From Haloterrigena gelatinilytica (GTDB lineage Archaea; Halobacteriota; Halobacteria; Halobacteriales; Natrialbaceae), in assembly GCF_013342145.1 (NCBI RefSeq), contig NZ_JABUQZ010000001.1, forward strand, positions 1,550,001 through 1,614,000: DNA of 64,000 bases, written 5' to 3'. This document shows, one piece after another, positions 1 through 64,000 of the stretch (positions within the stretch are counted from its first letter, which is position 1; each line of letters starts with the position of its first letter). The notes below the pieces were generated by a model. It saw only the letters and a list, made by a program, of their open reading frames with translations, did no database searches and was not told the origin of the DNA. The position numbers were made by a program, and so were the translations under genes.

Positions 1-580
1 AGAGGAACCGCGCCCAGCGGTCGTGGTCGTGGAGGTAGGTGTTCACGCCCGCGAAGTTCGAGATGATGACGTCGGCCTCCTCGCGGATCCGCTTGCGGTT
101 GCTGCCGCGCTCGGTGTCGCCGTCGTAGACGCGGACGGTGATCTCGAGGCCCAACTGATCGAAGAGGTCGTTCAACTCGCGTTCCTGATCCCGCGAGAGC
201 GCCTTCGTCGGGTAGAGGACGTACGCCGTCGCGTCCTCGTTCCGGGCGCGGGCCTCGAGGTAGTTCCGCGCGATCTGGAGCGCGTAGATCCGCGTCTTCC
301 CCGAGGACGTGCTCGTCGCGACGCAGACATTCTCGTCGCGGGCCAGCGCCTCGAGGGCCTCGGCCTGGTGGGCATAGAGGTCGTACTCGAGCGGATCGGC
401 CAGTTCGGGACGGAGCGCGCGCTCGTTCGGGACGGTCGACGCCTCGCGGCCGGGACGCTCGAGGACCGTAATATCGTCCTCGTCGCGGTAGCCGGGGAAC
501 GTGTCGACCAGTTCGTCGCCGATGACCGGGACGTTCGCCCCGTCGGTGTCGTGCCGTTCGGATTCGTGGTCGCTACTCAT
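1..580 (-). CDS. DEAD/DEAH-box helicase, MrfA/YprA-like (N-terminal part, runs off the left edge)
   Basis: This reverse-strand frame is open from an ATG at 580 to the window edge, so only about 193 N-terminal residues are visible. It shows helicase motif I (TSSGKT, preceded by a YAHQAEALEALA stretch), motif Ia (YPTKALSRDQ) and a YDGDT segment, an arrangement seen in the YprA/MrfA branch of superfamily 2 helicases, which usually carry a C-terminal DUF1998 zinc domain. It probably unwinds DNA during repair. The ATG lies 3 bases after the stop of the RNase H-fold gene upstream, so the two are likely co-transcribed. The DUF1998 part cannot be checked here, and another Lhr-like helicase family is possible. 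Confidence 0.75.
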   Translation of the reverse strand, partial: MSSDHESERHDTDGANVPVIGDELVDTFPGYRDEDDITVLERPGREASTVPNERALRPELADPLEYDLYAHQAEALEALARDENVCVATSTSSGKTRIYALQIARNYLEARARNEDATAYVLYPTKALSRDQERELNDLFDQLGLEITVRVYDGDTERGSNRKRIREEADVIISNFAGVNTYLHDHDRWARFL

Positions 581-583
581 GGC

Positions 584-2251
584 TTAGAAATCGCTCAGTC
601 CGGTTTGCTCGCTGTCGGTACCGCTGCTCCCGCTCTGTTGCCTCGTGTCTCCTCTCGAGCCTGAATCGGTCGCCTCGGACCCCGACGCGCTCGTGCTCGA
701 GGACGCAGTCGACGAGGCCGAACCGCTCGCGTCGGATGAGTTCGAGGCCGAAACACCCGCGAACGACGACGACGCTGATGCCGTCGGCGCGTCCCGCAGT
801 CGCTCGTAGACGCGCCAGAGCGCCCGGCAGTCGTCCTCGCAGTAGGCCTCGTGGCGGTCCCACTCGAGTTCCGCGCCCGTACGCATGAACCGCTGATAGG
901 CCGCCGCCGTCGCCGCGCCGTCCAGGCCGGTCGCCGCGCCGTCGTAGCCGAGCGCGTCGGCGACGGCCTCGAGTTTGTTCGTCCGGCCGGGCAGCAGGGC
1001 GTTGTCGTTTTTCACGGCCCAGAGGTAGAGATCGAACTTGGGGATCGACTCCCACTCGTCGGCGTAGTAGGGGACGTGCTTCGCGATGAATGCGCCCAGA
1101 TGTCGGTAGTCGAATCCCCAGCCGTTCCACGTGAGCAGCGCGCGGTCGGGGTGCACTCCCAGCAGCCAGTCGCAGAAGGCCTCGAGCACCGACGCCGGAT
1201 CCGTCGGATCGTCGCGCTCGACGAACGCCCGGTAGGTGTCCGCGACGGGGTCGTAGACGCCGATCTGCCAGATGATCGTCGGCGAGAGGCCGTCCGTCTC
1301 GATGTCCACGCACAGCGGCGGCGTCGACCAGTTCGCGCCCGGCAGCGACTCGTCGGTGAGCCGACGGGGCTCGCCCGTCTCGAGCACCCGCGCGTGTTCG
1401 TGCATCGTCCGGGCGCCGTCGCGGCCGACGTTCGGCAGCCCCGCGAGCGTCTCGATCGGCGTCTCGAGCAGTTCGGTACGGGTCGAGACGCCGCGGTCGG
1501 CCAGTCGCTCGGCCGTCTTCGGACCGATGCCGGAGACGGACTCGAGACCGAAGTCGGTCACGTCGTGCGTTTCGACGCGCTCGACGCCGTCGGGGGTGAG
1601 CGTCAGCACCGCGATCGATCGAGAGCGGCCGTACCCCTCCACGGGACCGGCACCCCGAACGCGGACGGCGACGCAGTCCTCGTCGAGCGGTTCGACGCCG
1701 GCGCGCAGTTCGTGGTCGACGCCGCGAACCGCGCCGGTTTCGGACTCGAGGCGCCACAACTCGTCGTACGCTGCGGGCTCGGAGCCCGTCAGAACGGTCG
1801 TAACTGTTCCCGCCGGGAGCGCACTGGCCAGCGTCTCGGCGCCCTCGAGGCGGGTCTCGAGGGCCGTCGGCCGGACGGTCGTCGTCACGTCGTCGCAGAC
1901 GAGCGCGGTGCGGTCGTTCTCGTCGCCGAGCGCGCTCGAGACGGCTTCGGGAGCCGAACGGAGCGCGCGGAGGCTCTGGACGACGGCGATCTCGAGTTCG
2001 GCTCCGTCGCCGTCGACGATCACGCGCCGGTGACTCGGTTCGGTCCCGCCGGTCTCGAGCGGCGGGTGAAACGCCGGCGCGTCGAACGCGCTGCGAGCCC
2101 GGGCGAACGCCTGCGGCTCGCGGGCCGGGCCGAGCACCCAGACGGCGTCGGGCTCGAGGGTCCGATCGATGTCCTCGAGGGTCGCGACGGGGCGGTCGGC
2201 CAGCGCCGACGGCGGGAGGGCGAGAAGGCGGACGCCGGCTCGAGCGGTCAT
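584..2251 (-). CDS. RNase H-fold exonuclease with helix-hairpin-helix domain, MrfB/YprB-like
   Basis: A 555-residue protein if it starts at the ATG at 2251; an in-frame ATG at 2293 would add 14 poorly conserved-looking residues. The N-terminal half has no family I recognise. About residues 235-285 form a helix-hairpin-helix pair (VSGIGPKTAERL, then LAGLPNVGRDGA). The C-terminal domain has DEDD-type exonuclease motifs: VDIETDGL, WNGWGFDYRHLG and YCEDDCRALW. This matches the YprB RNase H-like family. The last 60 or so residues are an Ser/Ala/Gly/Thr tail that is probably disordered. It directly precedes the MrfA-like helicase, as in the Bacillus mitomycin-repair pair, though the domain order differs. 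Function in DNA repair is inferred. Confidence 0.75.
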   Translation of the reverse strand: MTARAGVRLLALPPSALADRPVATLEDIDRTLEPDAVWVLGPAREPQAFARARSAFDAPAFHPPLETGGTEPSHRRVIVDGDGAELEIAVVQSLRALRSAPEAVSSALGDENDRTALVCDDVTTTVRPTALETRLEGAETLASALPAGTVTTVLTGSEPAAYDELWRLESETGAVRGVDHELRAGVEPLDEDCVAVRVRGAGPVEGYGRSRSIAVLTLTPDGVERVETHDVTDFGLESVSGIGPKTAERLADRGVSTRTELLETPIETLAGLPNVGRDGARTMHEHARVLETGEPRRLTDESLPGANWSTPPLCVDIETDGLSPTIIWQIGVYDPVADTYRAFVERDDPTDPASVLEAFCDWLLGVHPDRALLTWNGWGFDYRHLGAFIAKHVPYYADEWESIPKFDLYLWAVKNDNALLPGRTNKLEAVADALGYDGAATGLDGAATAAAYQRFMRTGAELEWDRHEAYCEDDCRALWRVYERLRDAPTASASSSFAGVSASNSSDASGSASSTASSSTSASGSEATDSGSRGDTRQQSGSSGTDSEQTGLSDF

Positions 2252-2340
2252 TAGTGGCCGGGAGGCGGGCGGCGACAAAGAGGGTTTGGACACCGGAGTG
2301 AAAGTGATCAGTGCTAGTAGCGGCAGTGGTAGCTTCTGAT

Positions 2341-2605
2341 AACACCACGAAAGCCCCTGCCGTCTCCGGTCGATGGGCTCGTTGCGCTCCTCGGCTTTCA
2401 GCCTGCGGTGCTTACGTCGCCCGTCTTCCCGGAGACGGCAGCCCCTTTCATTCCCACCCGTGTCGGCTGGCCGGCCATGTCACCACGGGCGGGAATGAAA
2501 GGGGCTGCCGCGCTCGATCCCACCCGGGCGACGTAAGCACCGGAACGAAGTGAGGAGCGCAACGAGTCCCGGAGGGTCGAGCGCGGCAGGGGCTTTCGTG
2601 GTGTT
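2341..2605. repeat. Large composite inverted repeat in the gap before thyA
   Basis: The outer 22 bases are identical inverted copies (2341-2362 and 2584-2605), and the two halves match as inverted copies for about 120 bases around a centre near 2473. Each half also contains its own perfect 12-base-pair stem: 2358-2369 with 2429-2440, and 2506-2517 with 2577-2588. The inner 7 bases of the stems differ between the halves, yet each is complementary within its own half. Conserved blocks include CTCGTTGCGCTCCTC and GTGCTTACGTCGCCC. Open frames here read peptides such as SPFHSRPW and look spurious. It may be a dispersed haloarchaeal element; copy number cannot be seen from one window. Confidence 0.85.
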
Positions 2606-2648
2606 CTCGATCATCACAGTGATTTGAACATCCCGTCCATCGATAGGT

Positions 2649-2669
2649 GAAGTCTTTAGTCGGGACTTC
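2649..2669 (+). promoter_or_regulatory. thyA promoter with inverted repeat over the TATA-like box
   Basis: GAAGTC (2649-2654) and GACTTC (2664-2669) are perfect inverted arms around a 9-base spacer beginning TTTAG, which is placed correctly (about 24-28 bases upstream) to be the TATA box of a leaderless thyA mRNA starting at 2683. A protein bound here would block the promoter. The role is inferred. Confidence 0.45.
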
Positions 2670-2682
2670 GAATGGCGCGACA

Positions 2683-3699
2683 ATGCGACAGTACCTCGAG
2701 CTAGTCGACACGGTTCTCTCCGAGGGCACCTACAAGCCCAACCGGACCGGGGTCGACACGATTTCGTCGTTCAGCGAGCACTACGAGGTGGATCTCCGGG
2801 AGGGCTATCCGCTGCTCACGACCAAGCAGATGGACGGCTACCGCTGGAACTCGATGCTCCACGAAGTCTGCTGGTATCTCTCCGGCGAAGAGCACATTCG
2901 GAACCTCCGCGAGGAGACCAAGATCTGGGACGCGTGGGCCGACGAGGAGGGCCGACTCGACACCGCCTACGGCCGCTTCTGGCGCCGGTTCCCGATTCCC
3001 GAGGACGAGGCCCAACTCGAGGGCGAGTCCTGGCCCGACGACGCCCAGCAGTGGGTCACCGTCGAGGACGACGGGCAGCGCACGTTCGACCAACTGCGGT
3101 ACGTGATCGACACGCTCTCGGATTCGCCCAACTCGCGCCGGCTCGTCGTCAACGCCTGGCACCCCGCCAACGCGGCCGTCTCGACGCTTCCCCCCTGTCA
3201 CTACTCCTTCGTCTTCAACGTGCAGGGCGACCGGCTGAACTGCCACCTGACCCAGCGCTCGGGCGACACCGCGCTGGGAATTCCCTTTAACATCGCCGCG
3301 TACGCGCTGCTGACCAAGGTCATCGCCCAGCAGACCGGCTTCGAACCGGGCACGTTCGCCCACACCGTCGTCGACACGCACGTCTACTGCGGCCGCGGCG
3401 ACCGCGGCGAGTGGTACGCCGACAACCTCGAGGCGCTCCAGTCCCGTCTCGACGATGTCGAGGACCGCGAGGAGTACCTCGAGGTCAAGGCGTGGCTCGA
3501 GTCCGAAGCCCCCGACGAGGCCGAGGGCGACGAGCGGCTCGATCACGTGCCGGGCCTGCTCGAGCAACTCTCTCGGGAGCCGCTCGAGCGGCCGACGCTC
3601 GAGGTCGCCGACGTCTCGATCGACGAACTGGCGTACGAGGACGTCCAGCTTCGGGACTACGAGTCACACGACGGCATCGAGTTTTCAGTGGCCGAATGA
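2683..3699 (+). CDS. thyA: Thymidylate synthase ThyA
   Basis: A 338-residue enzyme that methylates dUMP to dTMP with methylene-tetrahydrofolate in the cytoplasm. The family signature is complete: RTGVDTISSF near the N-terminus, LHEVCWYLSGEEHIR, the catalytic segment LPPCHYSFVFNV, LTQRSGDTALGIPFNIAAYALL and the nucleotide-binding HVYCG. An acidic insertion near residues 105-125 and another around residues 265-300 make it longer than the 264-residue E. coli enzyme, as is usual in haloarchaea. The ATG at 2683 begins the MRQYLELV sequence expected for the family; an upstream in-frame start is less likely. Its last codons overlap the start of the dihydrofolate reductase gene (ATGA), so the two are translated as a pair. 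Confidence 0.97.
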   Translation: MRQYLELVDTVLSEGTYKPNRTGVDTISSFSEHYEVDLREGYPLLTTKQMDGYRWNSMLHEVCWYLSGEEHIRNLREETKIWDAWADEEGRLDTAYGRFWRRFPIPEDEAQLEGESWPDDAQQWVTVEDDGQRTFDQLRYVIDTLSDSPNSRRLVVNAWHPANAAVSTLPPCHYSFVFNVQGDRLNCHLTQRSGDTALGIPFNIAAYALLTKVIAQQTGFEPGTFAHTVVDTHVYCGRGDRGEWYADNLEALQSRLDDVEDREEYLEVKAWLESEAPDEAEGDERLDHVPGLLEQLSREPLERPTLEVADVSIDELAYEDVQLRDYESHDGIEFSVAE

Positions 3700-4238
3700 C
3701 TGCCGACGATACAGCTCTGCCCGAGACCGACCGCGAACTCGTCGGCATCGTCGCCGTCGCCGACAACGGCGTCATCGGGAAGGACGGCGACATGCCGTGG
3801 CACATCCCCGCGGACCTGCAGCACTTCAAGGAGACCACGATGGATCACCCGGTGATCATGGGCCGGGTCACCTACGAGGGGATCCTCGAGGCGCTGGACG
3901 AACCGCTACCCGGCCGAACGACGGTAGTTCTGACGAGTCGGGACCTCGAGACGCCCGAGAACGCCGTGACCGCGGGGGACCTCGAGGAGGCCCTCGAGGC
4001 GGCGGAGACGGCCGCTCGAGAACGACACGACGACGCGGATCGGATCTTCGTCGCCGGCGGCGCGACCGTCTACGAGCAGTACCTGCCCGCGCTCGATCGG
4101 CTGATCGTGACCGAAGTCCACGAGGGCCCCGACGGGGACACGCACTTCCCCGACTGGGACCGCGCGTCGTTCGAGGAAGTCGCTCGAGACGAGCGCGACG
4201 GCTTCGCGTTCGTCGAGTACGTCCGGCGCTCGGCCTGA
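3696..4238 (+). CDS. folA: Dihydrofolate reductase
   Basis: A 180-residue protein whose start codon overlaps the thyA stop by ATGA. It restores tetrahydrofolate from the dihydrofolate made by ThyA, so the pairing is functional. Characteristic segments are VGIVAVADNGVIGKDGDMPWH, the substrate-loop helix DLQHFKETTM, the NADPH-binding VIMGRVTYE, TTVVLTSR, and the FVAGGATVYEQYL strand-turn near residue 125. In other haloarchaea the equivalent hdrA gene is also adjacent to thymidylate synthase. The stop is one base away from the stop of the convergent HMA protein gene, leaving almost no room for a terminator. Confidence 0.95.
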   Translation: MTADDTALPETDRELVGIVAVADNGVIGKDGDMPWHIPADLQHFKETTMDHPVIMGRVTYEGILEALDEPLPGRTTVVLTSRDLETPENAVTAGDLEEALEAAETAARERHDDADRIFVAGGATVYEQYLPALDRLIVTEVHEGPDGDTHFPDWDRASFEEVARDERDGFAFVEYVRRSA

Positions 4239-4239
4239 C

Positions 4240-4449
4240 TCAGCCGACGAACTCGTAGCCGGCGTCGTACACCGCGTCACCGATCCGCTGGTCGTCGACG
4301 TCGTCGTCGACGACGACCTCGACCGATTCGTCGTCGTGGTTGGCTTCGACGCGACGGACACCGGGAACGGTCTTCAGTGCGTTCTCGACGTTCTTTTCGC
4401 AGCCGGTGCAGGTCATTCCCGCGACGGCGATAGTACGGCGTTTGGGCAT
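4240..4449 (-). CDS. Heavy-metal-associated (HMA) domain protein, CopZ-like
   Basis: A 69-residue single-domain protein with the metal-binding loop GMTCTGCEKNV (Cys14, Cys17) and the beta-alpha-beta-beta-alpha-beta pattern of HMA chaperones. It most likely carries Cu(I) in the cytoplasm to a P-type ATPase, which is not encoded nearby. The ATG at 4449 places the first strand (RTIAVAGM) directly at the N-terminus as in CopZ; upstream in-frame starts would add an unneeded extension. It converges with the dihydrofolate reductase gene, with one base between the stop codons. Confidence 0.88.
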   Translation of the reverse strand: MPKRRTIAVAGMTCTGCEKNVENALKTVPGVRRVEANHDDESVEVVVDDDVDDQRIGDAVYDAGYEFVG

Positions 4450-4563
4450 GTGCGCTCGTCCACCAGCACTGCTCATTATCCTTTGTGGCAATTGTTGTCA
4501 CACCTATCGTCTCCGAGGATCGGTCTCGGAACGATCCGAACGCGAGCGGGCGTCACACCGCCG

Positions 4564-4923
4564 TTACTCGAGTTCGGCCAGTCGCTTCAGCGATTCCTGT
4601 TTCGTCTCCCGCTCGAGTTCCGCGCCGTCGAGCATCGACCGCAGGTGGTCGATCGACTCGTCGTAGCGCTCGCGCTCGACCGGGTGCGGCGTGCCGTCCT
4701 TACCGCCGTGGGCGTAGGCGTACTTCGCCGGATCCTCGCGGGAACTCTCGGCGTCGTAGACGAGTTCGGCGATCAGCGCGAGCGCCCGTAGCGAGCCGGG
4801 ACCGATCCCCTCGAGTTCGACCAGTTCCTCGTAGTCGTCAGGCTGGTACTCGTAGGCGCGTTGGAGTTGCTCGAGCGCCTTACCCGAGAGGTCCGCGCTG
4901 CTGAGATCGTGGCGGTCGGGCAT
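4564..4923 (-). pseudogene. DUF763 family C-terminal fragment
   Basis: The 119-residue frame corresponds only to the C-terminal part of DUF763 proteins, which are usually around 350-400 residues. It contains an HhH-like ELVELEGIGPGSLRALALIAEL helix pair and the typical DPAKYAYAHGGKDGTPHPVERE stretch. The reading frame stays open upstream of the ATG at 4923 for at least 35 codons, including DPSLT just before it, but the rest of the domain is not seen before the aconitase promoter. It may be a decaying remnant left after a deletion or a reduced stand-alone domain. The helix-hairpin-helix suggests nucleic-acid binding. Confidence 0.55.
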
Positions 4924-5034
4924 CGTCAGCGAGGGATCGCGGTCCAGAACGGTCCGATCGGCGCCGCTGGGAGTCCGTCCCGCGGACCGACGATTGACGA
5001 TGGCTCCATCGATGACTGACGCCGCCGCATCTCG

Positions 5035-5055
5035 GGAGTATATAACCTCTACTCC
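5035..5055 (+). promoter_or_regulatory. Aconitase promoter with inverted repeat flanking the TATA box
   Basis: GGAGTA (5035-5040) and TACTCC (5050-5055) are perfect inverted arms enclosing TATAACCTC. The TATA box lies about 55-60 bases before the aconitase ATG, implying a leader of roughly 30 bases. The 6-9-6 layout is the same as at the thyA promoter although the arm sequence differs. A regulator binding the dyad would cover the TATA box. Confidence 0.5.
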
Positions 5056-5099
5056 GCGATCTAGGCAGTTTCAAATGTAGTGACTTCCTAGTCGAGACA

Positions 5100-7868
<2,769 letters not shown>

Positions 7869-8102
7869 CGGACGCTAGATCGATTTTCGGTCTTCGGGTC
7901 CTCGTTCAATCGCGTCTCGACGCGTCCCGCAGTGGACGCGCGGCAGCCGGCAGACGAGTGGGGTCGCGAGCGAACCGACCGAAGAAAAATCGGGTTACGA
8001 AGGGCCGGCGACGGGAACCCTCGAATTCATCGCGATGAACGCCGTATTATCGCCCCCGCTAGGCGTGAGAGAACTATGGGGGCGTCCCTCGTTTCTGAGC
8101 GC

Positions 8103-8108
8103 GAGGTG
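8103..8108 (+). promoter_or_regulatory. Shine-Dalgarno sequence of the CHRD protein gene
   Basis: GAGGTG ends 5 bases before the ATG at 8114. A TATA-like GTATTATCG around 8048 gives a transcript with a real leader, unlike most genes in this window, so this site supports the chosen start. Confidence 0.55.
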
Positions 8109-8113
8109 CAAGA

Positions 8114-8764
8114 ATGCAAGATCTCGATCACACTCGGCGGACGGCGCTCAAAGGACTCGCCCTGCTCGGCGTCGGGACGACCGGTATCGGCGCCGCGGCG
8201 GCCGACGAACACCGCGCTGACGCCCCAGAAGGTGGCGGGCAGCCAGCTACCTCGAGCCTCTTCGTCGCCCATCTGGGGCCCCAGGAGGGCGTCGAAACGA
8301 GCGCGCGCGGAATGGCGGTCGTCCAGGCGCGCCGGGACGGACTGAAGTTCGTCGTCGAAGTCGCGAACCTCGAGAACGCGTTCATGGCGCACGTTCACGA
8401 GGACGAGGCCCTCGGACCGATCGCCGTCTGGCTGTACGACTTCGGGACGCAGGACGAACGACTCGAGGACGGGCGGTTCTCCGGACTCTTGGACGTCGGA
8501 ACGATCACCGACGAGGTCGTCGCGGAGGGACGCGTACAGGAGGCCGAATCGGAGACCGTCGACGACCTGCTCGGGAAGATGGAGGCCGGCGAGGCGTACG
8601 TGAACGTCCACACGGAGGCGTACCCCAGCGGCGAAATTTCCGGCCAACTCGTCCCGTTCGATCCGTCGGACGGAATGCACCGCGGCGCTCCCTTCGACGA
8701 TTCCGAAACCGGCGAGCCGACCGGTGATTCCGGAGCGGAGTCCGATACCGGCGCGTACGGCTGA
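8114..8764 (+). CDS. Tat-exported CHRD domain protein
   Basis: A 216-residue protein with a twin-arginine signal (HTRRTALKGLALLGVG, followed by an Ala-rich cleavage region near residue 32). The mature part matches the CHRD fold: the GMAVVQARRDGLKFVVEV strand pair, AHVHEDEALGPIAVWLYDF and the hallmark AYVNVHTEAYPSGEISGQLVP. CHRD domains occur in chordin and in secreted microbial proteins of unclear role, possibly metal or ligand binding. The C-terminal 30 residues are acidic and disordered. No lipobox cysteine is seen, so it should be secreted free. No obvious functional link to its neighbours. Confidence 0.85.
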   Translation: MQDLDHTRRTALKGLALLGVGTTGIGAAAADEHRADAPEGGGQPATSSLFVAHLGPQEGVETSARGMAVVQARRDGLKFVVEVANLENAFMAHVHEDEALGPIAVWLYDFGTQDERLEDGRFSGLLDVGTITDEVVAEGRVQEAESETVDDLLGKMEAGEAYVNVHTEAYPSGEISGQLVPFDPSDGMHRGAPFDDSETGEPTGDSGAESDTGAYG

Positions 8765-8823
8765 CGGCCCCGGACGGGTTCGTTCCACCGTCGACGGACG
8801 ACTCCGACCGTCGCACGCCGGCC

Positions 8824-8828
8824 TTTTA
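8824..8828 (+). promoter_or_regulatory. TATA box of the YyaL-like gene
   Basis: TTTTA begins 29 bases before the ATG at 8853, fitting a leaderless transcript and supporting this start over in-frame upstream codons. Confidence 0.5.
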
Positions 8829-8852
8829 CAACGTCCGGCCGTAGTGAGACCC

Positions 8853-11045
8853 ATGACCGATCCGACCGCGCGCAATCGGCTCGACGAGGAGGAGAGCCCG
8901 TACCTGCGCCAGCACGCGGACAACCCCGTCAACTGGCAGCCCTGGGACGAGCGGGCCCTCGAGGCCGCCGAGGAACGCGACGTGCCGATCTTCCTCTCGA
9001 TCGGCTACTCGGCGTGCCACTGGTGTCACGTCATGGAAGACGAGAGCTTCGAGGACGAGGAGGTCGCGGCAGTGCTCAACGAGAACTTCGTCCCGATCAA
9101 GGTCGACCGCGAGGAGCGCCCGGACATCGACAGCATCTACATGACCGTCGCCCAGCTCGTCTCCGGCCGGGGCGGCTGGCCGCTGTCGGCGTGGCTCACG
9201 CCGGAGGGGAAACCGTTCTTCGTCGGGACCTACTTCCCGAAGGAGAGCCAGCGCAACCAGCCCGGCTTCCTCGACCTCTGCCAGCGGATCAGCGACTCCT
9301 GGGAGAGCGAGGACCGCGAGGAGATGGAACACCGCGCCGACCAGTGGACCGAGGCCGCCAAGGACCGCCTCGAGGAGACCCCCGACGGCGCGGGCGCCGC
9401 GGGCGGCGCCGCCGAACCGCCGTCGAGCGAGGTTCTCGAGACGGCGGCGAACGCCGTACTCCGGAGCGCCGACCGCCAGTACGGCGGCTTCGGCTCCGGC
9501 GGCCCGAAGTTCCCCCAGCCCTCGCGGCTCCACGTCCTCGCCCGCGCGTACGATCGGACCGGCCGCGAGGAGTACCTCGAGGTGATCGAGGAAACCCTCG
9601 ACGCGATGGCCACGGGCGGGCTCTACGACCACGTCGGCGGCGGCTTCCACCGGTACTGCGTCGACGAGGACTGGACGGTCCCTCACTTCGAGAAGATGCT
9701 GTACGACAACGCCGAGATCCCGCGGGCGTTCCTCGCCGGCTACCAGCTGACCGGCGACGAGCGCTACGCCGAGGTCGTCGCGGAAACGCTCGAATTCCTC
9801 GAGCGCGAGCTCACCCACGACGAGGGCGGCTTCTTCAGCACCTTGGACGCCCAGAGCGAGGACCCCGAAACCGGCGAACGCGAGGAGGGGGCGTTCTACG
9901 TCTGGACGCCCGACGAGGTCAGCGAGGTCCTCGAGGACGAAACGACAGTCGACCTCTTCTGTGCCCGCTACGACATCACCGAGTCGGGCAACTTCGAGGG
10001 GCGAAACCAGCCCAACCGCGTGCGCTCGCTCGAGTCGCTGGCTGAAGAGTACGACCTCGAAGTCGAGGAGATCGCAGACCGACTCGAGGACGCCCGCGAG
10101 AAGTTGTTCGAGGCCCGCGAGGAACGCCCGCGCCCGAACCGCGACGAGAAGGTGCTGGCCGGCTGGAACGGCCTCATGATCAACGCGTGCGCGGAGGCCG
10201 CGCTCGTCCTCGGCGAGGACCGCTACGCAGAACAGGCCGTCGACGCCCTCGAGTTCGTTCGGGACCGGCTCTGGGACGCGGAGGAACAGCGGCTCTCTCG
10301 ACGATTTAAGGATGGCGACGTCAAGGTCGACGGCTACCTCGAGGACTACGCCTTCCTCGCTCGCGGGGCCCTCGGCTGCTATCAGGCCACCGGCGACGTC
10401 GACCACCTCGCGTTCGCGCTGGAGCTCGCCCGAACCATCGAAGCCGAGTTCTGGGACGAAGAGCAGGGGACCATCTACTTCACTCCCGAGAGCGGCGAGT
10501 CGCTCGTGACGCGCCCGCAGGAACTCACCGACCAGTCGACGCCGTCGGCGGCCGGGGTCGCGGTCGAGACGCTGCTCGCGCTCGACGAGTTTGCGGAAGA
10601 CGATTTCGAGCGCATCGCCGCGACGGTCCTCGAGACCCACGCGAACAAGATCGAAGCCAACTCCCTCGAGCACGCCTCGCTGTGTCTGGCCGCCGATCGC
10701 CTCGAAGCGGGGGCGCTCGAGGTCACCGTCGCGGCCGACGAACTGCCCGACGAGTGGCGCGATCGGTTCGCCGACGAGTACCACCCCGATCGGCTGTTCG
10801 CGCTCCGACCGCCGACAGAGGAGGGACTCGAGGACTGGCTCGACCAGTTAGGGCTCGACGAGGCGCCGCCGATCTGGGCCGGCCGCGAGGCCCGCGACGG
10901 CGAGCCGACGCTGTACGTCTGCCGCGATCGGACGTGCTCGCCGCCGACCCACGACGTCGAGGACGCCCTCGAGTGGTTAGGTGACGACGCGGCGGTCGAG
11001 ACCTCGGGAGCGGAATCGCTCGAGGGAGACGAGAGTCCGTTCTGA
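8853..11045 (+). CDS. Thioredoxin-domain protein of the YyaL/SPATA20 family (DUF255)
   Basis: A 730-residue protein. The N-terminal 170 residues form a DUF255 thioredoxin fold with the redox motif SACHWCHVM (Cys55, Cys58) and the family signature RPDIDSIYM and GRGGWPLSAWLTPEG. The remainder is a six-hairpin alpha/alpha barrel like that of N-acylglucosamine epimerases, with GGFGSGGPKFP, VGGGFHRYCVDEDWTVPHFEKMLYDNA and NRDEKVLAGWNGLMINA. The family is near universal but its reaction is not established. Length is normal for the family. The ATG at 8853 fits the TATA box 25-29 bases upstream. Confidence 0.92.
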   Translation: MTDPTARNRLDEEESPYLRQHADNPVNWQPWDERALEAAEERDVPIFLSIGYSACHWCHVMEDESFEDEEVAAVLNENFVPIKVDREERPDIDSIYMTVAQLVSGRGGWPLSAWLTPEGKPFFVGTYFPKESQRNQPGFLDLCQRISDSWESEDREEMEHRADQWTEAAKDRLEETPDGAGAAGGAAEPPSSEVLETAANAVLRSADRQYGGFGSGGPKFPQPSRLHVLARAYDRTGREEYLEVIEETLDAMATGGLYDHVGGGFHRYCVDEDWTVPHFEKMLYDNAEIPRAFLAGYQLTGDERYAEVVAETLEFLERELTHDEGGFFSTLDAQSEDPETGEREEGAFYVWTPDEVSEVLEDETTVDLFCARYDITESGNFEGRNQPNRVRSLESLAEEYDLEVEEIADRLEDAREKLFEAREERPRPNRDEKVLAGWNGLMINACAEAALVLGEDRYAEQAVDALEFVRDRLWDAEEQRLSRRFKDGDVKVDGYLEDYAFLARGALGCYQATGDVDHLAFALELARTIEAEFWDEEQGTIYFTPESGESLVTRPQELTDQSTPSAAGVAVETLLALDEFAEDDFERIAATVLETHANKIEANSLEHASLCLAADRLEAGALEVTVAADELPDEWRDRFADEYHPDRLFALRPPTEEGLEDWLDQLGLDEAPPIWAGREARDGEPTLYVCRDRTCSPPTHDVEDALEWLGDDAAVETSGAESLEGDESPF

Positions 11046-11077
11046 CGGTGCGATCGGGAGGCGAACTCGCCCGCCCC

Positions 11078-12412
11078 TTATTTGTCCGACTCAGAGGGAG
11101 ACTCGAGATTCGCGTCGCCGACGATCGTTCGGTCGGGCAGGGTCGGCGCCGGCGCTCGCCCGAGCGTGAGCAGGCGCTCGGTGCGGGTGATCTCGTCCGC
11201 GCTCGGATCGGCCTTCTCGATCTCTTCGAACTCGACCGCCACGCCGTCGGATTCGGCGGCGATCCGAACGGCGCACAGCTGATAGGACGGGTAGAACACC
11301 GGCGGAAGCACTCCGGCGACGACGTTCCGACGGTGGAGGCGCTTCAGCCACGTCCCGGTGTTGACGAGCACTCCGTCGCCGACCTCCTTCAGCAGCGGGC
11401 GATGGGTGTGTCCGTAGCAGAAGACCGCCGTCTCGGGGCGCTCGGCGAACAGCTCGCGGGCGGCCACCGCGTACGGCTCGTCGGGATCGACGGTGAGATC
11501 CGTCTCGAACACGCCGAACCGATCGACCGTCTTCCCGACGTCGCGGAGGACGAAGTAGAGCGGAACGCCCGCGAGCACCAACACGCCCGCGATCGCCGCG
11601 TTGACGACGAGGAGGAAGTGGACCGCCTCCCCGACGAGACCCAGCCGGGCGAGCACCGCGTCCGCCGTCTCGACGGGCATCGTCCAGACGCCGGCCACGT
11701 CCAGTCCGGCGAGCACCGCGAGCAGGACGCTGAGATTGAGCAACAGGAGGATCGGAATCGCGGCGTACCGCAGGAGGGGGTTCATCTCGCGGTAGAAGTA
11801 CTTCGAGAGGAGCCAACGGGGGACTCGTTCGGTCGGCGTCACCGCCTGCACGTCCTTCAACCAGTTGAACCGCCCCCGCTCGGACAGCCGGCCGGCCCTG
11901 CTCGTGACGTTGGTGTTGTAGTAGTAGCCGAGCGGCGTCTCGTAGGGATTGCCGAAGTCCTCGAATCGATTGTTGGGATCGCGCTGATGGCCGTGTTCGA
12001 AGTAGATCGTCCGCTCGCCGACCGGTCTGGTGATCGACTCGGCCCGGACGAGGTCGACGTTGTACTCGCTCAACCGCTCGACGTACTCGTCGTAGGCCGC
12101 GAGCTCGTTGTCGTGGTTGCCCGGCAACAGCGTAATTGGGATCGATTCGCCGGTTTCGCGCAGCTGTTCGAACAGTTCGGGGTACCGCTCGGTCAGGACG
12201 TCGAACTTCGCCAATCCATCGACTTCGGTGAACTCCCACAGCCCGAACGCGTCGCCGTTGATGACGAGTTCCGCGTCCTCGTCGGTCGTCGCGAGTCGCT
12301 CGAGAAAGTCGAGCAACTCCTCGAGGAAGTCGACCTCGCCCAGCTGTTCGTCGCCGCCGATGTGGAGATCGCTGATCACGTAGTAGACCGGATCGTCGGC
12401 GTCGGCTGCCAT
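11078..12412 (-). CDS. Membrane-inserted calcineurin-like metallophosphoesterase
   Basis: A 444-residue protein with all blocks of the binuclear metallophosphoesterase fold: ISDLHIGG (Asp15, His17), INGDAFG, LPGNHDNE, EHGHQRD and YGHTHRP. Between the fourth and last blocks is a long insertion containing at least two hydrophobic segments (IPILLLLNLSVLLAVLAGL, then FLLVVNAAIAGVLVLAGVPL), so the enzyme is anchored in the membrane with the catalytic fold likely in the cytoplasm. The substrate is unknown; phosphomonoesters, nucleotides and lipid precursors such as those hydrolysed by LpxH-like members are possible. The last 50 residues are a variable tail. Confidence 0.85.
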   Translation of the reverse strand: MAADADDPVYYVISDLHIGGDEQLGEVDFLEELLDFLERLATTDEDAELVINGDAFGLWEFTEVDGLAKFDVLTERYPELFEQLRETGESIPITLLPGNHDNELAAYDEYVERLSEYNVDLVRAESITRPVGERTIYFEHGHQRDPNNRFEDFGNPYETPLGYYYNTNVTSRAGRLSERGRFNWLKDVQAVTPTERVPRWLLSKYFYREMNPLLRYAAIPILLLLNLSVLLAVLAGLDVAGVWTMPVETADAVLARLGLVGEAVHFLLVVNAAIAGVLVLAGVPLYFVLRDVGKTVDRFGVFETDLTVDPDEPYAVAARELFAERPETAVFCYGHTHRPLLKEVGDGVLVNTGTWLKRLHRRNVVAGVLPPVFYPSYQLCAVRIAAESDGVAVEFEEIEKADPSADEITRTERLLTLGRAPAPTLPDRTIVGDANLESPSESDK

Positions 12413-12541
12413 GGCGTTTCACGTCCGACGCCGGAAGGGATAGTGTTGGTCCCCTTAGAGACGAGACGCGCCGCTGGCGGGGCGAGTCCGAACGCGACGA
12501 AACGGGGTCGAAACGGCCGGAACCGTGCCGGTCAGGAGCGA

Positions 12542-12937
12542 CTACGCCAGTTCGTCCTCGAGGCGGTCGGCCAGCCAGATCGCCGGCGGCCGATCCTCCT
12601 CCTCGACGAATCGGGTCACTTCCTCGCCGTCGTCTCCGTCCGCGCCAGCGGGCGCGCGCTCGACGACGACCGTCGGGATGTACTCGATGCCGTACTCCTC
12701 GACGCCGGGGCCCTGCTTGTCCTCGTCGACGGCGATCTCGTCGATGCGGTCCTCGGGGACGCCCGCGGCGTCGAGCGCGGCGCCGAAATCCGGCAGGAGT
12801 TTCCGGCAGTCCTTACACCAGTCGCCGCCCCAGACCTTGTACACCAGTTCGTCGTTGTGCGCTTCGAGCGTGTCGATCGCGTCCTCGTAGGAGGCCTCGT
12901 CCCACGCGGGGTTGGGCTCCATGGTCTCGAGACTCAT
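12542..12937 (-). CDS. Thioredoxin family protein
   Basis: A 131-residue protein with the redox motif GGDWCKDCRKLLPDF (WCKDC instead of the standard WCGPC) and the cis-proline region EYIPTVVV. It is likely a cytoplasmic thiol-disulfide protein or reductant for a specific enzyme; the altered dipeptide between the cysteines would change its redox potential. The ATG at 12937 (MSLETMEPN) is about 24 bases downstream of a TTAAG element on this strand; an in-frame ATG at 12922 is the alternative. It diverges from the cysteine synthase gene. Confidence 0.85.
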   Translation of the reverse strand: MSLETMEPNPAWDEASYEDAIDTLEAHNDELVYKVWGGDWCKDCRKLLPDFGAALDAAGVPEDRIDEIAVDEDKQGPGVEEYGIEYIPTVVVERAPAGADGDDGEEVTRFVEEEDRPPAIWLADRLEDELA

Positions 12938-13026
12938 ACTTCCCGATAGCGCGTCCGGGGGCTTAACGACGGTGTTTCCGTCACGGGAACGAACAGCCGG
13001 CACGTCCTGCCTGAGTCCAGCACCGG

Positions 13027-13034
13027 TTTACGTA
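13027..13034 (+). promoter_or_regulatory. TATA box of cysK
   Basis: TTTACGTA lies 22-29 bases before the ATG at 13056, which points to a leaderless mRNA and decides the start. Confidence 0.5.
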
Positions 13035-13055
13035 TCGACTTCCTAGGGGTTGCCA

Positions 13056-14033
<978 letters not shown>

Positions 14034-14117
14034 CGGCCGTTTGCTGTCCGCTCGAATCGCCGTAGGGCGACCACCCTCTCGAGACGCGAAAATCGTTCTT
14101 TCACCTTGGCGAATTCC

Positions 14118-14122
14118 TTTTA
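14118..14122 (+). promoter_or_regulatory. TATA box of the lipoprotein gene at 14147
   Basis: TTTTA sits 25-29 bases ahead of the ATG at 14147, the usual haloarchaeal leaderless spacing. Confidence 0.45.
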
Positions 14123-14146
14123 CCGAGCCCCGTCTCTCCTCGAGTA

Positions 14147-14812
14147 ATGATCGATCGGTCGCGACGAACGATCCTCTACGGGGCCGCTGGACTGTTCGCC
14201 CTCACTGCCGGCTGTCTCGACGAGATGGACGTCTCGGGTACCCCCAACGGAACCGACGGCACCGACGACGCCGATCCCGACGAGAGCGACCCCGAAGCGG
14301 CCGCGAGCGACGCGCCCGGCGAAGACGACGGCCTCGAGGCGTCCGACGCCGTCTCGTTCGACCGCAACCGGCCCCGAGAAGCGGACGCGACGTTGCTTAC
14401 CGACGCCGATCGAGCCCGCGATTGGCTCGCGGACCGCGGACTCGACGGAGAGCGATACACCGCGTTCGTCGACGAGACGACGTTCGACGACTCGGTCCTG
14501 CTCGGCCTCGAGGCGACGGGGCGGTCCCTCGATTACGAGCTGGTACTCGAGACGGTGACCGTCGAGGACGACGGCGACCCGACGCTCGTCGTCGAAGCGG
14601 CGGTTCGCGGGGAGTCGGACGAAGAATCGGGCCGTTTGAGCGGCCAGCAGCTGATCGGCGTCGGACAGCTCGTCCGCGCGACGTTCGACGGCGAGCCCGC
14701 GACGGACGCGTCCGTGACGATCGTCGACAGCGACGGCGAGTCCATTCAGAAAACGCTCGCCGTCGATAGCGCGAGCGAATCGACCGAAGCGACCGACGCC
14801 GACGACGCGTAG
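14147..14812 (+). CDS. Tat lipoprotein of unknown function
   Basis: A 221-residue protein with a twin-arginine signal (RSRRTILYGAAGLFALTAGC) whose Cys24 follows a good archaeal lipobox (LTAGC), so it should be lipid-anchored outside the cell. Residues 30-65 are a hyperacidic linker. The folded part from about residue 70 to 200 is unlike any family I can name; it contains DRARDWLADRGLDGERYTAFVDETTFDDSVLL and a beta-rich half ending SVTIVDSDGES. No neighbour suggests a partner. Confidence 0.75.
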   Translation: MIDRSRRTILYGAAGLFALTAGCLDEMDVSGTPNGTDGTDDADPDESDPEAAASDAPGEDDGLEASDAVSFDRNRPREADATLLTDADRARDWLADRGLDGERYTAFVDETTFDDSVLLGLEATGRSLDYELVLETVTVEDDGDPTLVVEAAVRGESDEESGRLSGQQLIGVGQLVRATFDGEPATDASVTIVDSDGESIQKTLAVDSASESTEATDADDA

Positions 14813-14852
14813 CGCACGCTCCCGATGCGTTCAGCTCTCGGCTGCAGCGTCG

Positions 14853-15437
14853 CTACGGCGAGTGTTCCGCTTCCGTGAGGCGAACGACGAGCGTCTCGTC
14901 GACGTCCCGGAGGTCGTAGGCCGGGAGTTCGCCGCCGGTCCGGCGCACGTACAGCGGTTCGACGAGCCGCCAGCTCGTCGTCTCGGGTCGCGTCTCGCCC
15001 GCGTCCGCCGATGCGTCCGACTCGGCGTCGTTCGCGGTCGATTCGGTGGCGTCACCCTCGCTCTCGTCCGCAGATTCAGCTTCGGCGTCGGGATCCGTGC
15101 CGACTCGCTCGAGGCCGTAGATCTTGCAGAATTCGGCGGTGTCGGCGGGTTCGACGTCGCCGTTGCGAAGCTCCGTGGCGAGCGCTCGCGAGAGCCACTC
15201 GTCCTCGCTGATGCTCGGCTCCTGGACGAGCGCCTCGTCGACGAACCGGGTGAGATACCAGTTCAGGTCGTTCAGCAGGGAGACGGCCGCGCCGACGCTG
15301 ACCGTCCGCAGGGAGATCGAGTTCTCGAACGGGCGGCGCAGATCGTACGTCGCGAGGGCCTCGCGGGAGGTCTCCCGGGAGAGGAGTTCGTACTGGAGGT
15401 TGCAGTCGGAATCCCCGATGAGACAGACGCGAGTCAC
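14853..15437 (-). CDS. Conserved haloarchaeal protein (resembles DUF5804)
   Basis: A 194-residue protein beginning MTRVCLIGDSDCNLQYELLS, followed by a conserved-looking block ENSISLRTVSVGAAVSLLNDLNWYLTRFVDEAL. Residues 125-155 are a low-complexity Asp/Ser/Glu/Ala linker, and a short C-terminal domain contains PLYVRRTGGELPAYDLRD. I recall similar proteins as a haloarchaea-only family (DUF5804), but the assignment is from memory. It is cytoplasmic and has no catalytic motif that I can identify. Confidence 0.75.
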   Translation of the reverse strand: MTRVCLIGDSDCNLQYELLSRETSREALATYDLRRPFENSISLRTVSVGAAVSLLNDLNWYLTRFVDEALVQEPSISEDEWLSRALATELRNGDVEPADTAEFCKIYGLERVGTDPDAEAESADESEGDATESTANDAESDASADAGETRPETTSWRLVEPLYVRRTGGELPAYDLRDVDETLVVRLTEAEHSP

Positions 15438-15530
15438 TAGTCTGTGGTCGGTGCGTCTGCGTAATGTGGGTTTCGTCTCCGCCCGCCCGGGCGAACTGAC
15501 GGTCCGTCCGCGTCGCCCGCCGTCCGGCCG

Positions 15531-15740
15531 TCAGTTCTCCGGCGTGGTCCAATCGAACTCGGTCGAATCGACGTCGCTGACCGGGACGTCCTGTCCGATC
15601 TCGTACTCGGAAACGGCACCGCAGTCGTAACACTCGAGGACGACGTCCGCGTCGTGGGCGAGGATACTGACCTCGCCCGATCCGTCACACGATGGACACG
15701 ACAGCCACTCCTGAAACTGATAGTCGACATCTCCGCACAT
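15531..15740 (-). CDS. Small zinc-ribbon protein
   Basis: A 69-residue protein with two cysteine knuckles, LSCPSCDGSG and LECYDCGAVS, spaced as in a rubredoxin-like zinc ribbon. Such small haloarchaeal ribbons may bind nucleic acid or act as structural partners; nothing more specific can be said. The ATG at 15740 puts MCGDVDYQFQEWL before the first knuckle. It lies about 90 bases before the DUF5804-like gene on the same strand. Confidence 0.7.
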   Translation of the reverse strand: MCGDVDYQFQEWLSCPSCDGSGEVSILAHDADVVLECYDCGAVSEYEIGQDVPVSDVDSTEFDWTTPEN

Positions 15741-15821
15741 TGCTTTGCCGTCGTATTTCCACTGTCGACGGGGGAGAATGCGTCCGTTGACTGGTCAATC
15801 CGTTTTTGTCGTCACCGGCGG

Positions 15822-16481
15822 TCAGTTGAGGTCGGTGACCGACGAGAGCAACACCCGCCGGAGGACCTTCTCGTTGCCCCGTCGAATCCGGTCCGAGACC
15901 GCCTGGCGCGAGATGTCGAGTTCGGCCGCCAACTCGTCGAGGTCCGCCTCGCTCGGCGTCGCGAAGTAGCCCCGCTGGAGCGCCAGCACCAGCGCCTCGC
16001 GCTGTTCGGCCGTGAGACCGAACCGGCGGCCGCGCTCGGACTCCTCGGTCAGCGTGTACGTCCGCTCGACGTGGACCTCGATGTCGTGGTCCGTCAGGTA
16101 GTTGTAGAGGTGGGTGAGCTTGTCGTGGTTGTTGAACCGGAGCCTGAACACCCAGTTCCCGTCGGCCCGTCCCTCGAGGACCGTCGCCTCGGTCTCCGCG
16201 ATCCCGGTCATGAGGTCCTCGTCGTACTCGCCCCACTCGACGCGGTAGAGGCCGCTCGAGCCGACCCTGTCGAGAGCGATCAACTCCCTGACGGAGGGGC
16301 TCTCGCGGACCGTCTCCTCGTACGACTGCAGATCGTCCCCCGTCGCCCAGACGAACGGCATCACGGCGCTCTCCGTCGGGACGATCCGCTCGAGTTCGAG
16401 TTCGACGTCTGGCCCGCCCGAGAGCGCGCGCCCGAGGACGAACGCGTCGGGCTCGATCGAGAACTCCAGGATGACGCTCAT
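15822..16481 (-). CDS. Bat-type HTH transcriptional regulator
   Basis: A 219-residue protein of the haloarchaeal bacterio-opsin-activator family. The N-terminal 155 residues form the variable sensor-like domain (MSVILEFSIEPDAFVLGRAL). The C-terminal HTH_10 domain runs from about residue 158: LTAEQREALVLALQRGYFATPSEADLDELAAELDISRQAVSDRIRRG, ending VTDLN. It should bind DNA as a transcription regulator; the ligand and targets are unknown. The ATG at 16481 was chosen because longer in-frame reading upstream is Arg-rich and unlike the family. Its 5' end is about 90 bases from the stop of thiI. Confidence 0.88.
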   Translation of the reverse strand: MSVILEFSIEPDAFVLGRALSGGPDVELELERIVPTESAVMPFVWATGDDLQSYEETVRESPSVRELIALDRVGSSGLYRVEWGEYDEDLMTGIAETEATVLEGRADGNWVFRLRFNNHDKLTHLYNYLTDHDIEVHVERTYTLTEESERGRRFGLTAEQREALVLALQRGYFATPSEADLDELAAELDISRQAVSDRIRRGNEKVLRRVLLSSVTDLN

Positions 16482-16570
16482 ACGGGTCGAACCGGGGCCA
16501 TCGAGAAAGCCGTTCCCCTCGGCGCTCGATCGGTCCCCCGAGAAGCGGTCGTCGCCGGGCGGCCGACGAG

Positions 16571-17749
16571 TTACGGTTCGACCAGGTCCGCGTTCTTCGC
16601 CGCCTCCTCGGCGCGCTCGAGGAGGTCGTCTGGCTCGTGTTCGAGCAGCGGCTCGAGGCGGGCGTTGGTCTCGACGCGGTCGGGGGTGACGCGGTTGCAG
16701 CCGGCGTCGATCGTCGAGTCGGTGAACGTGCCGATCTCGCGGGCCTGGGCGACGATGTCCTGCTTGTCGCGGGTCAGCAGCGGGCGGTGGATCGGGAGGT
16801 CGGCGGCGCGGCTGGTGACGCCGAGGTTCTGGAGGGTCTGGCTCGACTTCTGGCCGACGGCCTCCCCGGTGACGATCCCGTGGGCGTCGACGCGCTCGGC
16901 CAGCGTCTCGGCGGCTCGGTAGAAGAACCGGCGCAGGGAGAGCATCCGCCCCTTGTCCATCTCTCGGACCAGCAGGTCGACCGTCTCGCCCCCGGGGATC
17001 CGGTAGACGTCCATGTCGAAATTGGGCGCGTACTCGGAGAGGAGCCGGACGGTCTCCATCGCACGCGCCTCGTGGTCGATCCCGCCGTAGTCGCCGAGGT
17101 CGACGTAGGCCGGCACGATCGGGCTCCCCCGCTTCATGATCTCGTAGGCCGCGACCGGCGAGTCGATCCCGCCGCTGACCAGCGCGACCGCGGGCTCCTG
17201 GGAGCCGAGCGGCAGCCCTCCCGGCCCGGAGCGCTTCTCGAGGTAGACGTAGGTGCACTTATCGCGGACTTCGACGCCGAAGGTGACGTCGGGATCGTCG
17301 AGGTCGACTTCGGGCTCGAACTCGTCCTCGACGGCGGCCCAGACGGCGTCGCCGCCCTCGCGGGCCAGGTCCTCGCTGCTGTAGGGGACGTCCTTGTTCG
17401 CCCGGCGGGCGTCGACCGCGAACGCGCCGCCGTCGTAACACTCGCGGGCGGCCTCGGTCAGCGCCTCGAGGATGCGTTCCTTCTCGGTGCTGACGGTCAG
17501 GGCGGGGCTGGCCGAGACGACGCCGAAGGCGTCGGTCGCCGCGTCAGTGGCTTCTTCGACGGCGTCCTCGGTCGTGTGGATCAGCGGTCGGTTCCACTTG
17601 CGCTCGACGTCGCCTGGGATCGAGCGGTCCTCGAGGAGGGCCTCGAGGTTCTCGCAGAGGACGTCCACCATGTACCGCTTGACGGTGTTACTCTTGGTGT
17701 TGAGGTCCCCGTGACGAACGAGGACAGTATCGGCTCCCGGGGGGTACAT
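16571..17749 (-). CDS. thiI: tRNA sulfurtransferase ThiI
   Basis: A 392-residue protein with the N-terminal ferredoxin-like and THUMP domains (about residues 1-165) and an ATP pyrophosphatase domain with the PP-loop SGGIDSP at residues 192-198. It makes 4-thiouridine at position 8 of tRNA. The rhodanese domain of the E. coli enzyme is absent, as in archaea, and a conserved cysteine is retained in the DAGCNRVTPDR segment. CCTATAAGG at 17771-17779 is positioned for a leaderless transcript beginning at 17749. Confidence 0.93.
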   Translation of the reverse strand: MYPPGADTVLVRHGDLNTKSNTVKRYMVDVLCENLEALLEDRSIPGDVERKWNRPLIHTTEDAVEEATDAATDAFGVVSASPALTVSTEKERILEALTEAARECYDGGAFAVDARRANKDVPYSSEDLAREGGDAVWAAVEDEFEPEVDLDDPDVTFGVEVRDKCTYVYLEKRSGPGGLPLGSQEPAVALVSGGIDSPVAAYEIMKRGSPIVPAYVDLGDYGGIDHEARAMETVRLLSEYAPNFDMDVYRIPGGETVDLLVREMDKGRMLSLRRFFYRAAETLAERVDAHGIVTGEAVGQKSSQTLQNLGVTSRAADLPIHRPLLTRDKQDIVAQAREIGTFTDSTIDAGCNRVTPDRVETNARLEPLLEHEPDDLLERAEEAAKNADLVEP

Positions 17750-17770
17750 GAACGTGGATAGCGGGTCGCG

Positions 17771-17779
17771 CCTATAAGG
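17771..17779 (-). promoter_or_regulatory. TATA box of thiI
   Basis: The reverse strand reads CCTTATAGG, 22-30 bases upstream of the thiI ATG at 17749. Confidence 0.5.
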
Positions 17780-17827
17780 GGGTTACGAGGCGCGGACTCG
17801 AGGGCGGACGCGGGAGACGAGCCCGGT

Positions 17828-19066
17828 TCAACTCGCCGACTCGCTGACGGTCGGACTCACGCGGCCGGTGTGGACGTAGATGCCGGCGACGAGGATGACC
17901 CCCGCGAGCATCGGGATGACGGCGCTGGCGGCGTAGAGGCCGTCGAATCCGAACCCGAGGTCCTGTATCAGCGGCAGCGAGACGAGCGGCCCGAGCGCGC
18001 CGCCGACGTCGCCGAAGACGTTGTTCGTCCCCATCGCGCGGCCGACACGCTCCTCGGGCGTGAGGTCGGCCAGCAGCGCCGTCAGCGGGCCGCCGACCCC
18101 GCCCTGCCCGGCGCCGATCAGGACGCAGGCCAGCACCAGCACCTCGAAGCTCGAGCCGAACGCGAGGACGGCGAAGCCGACACAGGAGGTGACGAGGAAG
18201 CCGAGCATGACGGGGACGCGCGCGCCGACCGAGTCGGAGAGCGCGCCGCCGCCGAGGGTGAATACCGACCCCGACAGCACGGTGACGGCCATCAGCATCC
18301 CCGAGGAGCCCTGCGCGTCGAGCCCGAAGATGGAGATGGCGCGCGCGTCGATCAGGAGCACCAGCGTCGAGAAGAGGACGCCGATGTACGCGAAGTAGAG
18401 CCCGAAGTTGACGAGGCCGATCGTCAGCGCCGGGAGGCTCCGCTCGACGTCCCAGGGTTTGACCGCGCGCTGCTCGCCCTCGACGTGGGTCTCTGGGACG
18501 ATCAGGTAGGCGATGACGCTCGCGAGGCCGGCGAAGGCGGCCGCGAGGACGAACGCCGTGACGTTGCCCCAGACGTCGCTGACGACGCCGCCCATGACCA
18601 GCCCCGCGGGGAACCCGAAGGTGATGCCCGCGCGGACGATCCCCATGCTGGTCCCCCTCGAGTCGGCCTCGCTGACGTCCGCCGTGATCGTGTAGGCGGT
18701 CGCGAAGACGAGCGCGCTGCCGATCCCCCAGCAGACGCGGGCGAGCATGAACCAGCCCTCCGGGAACGACGAGACGATGGCGACGACGTAGCCGAACGTC
18801 GCCAGCCCCTCGATCGCCAGTCCCGCGACGAACGGCGTCCGGGTGCCGACGCGGTCGATGAGCACGCCCGCCGGCGCGTTGGCCACGAGCCGCGTGATCC
18901 GGTTGGCGCTCAGGATCAGGCCGACCAGAAACGGCGAGATGCCCAGCACCGCGCCCAGGTTCGGCAGGATGGGAAAGACCACGCCGCCGCCGAAGCCGAC
19001 GAAGAAGGTGCTGGCGACGACGGCGAAGACGACGCGGTTCGAACCGGCGATGGAGGGCAGTTTCAC
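17828..19066 (-). CDS. MFS transporter
   Basis: A 412-residue membrane protein with twelve predicted hydrophobic helices and the MFS motif A-like GVLIDRVGTRTPF after helix 2, repeated in the second half as ALSDSVGARVPVML. A central acidic-basic loop near residue 200 (ETHVEGEQRAVKPWD) is the usual cytoplasmic linker. The family includes multidrug and sugar exporters; the substrate is unknown. Reading the complementary strand gives long open frames that are only shadows of this gene. A TTTACGTA-type sequence about 35 bases before the ATG on this strand may be the promoter. Confidence 0.88.
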   Translation of the reverse strand: MKLPSIAGSNRVVFAVVASTFFVGFGGGVVFPILPNLGAVLGISPFLVGLILSANRITRLVANAPAGVLIDRVGTRTPFVAGLAIEGLATFGYVVAIVSSFPEGWFMLARVCWGIGSALVFATAYTITADVSEADSRGTSMGIVRAGITFGFPAGLVMGGVVSDVWGNVTAFVLAAAFAGLASVIAYLIVPETHVEGEQRAVKPWDVERSLPALTIGLVNFGLYFAYIGVLFSTLVLLIDARAISIFGLDAQGSSGMLMAVTVLSGSVFTLGGGALSDSVGARVPVMLGFLVTSCVGFAVLAFGSSFEVLVLACVLIGAGQGGVGGPLTALLADLTPEERVGRAMGTNNVFGDVGGALGPLVSLPLIQDLGFGFDGLYAASAVIPMLAGVILVAGIYVHTGRVSPTVSESAS

Positions 19067-19210
19067 TGGCGATCGCTCTCGAGTTGTCCGTTCGGAAGAC
19101 GCTACGTAAACCGCACAGCGTTGGGTCTGAAGGGTCTGTCGGAACCGGCGACGGGGTCCGACTCACGGGCTCGTCGCTCGGTTCGAGAAGGGGTACGGGT
19201 ACTCGACCGC

Positions 19211-20416
19211 TCAGAACGTCGAGAGTTCGCCGTCGATCACGCGGCGCGTGATCTCGGTGACGTCGGCGAGTTCCTCGTCGACGATCGCCTCGACGTCGTC
19301 TTCGACGTCGCCGACCGCGACGCCCTCCTCGGTGACCAGTTCGACGTCGGCGACGTGGGGCCGGTCGATCGGGCGGCCGATCTGGGAGAGCAGGCGCACG
19401 CGCAGGTCGCGGATCTCGTCGACGTCGTCGACGACCGACTCGGCGATCTCCGTCGAGAGCAGGTTGTAGATCTTCCCGATGTGGTTGACGGGGTTCTTGC
19501 CGCTGGTCGCCTCCATCGACATCGAGCGGTTGGGCGTGATCAGGCCGTTGGCGCGGTTCCCCCGACCGACGGAGCCGTCGTCGCCCTGTTCGGCGGAGGT
19601 GCCCGTCACGGTGAGGTAGATCGAACCCTCGTCGTAGTCGTCGGCGTTGTTGACGTGGACGGCGACCTCGCGGTCGGTGTACTCCCCGGCGATCTCCTCG
19701 ACGTACGCCTGAACCTCGTCGACGGCGTCGCTGTAGGCGTCCATGTCCGGGACGTACTCGTCGACCATCGCCGCCGCGACGGTGACGTCGATCCGGTCGC
19801 CCTCGCGTTTGCCCATGATCTTCACGTCGGGCCCCAGGTACGGATTTTCGTCGGCGAACTCCCCGTTGAGTCGTCGCTCGGCCTCGAGGACGATCTCCTC
19901 CGTTTCGGTCAGCGGCGCGTGGCCGACGCCGTAGCTCGTGTCGTTTGCCATCGGCACGGAGACCTCGTCCTCCCCGAAGACCTCCTGGAGGTCGCCGCTG
20001 CCCTCGCCGAGTTTGACGTCGACGACGATGTCCTCGCCGAGCTCGAGTTGCGGGATCGTCTCCGAGAGGTAGTCGCGCGCGGCCCGCAGGGCCACCGTCT
20101 CGGCGGGGATGGTCTCGCCGTCGTAGTGTTTGGTCGCGCGGCCGACGATCAGGAGATAGATGGGGTCGACGACCTCGCCGCCGCCGAACGCGGGAGCGGC
20201 CTCGCCGGCGACCAGTTGCGTCTCGTCGGTGTTGAAGTGCAGCACTTCGCCAACGCGGTCGATGTACTCGCGTGCCAGCGCGCCGGCGACGGCCTCGGCG
20301 ACCCCGTCGCAGATCGAGTCGGGGTGGCCGATCCCCTTTCGCTCGACGACTTCCACTTCCTGATCTTCCACTGCCTGACGATCGATAGATTCGATTCGAA
20401 TGTTCCGCTCGCTCAT
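19211..20416 (-). CDS. mat: Archaeal S-adenosylmethionine synthetase
   Basis: A 401-residue enzyme of the archaeal MAT family, which is unrelated in most of its sequence to bacterial MetK. It makes S-adenosylmethionine from methionine and ATP. Landmarks are [19 protein letters not shown] at the N-terminus, [41 protein letters not shown], and the nucleotide-binding [17 protein letters not shown] with [28 protein letters not shown]. Length matches the family. The reverse-strand TTATAG at 20441-20448 fits a leaderless transcript from 20416. Confidence 0.97.
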
Positions 20417-20440
20417 TACCGGGGATTGGCGGAGCGCCGT

Positions 20441-20448
20441 TCTATAAC
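20441..20448 (-). promoter_or_regulatory. TATA box of the SAM synthetase gene
   Basis: The reverse strand reads GTTATAGA, 25-32 bases before the ATG at 20416. Confidence 0.5.
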
Positions 20449-20522
20449 TTGCGGATATGATTCTCCAGTCCGCTCATAACTGTCAGGAGTTATCGTGCGT
20501 CCTGCCGTCACAAACGGTCGAC

Positions 20523-21062
20523 TCAGGACTCGAGTAGCAGTCCCAGATACGAGGTCCTGAGCTGGTCGTCCGGATCGAGGTCGAGCCGCTCGAGGACATC
20601 GTACGCGCCCTCGCGGGCCGACTCGACCTCGTCCGCCGCCGAGACCTCGGTCTCGACCTCGACGTACTCGCCGACGTCGTCGACCGCGTCGAGGGTGACG
20701 GTGTACCCCTCGAGCCCGTAGCGCTCGCGTTCCTTGCGGACCGTCGCGGCCGCCTCGAAGCCGAGGCCCGTCAGGACGGCGTCCATCGTCTCGCCGTCGT
20801 CGACGCCGGTCTCGAACTCCTCGCGGCTCTTGGACTCGTCGTCCAGCAGCGGCCCCTTGTAGGTGATCCGGCTCTCGTCGCCGCCGTCGGACGACTCCCG
20901 CCGGATGCGCAGCGCCTCGTCGGTCTCGGGGAACGACCGGTGGGGCGCGTCGTAGTACGTATCCGCCTGCACGACGGTCCGCTTTCGGGTCGCGCCGAGC
21001 GCCTCGAGGCGGTCCCGGACGGCCTCGAGATCCGCGGGGACCTTCACTTCGACCTCGTACAT
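20523..21062 (-). CDS. cyaB: CYTH domain protein (class IV adenylate cyclase / triphosphatase family)
   Basis: A 179-residue protein that starts MYEVEVKVP and has the alternating charged strands of the CYTH tunnel fold: EVEVKV, DTYYDAPHRSF, ALRIRR, RITYKGP and YVEVETEV. Bacterial and archaeal members are annotated as class IV adenylate cyclase (CyaB) or as thiamine/inorganic triphosphatase, and sequence does not decide which. The ATG at 21062 is chosen because the family begins with the EVEVK strand; an extension to 21116 is unlikely. It diverges from the FKBP gene. Confidence 0.85.
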   Translation of the reverse strand: MYEVEVKVPADLEAVRDRLEALGATRKRTVVQADTYYDAPHRSFPETDEALRIRRESSDGGDESRITYKGPLLDDESKSREEFETGVDDGETMDAVLTGLGFEAAATVRKERERYGLEGYTVTLDAVDDVGEYVEVETEVSAADEVESAREGAYDVLERLDLDPDDQLRTSYLGLLLES

Positions 21063-21126
21063 GGGTGAGCGCACGCGGACCGGCCGTAAGTATCGGTCGT
21101 TCTCCTCCTCGCGCAAAAGCGTCGTC

Positions 21127-21134
21127 CTTAAATG
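21127..21134 (+). promoter_or_regulatory. TATA box of the FKBP gene
   Basis: CTTAAATG lies 23-30 bases before the ATG at 21157. Confidence 0.45.
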
Positions 21135-21156
21135 TAGACGGCGGGACGTACAACGT

Positions 21157-22122
21157 ATGACCGAGGAACAGGAGGCCGAGCTCGAGGAGCAGGCCGATGA
21201 CGTCGAAGCAGAAGCAACAGACGAAGGCGCCGACGAGGCCGAGGGGCTTCAGGAGGGCGACTTCGTCGAGCTAGAGTATACCGCGTACACCGCCGACGGC
21301 GACCAGTTGGTCGACACGACCGATCCCGAGGTCGCCGAGGAAGAGGGTGTCGACGACCAGGGCCAGGAGTTCAAGCCGCGGACGATCGTCCTCGGCGAGG
21401 GCCACATCTTCGGGGCCGTCGAAGACGACATCATCGGCTCCGAGCCCGGTGACGAGGGGACCGTAACTGTGCCCGCCGAGGAGGCCTTCGGCGAGTACGA
21501 CCCCGACGACGTCCAGACCGTCAGCGCCGAGAAGATCGACGAGGACGACCGCTACCCCGGTGCCAACGTGCAGATCGACGGCCAGCAGGGCTACATCAGC
21601 ACGATCATCGGCGGCCGCGCCCGCGTCGACTTCAACCACCCGCTCGCTGGTGAGGACGTCGAGTACGACTACGAGATTCTCGGCGAGGTCGACGACCGCG
21701 AGAAGCAGGCCGCCGGCCTGTTCGAGATGTTCCTCGGGATGGAGCCCGAGCTCTGGATCGAGACGGACGAGGTCGAGGAAGAGGTCCCCGTCGAGCCCGA
21801 CGAGGACGACGAGGACGCCGAACCCGAGTTCGAGACCGAAACCGTCGAGAAGGAGACGCTCTATCTCGAGGCCACGCCCCAGATGACGATGAACCAGCAG
21901 TGGATGATGGGCAAACAGCAGATCGGTCAGCAGATCATCGACCAGATCGGCGTCGACCGCGTCATCGTCCAGGAAGTCATCGACGGCATGGGCATGGGCG
22001 GAATGGGCGGCATGATGGGCGGTATGGGCGGCATGGGCGGCGGCGACATCGAGGAGGCCCTCGAGGACGCCGACGTCGACGCCGACGAGATCGTCGAAGA
22101 GCTCGAAGGCGCCGAGGAGTAA
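21157..22122 (+). CDS. FKBP-type peptidyl-prolyl cis-trans isomerase, SlyD-like
   Basis: A 321-residue cytoplasmic folding helper. An acidic N-terminal tail of about 35 residues is followed by the FKBP fold (GDFVELEYTAYTADGDQLVDTT, then GEGHIFGAVEDDIIGSEPGDEGTVTV) with the inserted chaperone flap (VSAEKIDEDDRYPGANVQI to RARVDFNHPLAGEDVEYDYEI). After residue 200 come an archaeal C-terminal domain and a long acidic segment. Residues near 275-300 are a Gly/Met repeat (GMGMGGMGGMMGGMGGMGGG) that could hold Met-bound metal or serve as a flexible hydrophobic client-binding tail. Confidence 0.9.
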   Translation: MTEEQEAELEEQADDVEAEATDEGADEAEGLQEGDFVELEYTAYTADGDQLVDTTDPEVAEEEGVDDQGQEFKPRTIVLGEGHIFGAVEDDIIGSEPGDEGTVTVPAEEAFGEYDPDDVQTVSAEKIDEDDRYPGANVQIDGQQGYISTIIGGRARVDFNHPLAGEDVEYDYEILGEVDDREKQAAGLFEMFLGMEPELWIETDEVEEEVPVEPDEDDEDAEPEFETETVEKETLYLEATPQMTMNQQWMMGKQQIGQQIIDQIGVDRVIVQEVIDGMGMGGMGGMMGGMGGMGGGDIEEALEDADVDADEIVEELEGAEE

Positions 22123-22179
22123 CGACCCGTTCTCGTCGCCCCGTCCCGCTTCCCGAACACGGACCACGAACACGCGCGG

Positions 22180-22192
22180 ATCGACTTTTTCG
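22180..22192 (+). terminator. Possible T-rich terminator after the FKBP gene
   Basis: A run of five T follows GATCGAC about 60 bases after the stop codon, consistent with archaeal termination at short T tracts. No stem is required or clear. Confidence 0.3.
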
Positions 22193-22222
22193 GTCGACAG
22201 ACCGTAGCCTCGAGCGGCTACG

Positions 22223-23218
22223 ATGGTCGCTTCGACGAGCGAGGACGAGGCGAAACCGGTTTCGAACGCGGAGTTCAGCGATATCGAGCAGTGGTTCCTG
22301 CTCGACGGCAACCGGTTTGCGATCGCCGTGATCCTCGCCGTCGCGTTCGGACTGACGTACCTGGCGCTCGCGGCCAGCGGTCTCGCGCCACTCGCGGACT
22401 CCACGCCGCTCATCTACGCGTTCAGCGCGTTGCTAACGGGCAACTTCACGCTGATCACCGTCGTCGTTTCGATCAATCAGCTCCTGCTCTCGCAGGAACT
22501 GGAGTCGCCCGGGCAACTCGAGGACGAGATCGAGCAGACCGCCAACTACCGCGAGGAGATCGAATCGGTCACGAACCGGACCGCACCGGCCGAGCCGTCG
22601 GGATTTCTCCGTCTCGTCGTCGAGAGCGCGCGCCGAGACGCCCAGCGACTCGGCGGCGCGACCGTCGACGCGGTACCCGACGGCGGCCGCGGCGAACTCG
22701 ACGAAATCGTGACGGATCTCACCGACGAGTTCGATCACATCGACGGACTGGTCGAGGAGTCCGACGAGGGGATCTTCAACACGCTCTCGACGACGCTCGA
22801 GACGAACTTCGCCCACGAGATTCAACGCCTCGAGGAGTGGCGGGGCGAATACGCGGACGATCTCTCTCCGCAGATCCACGACGAGACCGAGGACCTCCTC
22901 GATCGGCTCCGCGAGATCGACATCGCCCGCCAGTACTTCAAATCGCTGTACCTACAGGTCGAACTCTCCAGGCTCTCTCGGTACCTCTTTTACACGGGGA
23001 TTCCGGCCGTCGGCGTCGCCGTCGCCACCCTGTTCGTGCTGACGACGGTGTCGGATCCGCCCTTCGCGGCGCGAGTGCAGGCGGTCTTCTTCCCGCTGGC
23101 CGTCACGATCGGCGTGTTTCCGCTCGCACTGCTGTTCGCGTACATTCTGCGGACGGCGACGGTGACCGAACGGACGGCGGCGATCACGCCGTTTACGACG
23201 CCCGAGCAGGAGGTCTAA
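22223..23218 (+). CDS. Conserved membrane protein of unknown function
   Basis: A 331-residue protein with two hydrophobic helices near the N-terminus (AIAVILAVAFGLTYLALAAS, then LLTGNFTLITVVVSINQLLL), a long soluble acidic middle region (residues 95-240) predicted helical, and two helices near the C-terminus (GIPAVGVAVATLFVLTTV and VFFPLAVTIGVFPLALLFAYIL). The helical pairs around a cytoplasmic domain resemble haloarchaeal proteins without assigned function. No catalytic motif was found. It starts about 100 bases after the FKBP gene on the same strand. Confidence 0.75.
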   Translation: MVASTSEDEAKPVSNAEFSDIEQWFLLDGNRFAIAVILAVAFGLTYLALAASGLAPLADSTPLIYAFSALLTGNFTLITVVVSINQLLLSQELESPGQLEDEIEQTANYREEIESVTNRTAPAEPSGFLRLVVESARRDAQRLGGATVDAVPDGGRGELDEIVTDLTDEFDHIDGLVEESDEGIFNTLSTTLETNFAHEIQRLEEWRGEYADDLSPQIHDETEDLLDRLREIDIARQYFKSLYLQVELSRLSRYLFYTGIPAVGVAVATLFVLTTVSDPPFAARVQAVFFPLAVTIGVFPLALLFAYILRTATVTERTAAITPFTTPEQEV

Positions 23219-23255
23219 CCCGGAGTGGGCGGCTAGCGGTCCGTCGCGTAGACGC

Positions 23256-23879
23256 TCAGGCGATGTCGCGGCTCGTGTCGATCGCCACTTCCTCGGTCAA
23301 CTCGAGCTTGATCGCCTCGGTCGGCTGGCTGCCGCCGCGGAACTTGGGGACCGTGAGGTGGTTCTCGAGGTCCGTGCCGGCGATTTCGGTCCGGAGGTCG
23401 AAGACGGCGTCGGCGGCGTGGTACGTCCGCGATCGGTTCGCCGGCTCGTCGCCCTTCAGACAGTGGAGGACGGCGATCGAGCCGGTCTCGAGCATCTGGG
23501 ATTTGAGGTCGTTGCAAAACGCGATGTAGTCGTCGGTGTCGGTCCGCTCGAGGAGATCCATCGTGTCGATGATGAGGTTCGCGCCGTCCGGGAGCGCGCC
23601 GATGAGCCGAGTCGCCTCCTCGAGGGGGGCGTCGCCAGTGACGTGGCGGACGGTCGGGCTGCCGACCTCCGAGGGGGAGCTCTCGATCGCGTGGCGGACG
23701 GCGTCGTCGGAGCGTTCGGTCGTCAGATAGAGGGTGCCCCGGGCAGCGGTGAGCTCGTAGAGGAGCAGCTCCGACTGGCTGGCCGGATCGGCGGTGTACG
23801 CGACGATACACCCCGGTGGGAGCCCGCCGTCGAGCTTTCGATCCAGCACGTCGATCCCGGTGTCCAGCCGACCGACCAT
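23256..23879 (-). CDS. RecA/RAD55-like protein with eroded Walker A motif
   Basis: A 207-residue protein with the layout of haloarchaeal RAD55/KaiC-like ATPases: TGIDVLDRKLDGGLPPGCIVAYTADPASQSELLLYELT, LYLTTERS, and a Walker B-like GANLIIDTMDLLER. The segment where the P-loop GxxGxGK(T/S) should stand reads ADPASQSEL and has no lysine or glycines, so ATP binding is doubtful. It may be a regulatory paralog or a structural partner. The start ATG at 23879 follows a GTCTC stretch; no strong TATA box was found. Confidence 0.7.
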   Translation of the reverse strand: MVGRLDTGIDVLDRKLDGGLPPGCIVAYTADPASQSELLLYELTAARGTLYLTTERSDDAVRHAIESSPSEVGSPTVRHVTGDAPLEEATRLIGALPDGANLIIDTMDLLERTDTDDYIAFCNDLKSQMLETGSIAVLHCLKGDEPANRSRTYHAADAVFDLRTEIAGTDLENHLTVPKFRGGSQPTEAIKLELTEEVAIDTSRDIA

Positions 23880-24027
23880 ACAATTGAGACCAATTACCGC
23901 AGCGCCCGCATAACTCTTTGGCTTCCGTTTAGTTCGCGATCGAGAGACTGTCGCACGATCGGTTCGGTTCGCGGCGTCGTCGCCGAAGGGAGAGATTCAA
24001 GGTGGAGGCAGGTCCCAACACGAACGA

Positions 24028-24981
24028 ATGCGCCACGATCACCTCATCACGAGCAAACAACTCACGCGGGAGGATATCGAGACCATCCTCGACCGCGCGG
24101 CCGAGATCGACGCCGACCCGTCGGCCGTCGCCGACCGGCACACGAACACGTTGCTCGGCCTCCTCTTTTTCGAACCGAGCACGCGAACGAAGATGAGCTT
24201 CGAGACCGCGATGAAACGGCTCGGCGGCGACGTCGTCGACATGGGGTCGGTCGAGTCCTCGAGCGTCAAGAAGGGAGAGACGCTCGCCGACACCGTCCGG
24301 GTCATCGAGGGGTACACCGACGCGCTCGTCTTGCGCCATCCCAAGCAGGGATCGGCGACGATGGCCAGCGAGTTCGTCGACGTCCCGCTGGTCAACGCGG
24401 GCGACGGAGCGGGCCACCACCCCAGCCAGACGCTGCTCGACCTCTATACGATCCGGGAGAACGCCGGGTTGGACGACCTCACGATCGGGATCATGGGCGA
24501 TCTGAAGTACGGCCGAACCGTCCACTCGCTGGCCCACGCGCTGACGAACTTCGACGCCCAGCAGCACTTCATCAGCCCGGAGAGCCTCCGACTTCCCCGC
24601 GAGGTCGTCTACGACCTCCACCAGGAAGACGGCGGCGCCGGCATCCGCGAACACGAGACGCTCGAGGAGATCCTGCCGTCGCTTGACGTCCTCTACGTCA
24701 CCCGGATCCAGCGCGAGCGGTTCCCAGACGAGCAGGAGTACCAGAAGGTCGCCGGCGAGTACCAGATCGGAACCGAGACGCTCGAGGCGGCCGGCGACGA
24801 GCTGACGATCATGCACCCGCTGCCCCGCGTCGACGAGATCGCGCCGGAGATCGACGAGACCGACCACGCGGCCTACTTCGAGCAGGCCCACAACGGCGTG
24901 CCGGTCCGGATGGCGCTGCTGGATCTGCTCTTGAGCGACGACGGGGCGGCCGACCGACGAGGAGGTGAGGCCGATGAGTGA
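24028..24981 (+). CDS. pyrB: Aspartate carbamoyltransferase catalytic subunit PyrB
   Basis: A 317-residue catalytic chain of aspartate transcarbamoylase, the first committed step of pyrimidine synthesis. The carbamoyl-phosphate site [15 protein letters not shown], the [18 protein letters not shown] stretch, [18 protein letters not shown] and the aspartate-binding [11 protein letters not shown] are intact. A Gly/Ala/Asp-rich tail forms the last residues. The gene overlaps the start of pyrI by 8 bases (the shared ATGAGTGA), so the two subunits are translated together and form the usual catalytic-regulatory complex. Confidence 0.97.
24961..24969 (+). promoter_or_regulatory. Shine-Dalgarno sequence of pyrI
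   Basis: GGAGGTGAG is inside the pyrB tail, 4-5 bases before the ATG at 24974. It decides that start and explains coupled translation; an upstream in-frame GTG at 24965 would be part of the ribosome-binding site. Confidence 0.6.
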
Positions 24982-25459
24982 CGATCACGACCACCACGAC
25001 GGCGACGAGCACGAACTGCGGGTCAGCAAGATCCGGAACGGAACCGTGATCGACCACGTCCGCGGGGGGCAGGCGCTGAACGTGCTGGCGATCCTCGGCA
25101 TCGACGGCAGCGAGGGCGAGGAGGTTTCCGTCGGCATGAACGTCCCGTCGGACCGACTCGCGCGCAAGGACATCGTGAAGGTCGAAGGTCGCGAGTTGAG
25201 TCAGGACGAGGTCGACGTCCTCTCGCTGATCGCGCCCGACGCGACGATCAACATCGTCCGCGAGTACGAGGTGATCGAGAAACACCGCGTCGAGCCGCCG
25301 GAGATCGTCGCGGGCGTGCTGTCCTGTCCGAACGCCGGCTGTATCACGACGAGCGGCGAGCCGGTCGACTCCCGGTTCGAGGTGCTCGAGGACGGCGTTC
25401 GGTGTGACTACTGCGGGACGATCGTCCGGGACGAGATCGCCGCGCTGATCGACACTTGA
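24974..25459 (+). CDS. pyrI: Aspartate carbamoyltransferase regulatory subunit PyrI
   Basis: A 161-residue regulatory chain. The N-terminal His/Asp-rich dozen residues precede the nucleotide-binding domain ([29 protein letters not shown]), and the C-terminal zinc domain has Cys118, Cys123, Cys144 and Cys147 (CPNAGC and CDYC). It binds CTP/ATP-type effectors in characterised homologs. It overlaps pyrB by 8 bases and shares its transcript. Confidence 0.96.
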
Positions 25460-25577
25460 GCCCGCTTCCGGCGACTCCGCGAACGGTGACGATTCGCTAG
25501 AACCGGCAATCGTTTCTTCGTTTATAGAGAGTCATCCAGAATATCTAAGTGGTAGCCGGGCGACCGGTATACTGTAC

Positions 25578-25697
25578 ATGTCCCGTACAGTGAAGCTCCT
25601 GGTTGCCCTGTTCGCTATCGTCGTCCTCTGGAAAGTCGTCAGCAGCGGCTCTTCTGACGTCGATATCGAGGAAATCGAGTACGAACCGGCCGAATAA
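25578..25697 (+). CDS. 39-residue single-helix membrane protein
   Basis: This short gene encodes MSRTVKLLVALFAIVVLWK plus an acidic outside segment (VVSSGSSDVDIEEIEYEPAE). It is one transmembrane helix with an N-terminal positive patch and an acidic C-terminal tail. TATA-like boxes lie at 25521-25528 and around 25541. Similar tiny proteins are, from memory, widely conserved in haloarchaea but have no known role. The small acidic tail suggests a partner protein or an ion role at the membrane. Confidence 0.7.
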   Translation: MSRTVKLLVALFAIVVLWKVVSSGSSDVDIEEIEYEPAE

Positions 25698-25835
25698 CAC
25701 CCGTTTACCGCTCGAGGGCGAGTCGGCGACCGTCGCTCGGCGACCGCCGATGGTTCCTCCCCGAGCCGATGATTCGTCGGCTCGGTTCCCGTTCGAATCC
25801 GAACGGCTTACGGGAACGGCGCCGTACGCTGAGCT

Positions 25836-26675
25836 ATGTACGGCGTCGTCACGCGTAACGCTGAAGAGGTCCGCTGGCCGGAGTTCGACCGCGGTTTCTA
25901 CGAGGTCAAAGACGTGACCGGCCGGTCCGCCGAGCCCATCGAGGACGGCGTCAACATGGTCTCCTGTTTCGGCGACAACGCCGCCGCGGACGCCGACCCG
26001 TCGCTGGTCCCCGTCGACGACATGGGTCGACCGGCCGACCGCGAGCGGGAGTACTTCGACTGGGCCTACATCTGCCCCTGCCGGGAGGACTACCGCGAGG
26101 GGCTGTTCGAGATCATCGACGATTGCGTCGAGGCGAATCCGGACGTCCGACTCGACGACATCGGCTTCCCGCGGGCCGAGTACTGTCGCTGCGGCGTCTG
26201 CGAGCAGCGCTTCGCGGACAGCGAGTACGACGACCGGGGCCAGTGGCGCGCGAGCGTCATCACGGAGTTCGTCGCCGAGGCCGTCGACCGCATCCCCGGC
26301 GACGTCTACATGACTCTCTACCCCGATCCCTACCCCGGCCACCTCTACGAGCGGGCCGGCATCGACCTCGAGGCCCTCGAGGAGTACGTCGACGAGTTCG
26401 TCGTCCCGCTGTACGATACCGCCTACGAAACGACCTACTGGCTCGAGACGATCGCGAAGGGGTTCGAGAGCGCGCTCGACACGCCGTTCAATATCGAATT
26501 GTACGCGGTAAACGTCGACGTCGACAACCTGATCCACGCCCTCGAGGTCGCCGAGGCGTACGGAAACGGCGTTTTCTTCGGCTACGAGGCCAGCAACGCG
26601 CGGGCGGCGCTGCGACGGCGGCGGGCCGACGAGCGCGAGGGGGTCACCCACGGCGAACCGAGTTCCGAATCGTAG
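25836..26675 (+). CDS. Conserved haloarchaeal protein with CxCxxC motif
   Basis: A 279-residue protein that I cannot assign to a named family. It starts MYGVVTRNAEEVRWPEFDRGFYEVKDVTG and has WAYICPCREDYREG, IGFPRAEYCRCGVCEQRF and VYMTLYPDPYPGHLYERAGID. The alternating strands and helices with conserved Asp/Glu and a Pro/Tyr-rich loop look like a TIM-barrel glycoside-hydrolase-like fold, but this is a guess. The CRCGVC group could bind zinc or an iron-sulfur cluster. It stands alone about 140 bases after the 39-residue gene. Confidence 0.75.
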   Translation: MYGVVTRNAEEVRWPEFDRGFYEVKDVTGRSAEPIEDGVNMVSCFGDNAAADADPSLVPVDDMGRPADREREYFDWAYICPCREDYREGLFEIIDDCVEANPDVRLDDIGFPRAEYCRCGVCEQRFADSEYDDRGQWRASVITEFVAEAVDRIPGDVYMTLYPDPYPGHLYERAGIDLEALEEYVDEFVVPLYDTAYETTYWLETIAKGFESALDTPFNIELYAVNVDVDNLIHALEVAEAYGNGVFFGYEASNARAALRRRRADEREGVTHGEPSSES

Positions 26676-26931
26676 TCCGCTCGCTCGGCCTCGAGCGGGC
26701 CGTCCAAGCGCGCATTACCGCGCCGGCGGTCACTACTGTGACCGATTATCGCCTGCTCCGGTAGTGACGTTGAAAGAACACTATTGAACGACGCGTCCGG
26801 CGATATGCCGCGCTCGTTGCGCTTCGTTTCTCGGCCTCGATCGACCGTACGACGCTGTTTCAGGAGTTGGTCGTGGCCTACTGCGCGGAACTGACGAGGC
26901 CCTTTATTGCGGTTTCCCTCGCCCGTGCCGG

Positions 26932-26948
26932 CGAGGAGTAACTCCTCG
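26932..26948 (+). promoter_or_regulatory. Perfect 17-base palindrome in the leader of the Gln/Arg-rich gene
   Basis: CGAGGAGT-A-ACTCCTCG ends 8 bases before the ATG at 26957. The left arm contains GAGGAG, a Shine-Dalgarno-like sequence that would be closed in the RNA hairpin. A TATA-like CTTTATTG at 26902-26909 lies upstream. It could act as an operator or as a translation switch. Confidence 0.5.
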
Positions 26949-26956
26949 AGTACACG

Positions 26957-28372
26957 ATGACAGATCACCAGCAGTCCACCCAGGAGTCGACGGAACGGCT
27001 ACAGCAGACGACGATGAATCAGGGCCAGGAGGCCATCGAGCAGGCGATCGATCTCCAGCGGAACATGGCCCGGATGGCCCTGAGCGCGATGCAGTGGCAG
27101 GATACGGCCCAGCAGCAGGGGCTCGAGATGACGAAGTCGATGATGCAGGGGTTTCCGGGCCAGCAGTTCACCCAGTCGATAATGCAGAGCTATCTGCAGA
27201 GTCTCGAGGCCGTCATGCCGGAGATGGAGCGCGCGATGGAGAAGGGGATGCAGGCCGCCGCCCAGCCGGGGAGGGAGATGGGCCAGCAGATGGAACGGGC
27301 CGGACAGCAGATGGAGCACGCGAGTCAGGGCGTGGGCCAACAAGGGATGAGCGGCGGCATGCAGTCGTCGGAAATGGGCGGTCAGCAGATGAGTGGGCAG
27401 CAGATGAGTGGGCAGCAGATGGGCGGCCAGCAGTCCGGCGGTCGGACGGGCGGCCAGTGGAACGCGCAGGAAACCGGCGGTCGGATGTCGGGCCAGCAGA
27501 CGAGCGGGTGGCAGATGGGCGGCCAGCAAACGGGTGGCCGACAGATGAGTAGTCAGCAAACGGGTGGCCGGCAGATGGGTGGCCAGCAAACGGGTGGCCG
27601 ACAGACCGGCGGTCGGCAGATGGAAGGGCAACGGATGGGCGGCCAGCAGACGGGCGACCGCGGCCAGCGATCGACGCAGCAGCAGTATCCGGAGACCGGC
27701 GAGTGGGTTTCCCAGGAGCGGACCTACGGCGGCGAGGCCACCGGGACGATGGGACAGCATCAGCCCCAGCGGGCGATCGGGGGCGAGCAACCGAGCCAGC
27801 GCTCACAGGGGGGACGCGTCGAAACGGAGACCGAACAGGGTCGGCGATCCGCGACGCCTACCCAGAGTCCGTCCGAGACGCAGGGCCAGTACGGCCGGCA
27901 AGAGCGCGGCAGCCAGCCGTCCCGACAGGAGCAGGGACGACACCAGCCGCCGCAGCGAACCGACCAGCGGACGCAGGCCCAGCCGTCCCAACGGGACGCT
28001 CGCCAGCCGAGTCAGGGTCGACACGAGCAGCGACAGCGGGGCCGCGAGTTCGGACGGTCGGACCAGCCGCAGTCCCGGCAGGGCCGGTCTCGAGAGCGGT
28101 ACTCGCAGCGAATCGACACCGACCGGCGCGGCGGCGACCGCGGCCGACGGCGCGAGTCGATCGCACAGGATCAGGGCCACCAGAGCGGGTCACAGACCGG
28201 GGAGTTCGGAACACGGGGATCCGACGAGTTCGAATCGTCCGCCGCCGACGCGGAACGCGGTTCCGATTCCGACGAGATGCCACAGGACGACATGGAACTC
28301 TCGGCTGAGCGAAGCGACGACGAGGCCACCGAGGACGCCGAGAGCGAATCGCTCGAGGAGGCGGAGGAATAG
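26957..28372 (+). CDS. Phasin-like helix with long Gln/Gly/Met/Arg-rich repeat tail
   Basis: A 471-residue protein. The first 105 residues form amphipathic helices rich in Gln and Met (QAIDLQRNMARMALSAMQ and similar), reminiscent of phasin or granule-coat proteins. Residues 130-240 are tandem GGQQ(T/M)xGRQM units, followed by a Gln/Pro/Ser/Arg region with many RG and RR pairs, and a strongly acidic last 50 residues. Such basic, Gln-rich, low-complexity composition is rare in the acidic haloarchaeal proteome and suggests a disordered scaffold. A link to PHA granules is speculative: no PHA synthase is nearby. It converges with the LIGDD-repeat protein. Confidence 0.8.
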   Translation: MTDHQQSTQESTERLQQTTMNQGQEAIEQAIDLQRNMARMALSAMQWQDTAQQQGLEMTKSMMQGFPGQQFTQSIMQSYLQSLEAVMPEMERAMEKGMQAAAQPGREMGQQMERAGQQMEHASQGVGQQGMSGGMQSSEMGGQQMSGQQMSGQQMGGQQSGGRTGGQWNAQETGGRMSGQQTSGWQMGGQQTGGRQMSSQQTGGRQMGGQQTGGRQTGGRQMEGQRMGGQQTGDRGQRSTQQQYPETGEWVSQERTYGGEATGTMGQHQPQRAIGGEQPSQRSQGGRVETETEQGRRSATPTQSPSETQGQYGRQERGSQPSRQEQGRHQPPQRTDQRTQAQPSQRDARQPSQGRHEQRQRGREFGRSDQPQSRQGRSRERYSQRIDTDRRGGDRGRRRESIAQDQGHQSGSQTGEFGTRGSDEFESSAADAERGSDSDEMPQDDMELSAERSDDEATEDAESESLEEAEE

Positions 28373-28535
28373 CGATAGCGGTCGCGAGTCCCGGTTCGCT
28401 CGAGCACCGGCGCGGTGATGCCACCGCGGCGGGCGATCGACGGAGCGGGTCCCCAGTGGCGAGAGGGGCCGAAAAAACGGCACGACTGGAGAATCGACTG
28501 CGAGGGCTCAGCGAGGATGGGTCGGGCGAGGGCGG

Positions 28536-29339
28536 CTAGCGAGTGTCGGTGTCGGAGTCTCGGTCGTTGTCGTCGCCGATCAGCGAGTCATCGTCGTTAT
28601 CGTCGCCGATGAGATCGTCATCGTCGTCGTCACCGATCAGCGAGTCGTCGTCACCGATCAGCGAGTCGTCGTCGGTACGACGATCAGTGTCGTCGGTGCG
28701 GCGATCGTTGTCGTCGCCGATCAACGAATCGTCGTCGTTATCGTCACCGATGAGGCCGTCGTCGTCGGATCTGCGGTCGTTATCGTCACCGATCAACGAG
28801 TCGTCATCGTCGTCGTCGCCGATGAGGCCGTCATCGTCGGACGTCCGATCGTTATCGTCGCCGATGAGGCCGTCATCGTCGTCACCGATCAGGTCGTCGT
28901 CGCCGCGATCGGTGCCCGTGTCTGTGCCGGGCGTTCCGGCGCCGGAATCCGTTTCGGAGGCGCCCATACTCGTGTCGGTCGCCCCGGTTTCGGTCTCCCG
29001 CTCGGACGCGCCGGCCGCCGTGTCGCTCGTCGTGGTTCGGTCCGTGTCCATATCCGTCGTTCCGCCGGCGCTGGTCGCACCGCCGCCGGCGCTGCCGGAG
29101 AGGTCGCTCTCGAGGCGGACCGAGTCGCCGGTGACGCGAGCGACCGAGCCCTCCTGGAGCGGGTAGGTGTCCTCGTCGGACCCGCCCCAGCCGAGTTTGG
29201 CCTTGATCGTGTCCGTAATTCCCGGATCCGGTTCGACGTGTGCGGTACCGTGTTCGACGTCCGCGATCAGACCGACCTCCTCGCCGTTCGCGTTGACGAC
29301 GGTCTTGCCGATGTCGTCGTCGGTAAACTGTGGGGACAT
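28536..29339 (-). CDS. PRC-barrel-like protein with ten LIGDD repeats
   Basis: A 267-residue protein with an N-terminal 75-residue PRC-barrel-like domain (FTDDDIGKTVVNANGEEVGLIADVEHGTAHVEPD) followed by a disordered Thr/Ser/Asp/Gly linker and a hyperacidic C-terminal region. From about residue 147 there are ten LIGDD repeats, each set in Asp/Asn runs such as SLIGDDND. The Asp-rich spacing resembles Ca(2+)-binding repeat regions, which is inference. No signal peptide is visible, so it acts in the cytoplasm. The DNA of 28550-28915 is correspondingly repetitive. It faces the Gln/Arg-rich gene across 160 bases. Confidence 0.8.
   Translation of the reverse strand: MSPQFTDDDIGKTVVNANGEEVGLIADVEHGTAHVEPDPGITDTIKAKLGWGGSDEDTYPLQEGSVARVTGDSVRLESDLSGSAGGGATSAGGTTDMDTDRTTTSDTAAGASERETETGATDTSMGASETDSGAGTPGTDTGTDRGDDDLIGDDDDGLIGDDNDRTSDDDGLIGDDDDDDSLIGDDNDRRSDDDGLIGDDNDDDSLIGDDNDRRTDDTDRRTDDDSLIGDDDSLIGDDDDDDLIGDDNDDDSLIGDDNDRDSDTDTR
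28550..28915. repeat. Coding tandem repeat for the LIGDD units
   Basis: The plus strand repeats variants of GTCGTCGCCGATCAGCGAG, spaced 18 to about 60 bases, mirroring the protein repeat. The copies vary at third positions, so they are selected at protein level or are prone to slippage. Confidence 0.8.
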
Positions 29340-29438
29340 TGCAATAAACTAGACACCAAAGAAAAGGATGACAGTGGTGCTTGCGCTGGCTTGCGGTTCG
29401 AGTCGTGACGGTCTTCGGTAACGGACGAGCGACCGCCC

Positions 29439-30206
29439 TCAGGCGTCGAACTCCGGCTCTCGATCCTCGAGGAAGGCGGCGACACCCTCGGCGTGGGCGT
29501 CGGAGGTACGCGCCTGGACCTGCAGCAGGTTCTCGTGGTCTAACGCCTCCGACCAGTGGCGAGCCATGTTCTCGTGCATGGCTCCTTTCATCAGGCCGAT
29601 GATCTCCGTCGGGCGCTCGCGGAGTTGCTCGAGGGTCTCGTCGACTCGGTCGTCGAGGTCCTCGGATGGAACCGCCTCGTTGATCAGGTCGAGGTCGGCC
29701 GCCCGCTCGGCGTCGAAGAACTCGCCGGTGAACGCGAGTTTCTTGGCGGCTCTGAGGCCGACGATGTGGGGGAGCATGAACGTCCCGCCGGTGTCGGGGA
29801 CGAGGCCGATCCGAACGAACGCACAGGAGAAGGTCGCGTCGGCGGCGGCGTAGGCGATATCCGCCAGGGCGACGATCGACAGTCCGGCGCCGACGGCGTC
29901 GCCGTTGACCTTCGCGACGATCGGCACAGGACACTCGAGCATCGCCTCGACGACGCGGCCGAAGCTCTCCTCGACCTCCGTGTAGGCCTCGCGGGCCGAC
30001 GCCGGCTGTTCGGCCAGCGCCTCGAGGTCGCCGCCGGCGCTGAAGGCGTCGCCCTCGCCGGTGAGGACGATCGCGTCGTACTCGTCGGGCGAGGCGTCCT
30101 CGATCGTGTCGGCCAGCGTCGCGGCGATCTCTTTCGTCACGGCGTTGAGCGCCGCCGGTCGGTCGAACGCGATCCGGAGGATATCGTCGTCGCTGTCGAC
30201 GTGCAT
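29439..30206 (-). CDS. Enoyl-CoA hydratase/isomerase family protein
   Basis: A 255-residue crotonase-fold protein. The oxyanion-hole segments are GEGDAFSAGGDLEAL and VNGDAVGAGLSIVALADIAYAAADATFSCAFVRIGLVPDTGGTFML. Position of the usual catalytic glutamates is only partly kept (no clear Glu at the first site; the second region reads GLVPDTG, with Asp), as in isomerase-type members. It may act on acyl-CoA in fatty-acid or branched-chain breakdown. A TATA-like GCTATAACAG at 30228-30237 fits a leaderless start from 30206. Confidence 0.88.
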   Translation of the reverse strand: MHVDSDDDILRIAFDRPAALNAVTKEIAATLADTIEDASPDEYDAIVLTGEGDAFSAGGDLEALAEQPASAREAYTEVEESFGRVVEAMLECPVPIVAKVNGDAVGAGLSIVALADIAYAAADATFSCAFVRIGLVPDTGGTFMLPHIVGLRAAKKLAFTGEFFDAERAADLDLINEAVPSEDLDDRVDETLEQLRERPTEIIGLMKGAMHENMARHWSEALDHENLLQVQARTSDAHAEGVAAFLEDREPEFDA

Positions 30207-30377
30207 ACTCGAGAATCGGCCGCCGGTGCTATAACAGTAGTTGGTACTCCGTCACGTGTGAGCGGTGACGTCCTGCCGGTCAAACGGCGAAAACCGTGTA
30301 CTGCCGATGCGAAAACATCGAGTGCCACCGGGTGCGGCCGGCGGAACCGCGAGTCGGTCGAGCGGTGTCGGACCTGC

Positions 30378-31046
30378 TCAGTTCGAGGGCACCGGCGGGG
30401 CCACGGTCTCGTCCTCGGAGACGTTCAGTTCGGAGGTGACGAGCGCGCGATACGCTCGGCGCAGCCGCTCGGAGAGCGCCTGGTGGGAGATGCCGAGCTC
30501 TTCCGACAGTTCCTGCATCGAGACCTCGCGGGGGATCTCGAAGTAACCGTGATCGATGGCCGCGACGAGGGTCTCGTACTGCCGGGCGGTGAGGCCGCAC
30601 TGGCTCTTCGTCTCTTCGGCGAGATCGAACAGGCGAACGATCGTCGGCGTGACGCCGGCCTCGTCGAACCGGTCGTAGAGCGAACTCACGCTCTCGCGGT
30701 CGGCGAACCGAATGCTCAGCAGCCACGTGCCGCTCGAGGCTGAGGCGCTCAGCACCGTGCCGTTCTCCTCGAGGATCAGCTCGAAGATGTCGATGGTGTC
30801 CGGTTCGAATTCGATGTCGTAGAGCCACCGGTCGTCCTCGCTGTTGATCAGCGTGTAGGAACCGATCGCCGAAGCGTCGTCCAGCGCCGTCTCGATGTCC
30901 TCCTGAGACGGGCCCGACAGCCAGAGGCCGTGGCCGCTCGAGGCGATCACGCGCTCCATTTCACAGGTCAGTGAGGGGACCGCCTCGAACAGCTCGCCGG
31001 TTCCGGTTCCGTCGGCCGGAATCTCGATGTCTGCGATCGATGTCAT
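30378..31046 (-). CDS. Bat-type HTH transcriptional regulator next to the molybdenum block
   Basis: A 222-residue protein whose N-terminal 150 residues match the bat-associated sensor-like region (DGTGTGELFEAVPSLTCEMERVIASSGHGLWLSGPS) and whose C-terminal HTH_10 domain reads LTARQYETLVAAIDHGYFEIPREVSMQELSEELGISHQALSERLRRA. In Halobacterium the DMSO-reductase cluster has a bat-type activator (DmsR); here the gene follows the permease gene on the same strand after 130 bases, so control of the molybdoenzyme block is possible but not shown. Confidence 0.88.
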   Translation of the reverse strand: MTSIADIEIPADGTGTGELFEAVPSLTCEMERVIASSGHGLWLSGPSQEDIETALDDASAIGSYTLINSEDDRWLYDIEFEPDTIDIFELILEENGTVLSASASSGTWLLSIRFADRESVSSLYDRFDEAGVTPTIVRLFDLAEETKSQCGLTARQYETLVAAIDHGYFEIPREVSMQELSEELGISHQALSERLRRAYRALVTSELNVSEDETVAPPVPSN

Positions 31047-31178
31047 GAGTTCAACGTTGAGTACTACGGGGATCCCAATAACCCCATTTCCAAAGAGATT
31101 AGCAGTGATGAAGCCGAATTACAGAATATCTGATGTGTGCTGCAAGCAGCTCTTTCATCCCCTATTATCGGCTCGTCG

Positions 31179-32015
31179 TCAATACCGCCGCACTGACCCG
31201 ACGAGCGCCTGAACCAGCGCGACCACGACGACCGTACTGATCAGTAGCGCCAGCGCGATCGGGACGATCGCCTCGAGACCGCGGGCGATCCGCAAGACGT
31301 CGATGCGCGTCGGCATCGTCCGCGGGTTGTACGCGACCATCATCGTGGCGCCGAACTCGCCGAGCGCCCGCACGAACGTCAGGACGATCCCCGCGGCGAT
31401 GGCGTTTCGCGCCAGCGGCAACGAGACCAGGCGGACCGTCTCGAGGCGCCCGTACCCCAGCGTCCGGGCGGCCTCCTCGACGCGCGGATCGACGTCGTCG
31501 AAGCCGGCGCGGACGGTGACGACGAGAAACGGCGCGGCGACGAACGTCTGGGCGAGGATCACGCCGGCGTAGCTGTCGGTCAGCGGCACGCCGAGGGCCG
31601 CTGCGGTCGAACCGATCGGCGTGTACCGGCCGACGACGGTCAGCAGCATCACGCCGCCGACGATCGGCGGCAGGACCAGCGGGAGCAAGACGGCGGCCTC
31701 GAGGAGGCGCTTGCCGCGAAAGCTGGCCCGCGAGAGGACGTAGGCGAGCGGGACGCCGAAGACGGTCGCGACGGCCGTCGAGATCGGCGCCGTCACCAGC
31801 GACGTCCTGATCGCATCCCGCGTGGCGGGATCGGCGAGGCCGCCGATCACGTCGACCGAACCCACCTGCGCGAAGAACGCGGCGAACGGGACGACGAAGT
31901 ACGCGAGCAACACCGCGCCCAGCAGCGCCGGGACGGCCATCCCGCCGGTCAGGCGCTCGAGACCGCTCCCGAACCGCGAGTTCGCGTCGTCCCGCCGCGC
32001 ATCGGTATCGGTCAC
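31179..32015 (-). CDS. ABC transporter permease, tungstate/molybdate type
   Basis: A 278-residue inner-membrane protein with six hydrophobic segments and the permease motif for ATPase contact (EEAARTLGYGRLETVRLVSLPLARNAIAAG, the EAA loop). It resembles ModB/WtpB/TupB. It probably starts at a GTG (32015) that overlaps the stop of the binding-protein gene by GTGA; the longer in-frame reading upstream is Arg-rich and overlaps the neighbour. The ATPase partner is not encoded beside it, unlike the usual three-gene operon. Confidence 0.88.
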   Translation of the reverse strand: MTDTDARRDDANSRFGSGLERLTGGMAVPALLGAVLLAYFVVPFAAFFAQVGSVDVIGGLADPATRDAIRTSLVTAPISTAVATVFGVPLAYVLSRASFRGKRLLEAAVLLPLVLPPIVGGVMLLTVVGRYTPIGSTAAALGVPLTDSYAGVILAQTFVAAPFLVVTVRAGFDDVDPRVEEAARTLGYGRLETVRLVSLPLARNAIAAGIVLTFVRALGEFGATMMVAYNPRTMPTRIDVLRIARGLEAIVPIALALLISTVVVVALVQALVGSVRRY

Positions 32016-32983
32016 GGGCCGATCGCCTCCGGCACGTTTCCGTTGGCGCGCGGGAGCGCATCGCCGACGCGGAGCCCGCAGTCCGTCAGGAGCGCGGGTT
32101 CCTCGAGCAGGAAGGAAACGAACTCCCGGCCGGCGTCGGGGTTGTCGGCGTCGTCCCGGACCGTCGCGTTGTAGACCGCCGGCCGACCGCGGGCCGCGTA
32201 CCCCTCGTCGGTCGTGTACGTCGCCGTCGCGTACGTCTCGGCGTGTGCCGGATCCCCGAAGTTGTACGCGTCGGGCAGCTCGCGGAACGGCAGTTCGTGA
32301 TCGACGGCCATGTTCCGGTAGACGACCGCACAGGCGCGGCTCCCGGCCTCGACGCCGGTCAACAGCTTCGACTCGTCGGGCTCTCGAGAGGCGGTGTCGA
32401 GCATCGTCTCGCGAAACCCCTCGAGATCGTGTCGGCGCTCGGCGAGTTCGAACAGCTGGACGGCCCGGTAGCCCAGCGGGTCCAGATCGGGATCGCTGAT
32501 CGCGAGGTCGTCCGCGCCGGCGTCGGCGACGACCTCGTACCACGGCTCGCCGGCGGCGAGTCGGCCGCCGAGGGCCGTGTCGGGATCGTAGGCGATGCCG
32601 ACCTCGTTGGCGGCGAACTCGACGTCCCAGTCCGTCCGGTCGGGGTAGAGCCGATCCCGCAACAGCTCGGCGTCGGCGCTGACGATCACGTCCGGGTGTT
32701 TGGTCCTCTCCTCGATCATCCGCATCACGACGGTCGACCCGTGGTACTCCCCCTGATAGCTGCGCCCCGTCTCGGACTCGAAGGCCGGACCGACCGTCTC
32801 CTCGAGCGCGACGGCGAGGCTCCCGGCCGAGAGGACCCGCACGCGATCGGCCGCGCCGAGACAGCCGGCCGTCCCGACGACGCCGGCCGCCGTCGCGCTC
32901 GCGGCCGCGAGAAACGCCCGGCGACCGCCGCCGGAGGGTCCGGCGCCGCGTTTCGTTCGGGCGTCGTCGTCGCGAGTCACCAT
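32012..32983 (-). CDS. Oxyanion-binding lipoprotein (tungstate/molybdate ABC type)
   Basis: A 323-residue extracellular binding protein. It has a Tat signal (GGRRAFLAAASATAAG) with Cys in VGTAGC as the lipid anchor. The mature part carries the class marks of ModA/WtpA/TupA proteins: VLSAGSLAVALEETVGPAFE, the YHGSTVVMRMIEE loop, PDVIVSADAELL, EVGIAYDP and AISDPDLDPLGYRAVQLFELAE. The DPLGYRA segment is typical of tungstate/molybdate-binding WtpA-like proteins. ATG at 32983 is preferred to the GTG three codons upstream; TATA is at 33009-33016. Confidence 0.9.
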   Translation of the reverse strand: MVTRDDDARTKRGAGPSGGGRRAFLAAASATAAGVVGTAGCLGAADRVRVLSAGSLAVALEETVGPAFESETGRSYQGEYHGSTVVMRMIEERTKHPDVIVSADAELLRDRLYPDRTDWDVEFAANEVGIAYDPDTALGGRLAAGEPWYEVVADAGADDLAISDPDLDPLGYRAVQLFELAERRHDLEGFRETMLDTASREPDESKLLTGVEAGSRACAVVYRNMAVDHELPFRELPDAYNFGDPAHAETYATATYTTDEGYAARGRPAVYNATVRDDADNPDAGREFVSFLLEEPALLTDCGLRVGDALPRANGNVPEAIGP

Positions 32984-33008
32984 ACGTCTCACTCGAGTCC
33001 GCCGCTCA

Positions 33009-33016
33009 ATATAACT
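33009..33016 (-). promoter_or_regulatory. TATA box of the oxyanion-binding protein gene
   Basis: The reverse strand reads GTTATATT style sequence 26-33 bases before the ATG at 32983. The same ATATAAC occurs again at 33041-33047 within an inverted repeat. Confidence 0.5.
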
Positions 33017-33037
33017 GGTTTCCGTTCCTATTTTGCG

Positions 33038-33063
33038 GGAATATAACCGAAAGAGGTTATTCC
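33038..33063. promoter_or_regulatory. Inverted repeat upstream of the oxyanion importer promoter
   Basis: GGAATATAACC (33038-33048), loop GAAAGA, GGTTATTCC (33055-33063) form an imperfect dyad with a 2-base bulge. It lies 25-50 bases upstream of the TATA box, suitable for a regulator site. The GTTATAT half-site recalls the bacterial ModE consensus only loosely. Confidence 0.4.
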
Positions 33064-33095
33064 GGCGGGTGACGTGTCGTCGGTCCGCGGCCTCG

Positions 33096-33141
33096 CGTAA
33101 CGCGGTCGCGTTACGGCCCGCAGTGCGTTACGGCCCGCAGT
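33096..33141. repeat. Palindrome and direct repeat downstream of mobB
   Basis: CGTAACGCG-GT-CGCGTTACG (33096-33115) is a perfect 9-base-pair hairpin, and GCGTTACGGCCCGCAGT is repeated directly twice (33108-33124 and 33125-33141). It could be a transcription stop for mobB or a regulatory site. Confidence 0.5.
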
Positions 33142-33218
33142 AGCGGTCGATCGATCGTCGGCCCGAGTTCGGTTGCCGACTCGAGTTCGTTCGTCGCCGC
33201 CGGCGGGCGGAAACTCGG

Positions 33219-33740
33219 TCACTCGCGGTCGACGAGCGGATCGAGTCCGCGGATCGTCTCGACGAGCGCCTCGAGGTCGTCCGCGCCGCGTCCGACGACG
33301 GGGCCGCCGACGGCGCTCGGGTCGCGGTCGCCGACGAGGATCGTCGGCAGCGAGGCCGCCGAGAAGCCCTCGACGACGACGAACGCGTAGCCCCGCGCCT
33401 CGAGGCGCTCGAGCGCGTCCGCGAGCGCTCGCAGTTCCGGATCGTCGGCCTCGAGCACGGCGTCACCGTCGGACCCGTCCGGCGGATCGCGCTTGCCGCG
33501 AGTAGTGACGTCGAACGTGAGTTCGGGGGTGACGCCGACGACAGTCTCGGCGCCCGCGGTCCGGTGGCGATGGGTATCGGCGCCCGGTGTGTCGATCTCG
33601 ATGTCGTGGTGGATCGACTTGACCGTCGCGACGCGGCCGTGATCGGCCAGTCGCGGTACGAGCCGTTCGACGAGCGTGGTCTTCCCCGAATCGCTCGGAC
33701 CGGCGAGACAGACGACGCGAAACGGTGGCTCCTGACTCAT
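33219..33740 (-). CDS. mobB: Molybdopterin-guanine dinucleotide biosynthesis protein MobB
   Basis: A 173-residue P-loop GTPase-like protein with CLAGPSDSGKTTLVERLVPRL (Walker A), ATVKSIHHDIEIDTPGADTHRHRTAGAETVVG, and VVVEGFSAASLPTILV. MobB assists MobA in attaching GMP to molybdopterin to give the bis-MGD cofactor that the adjacent NarG-like enzyme needs. It sits between the TorD-like gene and the oxyanion transporter on the same strand. Confidence 0.92.
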   Translation of the reverse strand: MSQEPPFRVVCLAGPSDSGKTTLVERLVPRLADHGRVATVKSIHHDIEIDTPGADTHRHRTAGAETVVGVTPELTFDVTTRGKRDPPDGSDGDAVLEADDPELRALADALERLEARGYAFVVVEGFSAASLPTILVGDRDPSAVGGPVVGRGADDLEALVETIRGLDPLVDRE

Positions 33741-33966
33741 CGCTGGTACGGCCGCTTCGAGGGACGAACGGAAGACTCGTTCGACCGCGGACGCCCGCCG
33801 CGGGTACTGTCGTCCCGATCTGCGGTGGCGATGGCAGTGGCGGTAGCGATCACCCGAACTGTGGCACGAGACGGGTGACGGTCACGGCGCGACGGCGCTG
33901 CCACTCGAGACCGAGCCGGCTGACGCCCCTTCTCGACGAACGCTCGCCGCGAGGCCGCTGTCACCG

Positions 33967-34779
33967 TCAGTACGGGCCGTCGCGGTCGCCCATCGGCATC
34001 TCGGCGCTGCCGGGCGAAGGGGTCGACGTCTGGGATCCGTTCGAGCCGCAGGTCCCACACCGGAAGTCCCCGTCGCCGCCGCCGGTGAGCCCCTCGGTCG
34101 GGGACGGCGGTACCTCGGGGAAGACGTCCGGTTCGATCTCGAACCGGTCGGCGTCGGCCTCGACCAGCGCCACCACGAGATCCGCGAGCGCCCGATAGAA
34201 CGGGTCGTCGGCGTCGTCGTGGACCGTCTCGCGGAACCGCGGGACCCAGCGCCCGAGGTGGTCCTCGAGGAAGTCCGCCTGGGCGTTCGAGACGATCTCG
34301 ACGCCCTTCTCGTCGCCGGTCTGCTCGAGGTAGGCCGTCTGTAAGGCCAGGTGGGAGACGAACTCGAGCTCGATGCAGAGGTGGTCGACCCGCTCGCGGT
34401 TGCCGTCCTCGAGGTCGAGGTCGAACGCGCCGTAGAAGCCGGCGATGTCGGCGAGCGTGTCCGTGTTCGTCACGAGCGAGCCCGAGCCGTACTCGACCTC
34501 GTACTGCTGGATCTCGCCGCCCTGCTCGAAGCCGAACAGCGCGGCGTACGTCGAGTAGCAGTCCTCGATCTCGTCGGCGCCGTCCGGACTCAGGTCGGCG
34601 ACCGTCTCGGCGCGCTCGCGAAGGTCCTCGTCTCCCAGCGCCGCGGCGGACTCGACGAGCTGGTCGTCGAACTCGGCGGAGCGGATCGCCTCGCGGAGGT
34701 CGTCGGTCGGTCGGTCGAACGCCATCGACGCGAGCTTGTACAGTCGCGCGCGGTGAACGTGGTGGTCTGGTCGTGACAT
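33967..34779 (-). CDS. TorD/NarJ-type molybdoenzyme chaperone
   Basis: A 270-residue all-helical protein of the TorD/NarJ group: the N-terminal part RLYKLASMAFDRPTDDLREAI, EIQQYEVEYGSGSLVT, ADIAGFYGAFDLD and a last helix with GRWVPRFRETV. Such proteins bind the Tat leader and insert the molybdenum cofactor before export. A C-terminal tail has CGTC plus a Ser/Pro/Thr stretch, which is unusual for the family and could bind metal. It follows the iron-sulfur subunit gene by 27 bases, so it belongs to the same transcript. Confidence 0.9.
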   Translation of the reverse strand: MSRPDHHVHRARLYKLASMAFDRPTDDLREAIRSAEFDDQLVESAAALGDEDLRERAETVADLSPDGADEIEDCYSTYAALFGFEQGGEIQQYEVEYGSGSLVTNTDTLADIAGFYGAFDLDLEDGNRERVDHLCIELEFVSHLALQTAYLEQTGDEKGVEIVSNAQADFLEDHLGRWVPRFRETVHDDADDPFYRALADLVVALVEADADRFEIEPDVFPEVPPSPTEGLTGGGDGDFRCGTCGSNGSQTSTPSPGSAEMPMGDRDGPY

Positions 34780-34806
34780 TGGTGTGGCTGTGGTCGGTCG
34801 TGGTCG

Positions 34807-36000
34807 TTACGCGATGTCGAGCCGGTAGGCGTCGTGCTGGCCGTCGAAGCGGTCGCGCTCGTATCTCGGTTCCTCCATCGGGACGCGAGCGACGGTGTGG
34901 CCGTCCTGATCGTAGCCGATCGCTTCCTCGTCGGTCACTTCGAACTCCTCGATGCGCCACTCGGTCGACCCCATCAGGTGCAAGGCGCCGCGGAGCTTGC
35001 GGTACTCCTCGTCGCCGCGGCGGGCCTTCCGGTAGGTCTCCTGGGCCTGCTCGACGCGCGGGCCGAACATCTGTTCCAAGTAGTCCGTCGGGACGTTGAT
35101 CGGCGGGATGTAGTAGACGTTGGGCTCGAGTCCCAGCTGCGGGTACAGCGGGAGCGCGACCTCGGCGTCGTGGACCATGTAGTCGACGGGCGCGGCGGTG
35201 TCGGCGTTCTCGGGGGTGTTGACCCAGCCGTGCATTCGGATCTTGCCGAGACAGTTTTCGAAACACTGCGGGACGAGTCCCTGCTCGACCTTCGGGTAGC
35301 AGCCGACGCACTTCTGGGAGTTGTTCGCGACCGAGTTGTAGATCGACTTCCCGTAGGGACAGGCCCGGACGCACTCCTGGAAGGCCTGACAGCTGTCCTC
35401 GTCGAGCAGGACGATGCCGTCCTCCTGGCGCTTGTAGATGGCCTGGACGGGACAGCCGCCGGCGCAGGCCGCGAACGTGCAGTGGTTGCAGACCCGCGGG
35501 AGGTAGAAGAACCACGTCGGGTGGTGGTCCTCGTCGATGTGGGTGTCCGATTCGACCTCCTGGCCGGTCGGCTCGTCCTCGCCGAGGTTCGGCTGGGCCC
35601 AGTCCTCGTCGTCGGGACGGAAGCCCTCGATCCCCTCGCTGTGCATGGTCTCCGGATCGTCGTCGATCGCCATCGACTCCCAGTCGAAGTCGCGGGCCTC
35701 GAAGATCGTCTTGCCCTCGTAGACGCCGTCCGAGCCCCACTCGTGGACGCCGAGTCGGTCGAGGATCTCGACGTCCCACTGCAGCGGGTAGGAGCCGTAG
35801 GGCTTGGTCTCGACGTTGTTCCAGAACATGTGCTCCTGGCCCTCGTTGTTGGTCCAGGTCGTCTTACACGACAGCGAGCACGTCTGGCACGCGATACACT
35901 TGTTCAGGTCGAACACTGCCCCCCACTGTTTCTCCGGACGCGCTTCCGTGTAGGGGTAGTCCATCTCGCGGCCGATCTGCCAATTGTAAACTTCTGCCAT
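34807..36000 (-). CDS. Iron-sulfur beta subunit of a type II DMSO-reductase-family enzyme
   Basis: A 397-residue electron-transfer subunit with four cysteine groups: CIACQTCSLSC (Cys35, 38, 41, 45), CNHCTFAACAGGCP, CQAFQECVRACPYGK, and CVGCYPKVEQGLVPQCFENC. The third group has an aromatic residue at the position typical of the NarH/DdhB/PcrB branch, and WNNVETKPYGSYP is also a mark of it. Its own signal peptide is absent; it probably travels with the Tat-exported alpha subunit. A Shine-Dalgarno GAGGTGA overlaps the alpha stop, 11 bases apart. No gamma (heme) subunit follows. Confidence 0.92.
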   Translation of the reverse strand: MAEVYNWQIGREMDYPYTEARPEKQWGAVFDLNKCIACQTCSLSCKTTWTNNEGQEHMFWNNVETKPYGSYPLQWDVEILDRLGVHEWGSDGVYEGKTIFEARDFDWESMAIDDDPETMHSEGIEGFRPDDEDWAQPNLGEDEPTGQEVESDTHIDEDHHPTWFFYLPRVCNHCTFAACAGGCPVQAIYKRQEDGIVLLDEDSCQAFQECVRACPYGKSIYNSVANNSQKCVGCYPKVEQGLVPQCFENCLGKIRMHGWVNTPENADTAAPVDYMVHDAEVALPLYPQLGLEPNVYYIPPINVPTDYLEQMFGPRVEQAQETYRKARRGDEEYRKLRGALHLMGSTEWRIEEFEVTDEEAIGYDQDGHTVARVPMEEPRYERDRFDGQHDAYRLDIA

Positions 36001-36011
36001 TGTGAGTCACC

Positions 36012-39000
36012 TCAGTCTGATTCGCTCGTGAAACCGCCCTCTAGGTACTGTTTCATCCGGTCGTCCTCCTGGGTCGGCCGGACGCCCTCGTCGACTGGTC
36101 GCCAGTCGCCCTCGGGCTCGCCGTCCTCGTTCACGCCGCCGTCTTCGGCCTTCTCGATCTTGACGAACGACTCCTTGGGCGCGCCGTTGGCGGCGTGGAC
36201 GTCGGGCTCGAAGCCGACGTCGACGTTCTGTCCGAACATGCCCTTCCGGGGCAGCGTGTCGGTCAGCCAGGTCCGGCGGAGCCACGTCGAGGTCATCGAC
36301 TGGTGGCCGCCGCTGCGGTACATGGAGACGTAGTTGGTGTCCTCGGACTGGGCCTTCCCGTCCTCGCGCTCTTGCTGGGCCTCGTAGGACTTGTGGGAGG
36401 TCTGGGTCACGTTCATCCAGCTGCGGGTGACCCCCCGCGGAATGCTCGGCTGGTAGCGGATCCGCATCAGCGCCCGCGTGTACTCGGTCTCCTCGTCGTC
36501 GGGGTCGTAGCCCGGGAACGGCCGGTCGGAGGGGTCGGCGTCGACCCATACGTAGTCGCCGTCCTGGAGCCCCTCCTCGCGAGCGTCCTTGGGATTCATC
36601 TCGACGTACCCCTCGCCGATGTACGGCTTGCGCGTGTCGAAGCTATCGCGCTCGGTCTTGCGGCCCTGGTCGCCGTAGTTGCTCCACCAGACCGCCATCT
36701 CCTCGAGGTCGGCGCCGAAGGTGTGGGTCCCGTGGCGGTACTTCGGCGTCATGTAGACGTAGTCGTAGCCCTCGTCGAGGTCGGTCAGCGGGTGGCTGGA
36801 GTCGGTCAGTTCCGACGGCGACTTCACGACGTTGCGGACCTGTCGGTCGTTGGTGTCGCGGGCCTTCTCCTGGCTGTCCCAGTCGCGGTCCTCGGGCGTC
36901 TCCGGCGCGACCACGGGACTGTCGCTGTCGTCGACGATGACGTTCGGCTCGTAGGGCGTCGCGTCCATCGGCTCCCGGTGGAGGGGGATGTGTTCGCCGG
37001 CCTCGGCGAACTCCTCCTCTTCGCGGAAGAACTCGAGGCGCCCGGTCTTCGTGTACCAGGGCTGGGAGTCCCGGGTCTGCTCGTTGCCGACGTGCTTGGG
37101 GTAGGTCCGGGTCATGATGATCGCCGGCGTCCCCTCGCGGGCGTCCTCGAGCAGGTCCTCGACGTCGTAGCCCTTGACGGCGTTCGAGTGGTCGAAGATG
37201 CGCTGGATGTAGGGTTTGGCCTGGTATTCCTCTTCGTCGATGAAGGCCCAGTAGTCCTCGAAGCGGTCGTCGCCGGTGAGTTCGGCGAGCTTCTCGGCGA
37301 CGCCCTTGTAGTGTTGGGTGTCGTTTAGGGTGTTGTAGATGCGGTCGATCTCCGTCTCCGGCATCGTGGTGATGAACGGATTCGTGACGGAGGCGGTGAT
37401 GTCGTGGACGTGGTGTTCGGCCCACGAGTCCGCCGGGAAGACGATGTCGGAGTACTCGCAGGTCATCGACCACCACCACTCGTTGGTGAAGAACGCCTCG
37501 ATCTTCCCGGTGCGAAGGGCCTTCTCGATGATCTTGTAGGTCCCCTTCGCGTTGCCGAGGATGGAGTTCGACCCCGACACCCAGATCGACTTCGTGGGCG
37601 TGTGCATGTGCGAGTCGCCCTGGAAGTACTCGCCGTCGACCTTCAGCGGCTTGTCTAAGTTCGTGTAGAAGTGCGCCGAGTGGGCGTCCCAGCGCTTCTC
37701 GGTCCTGGCCGGCTCCTCGGGATCGAGTTCGACGTCGAACGGGTCCTCGTTGGCGTACTGGCCGACGCCGTTGAAGTACGCCATCCGGTAGTTCCCGGAG
37801 TAGGAGCCCACGTTCCCCGTCTGGTAGCCGACGTTTCGCGTCAGCGACGCCAGCAGGAACACCGCGCGGCCGTGCTGGTCGGCGTTCGCGTAGTGGTTCG
37901 GCCCCATCCCGGTCAGCAGCATCGTGCTCTGCTGGTTGTCCGCGAAGTCCCGAGCCAGGTTCTCGATCGCCTGCGGATCGGTCCCCGTGACTTCGGCGGT
38001 CGACTCGAGGTCCCAGGTGCCGACGAGGTGCTCTTTGATCAGGTCGAACACCGTCCGTACTTCGACGGTCTCGCCGTCGGCGAGCTCGATCTCGAACTCG
38101 CCCTCGATCGTCGCGGGGACGTCGAAGTCGTCGCCGATGTCGTCGCGCGTGACCGGCTCGAACTCGCCGCTCTCGGCGTCGTGGACGACGAAGTCGCCCC
38201 ACTCGCGGCGGAGCTCCTCCGTGATGACCTGGTCGTCGATGTTCGTCACGTCGACGCCGGGGCGGTCCGCGTCGTCGGCGACGGCGTCGGTCTTCTCTAA
38301 GTCCGCGGGCTCGTAGTCCGCGGAGAGATCGCTGGCGCGGAGCAGTTCGTTGTCGTCCATGCGGACCAGCAGCGGGAGGTCCGTGAACTGTCGGACGTAC
38401 TCCTCGTCGTAGAGCTCTTCCTCGATGAGTACGCGCGCGGCGCCGAGGAACAGCGCCGTGTCCGACGCCGGCCGGACCGTGATGAGTTCGTCACACTTCG
38501 AGGCCGTCGCGTTGTAGTCGGTGAAGATCCCGGTGACCTTCGACCCCTTCAGTTTGGCCTCGGTCAGCCAGTGACAGTCGGCCATCTTCGAGGTCAGGTA
38601 GTTGATGCCGTCGAGCACGATGTGGTCCGCGTACTCGATGCTCGCGAGGTCGAAGTCGACCGTCTGCTGGCCGGTAACCATCGTGTGGCCCGGCGGCAGG
38701 TCCGTGTGGAACGAGTAGTTGTCCAGCCCCATCGCACCCAGGGCTTCGTCCTCGCTGACGTCCCGGACGTAGTTGTCCAAAAGCGCCATCGAGTTGGCGT
38801 TGCGGTACTGGCCGAACAGCTTGATGACGCCCAGTAGCGGCATCCCGCCGCGGAACTTCATCGTCCGGACGCCGGCGCCCTGCGTTTCCTCGACGACGCG
38901 CTCGTCGTACCCCTGCTCGAGCAGCGACTGCATCCCGCTCTCGCCGCTGTAGTGGTCGGCGAGCTCGAGGAAGGTGCGGGCGGCGTACTCGTGGGCTTCC

Positions 39001-39560
39001 TCGTGAGAGACCTCGACGAAGTCGTCCTCCCCGCGCCGGGCATATTCTTCGGGCATCGAGCCGTGGGAATCGCGCGGGAAGCCGTCGTCGACCCACTGTT
39101 TGAAGCCCTGACGGATCATCGGGGCCTTGACGCGGCGCTCGTTGTAGAAGCGCTCGACCATCGCCAACCCCTTGTTACAGACGCGGGGGTCCCACCGCTG
39201 GGAGGCCTGGTTGCCGTCGAGGTCGGTCGCCTCGCCGTAGTTCATCGAGGGACCGAGGCGCGTGATCTGGCCGTTCTTGATCGTGGCCTCGAGGTAGCAG
39301 TTGTGGGTGTCGTTGGGCGTACACGTGAGCATGTAGGAGTCGTCGGGCTCCCAGACGTCCCGGTACTTCTGGTCCCACTCCTCGTTGGGGTACTCCTCGA
39401 GGGGGTTCATCGGCCCCTCGCCGTCCTCGTCGGCGGTTTCCTCGCCGGTCAGCCGCCGGTAGCCGAGGAAGCCGAGGCCGGACGCGCCGGCGATACCCGC
39501 CGCCGCGGCGCCGAGTTCCCGACGGGTCAACTCGAGCCCGTCGGACGCCTCGTCACTCAT
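36012..39560 (-). CDS. Tat-exported molybdopterin oxidoreductase alpha subunit, NarG-like (type II DMSO reductase family)
   Basis: A 1182-residue catalytic subunit. A Tat signal (LTRRELGAAAAGIAG) leads it outside the membrane. The FS0 cluster region has Cys80, Cys88 and Cys128 (LTCTPNDTHNC, WDPRVCNKG). HTDLPPGHTMVTGQQT aligns with the NarG Mo-ligand region, making Asp287 the probable ligand; ADCHWLTEAKLKGSKVTGIFTDY and YVRQFTDLPLLVRM continue the similarity. The TPNDTHNC form resembles perchlorate, chlorate, selenate and archaeal nitrate reductase-like enzymes, so the substrate is not decided. ATG at 39560 is preceded by GGTGG; a longer ORF start at 39575 is less likely. It heads the block with beta and TorD. 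Confidence 0.9.
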   Translation of the reverse strand: MSDEASDGLELTRRELGAAAAGIAGASGLGFLGYRRLTGEETADEDGEGPMNPLEEYPNEEWDQKYRDVWEPDDSYMLTCTPNDTHNCYLEATIKNGQITRLGPSMNYGEATDLDGNQASQRWDPRVCNKGLAMVERFYNERRVKAPMIRQGFKQWVDDGFPRDSHGSMPEEYARRGEDDFVEVSHEEAHEYAARTFLELADHYSGESGMQSLLEQGYDERVVEETQGAGVRTMKFRGGMPLLGVIKLFGQYRNANSMALLDNYVRDVSEDEALGAMGLDNYSFHTDLPPGHTMVTGQQTVDFDLASIEYADHIVLDGINYLTSKMADCHWLTEAKLKGSKVTGIFTDYNATASKCDELITVRPASDTALFLGAARVLIEEELYDEEYVRQFTDLPLLVRMDDNELLRASDLSADYEPADLEKTDAVADDADRPGVDVTNIDDQVITEELRREWGDFVVHDAESGEFEPVTRDDIGDDFDVPATIEGEFEIELADGETVEVRTVFDLIKEHLVGTWDLESTAEVTGTDPQAIENLARDFADNQQSTMLLTGMGPNHYANADQHGRAVFLLASLTRNVGYQTGNVGSYSGNYRMAYFNGVGQYANEDPFDVELDPEEPARTEKRWDAHSAHFYTNLDKPLKVDGEYFQGDSHMHTPTKSIWVSGSNSILGNAKGTYKIIEKALRTGKIEAFFTNEWWWSMTCEYSDIVFPADSWAEHHVHDITASVTNPFITTMPETEIDRIYNTLNDTQHYKGVAEKLAELTGDDRFEDYWAFIDEEEYQAKPYIQRIFDHSNAVKGYDVEDLLEDAREGTPAIIMTRTYPKHVGNEQTRDSQPWYTKTGRLEFFREEEEFAEAGEHIPLHREPMDATPYEPNVIVDDSDSPVVAPETPEDRDWDSQEKARDTNDRQVRNVVKSPSELTDSSHPLTDLDEGYDYVYMTPKYRHGTHTFGADLEEMAVWWSNYGDQGRKTERDSFDTRKPYIGEGYVEMNPKDAREEGLQDGDYVWVDADPSDRPFPGYDPDDEETEYTRALMRIRYQPSIPRGVTRSWMNVTQTSHKSYEAQQEREDGKAQSEDTNYVSMYRSGGHQSMTSTWLRRTWLTDTLPRKGMFGQNVDVGFEPDVHAANGAPKESFVKIEKAEDGGVNEDGEPEGDWRPVDEGVRPTQEDDRMKQYLEGGFTSESD

Positions 39561-39986
39561 CGTACCACCCCGCACGTCGGGTGCGAGGGTCGTCGCCGAC
39601 TGAACCCCTCAGTGAGCGGTTCGGATAGCGCGGATCGTCCGTGGGTCGTCCGTGTGCCATCACGGTCGATACTCGTGCACCCACTCATTAACCAGACCCG
39701 CCCGTTCCCACGCGTTGGGGACGCTACGGCCGAAATCCTCCGAATAGTGGGTCTTTAAAACGGGGTCGAAAGAGGCCGAATCACCGTTCGAACCGACGGG
39801 AACGAAGGGGGAAAGCGACGGCGTCGTTCTCGCCCCGAACGCGCTGGGACCCTCGTCGCAAAGGGACGTTTCGAAGCGATACAGTTCGATCGCGAGCGGT
39901 CGCCGTCGTCGCCTCGCGGACTATCCTCAGTTACCGATCGCTTCGATCGGGAAAAACCTATTAGCGTACGTGTCAAAAGTTAAACT
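39561..39986. other. Intergenic region upstream of the molybdoenzyme
   Basis: No gene is visible. On the minus strand a TATA-like TTTTAAAG at 39753-39760 may serve the alpha gene, and CATTAACC around 39685 is another candidate closer to the start. On the plus strand CCTATTA at 39957-39963 is positioned 24-30 bases before the ATG of the 30-residue ORF. Confidence 0.4.
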
Positions 39987-40079
39987 ATGGCCACCACAAC
40001 CGCTGACGGAGACGACGGATCGGACGACGACCGATCGTGGCTCGACCGTCTCATCGATCTCCTCTGGCTCCTCCCGTAG
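39987..40079 (+). CDS. Possible 30-residue small protein with amphipathic C-terminus
   Basis: The frame encodes MATTTADGDDGSDDDRSW followed by LDRLIDLLWLLP and a TAG stop. The Asp-rich N-terminus and hydrophobic helix-forming end are typical of real haloarchaeal microproteins, and a TATA-like box is at leaderless spacing. It diverges from the molybdoenzyme and converges on the Mrp-like gene. Coding potential is unproven. Confidence 0.4.
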   Translation: MATTTADGDDGSDDDRSWLDRLIDLLWLLP

Positions 40080-40121
40080 CCGTGAGGCGATCCCGCGTCG
40101 AGCGACAACCGCCGGCCGCTC

Positions 40122-41417
40122 TCAGGTCGCCGGCTCGAGCGTCGATCCGCCCGCCGCCTCGAGTTCGACCAGCCAGCCGTCGTAGCCCAGATCGTCGACG
40201 TCGGTCCGCTCGAGCGAGCGCCCGTCGCGGGCGAGGCTCTCGTCGACGACGTCGACGAGGTCGTCGGGATCGCCACGTAACACCACCGACACCGGCTCCT
40301 CGTCGACCACGCCGAACTCGGTGACCACCTGCCGCTGGCAGCTCTCGGGCGGCAGCCCGCGCAGGTCGACCGCGTCCTCGGGGACCGCCGGCCCGCCCTC
40401 CGTCTCGAGGAACTCGAGGACGGTCTCGCGGAGCGAATCGATCGCGCGTTCGCCGGCGCTCGAGGGGTCACCGAAGGAGCGGGCCGTCGGCTCCCGCAGC
40501 GCCGAATCGAACGGGACGGGGTCGATCTCGGCGTAGGCCGCCTCGGCGACGTCCTCGGCGAGCGCGTCGCCGTCGAAGGGGGTCGACTCGCCCTCGGCCG
40601 CGCCGACCATGTTGGGGACGACGCCGATCGACGGCACGTCGTTGGCCGAGTACAGCGCCGCGGTCCGCCGGGTCGCCCGCACGCACTCGTCGGTCGGCGT
40701 GGAGACCAGCAGGCCGCCGTCCAGCGGCGCCTGCTGGACGATCGTGTAGACGGCGTCGCCGATCCCCGGCGGCAGGTCGACGAGCAGCACGTCCCGGTCG
40801 TCCCAGGCGGCGTTGCCCAGCAGGTCCTTGACGACGTCGTGGACCATCGCCCCGCGCCACGCGACCGGTCCGTCCTCGGCGATCAGTTCGATGCTGACGA
40901 CCTGAATGCCGTCGTCGGTCTCGACGGGCATCGGCTTCCCCGTCGGCGACGTCGCGACCGGTCCCTCGGCCTCGAGGAGGTCCGGCGCGTCGGGCGCGTA
41001 GACGTTCGCGTCGAAGACGCCGACGTCGAGACCGTCCTCGGCGAGCGCCCGCGCGAGCGCGGCGGTGATCGTCGTCTTGCCGACGCCGCCCTTCGCGCTG
41101 CCGACGGCGATGATCGAGTCGACGCCCGACACCGGGAGTCCGGTCTCGGGCGCGTCGGAGCCGGCGGCCTCGACCCGGACGTGGACGACGCCGTCGGTCG
41201 CCAGCCCGGCGCCCCGAAGCTGGTCTGTCAGCCGGTCGGCCAGCACGCGACCGACCGGTTCGAAGTCGACGGTGACGGTGACGATTCCGTCCGCGACGTC
41301 GACGTCCTCGATCAACTGCTCGCCGATCGGATCGCCGCCCATGATCTCGACCTCACGGACCCGATCGACGACCGCTCGCCTGATCTCCTCGTCCGTCCGC
41401 GGTGTCTCGTCGGTCAT
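40122..41417 (-). CDS. Mrp/ApbC-like P-loop ATPase lacking CxxC, with TusA-like C-terminal domain
   Basis: A 431-residue protein. Residues 1-95 are a MIP18-like domain (VVDRVREVEIMGGDPIGEQLIEDVDV); residues 105-340 are the Mrp ATPase with SAKGGVGKTT, FDANVYAPDAP and LLVDLPPGIGDA. The family CxxC that carries the Fe-S cluster is missing: after VVPNMVGAAEG the sequence continues STPFDGDAL where CPxC should lie. The last 70 residues (VDLRGLPPESCQRQVVTEFG) look like a TusA/DUF2249 fold. It therefore may have lost cluster transfer or use another ligand. It lies upstream of the molybdoenzyme on the same strand. Confidence 0.85.
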   Translation of the reverse strand: MTDETPRTDEEIRRAVVDRVREVEIMGGDPIGEQLIEDVDVADGIVTVTVDFEPVGRVLADRLTDQLRGAGLATDGVVHVRVEAAGSDAPETGLPVSGVDSIIAVGSAKGGVGKTTITAALARALAEDGLDVGVFDANVYAPDAPDLLEAEGPVATSPTGKPMPVETDDGIQVVSIELIAEDGPVAWRGAMVHDVVKDLLGNAAWDDRDVLLVDLPPGIGDAVYTIVQQAPLDGGLLVSTPTDECVRATRRTAALYSANDVPSIGVVPNMVGAAEGESTPFDGDALAEDVAEAAYAEIDPVPFDSALREPTARSFGDPSSAGERAIDSLRETVLEFLETEGGPAVPEDAVDLRGLPPESCQRQVVTEFGVVDEEPVSVVLRGDPDDLVDVVDESLARDGRSLERTDVDDLGYDGWLVELEAAGGSTLEPAT

Positions 41418-41531
41418 ACCCGATCGTACGCGGCGAGCCGGTATTTCACCCGTCGGGAGTTCCCAAGGGGTGGGAAGAGGTGGCGATATCGACCGTAGGC
41501 CGCCTCGAAACCCGATGTCGCCCCCGACCGG

Positions 41532-42197
41532 TCAGAACAGGTCGACGCGGATCCCGTCGGCCTCGAGGTCGGCGGCGAAGGCGTCGGCGTCCGTTTCGAT
41601 CGGGTCGAAGGTGTCGTAGTGTTCGGGCAGCACGAGGTCGGCCTCGACGCTCCGGGCGAAGTCCGCGGCCTCGCGGCGGTCCATCGTGAAGTGGCCGCCG
41701 ATCGGCGGGACGAACACGTCGGCGGTGATCGACTCGTGGTGCGGGAGGAAGTCCGTGTCCGACGGGATGAAGACGGTCGTCCCCTCGAGGTCCAGCAGGA
41801 GGCCGATCACCTCGCCCTCGGCGTGGAACGGCTCGCCGTCGTCGTCGACGTGGCCGCCCGCGGGATCGTTGTACGCGGGCACCGTCTCGACGTCGATCCC
41901 GTCGACCGTCACCTCGCCCTCGAGGGGCAGGTCGATCACGTCCTCCGACAGGTCGCTCGTGTCGACGGCCTCGTAGATCGCGACGGTCGCGTCGTCGCCG
42001 GCGACGGCCGCGATCGCCTCGGGATCGTAGTGGTCGAAGTCGTCGTGCGTGACGAAGACGACGTCCGCGTCCCCGGGTTCGCCCTCGAGTTGCTCGCCCC
42101 ACGGATCGACGTAGATAACCGTTCCGTCGGCGGTTTCGAGACGCTTGCTCGCGTGGCCGAGCCGCTCGAACGTGATCCCCTCGTAGGTCGTTGCCAT
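41532..42197 (-). CDS. UlaG-like MBL-fold metal-dependent hydrolase
   Basis: A 221-residue metallo-beta-lactamase-fold protein with THDDFDHYD (HxDxDH-type motif with first position His), AGGHVDDDGEPFH, FIPSDTDFLPH, GGHFTMDRREA and PEHYDT. This short form resembles UlaG/YtkL-type hydrolases whose substrates are unknown in archaea. The promoter on this strand has TATAAG at 42228-42233, 31-36 bases before the ATG at 42197. Confidence 0.87.
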   Translation of the reverse strand: MATTYEGITFERLGHASKRLETADGTVIYVDPWGEQLEGEPGDADVVFVTHDDFDHYDPEAIAAVAGDDATVAIYEAVDTSDLSEDVIDLPLEGEVTVDGIDVETVPAYNDPAGGHVDDDGEPFHAEGEVIGLLLDLEGTTVFIPSDTDFLPHHESITADVFVPPIGGHFTMDRREAADFARSVEADLVLPEHYDTFDPIETDADAFAADLEADGIRVDLF

Positions 42198-42579
42198 GGT
42201 CGTTTCGAAGCCTACGTTGAGATCGCTCTTATAGCTCGGCGTCGTCGCCGCTCCGATGGCGTTGCGAAGACGATTTGCTCGTTCGACGGCGAGGAACGCG
42301 CCTCGAGAGGACGGTCTCGACGGGGCGTTCTCGGCGCCTCTCGGACGCGATTCGTCTCGAAGTCGTATCCTTCGAGTCAGTGCAACTGTTGCGCTCGTCG
42401 CCGACGCCGCGGCGCCTCGCTTAGTCCGCCGCTAAGTCTCGCCGATCGGCGCGCCAGTCCCGTCGCTGGGTGGGTGTTCCGTCGGTGAAATTATCGCGGA
42501 GCCTCGTTCGGACGCCGCGATCGTTTCGGGTGGGATTACGCCGCTTATACGTAAGACCCCTCGGCACCGACGGGGTGCC
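42198..42579. other. Intergenic region between MBL hydrolase and beta-helix gene
   Basis: Two divergent promoters are the only signals: TATAAG (reverse strand, 42228-42233) for the hydrolase and GCTTATAC at 42543-42550 for the beta-helix gene. CGGCACC (42562-42568) and GGTGCCG (42574-42580) form a 7-base-pair stem just ahead of the GTG start. Nothing else is recognised. Confidence 0.5.
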
Positions 42580-44073
42580 GTGACTTCAGACGATTCACGC
42601 AGTCGGGGAATCGGTCGCAGGTCGTATTTGAGCGGTCTCGCCGGGCTCGGAGCCCTTTCGATCGCCGGCGTCACGTCCGCACACCCGCTCGAGAACCACT
42701 ACGGAACCGTCGTCGACGTAGCCGAAGCGGGCGCGGACACCGACGGTAACGAGTCCGTCACGCCCGTTTTGCAGGAGCTCGTCGACGACGACACGCTCCT
42801 GAAGTTCCCCGAGGGTCGGTACTACATGGACGAACAGCTGCGGCTCACCGACTTCGAGAACGTCGGTTTCGTCGGCTACGACGCGACGCTCGTCCCGGCG
42901 AACTACCACGAGTTCGACGGGCCGGAGTATCGGCTGTTCCGGTTGGGAACCAGTGACAGGCCCGGTCGCGACCTCCGGTTCGAGAACTTCGACGTCGACC
43001 AGACCGCCGACGACACGGGGATTCGAGTCATCAATGCCGTGGTCGAGGACGGCCTCTCCGTGCGGCGAGTCACGATCCACGGCGTCCACGACAGCGGGAC
43101 GTGGGGTCCGGCCCTGTTCAACGTCCTCGATCCCGACGGACAGGGACACGTCTACTCCTTCCGCGCGTCGGACGGCGGTCTCCACGTCGACGAGACGCCC
43201 AACGAGGGGAACATGTGGCGCGGCCCGACCGGCATCGTCGTCAACCAATACCACCACGGCACGCTCGTCTTCGAGAGCTGCAGCCTCGGTGGCTTCCCGG
43301 ACAACGGGCTCTACGCGTCCAACGAAACCGGACGGGTCGGCATCGAACGCGGCTGGTTCGAGAACAGCGGTACCGCGTCGATCCGCCTCGCCGGAACGAC
43401 CGGCGTGATCAAGGACGCTGTCGCCGTCGTCACCGAGGACCCCCACGACTCCAACGGCCAGCACGCGATTCGTCTCGACGGCGGCGAGCGATTCGAGCTC
43501 GAGGGCGTCACCGTCGACACGCCGCAGCCGAACGGCGACGCGATCCGAATTATGAACGACGTCGAGAACACCGTAATCTCCGACTCGGAGATCAAGGTCG
43601 GGTACCACCCGAGCGCCGGAATCCGGGTCGATCCCGCCGCCGGTCCGGTGACCGTCGAGAATACCGATATCAAGATCCACGGTAGCGCCAACGCGGTCCG
43701 ACTGCTCGGCGGCGACGGTGGCGGCGCCGATCTCGAGGACGTTCGGATCACCGGCGACGCAGCGGGGACCCGGAACCGCCACGCGATCTACTGCGAGCGC
43801 GACGGCTGTCGGTTCGTCGGCCTCTCGGTCGAACAACCGGGGGACGACAAGCGGCGCGGACTCGAACTCCGCGGCGAGGACTACCTCGTCGCCGACAGCG
43901 AGTTCGAGACGACGCACACGCCGATCGTCGTCAACGGCGGGAGCGGAGTGCAGATCGAGAACAGTTACGCCCGTTCGATCGAGGACACCTACTCACTTCG
44001 GATCACGAGCGACTCCGGAGCCGTATCGCTCGCGAACAACGACCTCCCTGACGGCGTGCGCGACGACCGGTAA
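42580..44073 (+). CDS. Tat-exported right-handed beta-helix protein
   Basis: A 497-residue protein starting at GTG (30-37 bases after a TATA box). A Tat signal (RRSYLSGLAGLGALSIAGVTSAHP) leads export; no lipobox is seen. The rest is short repeated strands typical of a parallel beta-helix: YYMDEQLRLTDFENVGFVG, SVRRVTIHGVHDSG, HGTLVFESCSLGGFPDNGLYASNETG, DAIRIMNDVENTVISDSEIKVG and so on. Such proteins include polysaccharide lyases and surface glycan-binding proteins; no catalytic residues can be named. It may act on exopolysaccharide. No partner gene is evident. Confidence 0.85.
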   Translation: MTSDDSRSRGIGRRSYLSGLAGLGALSIAGVTSAHPLENHYGTVVDVAEAGADTDGNESVTPVLQELVDDDTLLKFPEGRYYMDEQLRLTDFENVGFVGYDATLVPANYHEFDGPEYRLFRLGTSDRPGRDLRFENFDVDQTADDTGIRVINAVVEDGLSVRRVTIHGVHDSGTWGPALFNVLDPDGQGHVYSFRASDGGLHVDETPNEGNMWRGPTGIVVNQYHHGTLVFESCSLGGFPDNGLYASNETGRVGIERGWFENSGTASIRLAGTTGVIKDAVAVVTEDPHDSNGQHAIRLDGGERFELEGVTVDTPQPNGDAIRIMNDVENTVISDSEIKVGYHPSAGIRVDPAAGPVTVENTDIKIHGSANAVRLLGGDGGGADLEDVRITGDAAGTRNRHAIYCERDGCRFVGLSVEQPGDDKRRGLELRGEDYLVADSEFETTHTPIVVNGGSGVQIENSYARSIEDTYSLRITSDSGAVSLANNDLPDGVRDDR

Positions 44074-44080
44074 CGCGCGG

Positions 44081-45016
44081 TCAGTCGTCCTCGAGTGCAT
44101 CAGCAAGGTCGTCGGCGACGGCCGCGATCGCATCGCGGGCGCGGTCGACGTCTCGGAGGGTCATGAAGCCGTGGGGCATGTCCGTATAATTCTCGTAGCG
44201 CGTGGGAACGCCGTCGCGGACGAGCTGTTCGGCGTAGGTCTTCCCGCCGTCCCGGAGCGGGTCGAAGCCGGCGGTGACGACCGTCGCGGGAGCGACGCCC
44301 GAGAGGTCGCAGGCGTTCGTCGGGTCGGCGTAGGGGTTGCGCCTGTGGATGTCGCTCCGGTAGTAGCACTCGTTGAACCACTCCATGTCGTCCTCGTCGA
44401 GGACGATGCCGGCGTGTTCCCTGACGGACGGCTGGTCGGCTTCGATGCCGACGGCCGGGTAGAGCAGCGTCTGATAGTCGATTTCCGGACCGTCGCGCTC
44501 GACGGCCACGAGCGCCGCGACGGCGGCGAGCGTCCCGCCGGCGGAGTCGCCCGCGACCGCGACCCGACCGTTTCCGGCGACCGCGTCGGGGTTCGCGGCC
44601 GCCCACTCGACGGCGGCGACGGCGTCCTCGACCGCCGCGGGGAAGGGGTGTTCGGGGGCGAGCCGGTAGTCGACGGACAGGACGGCACAGCCGCTCTCTC
44701 GAGTCAGGTGTCGGCAGAGCCAGTCGTGGGTCTCGATACTTCCGAGGACGAACCCGCCCCCGTGGAAGAAGACGATCGTCGGGTACGGCCCGGACGCGGC
44801 CGGGAGGTAGAGACGGGCGTCGAGATCGCCCGCGGGACCGGGGATCGTTCGGTCGATCGTCCGCCCGACGCTCGGACCGTTTCGGTTCCGGAGCCCCATT
44901 ATCGGATCGGTGAGACGCCGGAGGAGTTTCAGGCCGTAACGGTTGTGCGGCAAGGGGAGCCGCCCCTGGCGCTCGATCGCCGCCTCCGCCTGCGGATCCA
45001 TCCTGTCAGCGTGCAT
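44081..45016 (-). CDS. Alpha/beta hydrolase, HSL-type esterase
   Basis: A 311-residue esterase with the HSL-family HGGGFVLGS oxyanion motif, YRLAPEHPFPAAVED, the nucleophile in AGDSAGG, Asp in GFDPLRDGG and His in DMPHGFM. It likely hydrolyses short-chain esters. It ends 7 bases after the stop of the convergent beta-helix gene. Start at 45016 (MHADRMDPQ); ATG at residue 6 is an alternative. No obvious signal peptide, so it is cytoplasmic. Confidence 0.92.
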   Translation of the reverse strand: MHADRMDPQAEAAIERQGRLPLPHNRYGLKLLRRLTDPIMGLRNRNGPSVGRTIDRTIPGPAGDLDARLYLPAASGPYPTIVFFHGGGFVLGSIETHDWLCRHLTRESGCAVLSVDYRLAPEHPFPAAVEDAVAAVEWAAANPDAVAGNGRVAVAGDSAGGTLAAVAALVAVERDGPEIDYQTLLYPAVGIEADQPSVREHAGIVLDEDDMEWFNECYYRSDIHRRNPYADPTNACDLSGVAPATVVTAGFDPLRDGGKTYAEQLVRDGVPTRYENYTDMPHGFMTLRDVDRARDAIAAVADDLADALEDD

Positions 45017-45098
45017 GACGGATCGTTCGGCGAGCCGAACTAAGCCGTTTCGGTCGGCGAACAGTTCGGGATCGAGTCGGACGCGCGGCGGGCGGCGA

Positions 45099-45995
45099 TC
45101 ACTCGAGGTCGGCCGCGTCGAACCGCCGGTAGCCGATCGCCAGCGGGACCGCGATCCAGCCGACGTACACCAGCGCGACGGTCCACGGCCGGAGGTAGAC
45201 GGGGACGTCGCCGTCGACGCGCGATTCGATCCGGAGGTCCGCCGGGCCGGCCTCGGCGAACGACACGTCCTCGAGGCCCAGTTGGACCATCGGGCCGACG
45301 TAGCTGTTCGTCACCTGATCGACGGCGAACCGGTAGGCCTCGAGGGGGTTCGCCTGGTACAGCGCGAAGTACCAGGCCTCGACCTCGACCCCGGGACGGG
45401 CGCCGGCGGCGAGGTAGTAGATCCCGACGGCGAGGGCCTCCCACATCACTAGCAGCAGGATGAAGATGCCGACGGCCCACGCGAGGGCGGTCCCCCGCGA
45501 GGCCGTGGCCGCGGAGATGCCGACGGCCAGCGCCGTGAACGTCACGCCCAGTCCGATCGTCAGCCCGGTGACCTGCGCGAGTTCCACGGCCGAGATCTCC
45601 CCGACCAGCGGCACGCCGAGGACGGTCACGACGAGGAACCCGACCAGGATCGTCGCCGCGACGACGACGCTGCGACCGACGACCTTGCCGGTGACCACGT
45701 CCGACCGCGAGAACGGGTAGCTCAGGAGGACGCGCAGGCTCCCGGACCGGCGCTCCCCGACGATCGCCATGTAGCCCGCGATCAGCGCGATCAGGGGGAC
45801 GAAGAAGATCACGAACTGGCCCATCACGGCCAGCAGGTCGCTCATCGATCCCTCTCCCGCGTCCCCCGAGACGTAGCCGACGAGCAGGAAGAACGCGAGG
45901 AGGCCGACGAAACCGCCGGTGATCGCCCACAGCAGCTTCGATCGGACGACGTCCTCGAAGTCCTTGCGCGCGACGTCGCGCCACGTGACGGTCAT
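45099..45995 (-). CDS. ABC-2 type transporter permease
   Basis: A 298-residue permease of the ABC-2 (NosY-like) group with six hydrophobic segments: LLWAITGGFVGLLAFFLLVGYV, FVIFFVPLIALIAGYMAIVGE, SVVVAATILVGFLVVTVLGV, GLTIGLGVTFTALAVGISA, AWAVGIFILLLVMWEALAVGIYYLA and a final one near the C-terminus. Its ATG overlaps the ATPase stop by ATGA. With the ATPase it probably exports a lipid, peptide or drug; the substrate is unknown. Confidence 0.87.
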   Translation of the reverse strand: MTVTWRDVARKDFEDVVRSKLLWAITGGFVGLLAFFLLVGYVSGDAGEGSMSDLLAVMGQFVIFFVPLIALIAGYMAIVGERRSGSLRVLLSYPFSRSDVVTGKVVGRSVVVAATILVGFLVVTVLGVPLVGEISAVELAQVTGLTIGLGVTFTALAVGISAATASRGTALAWAVGIFILLLVMWEALAVGIYYLAAGARPGVEVEAWYFALYQANPLEAYRFAVDQVTNSYVGPMVQLGLEDVSFAEAGPADLRIESRVDGDVPVYLRPWTVALVYVGWIAVPLAIGYRRFDAADLE

Positions 45996-46963
45996 CCCAA
46001 CACCCCCGAGAGGCGACCGCGGCGGTCGTCGGTTGCGGTCTCTTCCTCGCGGACGATATCCACCTCGCCGTCGGTGTAGGTCGCGAACACGTCCTCGAGG
46101 GCGACAGACGACGCGTCGACGTCGAGCACCTCGACGTCCGCGTCGAGGAGCCGCCCGATAGCGCGTGCCTTCGCGCGCGGATCCGCGCAGGTCACCACGA
46201 GCCGGTCGTCGTCGTACTCGGCGTCGGCGACGCCGTCGATCGTCGAGAGATCCGCGTCGGGTTCGTCGGCGAGCCGGAGGTACAGCTCCGAGCGCGCTCC
46301 GATGGCCTCCCGGAGCCCGTCGATGGTGTCGACCGTGATGAGCTCGCCGTCGTTGAGGATGGCCACCCGATCGCAGACGGCCTCGACCTGGTCGAGGTCG
46401 TGACTCGAGAAGAAGACGGTCGTCCCCCGCTCGGCCTCGGAGCGAACGAGTTCGCGCATGGTTCGGATACCGTTGGGGTCGAGCCCGGTCGAGGGTTCGT
46501 CGAGCACGAGGAGGTCCGGATCGCCGGCCAGCGCCATCGCGAGCGCGAGGCGCTGTTTCATCCCCGTGGAGTACTCGCCGACGCTCCGGTCGGCGTCCGC
46601 GACCGCCAGCCCGACGCGCTCGAGCAGCTCCTCGGGCGTCTCCTCGCCGTCGGCCCACCCGAGGGCGAGCTCGAGGTGGCGACGGCCGGTCAGCCGCTCG
46701 TAGAGATCGATTCCCTCCGCGAGGACGCCGGTCCGGGCGCGGATCGCCTCGCTCCCGGCTCGCGTGTCCATCCCCAACACGGACGCGCTGCCGTCGGTCG
46801 GCCGCACGAAATCGAGCAGCACGTTGATCGTCGTCGACTTCCCCGCGCCGTTCGGACCGAGGAAGCCGAACACCTCTCCCCGCTCGACCACCAGGTCCAG
46901 TCCCTCGAGGGCGACCTCGTCGCCGAAGCGCTTGGTCAGACCATCCACTTGTATGGCTGACAT
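45992..46963 (-). CDS. ABC transporter ATP-binding protein
   Basis: A 323-residue ATPase with Walker A GPNGAGKST, signature VGEYSTGMKQRL, Walker B LLVLDEPSTGLDP and switch His in FFSSHD. The extra C-terminal 90 residues are a domain found in ABC-2 exporter ATPases. It belongs with the permease downstream. The promoter on this strand is CTTAAAT at 46989-46995, 26-32 bases before ATG 46963. Confidence 0.92.
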   Translation of the reverse strand: MSAIQVDGLTKRFGDEVALEGLDLVVERGEVFGFLGPNGAGKSTTINVLLDFVRPTDGSASVLGMDTRAGSEAIRARTGVLAEGIDLYERLTGRRHLELALGWADGEETPEELLERVGLAVADADRSVGEYSTGMKQRLALAMALAGDPDLLVLDEPSTGLDPNGIRTMRELVRSEAERGTTVFFSSHDLDQVEAVCDRVAILNDGELITVDTIDGLREAIGARSELYLRLADEPDADLSTIDGVADAEYDDDRLVVTCADPRAKARAIGRLLDADVEVLDVDASSVALEDVFATYTDGEVDIVREEETATDDRRGRLSGVLG

Positions 46964-46988
46964 GTGTCGGACTGTTCACTCGAGGAGT

Positions 46989-46995
46989 CTTAAAT
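46989..46995 (-). promoter_or_regulatory. TATA box of the ABC-2 ATPase gene
   Basis: The reverse strand reads ATTTAAG, 26-32 bases before the ATG at 46963. Confidence 0.5.
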
Positions 46996-47083
46996 GAGGG
47001 GCACACACCCAGGTACACTTACCAATAGCGGCGTTTAGTAACTGAGTTTGAGAGGACCGTACCGACGCAATTCACTCCCTCGA

Positions 47084-48052
47084 TCAGCTGACTCTGTCTC
47101 TCGAAACGAACGTGTATCCCTCACCTTCGTACCGGAGATAGAGCGCCCTGTTGCACCGCGGGTGATTCAGATCGCCGAGCGGAGTCCGTTTCGACGCCAG
47201 CGAGCGAATCTCCTCGAGCGCTCGTTCTTGCGATTCGAAGTTCTCGTCGTCCGTGGAGATCAGCAACGAACCGGCGTTCTCTAGAACGCTGTCGAGGAAA
47301 TCCTGCGCCCGTTCGCTCAAATCGGTCGCCTCGATGGCGTATCGCTCGAGGATGTACTCGCGAAACGCAGCGTCGCCCTCCGCAACGGCTTCGGCGGAAT
47401 ACCGGACGCGTTCTTGCGGGGCAGAACTCTCTCCGCGATCCTCGATTCTGACGTACCGACCATCGAACTCGATACGTTCGAAGTCGATACCGTCGGCGAG
47501 ACGCGACTCTTCCCGATAGCCCGAATCGAGATACCCCGCGACAAACGTCTCCGAAAACACACGTACTCCGCCGGTATCCGAGAGAGAAAGCGAATTGTGC
47601 AGCAGCAACTGGTCGTAATACGGGAGGGAAGACAGCGGGACGACGTCCGCTTCCGAGGTGTCCGCACTGTGTCCCCTCCTCGAGAGTTCGTATTCTCGTC
47701 CGGCGGCCGTCCCCTTCTCGAGGACCGTTTTCTCGACCCGATAGAACGTTTTGCCATCCCGATAATGGAACAATCCGTCGTACGACCCGCTCTCGAAGAG
47801 TTCGAGGTTCGTCACTTCAGCCACGATTTCCTCGCCGTCGAGTACGGTAGCGATGAAGTCACCGATGAGCGGCGACGGGAGTAATCGCTCCTCGTCTCGT
47901 GCCACACAGGGGACGAGGTCACGAGCGGCCATCGGATCGACGGCGACGGTGTACCCGTGAAAGCCCGAGGGCTTGACGTTCCATCCGATACAGCCCGCGA
48001 GGGACGGAACGACGACTGCGGGCGTACTTTTCAGCAGTTTCCGTCGTCGCAG
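47084..48052 (-). CDS. Tat lipoprotein of unknown function with apparent CTG start
   Basis: The first ATG in this frame is at 47932, but the frame continues upstream and reads LRRRKLLKSTPAVVVPSLAGC, an excellent twin-arginine lipoprotein signal ending in a lipobox cysteine, then GWNVKPSGFHGYTV. The upstream in-frame stop (TAA) precedes it by only a few codons and no ATG, GTG or TTG lies between. The best start is therefore CTG at 48052, giving 322 residues; a TATA-like element at 48071-48080 is 19-28 bases upstream. The mature domain (residues 45-320) matches no family I know. A start-codon mutation is the alternative. Confidence 0.6.
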   Translation of the reverse strand: MRRRKLLKSTPAVVVPSLAGCIGWNVKPSGFHGYTVAVDPMAARDLVPCVARDEERLLPSPLIGDFIATVLDGEEIVAEVTNLELFESGSYDGLFHYRDGKTFYRVEKTVLEKGTAAGREYELSRRGHSADTSEADVVPLSSLPYYDQLLLHNSLSLSDTGGVRVFSETFVAGYLDSGYREESRLADGIDFERIEFDGRYVRIEDRGESSAPQERVRYSAEAVAEGDAAFREYILERYAIEATDLSERAQDFLDSVLENAGSLLISTDDENFESQERALEEIRSLASKRTPLGDLNHPRCNRALYLRYEGEGYTFVSRDRVS

Positions 48053-48070
48053 ATGTAAAACGTATTACTA

Positions 48071-48080
48071 ATGTGTATAT
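48071..48080 (-). promoter_or_regulatory. TATA box of the CTG-start lipoprotein gene
   Basis: The reverse strand reads ATATACACAT, 19-28 bases before CTG 48052, matching leaderless spacing. Confidence 0.45.
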
Positions 48081-48350
48081 GCTTTGTGTAGTCACCCGCT
48101 GGATCCGAGACGGTTCTCCTCCGGCGTCTCCCGCTGCTATTCGTTTCCAGTCGTCGTCGAATCGGGATGTCTCCGTCTCGAGGACTCCGGCGTTACGAAC
48201 CGACTCGTCCGAAACGAATCGGCGGCGACCTACTCATACGGTAGTGTCTCGCTGTTACGCTAGTACTCGAGTACACAACGCGGGCTGTGACTTCGCTGCT
48301 CCGACTCGCTGTAGCCGCTTTGCTCCTCGCGAAATTGGTCGTCGCAAAAG

Positions 48351-48424
48351 CGGGCCGGGCGCGATTTGAACACGCGACCGTCTGATTAAGAGTCAGACGC
48401 TCTGCCGGACTGAGCTACCGGCCC
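48351..48424 (-). tRNA. tRNA-Lys (anticodon CTT)
   Basis: The reverse strand reads a full cloverleaf: acceptor GGGCCGG pairing with CCGGCCC, D-arm GCTC...GAGC, anticodon stem TCTGA with TCAGA and loop CTCTTAA (anticodon CTT), T-arm GCGTG-TTCAAAT-CGCGC and discriminator G. No intron is seen and the CCA is not encoded. A TATA-like ATTTTA on the minus strand (48450-48458) is 26-34 bases upstream. Confidence 0.95.
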
Positions 48425-48449
48425 TGTACCTACGACTTTTCGTCGGCCG

Positions 48450-48458
48450 TTAAAATAC
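48450..48458 (-). promoter_or_regulatory. TATA box of tRNA-Lys
   Basis: The reverse strand reads GTATTTTAA, 26-34 bases before the tRNA 5' end. Confidence 0.55.
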
Positions 48459-48566
48459 GTTTCCTTTGGATTGCGTTGTGGTAGGGACGGACACACATCG
48501 CGAGACCGCCCTCGAGTCCGCTATATCCCGCGACCGCGTGGAATAAGGATCTTCGGGAGCGTTAAG

Positions 48567-48585
48567 TGTGGTCGCTCCGACCACA
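48567..48585. promoter_or_regulatory. Perfect inverted repeat ahead of the RCK-DHH gene
   Basis: TGTGGTCG-CTC-CGACCACA lies between a TATA-like CGTTAAG (48560-48566) and the ATG at 48592. Position suggests an operator over the transcript start or a short RNA hairpin. Confidence 0.5.
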
Positions 48586-48591
48586 GATGTA

Positions 48592-50046
48592 ATGAGTACG
48601 GGGGTTACGATCTCGTCGATCTCTGACTACGCGATCCTCGGCTGTGGGAGCGTCGGCTACGCGGTCGCGGAAGAACTCGTCGAGCAGGGGAAGGACGTCC
48701 TCATCGTCGACCGCGACGAGAGCCGCGTCGAATCGCTGCGCGACCAGGACTTAGACGCCCGCACCGCCGACATTCGCGAGCCGGAAGCCGCCGACCTCGT
48801 CGCCGATCGGGACGTCGTCCTCATCCTCGCCTCGGACGTCGAATCGAACAAACGCGCCGTCGAGCACATCCGCGAGATCGACGATACCCAGTTCGTCGTC
48901 GCCCGTGCGAGCGATCCCGTCTCCGGAGACGAACTCGAGGAACTCGGCGCCGACATCGTCATCAACCCCTCCTCGGTGATCGCCGAGTCCGCCCTGCGCG
49001 CTCTCGAGTCGGGCGAACTCGAGTACAACGCGGGGAAGCTCGCCCAGCTGTTAGAGGAGACCTCGACGCGGCTGGCGATCGTCACCCAGGACAGCCCCGA
49101 CCCGGACTCGATCGCGTCGGCGGCGGCCCTGCAAGCGATCGCGAGCCACCTCGGGATCGAGTCGGACATCATCTACTTGGGTGACGTCGGCCACCAGGAG
49201 AACAGGGCGTTCGTCAACCTGCTGGGGATCGACCTCGTCCAGTGGGACGAGATCGAGGACCACGCGGTCTACGACACCGTCGCCTTGGTCGACCACGCGA
49301 CCTCCGGCGAGATGGATCTGCCCGTGGACGTCGTCATCGACCACCACGAGCCGGAAGCGGAGTTCGAACCCGAGTTCGTCGACATCCGGCCGAACATGTC
49401 CTCGACGTCGACGATCATGACGAAGTACATCCAGGAGTTCGATATGAACGTCTCCGAGGAGGTCGCGACGGCGCTCCTCTACGGCATCCGCGCGGAGACC
49501 CTGGATTTCAAACGCGACACTACCCCCGCCGACCTCACCGCGGCCGCCTACCTCTACCCGTTCGCGAACCACGACACCTTAGAGCAGGTGGAGTCGCCGT
49601 CGATGTCCCCCGAGACGCTGGACGTCCTCGCGGAGGCGATCACTAACCGCGACGTCCAGGGGAGTCACCTCGTCTCCAACGCCGGCTTCGTCCGCGACCG
49701 CGAGGCGCTCACGCAGGCCGCGAGCCACCTCCTCAATCTGGAGGGCGTCACCACCACCGCCGTCTTCGGCATCGCCGACGAGACCATCTTCCTCGCCGGC
49801 CGCTCGAAGGACATCCGCATCAACATCGGCAAGGTGCTCGAGGACGCCTACGGCGAGATGGGCGAGACGGCGGGCCACTCGACGCAGGCCAGCGCGGAGA
49901 TCCCGCTGGGCATCTTCACCGGAATCGAGATCTCCGACGACACCCGCGACACGCTGCTCGACTTGACCGAGGAAGCGGTCAAGCGGACGCTGTTCGACGC
50001 GATGGGCGTCGAGGGCGGCAGCAGCGAAGGTTCGAACGGGAACTGA
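48592..50046 (+). CDS. RCK_N (TrkA-N) and DHH phosphodiesterase fusion protein
   Basis: A 484-residue fusion. Residues 12-135 are a TrkA-N/RCK nucleotide-binding fold (AILGCGSVGYAVAEELV, VLIVDRD). Residues 160-320 are a DHH phosphodiesterase domain with DSPDPDS (167-173), ALVDHA (Asp234) and the DHH motif at 250-252, and a C-terminal DHHA1-like part with TTAVFGIADETIFLAGRS. Such fusions may hydrolyse c-di-AMP or nanoRNA while sensing NAD(H) or a K(+) channel partner; this is inferred from the domains. ATG 48592 is favoured over an upstream GTG that begins inside the inverted repeat. It diverges from tRNA-Lys. Confidence 0.93.
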   Translation: MSTGVTISSISDYAILGCGSVGYAVAEELVEQGKDVLIVDRDESRVESLRDQDLDARTADIREPEAADLVADRDVVLILASDVESNKRAVEHIREIDDTQFVVARASDPVSGDELEELGADIVINPSSVIAESALRALESGELEYNAGKLAQLLEETSTRLAIVTQDSPDPDSIASAAALQAIASHLGIESDIIYLGDVGHQENRAFVNLLGIDLVQWDEIEDHAVYDTVALVDHATSGEMDLPVDVVIDHHEPEAEFEPEFVDIRPNMSSTSTIMTKYIQEFDMNVSEEVATALLYGIRAETLDFKRDTTPADLTAAAYLYPFANHDTLEQVESPSMSPETLDVLAEAITNRDVQGSHLVSNAGFVRDREALTQAASHLLNLEGVTTTAVFGIADETIFLAGRSKDIRINIGKVLEDAYGEMGETAGHSTQASAEIPLGIFTGIEISDDTRDTLLDLTEEAVKRTLFDAMGVEGGSSEGSNGN

Positions 50047-50284
50047 CGGGCGACTCTCGAGGTCGAGCGGACGAGTTTCGTTTCCGTGTGGGATCGAATC
50101 GACACCGTTCAGTGATCTGTGACGATATCGTTCCGCCGTGACTAGCCGCCGACGCCGGTTGCTCGACTCGAGTGGGACGCGGGACGGCGATTCGATAAGA
50201 AGAACCGAGGAAACGAGCGCGAACCGAGAGACGGACCGCTCTGCGAGCGCGAAACAGATCGGAGCTGGCCCGCGCGAGAGCCGG

Positions 50285-50578
50285 TTATGCGATGAGTTCT
50301 TCCTCTTCCTCGTCGGGCTGGCGGACGCGTTCGACGACGTCGTTGATCAGGATCACGTCGCCGACGGCGCGAACCCAGCGGTAGGGAACGATGACGCCCT
50401 GCCCGCTGCGGGTGGCGTCGGTGAACAGTTCGGAGTTGAGGTTGCCGAGCGCGAGGCCGGTGATGGTCTGTCCGTCGACGTTCAGCCGCAGGTCTTCGAC
50501 TTCGCCGACGAAGACGCCGTTGTTCGAGTAGACCTCTCGTCCGACGAGCGAGGTGATTTCCTGGGGAGTGTCGTCCAT
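50285..50578 (-). CDS. PRC-barrel domain protein (CdpB-like)
   Basis: A 97-residue PRC-barrel protein beginning MDDTPQEITSLVGREVYSNNG and containing VGEVEDLRLNVDGQTITGLALGN and VIVPYRWVRAVGDVILIND. Two haloarchaeal PRC-barrel proteins, CdpB1 and CdpB2, act with SepF in cell division; this sequence resembles them from memory but I cannot decide which, if either. The ATG at 50578 is used because the extra upstream MCPD is not expected. A reverse-strand TTAA promoter-like element is at about 50604-50610. Confidence 0.8.
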   Translation of the reverse strand: MDDTPQEITSLVGREVYSNNGVFVGEVEDLRLNVDGQTITGLALGNLNSELFTDATRSGQGVIVPYRWVRAVGDVILINDVVERVRQPDEEEEELIA

Positions 50579-50694
50579 ATCTGGGCACATGCAGGGTGGA
50601 CTCTTAATTCTTGGTCAGACGCTCCGCGGCCGAGACCCCGTGCGGGGTCGAGGCCCGGTCGCGCTCCGATTCGCGCGGCTCGCTCGAGCGCTCG

Positions 50695-51363
50695 TCATTG
50701 CGACAGCCGCTTGTCGTCGGAGCGGTTCGTCGCGGCGGAGTCGGCCAGGTTCGTCTTGATCGTCGTCAGGACGAACAGGAGCCCGATGATGGCCGCGAGC
50801 GTCAGTTCGGGAATCACGAGGAATCCGCTCACGGAGGCCGCGAGCAGGCCGACGCTCGCCCCGACGAGCATCGCGCGGGAGCCGTCTACCAACTGGCTGG
50901 TGAGACCGTCGCCGGCGTCGGTATTGGCGTTGGCGTCGGCGTCCGACTTCGTCGGAGACGCGTCCGATTCGACGGCCTCGAGATACGGTCGGAAGATCTC
51001 GATGCGTTCGGTCGGCCGGACGATGCCGCGGGGCTTGTTGTAGTCGATGATTCCCTTCGTATCGAGCTTCGGGAGGTGGGACTGATACAGCGGGATATAC
51101 ACGCGCTGGCGTTGTTTCGACGTGAGCTCTTCGACGGTCGTCTCGTGTTCTTTCGCCGCGACGTGTTCGGCGATATCGCTCATCTTGATCGGTCCCTCCC
51201 GATCCAGGAGATAGGCGATCGTGTCGCGTCTGCGGTTCGTTTGCAGGATGTGAAAGATCTCGTCCGGCGAGAGCGCTTCGGACTCGTCGCTCGGGGGATC
51301 ATCGGACTGGGAGTCGTCGGAGGGCATGCCCGTGGAGGAGCGGCGATCTGTTTTGGGCATCAT
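50695..51363 (-). CDS. Winged-helix protein with C-terminal membrane helices
   Basis: A 222-residue protein with an Asp/Ser-rich N-terminus and a haloarchaeal winged-helix domain (SPDEIFHILQTNRRRDTIAYLLDREGPIKMSDIAEHVAAKEHETTVEELTSKQRQRVYIPLYQSHLPKLD, about residues 32-105). Near the C-terminus two hydrophobic stretches (MLVGASVGLLAASVSGFLVIPEL, AAIIGLLFVLTTIK) indicate a membrane anchor. It is probably a membrane-tethered regulator. Start at 51363; ATGs at 51360 and 51327 are alternatives. Confidence 0.85.
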   Translation of the reverse strand: MMPKTDRRSSTGMPSDDSQSDDPPSDESEALSPDEIFHILQTNRRRDTIAYLLDREGPIKMSDIAEHVAAKEHETTVEELTSKQRQRVYIPLYQSHLPKLDTKGIIDYNKPRGIVRPTERIEIFRPYLEAVESDASPTKSDADANANTDAGDGLTSQLVDGSRAMLVGASVGLLAASVSGFLVIPELTLAAIIGLLFVLTTIKTNLADSAATNRSDDKRLSQ

Positions 51364-51814
51364 ATCGTACGTTCTCAGAAGAAAACTATCTCTATGTAAA
51401 CCTTCTGTTTATGAGTCCGGTGCAAAATGTTACTATAGATTGATCTAATTAAAACATACACTAGGAGTAGGATATGTTGCGGGCTAACGCTTCCCGTAGC
51501 GTCAGACGACTGAAACGCCGAAACGCTGCGTCGGCGATATCGGTGGTTGTTCCGTACTCGACGAATGTCGTTACGGGGCGATAAGCGGTTCCCCAATACG
51601 ATTTGGTTCGACTGAGTTTCACCCGCAATCGTTAGTACGAATCTGTGAATCGCGTCCCGAGGACGATCGGGGCTCACGCCGAATCAGTTCAGGAAGAGAC
51701 CGCGGCAGAGACGGCTCCTCCACACCTAATTCGGATGGTTCAATCTCGCTGACTCGACGCCAGCTGTGAACGGTCCCGCGTAAGATGATCGACGGCCGAC
51801 CGAGACTCGAGCGC
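51364..51814. other. AT-rich intergenic stretch without a convincing gene
   Basis: The first 120 bases (to about 51480) are notably AT-rich for this genome and hold the TATA-like GTTTACATA (minus strand, 51393-51401) of the winged-helix gene. An open reverse frame (51375-51677) has no haloarchaeal protein character. The rest is ordinary and unexplained. Confidence 0.45.
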
Positions 51815-53011
51815 CTAGCGAGCCCCGTCGAGGATCGAGTCGACCGCCGCGTGGTCGGTCAGCAGTTCCGCCATCCGGTCGACGGTTTCCTCGTCGCGCG
51901 TGCGGCCGCTTCGGACGACGTCCTCGGCGCGCTCGACTGTCGTCAACGTGTCCGTCTGTACCGAGAGGATCGGCATCCCCTTCTCGGCGGCCTGACCGAT
52001 GATCGCGCCCGACGGGCGGTGACCGCCGGTCAGGATGAGACAGCGCACGCCGGGGGCCTCGAGCGCGGCCGTGTGAATCTCGGCGCGGTCGCCGCCGGTG
52101 ATCACGGCGGCGTCTTTCGTCCGGCGGAAGTGACGCAGGGCGCTGTCGGCGCCCATCGCGCCGACGCTGAACCGCTCGACGTAGGCGTCCCGTCCGTCCT
52201 CGACGAGCGTCGAGGCGCCGAGCTCTTCGGCCAGTTCGCCGACGGTGACCCCCGAGAGCGTCCGCTCGCTGGGGAGCACGCCGAAGACCGGAATCTCCCG
52301 CTCCTCGAGCGCGGCGACGACGTCGGTCTCGAGCGTATCGTAGACGGCGTCCGCGACGTCGTTGTAGATGACGCCGGCGAGCCGGTCGTCGAAGGCGTCG
52401 GCCGCGGCGAGCACGTCGTCGATATCGCCCGGAACCTCGTGGGAAGCGACGAGGACGACGCGGGCGTCCAAGAGTTCCGCGACGTCGGCGTCGGTGAGGT
52501 CGACGATGCCCCCCACGTCGTACTCGCCGCCGCCCTCGAGGAACATGCGGTCCCGGCCGTCGGCGAGCGTCTCGAAGGCCTCGACCACGCGCTCGCGGAT
52601 CTCGGCGGCGTCCTCGCGGCCGCGGATCGCCTGCTCGACGAACGTCGGCGAGTAGACGACGGGCTCTAGATCGTGCATCTCGGCCTCGAGGTCGAGGAGT
52701 TCCCGGGCGAGCAGCGGATCCTCGTCCAAGGTCTTCCCGACGTTGCTCTCGAGTCGGGTGCCCTTCGGTTTCATGTAGCCGACGCTGTCGCCCGCCTCGG
52801 CCGCGAGCCGGGCCAGCGCCAGCGTGATCGCCGTCTTGCCGGTGCTCTCCGCGAGCGAACTGACGAGGATCGTGTCGGCGTCGCTCGCGGCGGCGTCTGT
52901 CGACTGTCGGTCGTCCTGCCGGTCGTCGGGCTGCCGACCGTCGGTCGTTTCGGTGTCGTCGGGAGTGGTATCGGTGTCGGTGGGATCAGTGTCAGTGTCA
53001 GTGTCGCTCAT
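51815..53011 (-). CDS. Phosphotransacetylase-family / BioD-like protein paired with ADP-forming acetyl-CoA synthetase
   Basis: A 398-residue protein. An Asp/Thr-rich leader of about 45 residues precedes a BioD-like P-loop domain (ILVSSLAESTGKTAITLALARLA, YMKPKGTRLESNVGKTLDEDP) and a C-terminal DRTGG-like domain (VFGVLPSERTLSGVTVGELAEEL, and AAVITGGDRAEIHTAALEAPGVRCLILTGGHRPSGAIIG). This architecture is a non-catalytic N-terminal relative of phosphate acetyltransferase. Its ATG overlaps the acetyl-CoA synthetase stop by ATGA, so it likely regulates or supports that enzyme. Confidence 0.85.
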   Translation of the reverse strand: MSDTDTDTDPTDTDTTPDDTETTDGRQPDDRQDDRQSTDAAASDADTILVSSLAESTGKTAITLALARLAAEAGDSVGYMKPKGTRLESNVGKTLDEDPLLARELLDLEAEMHDLEPVVYSPTFVEQAIRGREDAAEIRERVVEAFETLADGRDRMFLEGGGEYDVGGIVDLTDADVAELLDARVVLVASHEVPGDIDDVLAAADAFDDRLAGVIYNDVADAVYDTLETDVVAALEEREIPVFGVLPSERTLSGVTVGELAEELGASTLVEDGRDAYVERFSVGAMGADSALRHFRRTKDAAVITGGDRAEIHTAALEAPGVRCLILTGGHRPSGAIIGQAAEKGMPILSVQTDTLTTVERAEDVVRSGRTRDEETVDRMAELLTDHAAVDSILDGAR

Positions 53012-55125
53012 GGTTCCTCCGTGTCGTCTGCGAGTTCGTCCGGATCGACGGTGAGTCTGAGATCGATCGCTTCTACGCCGTCGGGGCCCGCCACGAGCGG
53101 GTTGACGTCGAGTTCGAGGATCGCCGGGAAGTCGGTCACCAGCTGTGAGAGCCGCTGAATCGTCTCGACGACGCCCTCGACGTCGGCCGGCTCGCGCCCG
53201 CGGGCGCCGCGCAACAGCGGCGCGGCCTGGATCTCGTCGATCATGTCCCGGGCTTCGCCCTCGCCGATCGGGGCGACGCGGACCGACGTGTCCTCTAGGA
53301 TCTCGACGAAGATACCGCCGAGGCCGAACAGCAACAGCGGGCCGAACTGCGGGTCGCGGTTCATCCCGACGATGGTCTCGGTCGCCGCGTCGAGGTCTAA
53401 CTGCTCCTGGACCTGCACCCCGAGGATCGTCGCGTCGGGCTGGTAGTTGCGCGCGCGAGCGACGAGGTCCTCGTAGGCGTCGTAGACCTCGTCGTCGGGG
53501 ACGCCGACCTTGACGCCGCCGATGTCGGACTTGTGGGAAATGTCGGGGCTGACGATCTTCATCACGACGTCGTCCTCGATGGACTCGGCCACCTCGCGCG
53601 CTCGGTCGGGATCGTCGACGATCTCGCCGGCGGGCGTCGGAATCCCGTAGGCCTCGAGCAGTTCCATCGACTCGACGCCCAGCCGGTTGTCGTCGCGGCG
53701 TTCGGCGCGGGCGAGGATCTCGCGGGCCCGCTCGCGGTCGACGTCGAAGCGCTCGGGCTCGTCGACGGTCCGCTCGCGGATGTCCCGAAACCGGGCGAGG
53801 GCGTCGAGTCCGGAGACCGCCCGCGAGGGGTCGAAGTAGTTCGGAATCCCCGACTCGCGCAGCGTCTCCTCGGCCTCGCGGGCGCGTCCGCCGCCCATCA
53901 GGCAGGTGACGACGGGCGTGTCGTGGGCTTCGAGCTCGTCGATGACCGTCTCCGCCAGTTCGTCGTAGGAGAGGACGGCGGTCGGCGCCGCGACGACGAC
54001 TGCGCTGCCGACGTTGGGATCCTCGAGGGCGATCTCTAAGGCCTCGCCGAACCGATCGACGTCGGCGTCGCCGATGGCGTCGATCGGGTTGTAGACGTTG
54101 GCCTCGTCGGGCATCGCCTCGGCGAGCCGGTCGATCGTCCCGTCGGTGAAGCCGGCCATCTCGAGCGTCGAGTCGCCGACGGCGTCCGTCGTCAGGACCC
54201 CGGGACCGCCCGCGTTGGTGACGACGGCGACGCCGTCGGATTCGGGTTCGGGCAGTCCCGCGAGGGCCCGCGCGGAGTCGAACAGCTCCTGGACCGAGCG
54301 GGCGCGGAGGACGCCGGCCTGCTCGAGGCCCGCCTCGTAGGCCCGCTCGCTGCCGGCGATCGCGCCCGTGTGCGAGGAGGCGGCCTGCGCGCCCGCGTCG
54401 GTCCGGCCGGACTTGACGAGGACGATCGGGGTGTCGTCGGTCACCTCGCGGGCGGCCTCGATGAACCCCTGGCCGTCGTCGACGTCCTCGAGGTAACCGA
54501 TGATGACGTCGGTGTCGGGGTCGTCGCCCCACTCGCGGACGAAGTCCGTCTCGTCGAGCACGGCCTTGTTCCCGAGCGAGACGACGTCCTGGAAGCCGAT
54601 CCCCTGCTCGTTGGCCCAGTCTAAGACGGCGGTGATGAACGCGCCGGACTGGCTCATAAAGGAGATCGACCCCTCGAGGGCGTGCTCGGGGCCGAACGTG
54701 GCGTTCATACCGTTGGGCGTGGCCATGACTCCGAGGCTGTTGGGGCCGACGACGTTGAGGTCGTACTCGTCGGCGACCGCGCGCAGTCGCCGCTCGCGGT
54801 CGGCCCCCTCGCCGCCGGTCTCCGAGAAGCCGGCGGTGATGACGACGACGTTTCGCGTCCCGGCCTCGCCGAGATCGCGCAAGGCGTCGATCACCGCGTC
54901 GGGCGGTACGACGACCACCGCCAGATCGATCGGCGGCGCGCTCGACACGTCCGAATAGCACTCGAGCCCGAGCACTTCGTCGCGGCCGGGATTGATCGGC
55001 ACGACCTCGCCGTCGAACCGGTCTCGCAGGTTCGCCGTGATCGCGCGGCCGACGGCGCCCTCGCGGTCGGTCGCGCCGACTACGGCGACGGTCTCGGGAT
55101 CGAAAAGTTCGGCTAACCGTCCCAT
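53008..55125 (-). CDS. acd: ADP-forming acetate-CoA ligase (fused alpha-beta)
   Basis: A 705-residue ADP-forming acyl-CoA synthetase that converts acetyl-CoA, ADP and phosphate to acetate and ATP. Alpha part: FDPETVAVVGATDREGAVG, VVVVPPDAV, NVVGPNSLGVM; phosphohistidine loop SSHTGAIAGS near residue 260. Beta part after about 470: ATP-grasp with MELLEAYGIPTPAGEIV, VVMKIVSPDISHKSDIGGVKVG and GMNRDPQFGPLLLFGLGGIFVEI. The order and fused form match haloarchaeal enzymes. It is translated before the BioD-like partner. Confidence 0.95.
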   Translation of the reverse strand: MGRLAELFDPETVAVVGATDREGAVGRAITANLRDRFDGEVVPINPGRDEVLGLECYSDVSSAPPIDLAVVVVPPDAVIDALRDLGEAGTRNVVVITAGFSETGGEGADRERRLRAVADEYDLNVVGPNSLGVMATPNGMNATFGPEHALEGSISFMSQSGAFITAVLDWANEQGIGFQDVVSLGNKAVLDETDFVREWGDDPDTDVIIGYLEDVDDGQGFIEAAREVTDDTPIVLVKSGRTDAGAQAASSHTGAIAGSERAYEAGLEQAGVLRARSVQELFDSARALAGLPEPESDGVAVVTNAGGPGVLTTDAVGDSTLEMAGFTDGTIDRLAEAMPDEANVYNPIDAIGDADVDRFGEALEIALEDPNVGSAVVVAAPTAVLSYDELAETVIDELEAHDTPVVTCLMGGGRAREAEETLRESGIPNYFDPSRAVSGLDALARFRDIRERTVDEPERFDVDRERAREILARAERRDDNRLGVESMELLEAYGIPTPAGEIVDDPDRAREVAESIEDDVVMKIVSPDISHKSDIGGVKVGVPDDEVYDAYEDLVARARNYQPDATILGVQVQEQLDLDAATETIVGMNRDPQFGPLLLFGLGGIFVEILEDTSVRVAPIGEGEARDMIDEIQAAPLLRGARGREPADVEGVVETIQRLSQLVTDFPAILELDVNPLVAGPDGVEAIDLRLTVDPDELADDTEEP

Positions 55126-55227
55126 CGCTCGAGGTTTCGCCGAGCGACCTGTTAAACGTGTGGCGTGGTCCCGCCGCGTGGGAGCGGCCGGTCGGTCGGC
55201 CGGAGAAACGCGCGAGGCGGGCGTCGA

Positions 55228-56241
55228 TCAGTGCGTCGAAATCGCCGCCGTCGACCGACTCGAGGCGACGATCGCGACCAGGTAGCAGGCGATGGCGACG
55301 ACGACGATCGAGCCGCCGGTCGGCAGACTGCCGCCGATCGAGACGGCGAAGCCGCCGAGGATCGACACCTGCCCGAACAGGATCGAGCAGAACAGCGTCT
55401 CCCGGAAGCTGTGGGCGATCTGCGTGGCGGCCGCGACCGGGATGACGAGCATCGCGGCCACGAGGATGACGCCGAGGATCTGCATCGCGCCGACGACGAC
55501 CACGGCCGTCATGACGATCAGCAGGGTGTTGTACCAGGTGACGTTGAGCCGGGCGACCCGGGCGGCCTGCTCGTCGAACGTGATGAACAGCAGCTGCTTG
55601 TAGGTCGCGACGACGACGGCGACGACGGCGACGCTCAGCGCGGCCATTAGCCGCGCGCCGCCGGGCGTGACGACGGAGATGCTCCCGAAGAGGTAGTTCT
55701 CGACGTTGATCCCGGTCATGCCGCGACCGTAGCTGATGATGAGCGTGCCGACGGCGAAGCTGCCGGTCAGCATGATCGCGATCGGCACGTCGCCGTAGGT
55801 GTCCGTGTGCTCGGTCAGCCACTGGACGCCGAGCGCGCCGAGGATGGCGACGATCAGCGCCGCGAGCAACAGCGAGACGCCCAGATCCGTCGTGGCGCTG
55901 AACAGCAGCCCGATCGCGACGCCGGCGAAGGCCGTGTGGGCGAGCGTCTCGCCGATCAGCGCCATCTCGCGGTGGACGAGGTAGGTGCCGACCAGCGGCG
56001 CGACGATCCCGATCAGGATCCCCGTCGCGATCGAGCGCCACATGAACGGGTGTCTGAAGACGTTCGTCCCGAGGACGTAGTCCAGCAGCCGGCCGGCGAT
56101 GCGATACTGTTCGTACATCGCTCCCGCGACGGCGTAGTCCTGCAGATAGTCGAGGGCGAGAAAGCCGATCATGACCGCCGCCAGCAGTCCCGTCGCGCCG
56201 ATTCCGATCAGTTCCAGCCGAAGTCTCGTCTCGCGGTGCAT
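55228..56241 (-). CDS. Metal ABC transporter permease (ZnuB-like)
   Basis: A 337-residue permease of the ABC-3 family with about eight hydrophobic segments and family marks MALIGETLAHTAFAGVAIG and GVILVAAMLVIPVAAATQIAHSF. It lies 32 bases after the stop of the ATPase gene. It likely forms the channel for Zn(2+) or Mn(2+) import. Confidence 0.9.
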   Translation of the reverse strand: MHRETRLRLELIGIGATGLLAAVMIGFLALDYLQDYAVAGAMYEQYRIAGRLLDYVLGTNVFRHPFMWRSIATGILIGIVAPLVGTYLVHREMALIGETLAHTAFAGVAIGLLFSATTDLGVSLLLAALIVAILGALGVQWLTEHTDTYGDVPIAIMLTGSFAVGTLIISYGRGMTGINVENYLFGSISVVTPGGARLMAALSVAVVAVVVATYKQLLFITFDEQAARVARLNVTWYNTLLIVMTAVVVVGAMQILGVILVAAMLVIPVAAATQIAHSFRETLFCSILFGQVSILGGFAVSIGGSLPTGGSIVVVAIACYLVAIVASSRSTAAISTH

Positions 56242-56273
56242 AGCTCGTATCTCAGTCTCTCGATATCAGCGTC

Positions 56274-57011
56274 TCAGTGGTGGTGGTGGACGACCTGCCC
56301 CGTCGCCCCGTAGGCCTCGGTGAGCGCGTCGCTCTCGACGAACGACTCGGTGTCGCCGTGGTGGTACAGTTCCGTGTTGATACAGGCGATTCGGTTCGCG
56401 CGGTCCGTGACGACGCCGATGTCGTGCTCGATCAGGATGATCGTGATCCCGTCGTCGTTGAGCGACTCGAGCAGTTGGTAGAAGGCGTCGCGCGACTCGG
56501 CGTCGACCCCGACGGTCGGCTCGTCCAGCGCCAGCAGATCCGCCTCGGAGGCCAGCGCCCGCGCGATGTAGGCGCGCTGTCGCTGGCCGCCCGAGAGCTG
56601 GTTGACCTGCCGGTCGGCGAGGTCCTCGATGCCGACCGTCTCGATGGCGTCGGCGACGATCTCGCGGTCTGCCTCCCGAACCCGGCCGTGGCCGACGTGG
56701 GCGAACCGACCCATGGTCACGGCCTCGCGGACGGTGACCGGCATCGTCCCGCCGCCGCTGGTCGCCTGCTGGGAGACGTAGCCGATCCGCTCGCCCTCGT
56801 CGAAGGCGTCGACCGGTTCGCCGAAGAGTTCGACCCGGCCGCTGTCGGCCTCGTGTAGACCGAGCATGAGGTGCAGGAGCGTCGTCTTCCCGGAGCCGTT
56901 CGGGCCGATGAGCCCGAGGAAGTCGCCTTCCTCGACGGTCAGGGAGACGTCGCGGACCGCGGGCTGGTCGCCGTAGGCGAACGTCACGTTCTGGAGATCG
57001 ACGACGGTCAC
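56274..57011 (-). CDS. Metal ABC transporter ATPase (ZnuC-like)
   Basis: A 245-residue ATPase with GPNGSGKTTLLH, signature LSGGQRQRAYIARALA, LLALDEPTVGVD and EHDIG. The C-terminus is a natural His tail (VVHHHH) that may bind zinc. It appears to start with GTG (57011) overlapping the stop of the binding-protein gene by GTGA. Confidence 0.92.
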   Translation of the reverse strand: MTVVDLQNVTFAYGDQPAVRDVSLTVEEGDFLGLIGPNGSGKTTLLHLMLGLHEADSGRVELFGEPVDAFDEGERIGYVSQQATSGGGTMPVTVREAVTMGRFAHVGHGRVREADREIVADAIETVGIEDLADRQVNQLSGGQRQRAYIARALASEADLLALDEPTVGVDAESRDAFYQLLESLNDDGITIILIEHDIGVVTDRANRIACINTELYHHGDTESFVESDALTEAYGATGQVVHHHH

Positions 57012-58096
57012 TGTGCGTCTAGTGCTTCTCTGAACGCGGGGATGTTTATCTCTTCCATTTGCTCACGGTAGCCCCAGCCCCGTTCCTCCCACGAGGCGAG
57101 GGTCCCCGAGGCGGTCGCGAGGGGCATCGCGTCGGTCGCGTCGCTGCCGTCGAGGAGCGTCCCGACGAGGGGCGGGTGTTGGCCTTCGGGGGCGTCGAAG
57201 GCGTCGTAGAGGATCGTATCGATCCCGTTCTCGTCGATGTGATCGATGGTCTCCGAAATCTCACTCTGGCTCGGCTCCTCGTTCGGGGAGACGCCGACGG
57301 GCGTGTGCAGTTCGAAGCCGTACCGGTCCTCGAGATAGGTGAAGGAATCGTGGCCGGCGAAGACGGCGGTGCGGCGGTCCGCGTCCTCGATGAGCGCCTC
57401 GAACTGCTGGTCGACGTCCTCGAGGACGTCGACGTACTCGTCGGCGTTGGCCCGGAACGTCTCCTCCTCGTCGGGGTGGGCCTCGACTAAGCCGTCGACG
57501 ATGTTCTCGAGGATGTCCCGTGCGAGGACGGGATCGAGCCAGGCGTGGGGATCGAACGAGGAGCGATCGTGGTCGTGATCGTGACCGTCGTCTCCGTGCT
57601 CGTGGCCGTCGTCCTCGCTGTGGTTCTCGTCTCCGTGCTCGTGCTCACCGTCTTCGTGCGTCTCAGTGTCGTTCTCGTGATCGTGCCCGCCGGAACCCGT
57701 CTCGTGGTCCCACTCGAGCAACTGATCGTCGAGTCCCGCGAAGCCGTCGACGACGATCACGTCGTCGTAGTCCGCCTCGAGCGTCGACGCGATGTCCTGC
57801 GCCCACGCGAACTCGGGCGTGTCGAGGTAGACGAAGACGCCCGCGTCGGCGATGTCGCGGGTGAGGTCCCCCGGCGGACTCCAGCCGTGGCCCGACTCGC
57901 CGGTTCCCACCGGGTTCTCGAACGCCATCGTCTCGCCGCTGACCTGCTCGGCCCAGTCCCACAGGCTAAACAGGGCGGCGTACCCCGTGTCGTACTCCCG
58001 TTCGGCGAGGTCCAGATCGTCGAGACAGCCGGCAAACGCGCTCGCAGCGAGGAGGCTCCCACCTGCCCCCAGCAGCGACCGCCGTGTTCGGTTCAT
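57008..58096 (-). CDS. Metal-binding lipoprotein (ZnuA-like) with His-rich loop
   Basis: A 362-residue cluster A-I binding protein. It has a Tat lipoprotein signal (RTRRSLLGAGGSLLAASAFAGC) and the ZnuA-type long His/Asp/Glu-rich loop (residues about 130-180, many HDH, HEH and DGHEH groups) followed by DPHAWLDPVLARDI. Downstream are AVFAGHDSFTYLEDRYGFELH and NGIDTILYD. The loop strongly favours zinc. The operon order is binding protein, ATPase, permease. Confidence 0.92.
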   Translation of the reverse strand: MNRTRRSLLGAGGSLLAASAFAGCLDDLDLAEREYDTGYAALFSLWDWAEQVSGETMAFENPVGTGESGHGWSPPGDLTRDIADAGVFVYLDTPEFAWAQDIASTLEADYDDVIVVDGFAGLDDQLLEWDHETGSGGHDHENDTETHEDGEHEHGDENHSEDDGHEHGDDGHDHDHDRSSFDPHAWLDPVLARDILENIVDGLVEAHPDEEETFRANADEYVDVLEDVDQQFEALIEDADRRTAVFAGHDSFTYLEDRYGFELHTPVGVSPNEEPSQSEISETIDHIDENGIDTILYDAFDAPEGQHPPLVGTLLDGSDATDAMPLATASGTLASWEERGWGYREQMEEINIPAFREALDAQ

Positions 58097-58116
58097 ATCC
58101 GAAAATACGCCCCGCC

Positions 58117-58136
58117 GGATAAAAGCGTTATTATCC
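58117..58136 (-). promoter_or_regulatory. Imperfect palindrome over the znu operon promoter
   Basis: GGATAAAAGCGTTATTATCC matches its reverse complement at 16 of 20 bases. On the transcribed strand it contains TTTTAT 22-29 bases before the ATG at 58096, so it covers the TATA box. A metal-dependent repressor could bind it. Confidence 0.5.
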
Positions 58137-58252
58137 AACCCAGATACATTATTAACTCGAGGTAGTTATAGGGGGAGTTGTTGCTAACTGGGCGGCGAGC
58201 GAATTTCGGCAGCGAGGAGAGGCGAGGACTGAAGCCGCGAGAAGCGGCGCGC

Positions 58253-58675
58253 TCACTCGAGCGAGACGCCGAGTTTGACCCCGTTGTGGCGTCGGTACGC
58301 CGGCGGCTGGCTCGGTTCGGCGTCGCGGACGACGTCGAACACGTCGAAGCGGATCACCAGGCGCCCGGGACCGATCGTCGCCCGAAGGACGGGGCCGCGG
58401 CTCGTGACGACGACGTACGGTGGCCCGGCGACCGGCCGGGCCGACAGCTCGTGGCCCGTCGCCGCGACGACGTCGGCCAGTACCTGCGGGAGTCGCTCGA
58501 ACAGTCCGGACGACTCGAGTTCCGAACGGAGGCCGTCGGTGACGGTGGTCCGATCGGTGGTCCGCGACGTATCCCAGGGTTCGGCGATCCGGTCGGCGCA
58601 GTCCTGGATCGCCTCGATGACCGGGGCGTGTTCGGTCTGGATCCGACGGCGCGCGTCTCGAACCGGATGCGACAC
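58253..58675 (-). CDS. Conserved haloarchaeal protein of unknown function
   Basis: A 140-residue protein (MSHPVRDARRRIQTEHAPVIEAIQDC start) with helical N-terminal half and a beta C-terminal half ending DVVRDAEPSQPPAYRRHNGVKLGVSLE. No family is recognised. The start at 58675 has a possible TATA-like TTAGTG about 25 bases upstream. It lies alone between znuA and the BrkB-like gene. Confidence 0.6.
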   Translation of the reverse strand: MSHPVRDARRRIQTEHAPVIEAIQDCADRIAEPWDTSRTTDRTTVTDGLRSELESSGLFERLPQVLADVVAATGHELSARPVAGPPYVVVTSRGPVLRATIGPGRLVIRFDVFDVVRDAEPSQPPAYRRHNGVKLGVSLE

Positions 58676-58768
58676 GAATGTGAGTGGCGGCGGGAATCAC
58701 TAAGATGTCTCGACTCTCCCGTCGAACGAAGCGAGCGCACGCTGGAGTGACGGGACGGCGGTCCGCCG

Positions 58769-59953
58769 CTACTTCCGCCGTTCGACCGTGCCGACGTTCA
58801 GCGTCCGGACGTGGCGCAGCACCGTTCGGGCCCCGCGCCGCCACGCCGGCTCCGTCTCCCGTCGCTCCTCGAGTTCGCGCCGCAGCCGTTCGTTCTCGGC
58901 CTCGAGATCATCGACCGTCGTCTCCAGTCGCTCCGCGTTCGCCTCGAGGTCGTCGACGCGGTCCTCGAGCCGGTAGCGGCGCTCGCGCTGGGCCTCGAGG
59001 TCGTTTCGCAACTGGTCGCGTTCGCGCCGGAGGGTCTCGACCCGGGCGGCGAGTTCCTCGCGTTCTCGAGCGCCGTCGTCGACGAACGGATCGCGGTCGG
59101 TCGCGGCGATCGACTCTTCCTCGAGATCGACGGTCTCGTCGTCCGTCTCCTCCGCGTCGGCTCCGGGCTCGAGGTAGCCCAGGCCGACGGCGTTGACGAC
59201 GGCGCCGATTAACAGAATCATCCCGCCGAAGTAGAGCCAGGTCAACAGCAGGAGGATGGCGCCGAGGGGGCCCGCCGACTCCGAACTGGAGGCGAAGGAG
59301 ACGTACACCCGGAACAGCGACTGGAGTAGCGTCCAGCCGAGGGCCGCGACGACGACGCCGGGGATCACCTGTCGCTTGGACGAGCCGACGTCGGGGAAGT
59401 AGTAGTACATCGGGAAGAACGCGATCGCGAGAATGACGAACAGCAGGATCGACTGCGCGACGCCGAGGAAGGGGATCTCCGGCAGGAACGCGACGATCGC
59501 GGTCGCGACGGCCGCGAAGATGAGCGCGCCGCCGATGACGCCGAAGACGATCAGCGCGTCGTGGATCTGGTCGAGGAACGAGTTCTCGTTGGTCGTCCCG
59601 TAGATCTCCGAGAACGCCGTGTCGAGTCCGCGGAAGATCTTCAGTGACCCCCACAGGAGCACGACGAGGCCGACGATCGTGGAGCCGGCCGACGCCGGCG
59701 AATCCTCGATCGCGTTCTCGATTAACAACTGGCCGCTATCGGGAAGAAAGCCCTCCGTCGCGGCCGAAACCTGGTCGGCGAACGCGTCGCCGCCCGCGAT
59801 CGTGACGAGGAAGAAGACGAGGACGAGCAACGGCAGCAGCGAGATGAACGCCTGATAGGCGATGCTCGCGGCCATAAACGGCACGTTCTTCTCCTGAATA
59901 CCTCCGACGACCGTCTTCCCAAAGGAGAGGCCGTCGCGAAGATCCGTAGACAT
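58769..59953 (-). CDS. YihY/BrkB family membrane protein with coiled-coil tail
   Basis: A 394-residue protein. Residues 1-270 have six hydrophobic segments with family marks VPFMAASIAYQAFISLLPLL, SLKIFRGLDTAFSEIYG and ASSSESAGPLGAILLLLTWLYFGGMILLIGAVVNA. The last 120 residues are charged and strongly coiled-coil predicted (heptads of Leu with Glu/Arg), which most YihY proteins lack. The function is unknown; names such as ribonuclease BN derived from older misassignment should not be used. Confidence 0.88.
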   Translation of the reverse strand: MSTDLRDGLSFGKTVVGGIQEKNVPFMAASIAYQAFISLLPLLVLVFFLVTIAGGDAFADQVSAATEGFLPDSGQLLIENAIEDSPASAGSTIVGLVVLLWGSLKIFRGLDTAFSEIYGTTNENSFLDQIHDALIVFGVIGGALIFAAVATAIVAFLPEIPFLGVAQSILLFVILAIAFFPMYYYFPDVGSSKRQVIPGVVVAALGWTLLQSLFRVYVSFASSSESAGPLGAILLLLTWLYFGGMILLIGAVVNAVGLGYLEPGADAEETDDETVDLEEESIAATDRDPFVDDGAREREELAARVETLRRERDQLRNDLEAQRERRYRLEDRVDDLEANAERLETTVDDLEAENERLRRELEERRETEPAWRRGARTVLRHVRTLNVGTVERRK

Positions 59954-60040
59954 AGACGTATACGGGTTCCCAACGGCGTTATGCCGTCGGCTTGCAGCGA
60001 CCGTGTGGGTTTCCCGCAGGGGGCGGACGCGGAGACTCCG

Positions 60041-61078
60041 TCACGGTTCCGGTCCGTCCTCGAGCAGCGCCTCGACCGTGCTGCGGGTCGGCAGGGCCGC
60101 CATCGCCCCCGCGTCGGTCGTCGCCGTCGCGGCGACCGCGCCCGCGAAACCCAGCGCGGCCTCGAGGGAGCGGCCGTCTCGAAGCGCGGCGATGACGCCG
60201 GCGACGAACGCGTCGCCCGCGCCCGTCGTATCGACCACGTCGACGTCGAATCCCGGATGGCTCGCGACGCGCGCGTTCGACTCGGCCGACGCGGGTTCAG
60301 CGGGCCACGGCGCGCGTTCCGACGCGGCCGCGACGGCGCCCTCGTCGCCCCGCGTGACGAAGACGGTATGCGGGCTCTCACCGGGAGCGCCGTCTTCGAG
60401 CACCGCTCGAGCGATCGCTTCGGGCTTCGATTCGGCATCGGAAGCGTCGGCCGCACCGTCGCCCGCGTACCCCAGCCGCTCGAGTTCGCCGACCGTCGCC
60501 TTGCAGACGTCGACGTGGGCCAACGCCTCGCGACCGACGCGGGCGAACGCCTCCCGGTCGGGCCACAGTTCGGGTCGGAAGTTCGGATCGAACGAGGTCG
60601 TACAGCCCGCGTCGGCGGCCCGCTCGAGCAGGTCGATCGTCGCCGTCCGCGCCGGCTCGCTGGCGAGGGTGACTCCGCCCGCGTGGACCCACTCGAGGTC
60701 CTCGAGCGTCGCGTCGCCGATCCGACCGGGCTCGAGCCGCGTATCGGCGGTGTCCTCGCGGTAGAACGTGAACTCGCGGTCGCCGGTCTCGTCGTGGGTG
60801 ACGAACGCGAGCGTCGTCTTCGCGTCGGGGTCGCGCTCGACGAATCGGTCCGGGAGGTCGGCGTCGTCGAGGACGGTCTCGAGGTACCGCCCGAACGGGT
60901 CCGCGCCGACGCGGGTCCAGAACAGCGGCGGCGCCTCGAGCCGTGCGAGGCCGACGGCGACGTTGGCCGGCGCGCCGCCGGGCCGACGGTCGAAGCCGGG
61001 GACGTCCTCGAGCGGCCCGGAGCGCTCAGGGATGAAGTCGATCAGCGTCTCACCGGCGACGAGGACGTCGCGAGTCAT
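60041..61078 (-). CDS. PfkB-family sugar kinase
   Basis: A 345-residue ribokinase-fold enzyme with VAGETLIDFIPE, RRPGGAPANVAVGLARL and the ATP/Mg anion-hole motif DTTGAGDAFVAGVI. It resembles fructokinase more than the haloarchaeal 2-keto-3-deoxygluconate kinase, but substrate is not certain. An internal Ala/Ser/Pro-rich loop is near residues 265-285. It is upstream of the BrkB gene on the same strand with about 90 bases between. Confidence 0.87.
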   Translation of the reverse strand: MTRDVLVAGETLIDFIPERSGPLEDVPGFDRRPGGAPANVAVGLARLEAPPLFWTRVGADPFGRYLETVLDDADLPDRFVERDPDAKTTLAFVTHDETGDREFTFYREDTADTRLEPGRIGDATLEDLEWVHAGGVTLASEPARTATIDLLERAADAGCTTSFDPNFRPELWPDREAFARVGREALAHVDVCKATVGELERLGYAGDGAADASDAESKPEAIARAVLEDGAPGESPHTVFVTRGDEGAVAAASERAPWPAEPASAESNARVASHPGFDVDVVDTTGAGDAFVAGVIAALRDGRSLEAALGFAGAVAATATTDAGAMAALPTRSTVEALLEDGPEP

Positions 61079-61221
61079 GTCTGCGTATCAGTCGGCCGGC
61101 GGTTTATGGATACCGAGCGCTGGCGGACCGTCGGCGGCGCGACGCTGGCAGCGGTGCCGGCGCTATCGCTCTCGAGCGGCCGGTCGAAACGAGAGAAAGC
61201 GTAGAGAGATCGGTGTTCGAC

Positions 61222-62691
61222 TTACAGGATGATGCTCTTCTCGCGCATCATCTCGTGGATCGAAGCGTCGAGCCCCTCGCGGCCGATACCGGAGTCCTTG
61301 TTGCCGCCGAAGGGGATGTCGCCCAGCCCGTGGCTCGGCGCGCCGTTGATCCGGACCGCGCCGGCGTCGACGCGGTTCGCGACGTTCATCGCGCGCTTGT
61401 GGTCGCTCGTGAAGACGGCCGCGTCGAGCGCCAGATCGGAGCTGTTGGCGATCTCGATGGCCTCCTCCTCGTCGCTGAAGGTGGTGACCGCGGCGATGGG
61501 GCCGAACTGCTCTTCGTCGACGATGCGGGCGTCGCGGGGAACGTTCGCCAGCAGCGTCGGTTCGAAGAACTGGTCGGCGAGTTCGTCCGGCACGCCCTCG
61601 GGGGCGCGGCGACTCCCGCCGCGGACGATCTCCGCGCCCTTGTCGACGGCGTCCTCGACCAGTTCCGCGACCCAGTCGGCCTGCTCTTCGCTGATGAGCG
61701 GGCCGAAGGCGGTGTCCTCCTCGAAGAGGTCGCCGGCGGTCCAGGCGTCCATCTGGCCGTCGATCAGCTCGACGAGGTCGTCGTGGACCGACTCGTGGGC
61801 GAGCACGCGCGAGACGGCCGAGCAGCGCTGGCCGGCGTACTTGAACGAGCCCTTGGCGCAGTTGCCCGCGACGTCGGTGAGGTCGGCGTCCTCGAAGACG
61901 ATCGCCGGGGCGTTGCCGCCCAGTTCCATGTGCAGGTTGACCATGCCGCTCTCGCGGGCGACGTGTTTGCCGGCGCCCGAGGAGCCGGTCATCGCGATGG
62001 CGTTGACGCGGTCGTCGCCGGAGAGCACGTCGCCGATCTCGCTGGCCTCGCCGGGGACGAAGTTGAAGGCGCCGTCCGGAATCCCGTCGACCTCGCTGAT
62101 GACGTCGGCGAGGATCGCCGCCGAGATGGGCGTCTTGCTGGCGGGCTTGAGCAGGACGCTGTTACCGGCGGCGAGTGCAGGGGCTACCTGTAATGCCGTG
62201 GTCGCCAACGGATAGTTGTACGGCGTGATACACAGCACCGCGCCGATCGGCTCGTGTTTGACGATCGCCTGCCAGCCCTCGTGGCCCTCGGTCGAGCCCT
62301 CGCGGTACTCGCCCTGGCTGACGACGTTGCGAGCCTCCTCGGCCGCGCGGTCGAATCGCTCGGCGGCCTGCCCGACCTCGCCGCGGGCCGAGGAGATCGG
62401 TTTCCCGGCCTCGCGGACGATGACCTCCGCGAGTTCCTCCTCGCGCTCGCGCAGCCCCTCGGCGATCGCTTCGCACCACTTCGCGCGCTCGACGACGGTC
62501 GTCTCGCGCATGTGCGGCTTGATCTCGTGGGCTGCCTCGAGGGCGGCGTGGGCCGCAGCCGGATCCGCAGCGGTCACCTGCGCGAAGGTGCCTCCGTCGG
62601 CGAGATCCGAGACCGGGATCGCGTTCTCGGTCTCGAGCCACTCACCGTCGACGTACAGTCGCTCTCTCCGCTGTGCGGCTCTCGTTGCCAT
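61222..62691 (-). CDS. NADP-dependent aldehyde dehydrogenase, GapN-like
   Basis: A 489-residue ALDH-superfamily protein with VKHEPIGAVLCITPYNYPLATTAL, MTGSSGAGKHVA, MELGGNAPAIVFEDADL and catalytic Cys in KYAGQRCSAVSRVL, ending GDIPFGGNKDSGIGREGL. It is closest in style to non-phosphorylating GAPDH or lactaldehyde dehydrogenase. It could oxidise glyceraldehyde-3-phosphate to 3-phosphoglycerate with NADP. It is separated from the kinase gene by 143 bases and may act in the same sugar pathway. Confidence 0.88.
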   Translation of the reverse strand: MATRAAQRRERLYVDGEWLETENAIPVSDLADGGTFAQVTAADPAAAHAALEAAHEIKPHMRETTVVERAKWCEAIAEGLREREEELAEVIVREAGKPISSARGEVGQAAERFDRAAEEARNVVSQGEYREGSTEGHEGWQAIVKHEPIGAVLCITPYNYPLATTALQVAPALAAGNSVLLKPASKTPISAAILADVISEVDGIPDGAFNFVPGEASEIGDVLSGDDRVNAIAMTGSSGAGKHVARESGMVNLHMELGGNAPAIVFEDADLTDVAGNCAKGSFKYAGQRCSAVSRVLAHESVHDDLVELIDGQMDAWTAGDLFEEDTAFGPLISEEQADWVAELVEDAVDKGAEIVRGGSRRAPEGVPDELADQFFEPTLLANVPRDARIVDEEQFGPIAAVTTFSDEEEAIEIANSSDLALDAAVFTSDHKRAMNVANRVDAGAVRINGAPSHGLGDIPFGGNKDSGIGREGLDASIHEMMREKSIIL

Positions 62692-62862
62692 ACCCGTCTC
62701 TTAGAGCCCCACACTGAAAGAGTTTACTCACGCTTGAAAAAATAACGCAAGTATTGATGACCTCGTTCGGTGACGGGTCGATTGTTAGGTAGACCAAAAT
62801 CTAGAGCGTCCATTGAGAACTGTGGTTTCCGATTACAGAAAAAATGTTCTCGCATGGGAAAT

Positions 62863-62869
62863 CTTTAAG
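62863..62869 (+). promoter_or_regulatory. TATA box of dpsA
   Basis: CTTTAAG is 28-34 bases before the ATG at 62897. Confidence 0.5.
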
Positions 62870-62896
62870 TGGAACGCGCGCGTTTGTTCGAATACA

Positions 62897-63442
62897 ATGA
62901 GCACCCAAGAGACCGTCCGCCAGTCGGCTGACAGCGTCGAGGGGAACGAACTTCGCCTCGAGCAGGAGAAAGCCGAGCAGATCGTCGACGCGCTGAACAC
63001 GGAGCTCGCGAACTCGTACGTCCTCTACCACCAGCTCAAGAAGCACCACTGGGTCGTCGAGGGCGCCGAGTTCCTCCCGCTTCACGAGTTCCTCGAAGAG
63101 GCCTACGAGCACGTCGAGGAGGGCGCCGACGAGATCGCCGAGCGCGCCCAGGCGCTGGGCGGCGTTCCCGTCTCGGGCCCGACAAACCTCGAGGACCGCG
63201 CGACCGTCGAGTTCGAGGGTGAGGACGTCTACGACGTCCGCACCATGTTCGAGAACGACCTCGAGATGTACGGCGACATCATCGAGTCGATGCGCGGCAG
63301 CATCGAACTCGCCGAGAACCTCGGCGATCCCGCCACGGGCGAGATCCTCCGCGAGATCCTCGTCCACCTCGAGGAAGACGGCCACCACTTCGAGCACTAC
63401 CTCGAGGACGATACGCTGGTCCTCGAAGAAGCGACGAAGTAA
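62897..63442 (+). CDS. dpsA: DpsA iron-storage / DNA-protection ferritin-like protein
   Basis: A 181-residue Dps with LYHQLKKHHWVVEGAEFLPLHEFLEEAYEHVEEGADEIAERAQALGG; the His51/Trp52, His63, Asp/Glu67 and Glu79-type residues form the inter-subunit ferroxidase centre. It forms dodecamers that oxidise Fe(II) using peroxide and store ferric iron. The final helix reads REILVHLEEDGHHFEHYLEDD. The ATG 62897 matches the TATA spacing; a longer frame from 62813 would begin upstream of the promoter. Closest to Halobacterium DpsA. Confidence 0.95.
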   Translation: MSTQETVRQSADSVEGNELRLEQEKAEQIVDALNTELANSYVLYHQLKKHHWVVEGAEFLPLHEFLEEAYEHVEEGADEIAERAQALGGVPVSGPTNLEDRATVEFEGEDVYDVRTMFENDLEMYGDIIESMRGSIELAENLGDPATGEILREILVHLEEDGHHFEHYLEDDTLVLEEATK

Positions 63443-63484
63443 TCGGACGACGGAAACGCCGGGTACCGAACCGCGTCGCCGATC

Positions 63485-63500
63485 GATTCCGCGTTTTTAC
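63485..63500 (+). terminator. Possible T-rich terminator of dpsA
   Basis: A run of five T about 50 bases after the stop codon, in otherwise GC-rich sequence. Confidence 0.35.
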
Positions 63501-63871
63501 TGCTGCATCGAGAGACCAGCGAATAGCCCGTTTCGCACTCGAGGGTGGATACCGATACCCGGAGTGTCGCATCTTTCCGCGTGTTATTTCGAACCGCAAA
63601 ACCGGCAGACGGTGGCGCGCGCTGTGTCGCGGAACGGTGTAAGACCGACGGCGGGAGGCCTCGGTACTGCGAACGGGAAGAAAAGCGACCCGTGGGCTCA
63701 GTGAGCCGTGGTCCGAAGTCGCGCGAGGTCGTCACGAGAAGGTGAGTGACGGCTCGGAAGACACGACGTAGTAGTCCGCTACTTCCGCTGGCAGCGAGGA
63801 ATTCCACGGCCTCCCCAACCGATTCGTTCACTCGCGTCGCTCACGGTTCCCAGCGGTCACCGTTCGCTTTT

Positions 63872-63964
63872 CGAGGGGTTCACTGTGTTCACCCCTCGCA
63901 CCGCTCGTTCGCTCATCCCTCGCGCATGGTCGTCGGTCAGCCTCGCGTTGCTCGGCTGACCGAC
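63872..63964. repeat. Pair of perfect stem-loops at the right edge
   Basis: An 8-base-pair stem with an 11-base loop (63872-63898) is followed by a 10-base-pair stem with a 13-base loop (63932-63964). Between them are near-repeats of CTCGTTCGCTCATCCCTCG. This may be the edge of a dispersed element that continues outside the window. Confidence 0.5.
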
Positions 63965-64000
63965 AGCGCGCGCCACCGAAGGCCGGGCTGTCGACTGTCG

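Follow-up and report, generated by a model that had tools for sequence, protein, structure and literature searches.

A gene for a putative tailed phasin in Haloterrigena gelatinilytica and its kinship with the haloarchaeal granule protein PhaP

Gene and locus

We analysed a window of 64,000 nucleotides from Haloterrigena gelatinilytica (GCF_013342145.1, contig NZ_JABUQZ010000001.1, positions 1,550,001 to 1,614,000) and identified a forward-strand open reading frame of 471 codons, here called the tailed phasin-like gene, whose boundaries agree exactly with those of the initial annotation (Table 1). It is a genuine gene and is found at the same locus in 50 of 125 Natrialbaceae genomes. Its frame is kept intact in dozens of relatives, GC3 is 0.82, and dN/dS is below 1 throughout (0.05–0.19 in the head, 0.16–0.58 elsewhere). 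The conserved gene order is pyrB, pyrI, a gene of 279 aa, the tailed phasin-like gene, a PRC-barrel protein, an enoyl-CoA hydratase and a Bat-type regulator. A TATA-like TTTATT within a conserved upstream block suggests that the gene has its own, putative promoter.

Table 1. Features at the tailed phasin-like locus, in window positions.
Feature	Position	Strand	Evidence
TATA-like TTTATT, 49 bp 5' of the ATG, inside conserved upstream block	26903..26908	+	five same-genus upstream regions aligned
Tailed phasin-like gene, 471 aa	26957..28372	+	open reading frame, syntenic orthologues, purifying selection
Phasin-like head, residues ~10-102, two predicted amphipathic helices, core TMNQGQEAIEQAIDLQRNMARMALSAMQWQDTAQQQGLEMTK...QSYLQSLEAVMPEMERAMEKGM	26984..27262	+	PhaP profile comparison, controls, two-way profile searches, AF2
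Tandem repeats, Gln/Gly/Met/Arg units (15-bp and 30-bp; GGQQTGGRQM)	27383..27654	+	TRF, codon-shuffle control, copy-number variation
Short conserved motif YPETGEWV in the disordered tail	27686..27709	+	TGEWV-like motif in 42/46 orthologues
Short conserved motif YSQRIDTDRR in the tail	28100..28129	+	YSQRI-like motif in 28/46 orthologues
Acidic C-terminal stretch, residues 426-471	28232..28369	+	net charge -18 over last 45 residues
Convergent neighbour, N-terminal PRC-barrel-like domain and acidic SLIGDDDD repeats; possible partner	28536..29339	-	conserved adjacency to the tailed phasin-like gene

A query with the first 123 residues gave matches in 54 of the 125 genomes, four of which were weak matches to a paralogous family, leaving 50 true carriers. 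In 70 genomes without a full match, the sequence that follows the 279-aa gene was retrieved, and none of these regions contained a clear head; the closest case was a marginal remnant in G100 (E 0.03). In many non-carriers the flanking genes for the PRC protein, the hydratase and the regulator have stayed in place, which points to clean gain or loss of the tailed phasin-like gene. In G100 (L156) this marginal remnant is all that occupies the slot of the gene, and two further copies likewise appear broken or decaying, one by a frame change within the tail (G027, L004) and one with the head split over two frames (G017, L063). The 279-aa protein (25836-26675, forward strand) is kept in 122 of the 125 genomes, often with 85–90% identity, and has no match in Pfam or NCBIfam; one in-frame stop interrupts some copies of its gene.

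The 471-aa protein begins with a helical head, continues with a block of Gln/Gly/Met/Arg repeats and a stretch rich in Gln, Arg and Ser, and closes with an acidic end. It had initially been described as basic, which its pI of 5.12 and net charge of -15 contradict; it is merely less acidic than its neighbours (median pI of window proteins 4.4), and its middle alone is weakly positive (head -6, repeats +4, residues 246–405 +8, last 66 residues -21). Gln makes up 20% of the residues, compared with a window median of 2%, and Lys accounts for 2 of 471. The description of the sequence as RG-rich stood only in a weak form: RG occurs seven times and RGG once among the 471 residues, with Arg dispersed between Gln and Ser. 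Clustered RGG boxes are absent from the protein, with its single RGG, and the median across 46 orthologues is 0. The GGQQTGGRQM repeats of the same annotation proved to be real. TRF detected a 30-bp unit in 5.5 copies (27491-27654, score 160) besides 15-bp units at 27383-27433, and the best repeat score among 200 codon-shuffled versions was 85, none of them reaching 160.

Homology of the head to PhaP

The first clue to the kinship of the head was a weak second family in the 123-residue search, with proteins of 280–320 aa that end in a helix-hairpin-helix (HhH). Profile-profile comparison of the head with this HhH family gave 98.1% (E 1e-13), and a first comparison with PhaP gave 92% (E 7e-7). 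We then used one profile built from the heads of tailed phasin-like proteins only (A1) and one built from pha-cluster PhaP only (A2); with class-wide PhaP sequences, their alignment by hhalign reached 98.5% (E 2.4e-15, score 94). Column shuffles scored at most 19 and heptad-block shuffles at most 50. Column-shuffled and reversed heads remained below 4% probability; heptad-block shuffles came out higher and never reached the real score. PhaE, the negative control, gave 0.2% against the head.

A search of 391 Halobacteria genomes with A1 recovered relatives in other haloarchaeal families, and 13 of the 17 relatives fetched from other genomes were the phasin gene within phaJ1/phaR-P-E-C clusters. 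In the other direction, A2 run over the whole H. gelatinilytica genome recovered PhaP (5e-65), two HhH phasins (4e-37 and 9e-23), a 765-aa PRC-phasin protein (2e-11) and the tailed phasin-like protein (6.3e-10), the next match being at 0.04; this genome thus holds five phasin-domain proteins. Together, the profile comparisons and controls show the head to be a member of the haloarchaeal phasin (PhaP) domain superfamily. The amphipathic helical head of the initial annotation is also borne out by AF2, which predicts helices at residues 5–65 and 69–102 with moderate confidence (pLDDT 70, pTM 0.34). For PhaP the predicted helices span residues 5–70 and 72–160, and both proteins are predicted helical hairpins. 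Pfam and NCBIfam scans of the tailed protein and of its head yielded nothing useful and no phasin model match, and these collections contain no model for PhaP itself or for the tailed phasin-like protein. Neither a PDB sequence search with A1 nor a structure search with the head gave a meaningful match, and the PDB matches of A2 were mostly designed bundles and coiled coils.

The tailed protein and PhaP of Haloferax mediterranei have a homologous helical-hairpin domain of ~90 residues, and both occur only alongside PHA (polyhydroxyalkanoate) synthase. PhaP, however, is a protein of 150–190 aa that is acidic, helical throughout and encoded in the pha cluster phaJ1-phaR-phaP-phaE-phaC, whereas the tailed protein has a disordered tail of ~365 aa where PhaP has a second long helix, and most tailed members contain an insert of ~13 residues around QGFPGQQF. 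An assignment as PhaP orthologue was ruled out by the long disordered tail and by the locus, which does not lie between phaR and phaE. We class the tailed protein as a new variant inside the haloarchaeal phasin-domain superfamily.

Other phasin-domain proteins and the PRC-barrel neighbour

Two phasin-like paralogues of H. gelatinilytica (L194:4531-5538 and L195:3323-4165) have the same N-terminal domain as the tailed protein, followed by a long coiled coil and a C-terminal helix-hairpin-helix and lacking a Gln-rich tail; neither is recognised as a phasin by Pfam or NCBIfam above cut-off. The 765-aa protein (L196:3868-6165, contig C1 about 4088867-4091164) consists of an N-terminal PRC-barrel-like domain joined through a long acidic linker to a phasin-like domain at its C-terminus. 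About 20 Natrialbaceae genomes encode similar long-frame proteins, and G094 encodes an HhH-ended variant (L226:4114-6135). Phasin-like heads with Gln/Pro/Arg-rich tails are encoded in two other haloarchaeal families (L198:4004-5113, L204:3633-4856, L214:2578-3483 and L215:3121-3981). They resemble the tailed protein in combining such a head with a disordered Gln-rich tail and differ from it in tail sequence and locus, and may be either independent fusions or distant relatives.

The convergent neighbour of the tailed phasin-like gene carries SLIGDDDD/DRRSDD repeats in tandem units of 21–72 bp that vary between relatives. In both the H. gelatinilytica genome and G094, its PRC-like domain also occurs in one protein together with a phasin-like domain. 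As a dedicated partner it is a weak candidate, since the PRC gene persists in many genomes that have neither the tailed gene nor the synthase PhaC. The adjacent enoyl-CoA hydratase would suit PHA mobilisation, yet it is equally present where the tailed phasin-like gene is missing.

Co-occurrence with PHA synthase

PhaC (class III PHA synthase, TIGR01836) is encoded by all 50 Natrialbaceae carriers of the tailed phasin-like gene, and none of the 20 PhaC-less Natrialbaceae has the gene (p 2e-5 by genome, 0.04 by genus); the association specific to the tailed gene depends on about five genera in which PhaC was lost. A further 55 Natrialbaceae are PhaC-positive without it, and the gene is thus dispensable. 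Across the class, A1 matched in 162 genomes, all of them among the 222 with PhaC and none among the 169 without. Because A1 also finds PhaP, this co-occurrence speaks for the domain family and not for the tailed gene alone. The haloarchaeal pha cluster and granule proteins have been listed previously (PMC4823750). H. gelatinilytica has a complete cluster (phaJ1, phaR, phaP, phaE, phaC) with PhaP at L096:6730-7215; the tailed phasin-like gene is located ~875 kb away, outside the cluster.

A probable accessory phasin

The product of the tailed phasin-like gene is probably an accessory tailed phasin of PHA granules that works beside PhaP, the main phasin of the pha cluster. According to PMC9049629, H. 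mediterranei has PhaP as its major phasin, and losing it lowers PHA and changes granule number and size. Because the head is homologous to this protein, we infer that the tailed protein binds to granules and is located there. Its first ~105 residues would form a helical hairpin with a hydrophobic face on the PHA granule, and the tail (Gln/Gly/Ser/Arg with an acidic end) would reach out into the salt-rich cytoplasm and, being soluble in high salt, surround the granule with a hydrated layer. This layer might space the granules and keep them regular, and the tail motifs TGEWV and YSQRI may be presented to, and recruit, partners. For the tail, a role as brush or in recruitment is something that we only infer.

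The initial annotation had offered three roles. That of a granule-coat protein is strongly supported for PHA granules specifically, by the homology of the head to PhaP and by the PHA synthase that always accompanies carriers. For a nucleic-acid binder we found no support, because the protein is acidic overall, contains Arg and almost no Lys (it is nearly Lys-free), and has one RGG. The idea of a phase-separating scaffold fits the low complexity of the tail, and nothing else was found in its favour. A scaffold of condensates or RNA granules that is independent of PHA would likewise agree with low complexity, Gln/Gly repeats and some Arg; we regard it as highly improbable, given that the head is a phasin domain, every carrier has PHA synthase, aromatic residues amount to about 3% and RGG occurs once.

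Tail variation and alternative roles

Total length ranges from 206 to 471 aa among 46 orthologues and tail length from ~100 to 365 residues. The orthologue survey proposed with the initial annotation did reveal variation in repeat number, in 10-aa steps between species of the same genus. The tail middle of the 46 orthologues has a median of 31 Arg and 0 Lys, is made up to 58% of Q+G+S+R and contains ~3% aromatic residues and 2% ILVC; F/W/Y/I/L/V/C together amount to ~5% of the tail. This composition and the scarcity of hydrophobic residues indicate that the ~365-residue tail is probably disordered.

Such variation would be expected if the head alone mattered and the protein were a second phasin with an almost neutral filler for a tail, lengthened by repeat slippage: repeat number changes even within a genus, and the reading frame was lost in the tail of G027. 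We consider this unlikely, however, as dN/dS of the tail is still below 1 (0.35–0.58), most orthologues have kept its motifs and composition, and phasin heads of two other families also bear Gln/Pro-rich tails.

Bacterial PhaF (Pseudomonas) and PhaM (Ralstonia) resemble the tailed protein in having a granule-binding helical part and a long disordered tail; in PhaF the helical PHA-binding part is followed by a long disordered tail bearing repeats (PMC5658603). A nucleoid-tethering phasin in the manner of PhaF/PhaM, with the head on the granule, the Arg-containing tail on DNA and granules shared at division, would have the same two-part plan as PhaF (PMC5658603) and would draw on the slightly positive net charge of the tail middle (median +4 over 46 orthologues, +9 in H. 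gelatinilytica). PhaF tails, however, are strongly positive and Lys-rich with AAKP repeats, whereas the tailed protein is nearly free of Lys, has no AAKP-type repeats and matches no bacterial phasin model (Phasin_2 etc.). Its tail is neither Lys-rich nor strongly positive, with a charge near zero per residue, an acidic end (-18 here, a median of -8.5 over the last 45 residues across the 46 orthologues) and, in some orthologues, a neutral or negative middle. In molar KCl, moreover, electrostatic binding to DNA would be weak. Tethering is accordingly quite improbable.

The accessory phasin reading gives an unannotated repeat protein a testable role, and it extends a haloarchaeal phasin family, described through PhaP alone in the literature passages covered, to five or more members within a single genome. 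Titles, abstracts and passages of the open-access literature contained no tailed phasin. A wider view, which we put forward tentatively, is that haloarchaea have diversified unannotated phasins in which one type of head is combined with no tail, an HhH end, a PRC-barrel with an acidic linker or Gln-Gly-Arg repeats. The polyampholyte tail of the tailed protein would then be a salt-proof brush on granules or a platform for recruitment, and repeat slippage would tune its length. The number and size of granules are important in bioplastic production, for which halophiles are employed, and the head could be used as a tag that directs proteins to granules in high salt.

Observations on the pha cluster

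Near-perfect 10-bp tandem repeats (ATGGTATTAG) lie directly 5' of phaR (L096:6343-6375) and are a candidate PhaR binding site. In a search for a shared PhaR-type promoter element, ATGGTATTAG-type repeats were found nowhere in the window or upstream of the tailed phasin-like gene. A second PHA-synthase-like stretch in the H. gelatinilytica genome, split over two frames (G000 contig C1 1192473-1193563, L097), resembles a broken phaC paralogue. The N-terminus of PhaC (L096:7808-9400), NPFATALNMQRQAWE, resembles by eye the start of PhaP, NPVTAVFDAQRTAIE, possibly as a shared granule-surface motif.
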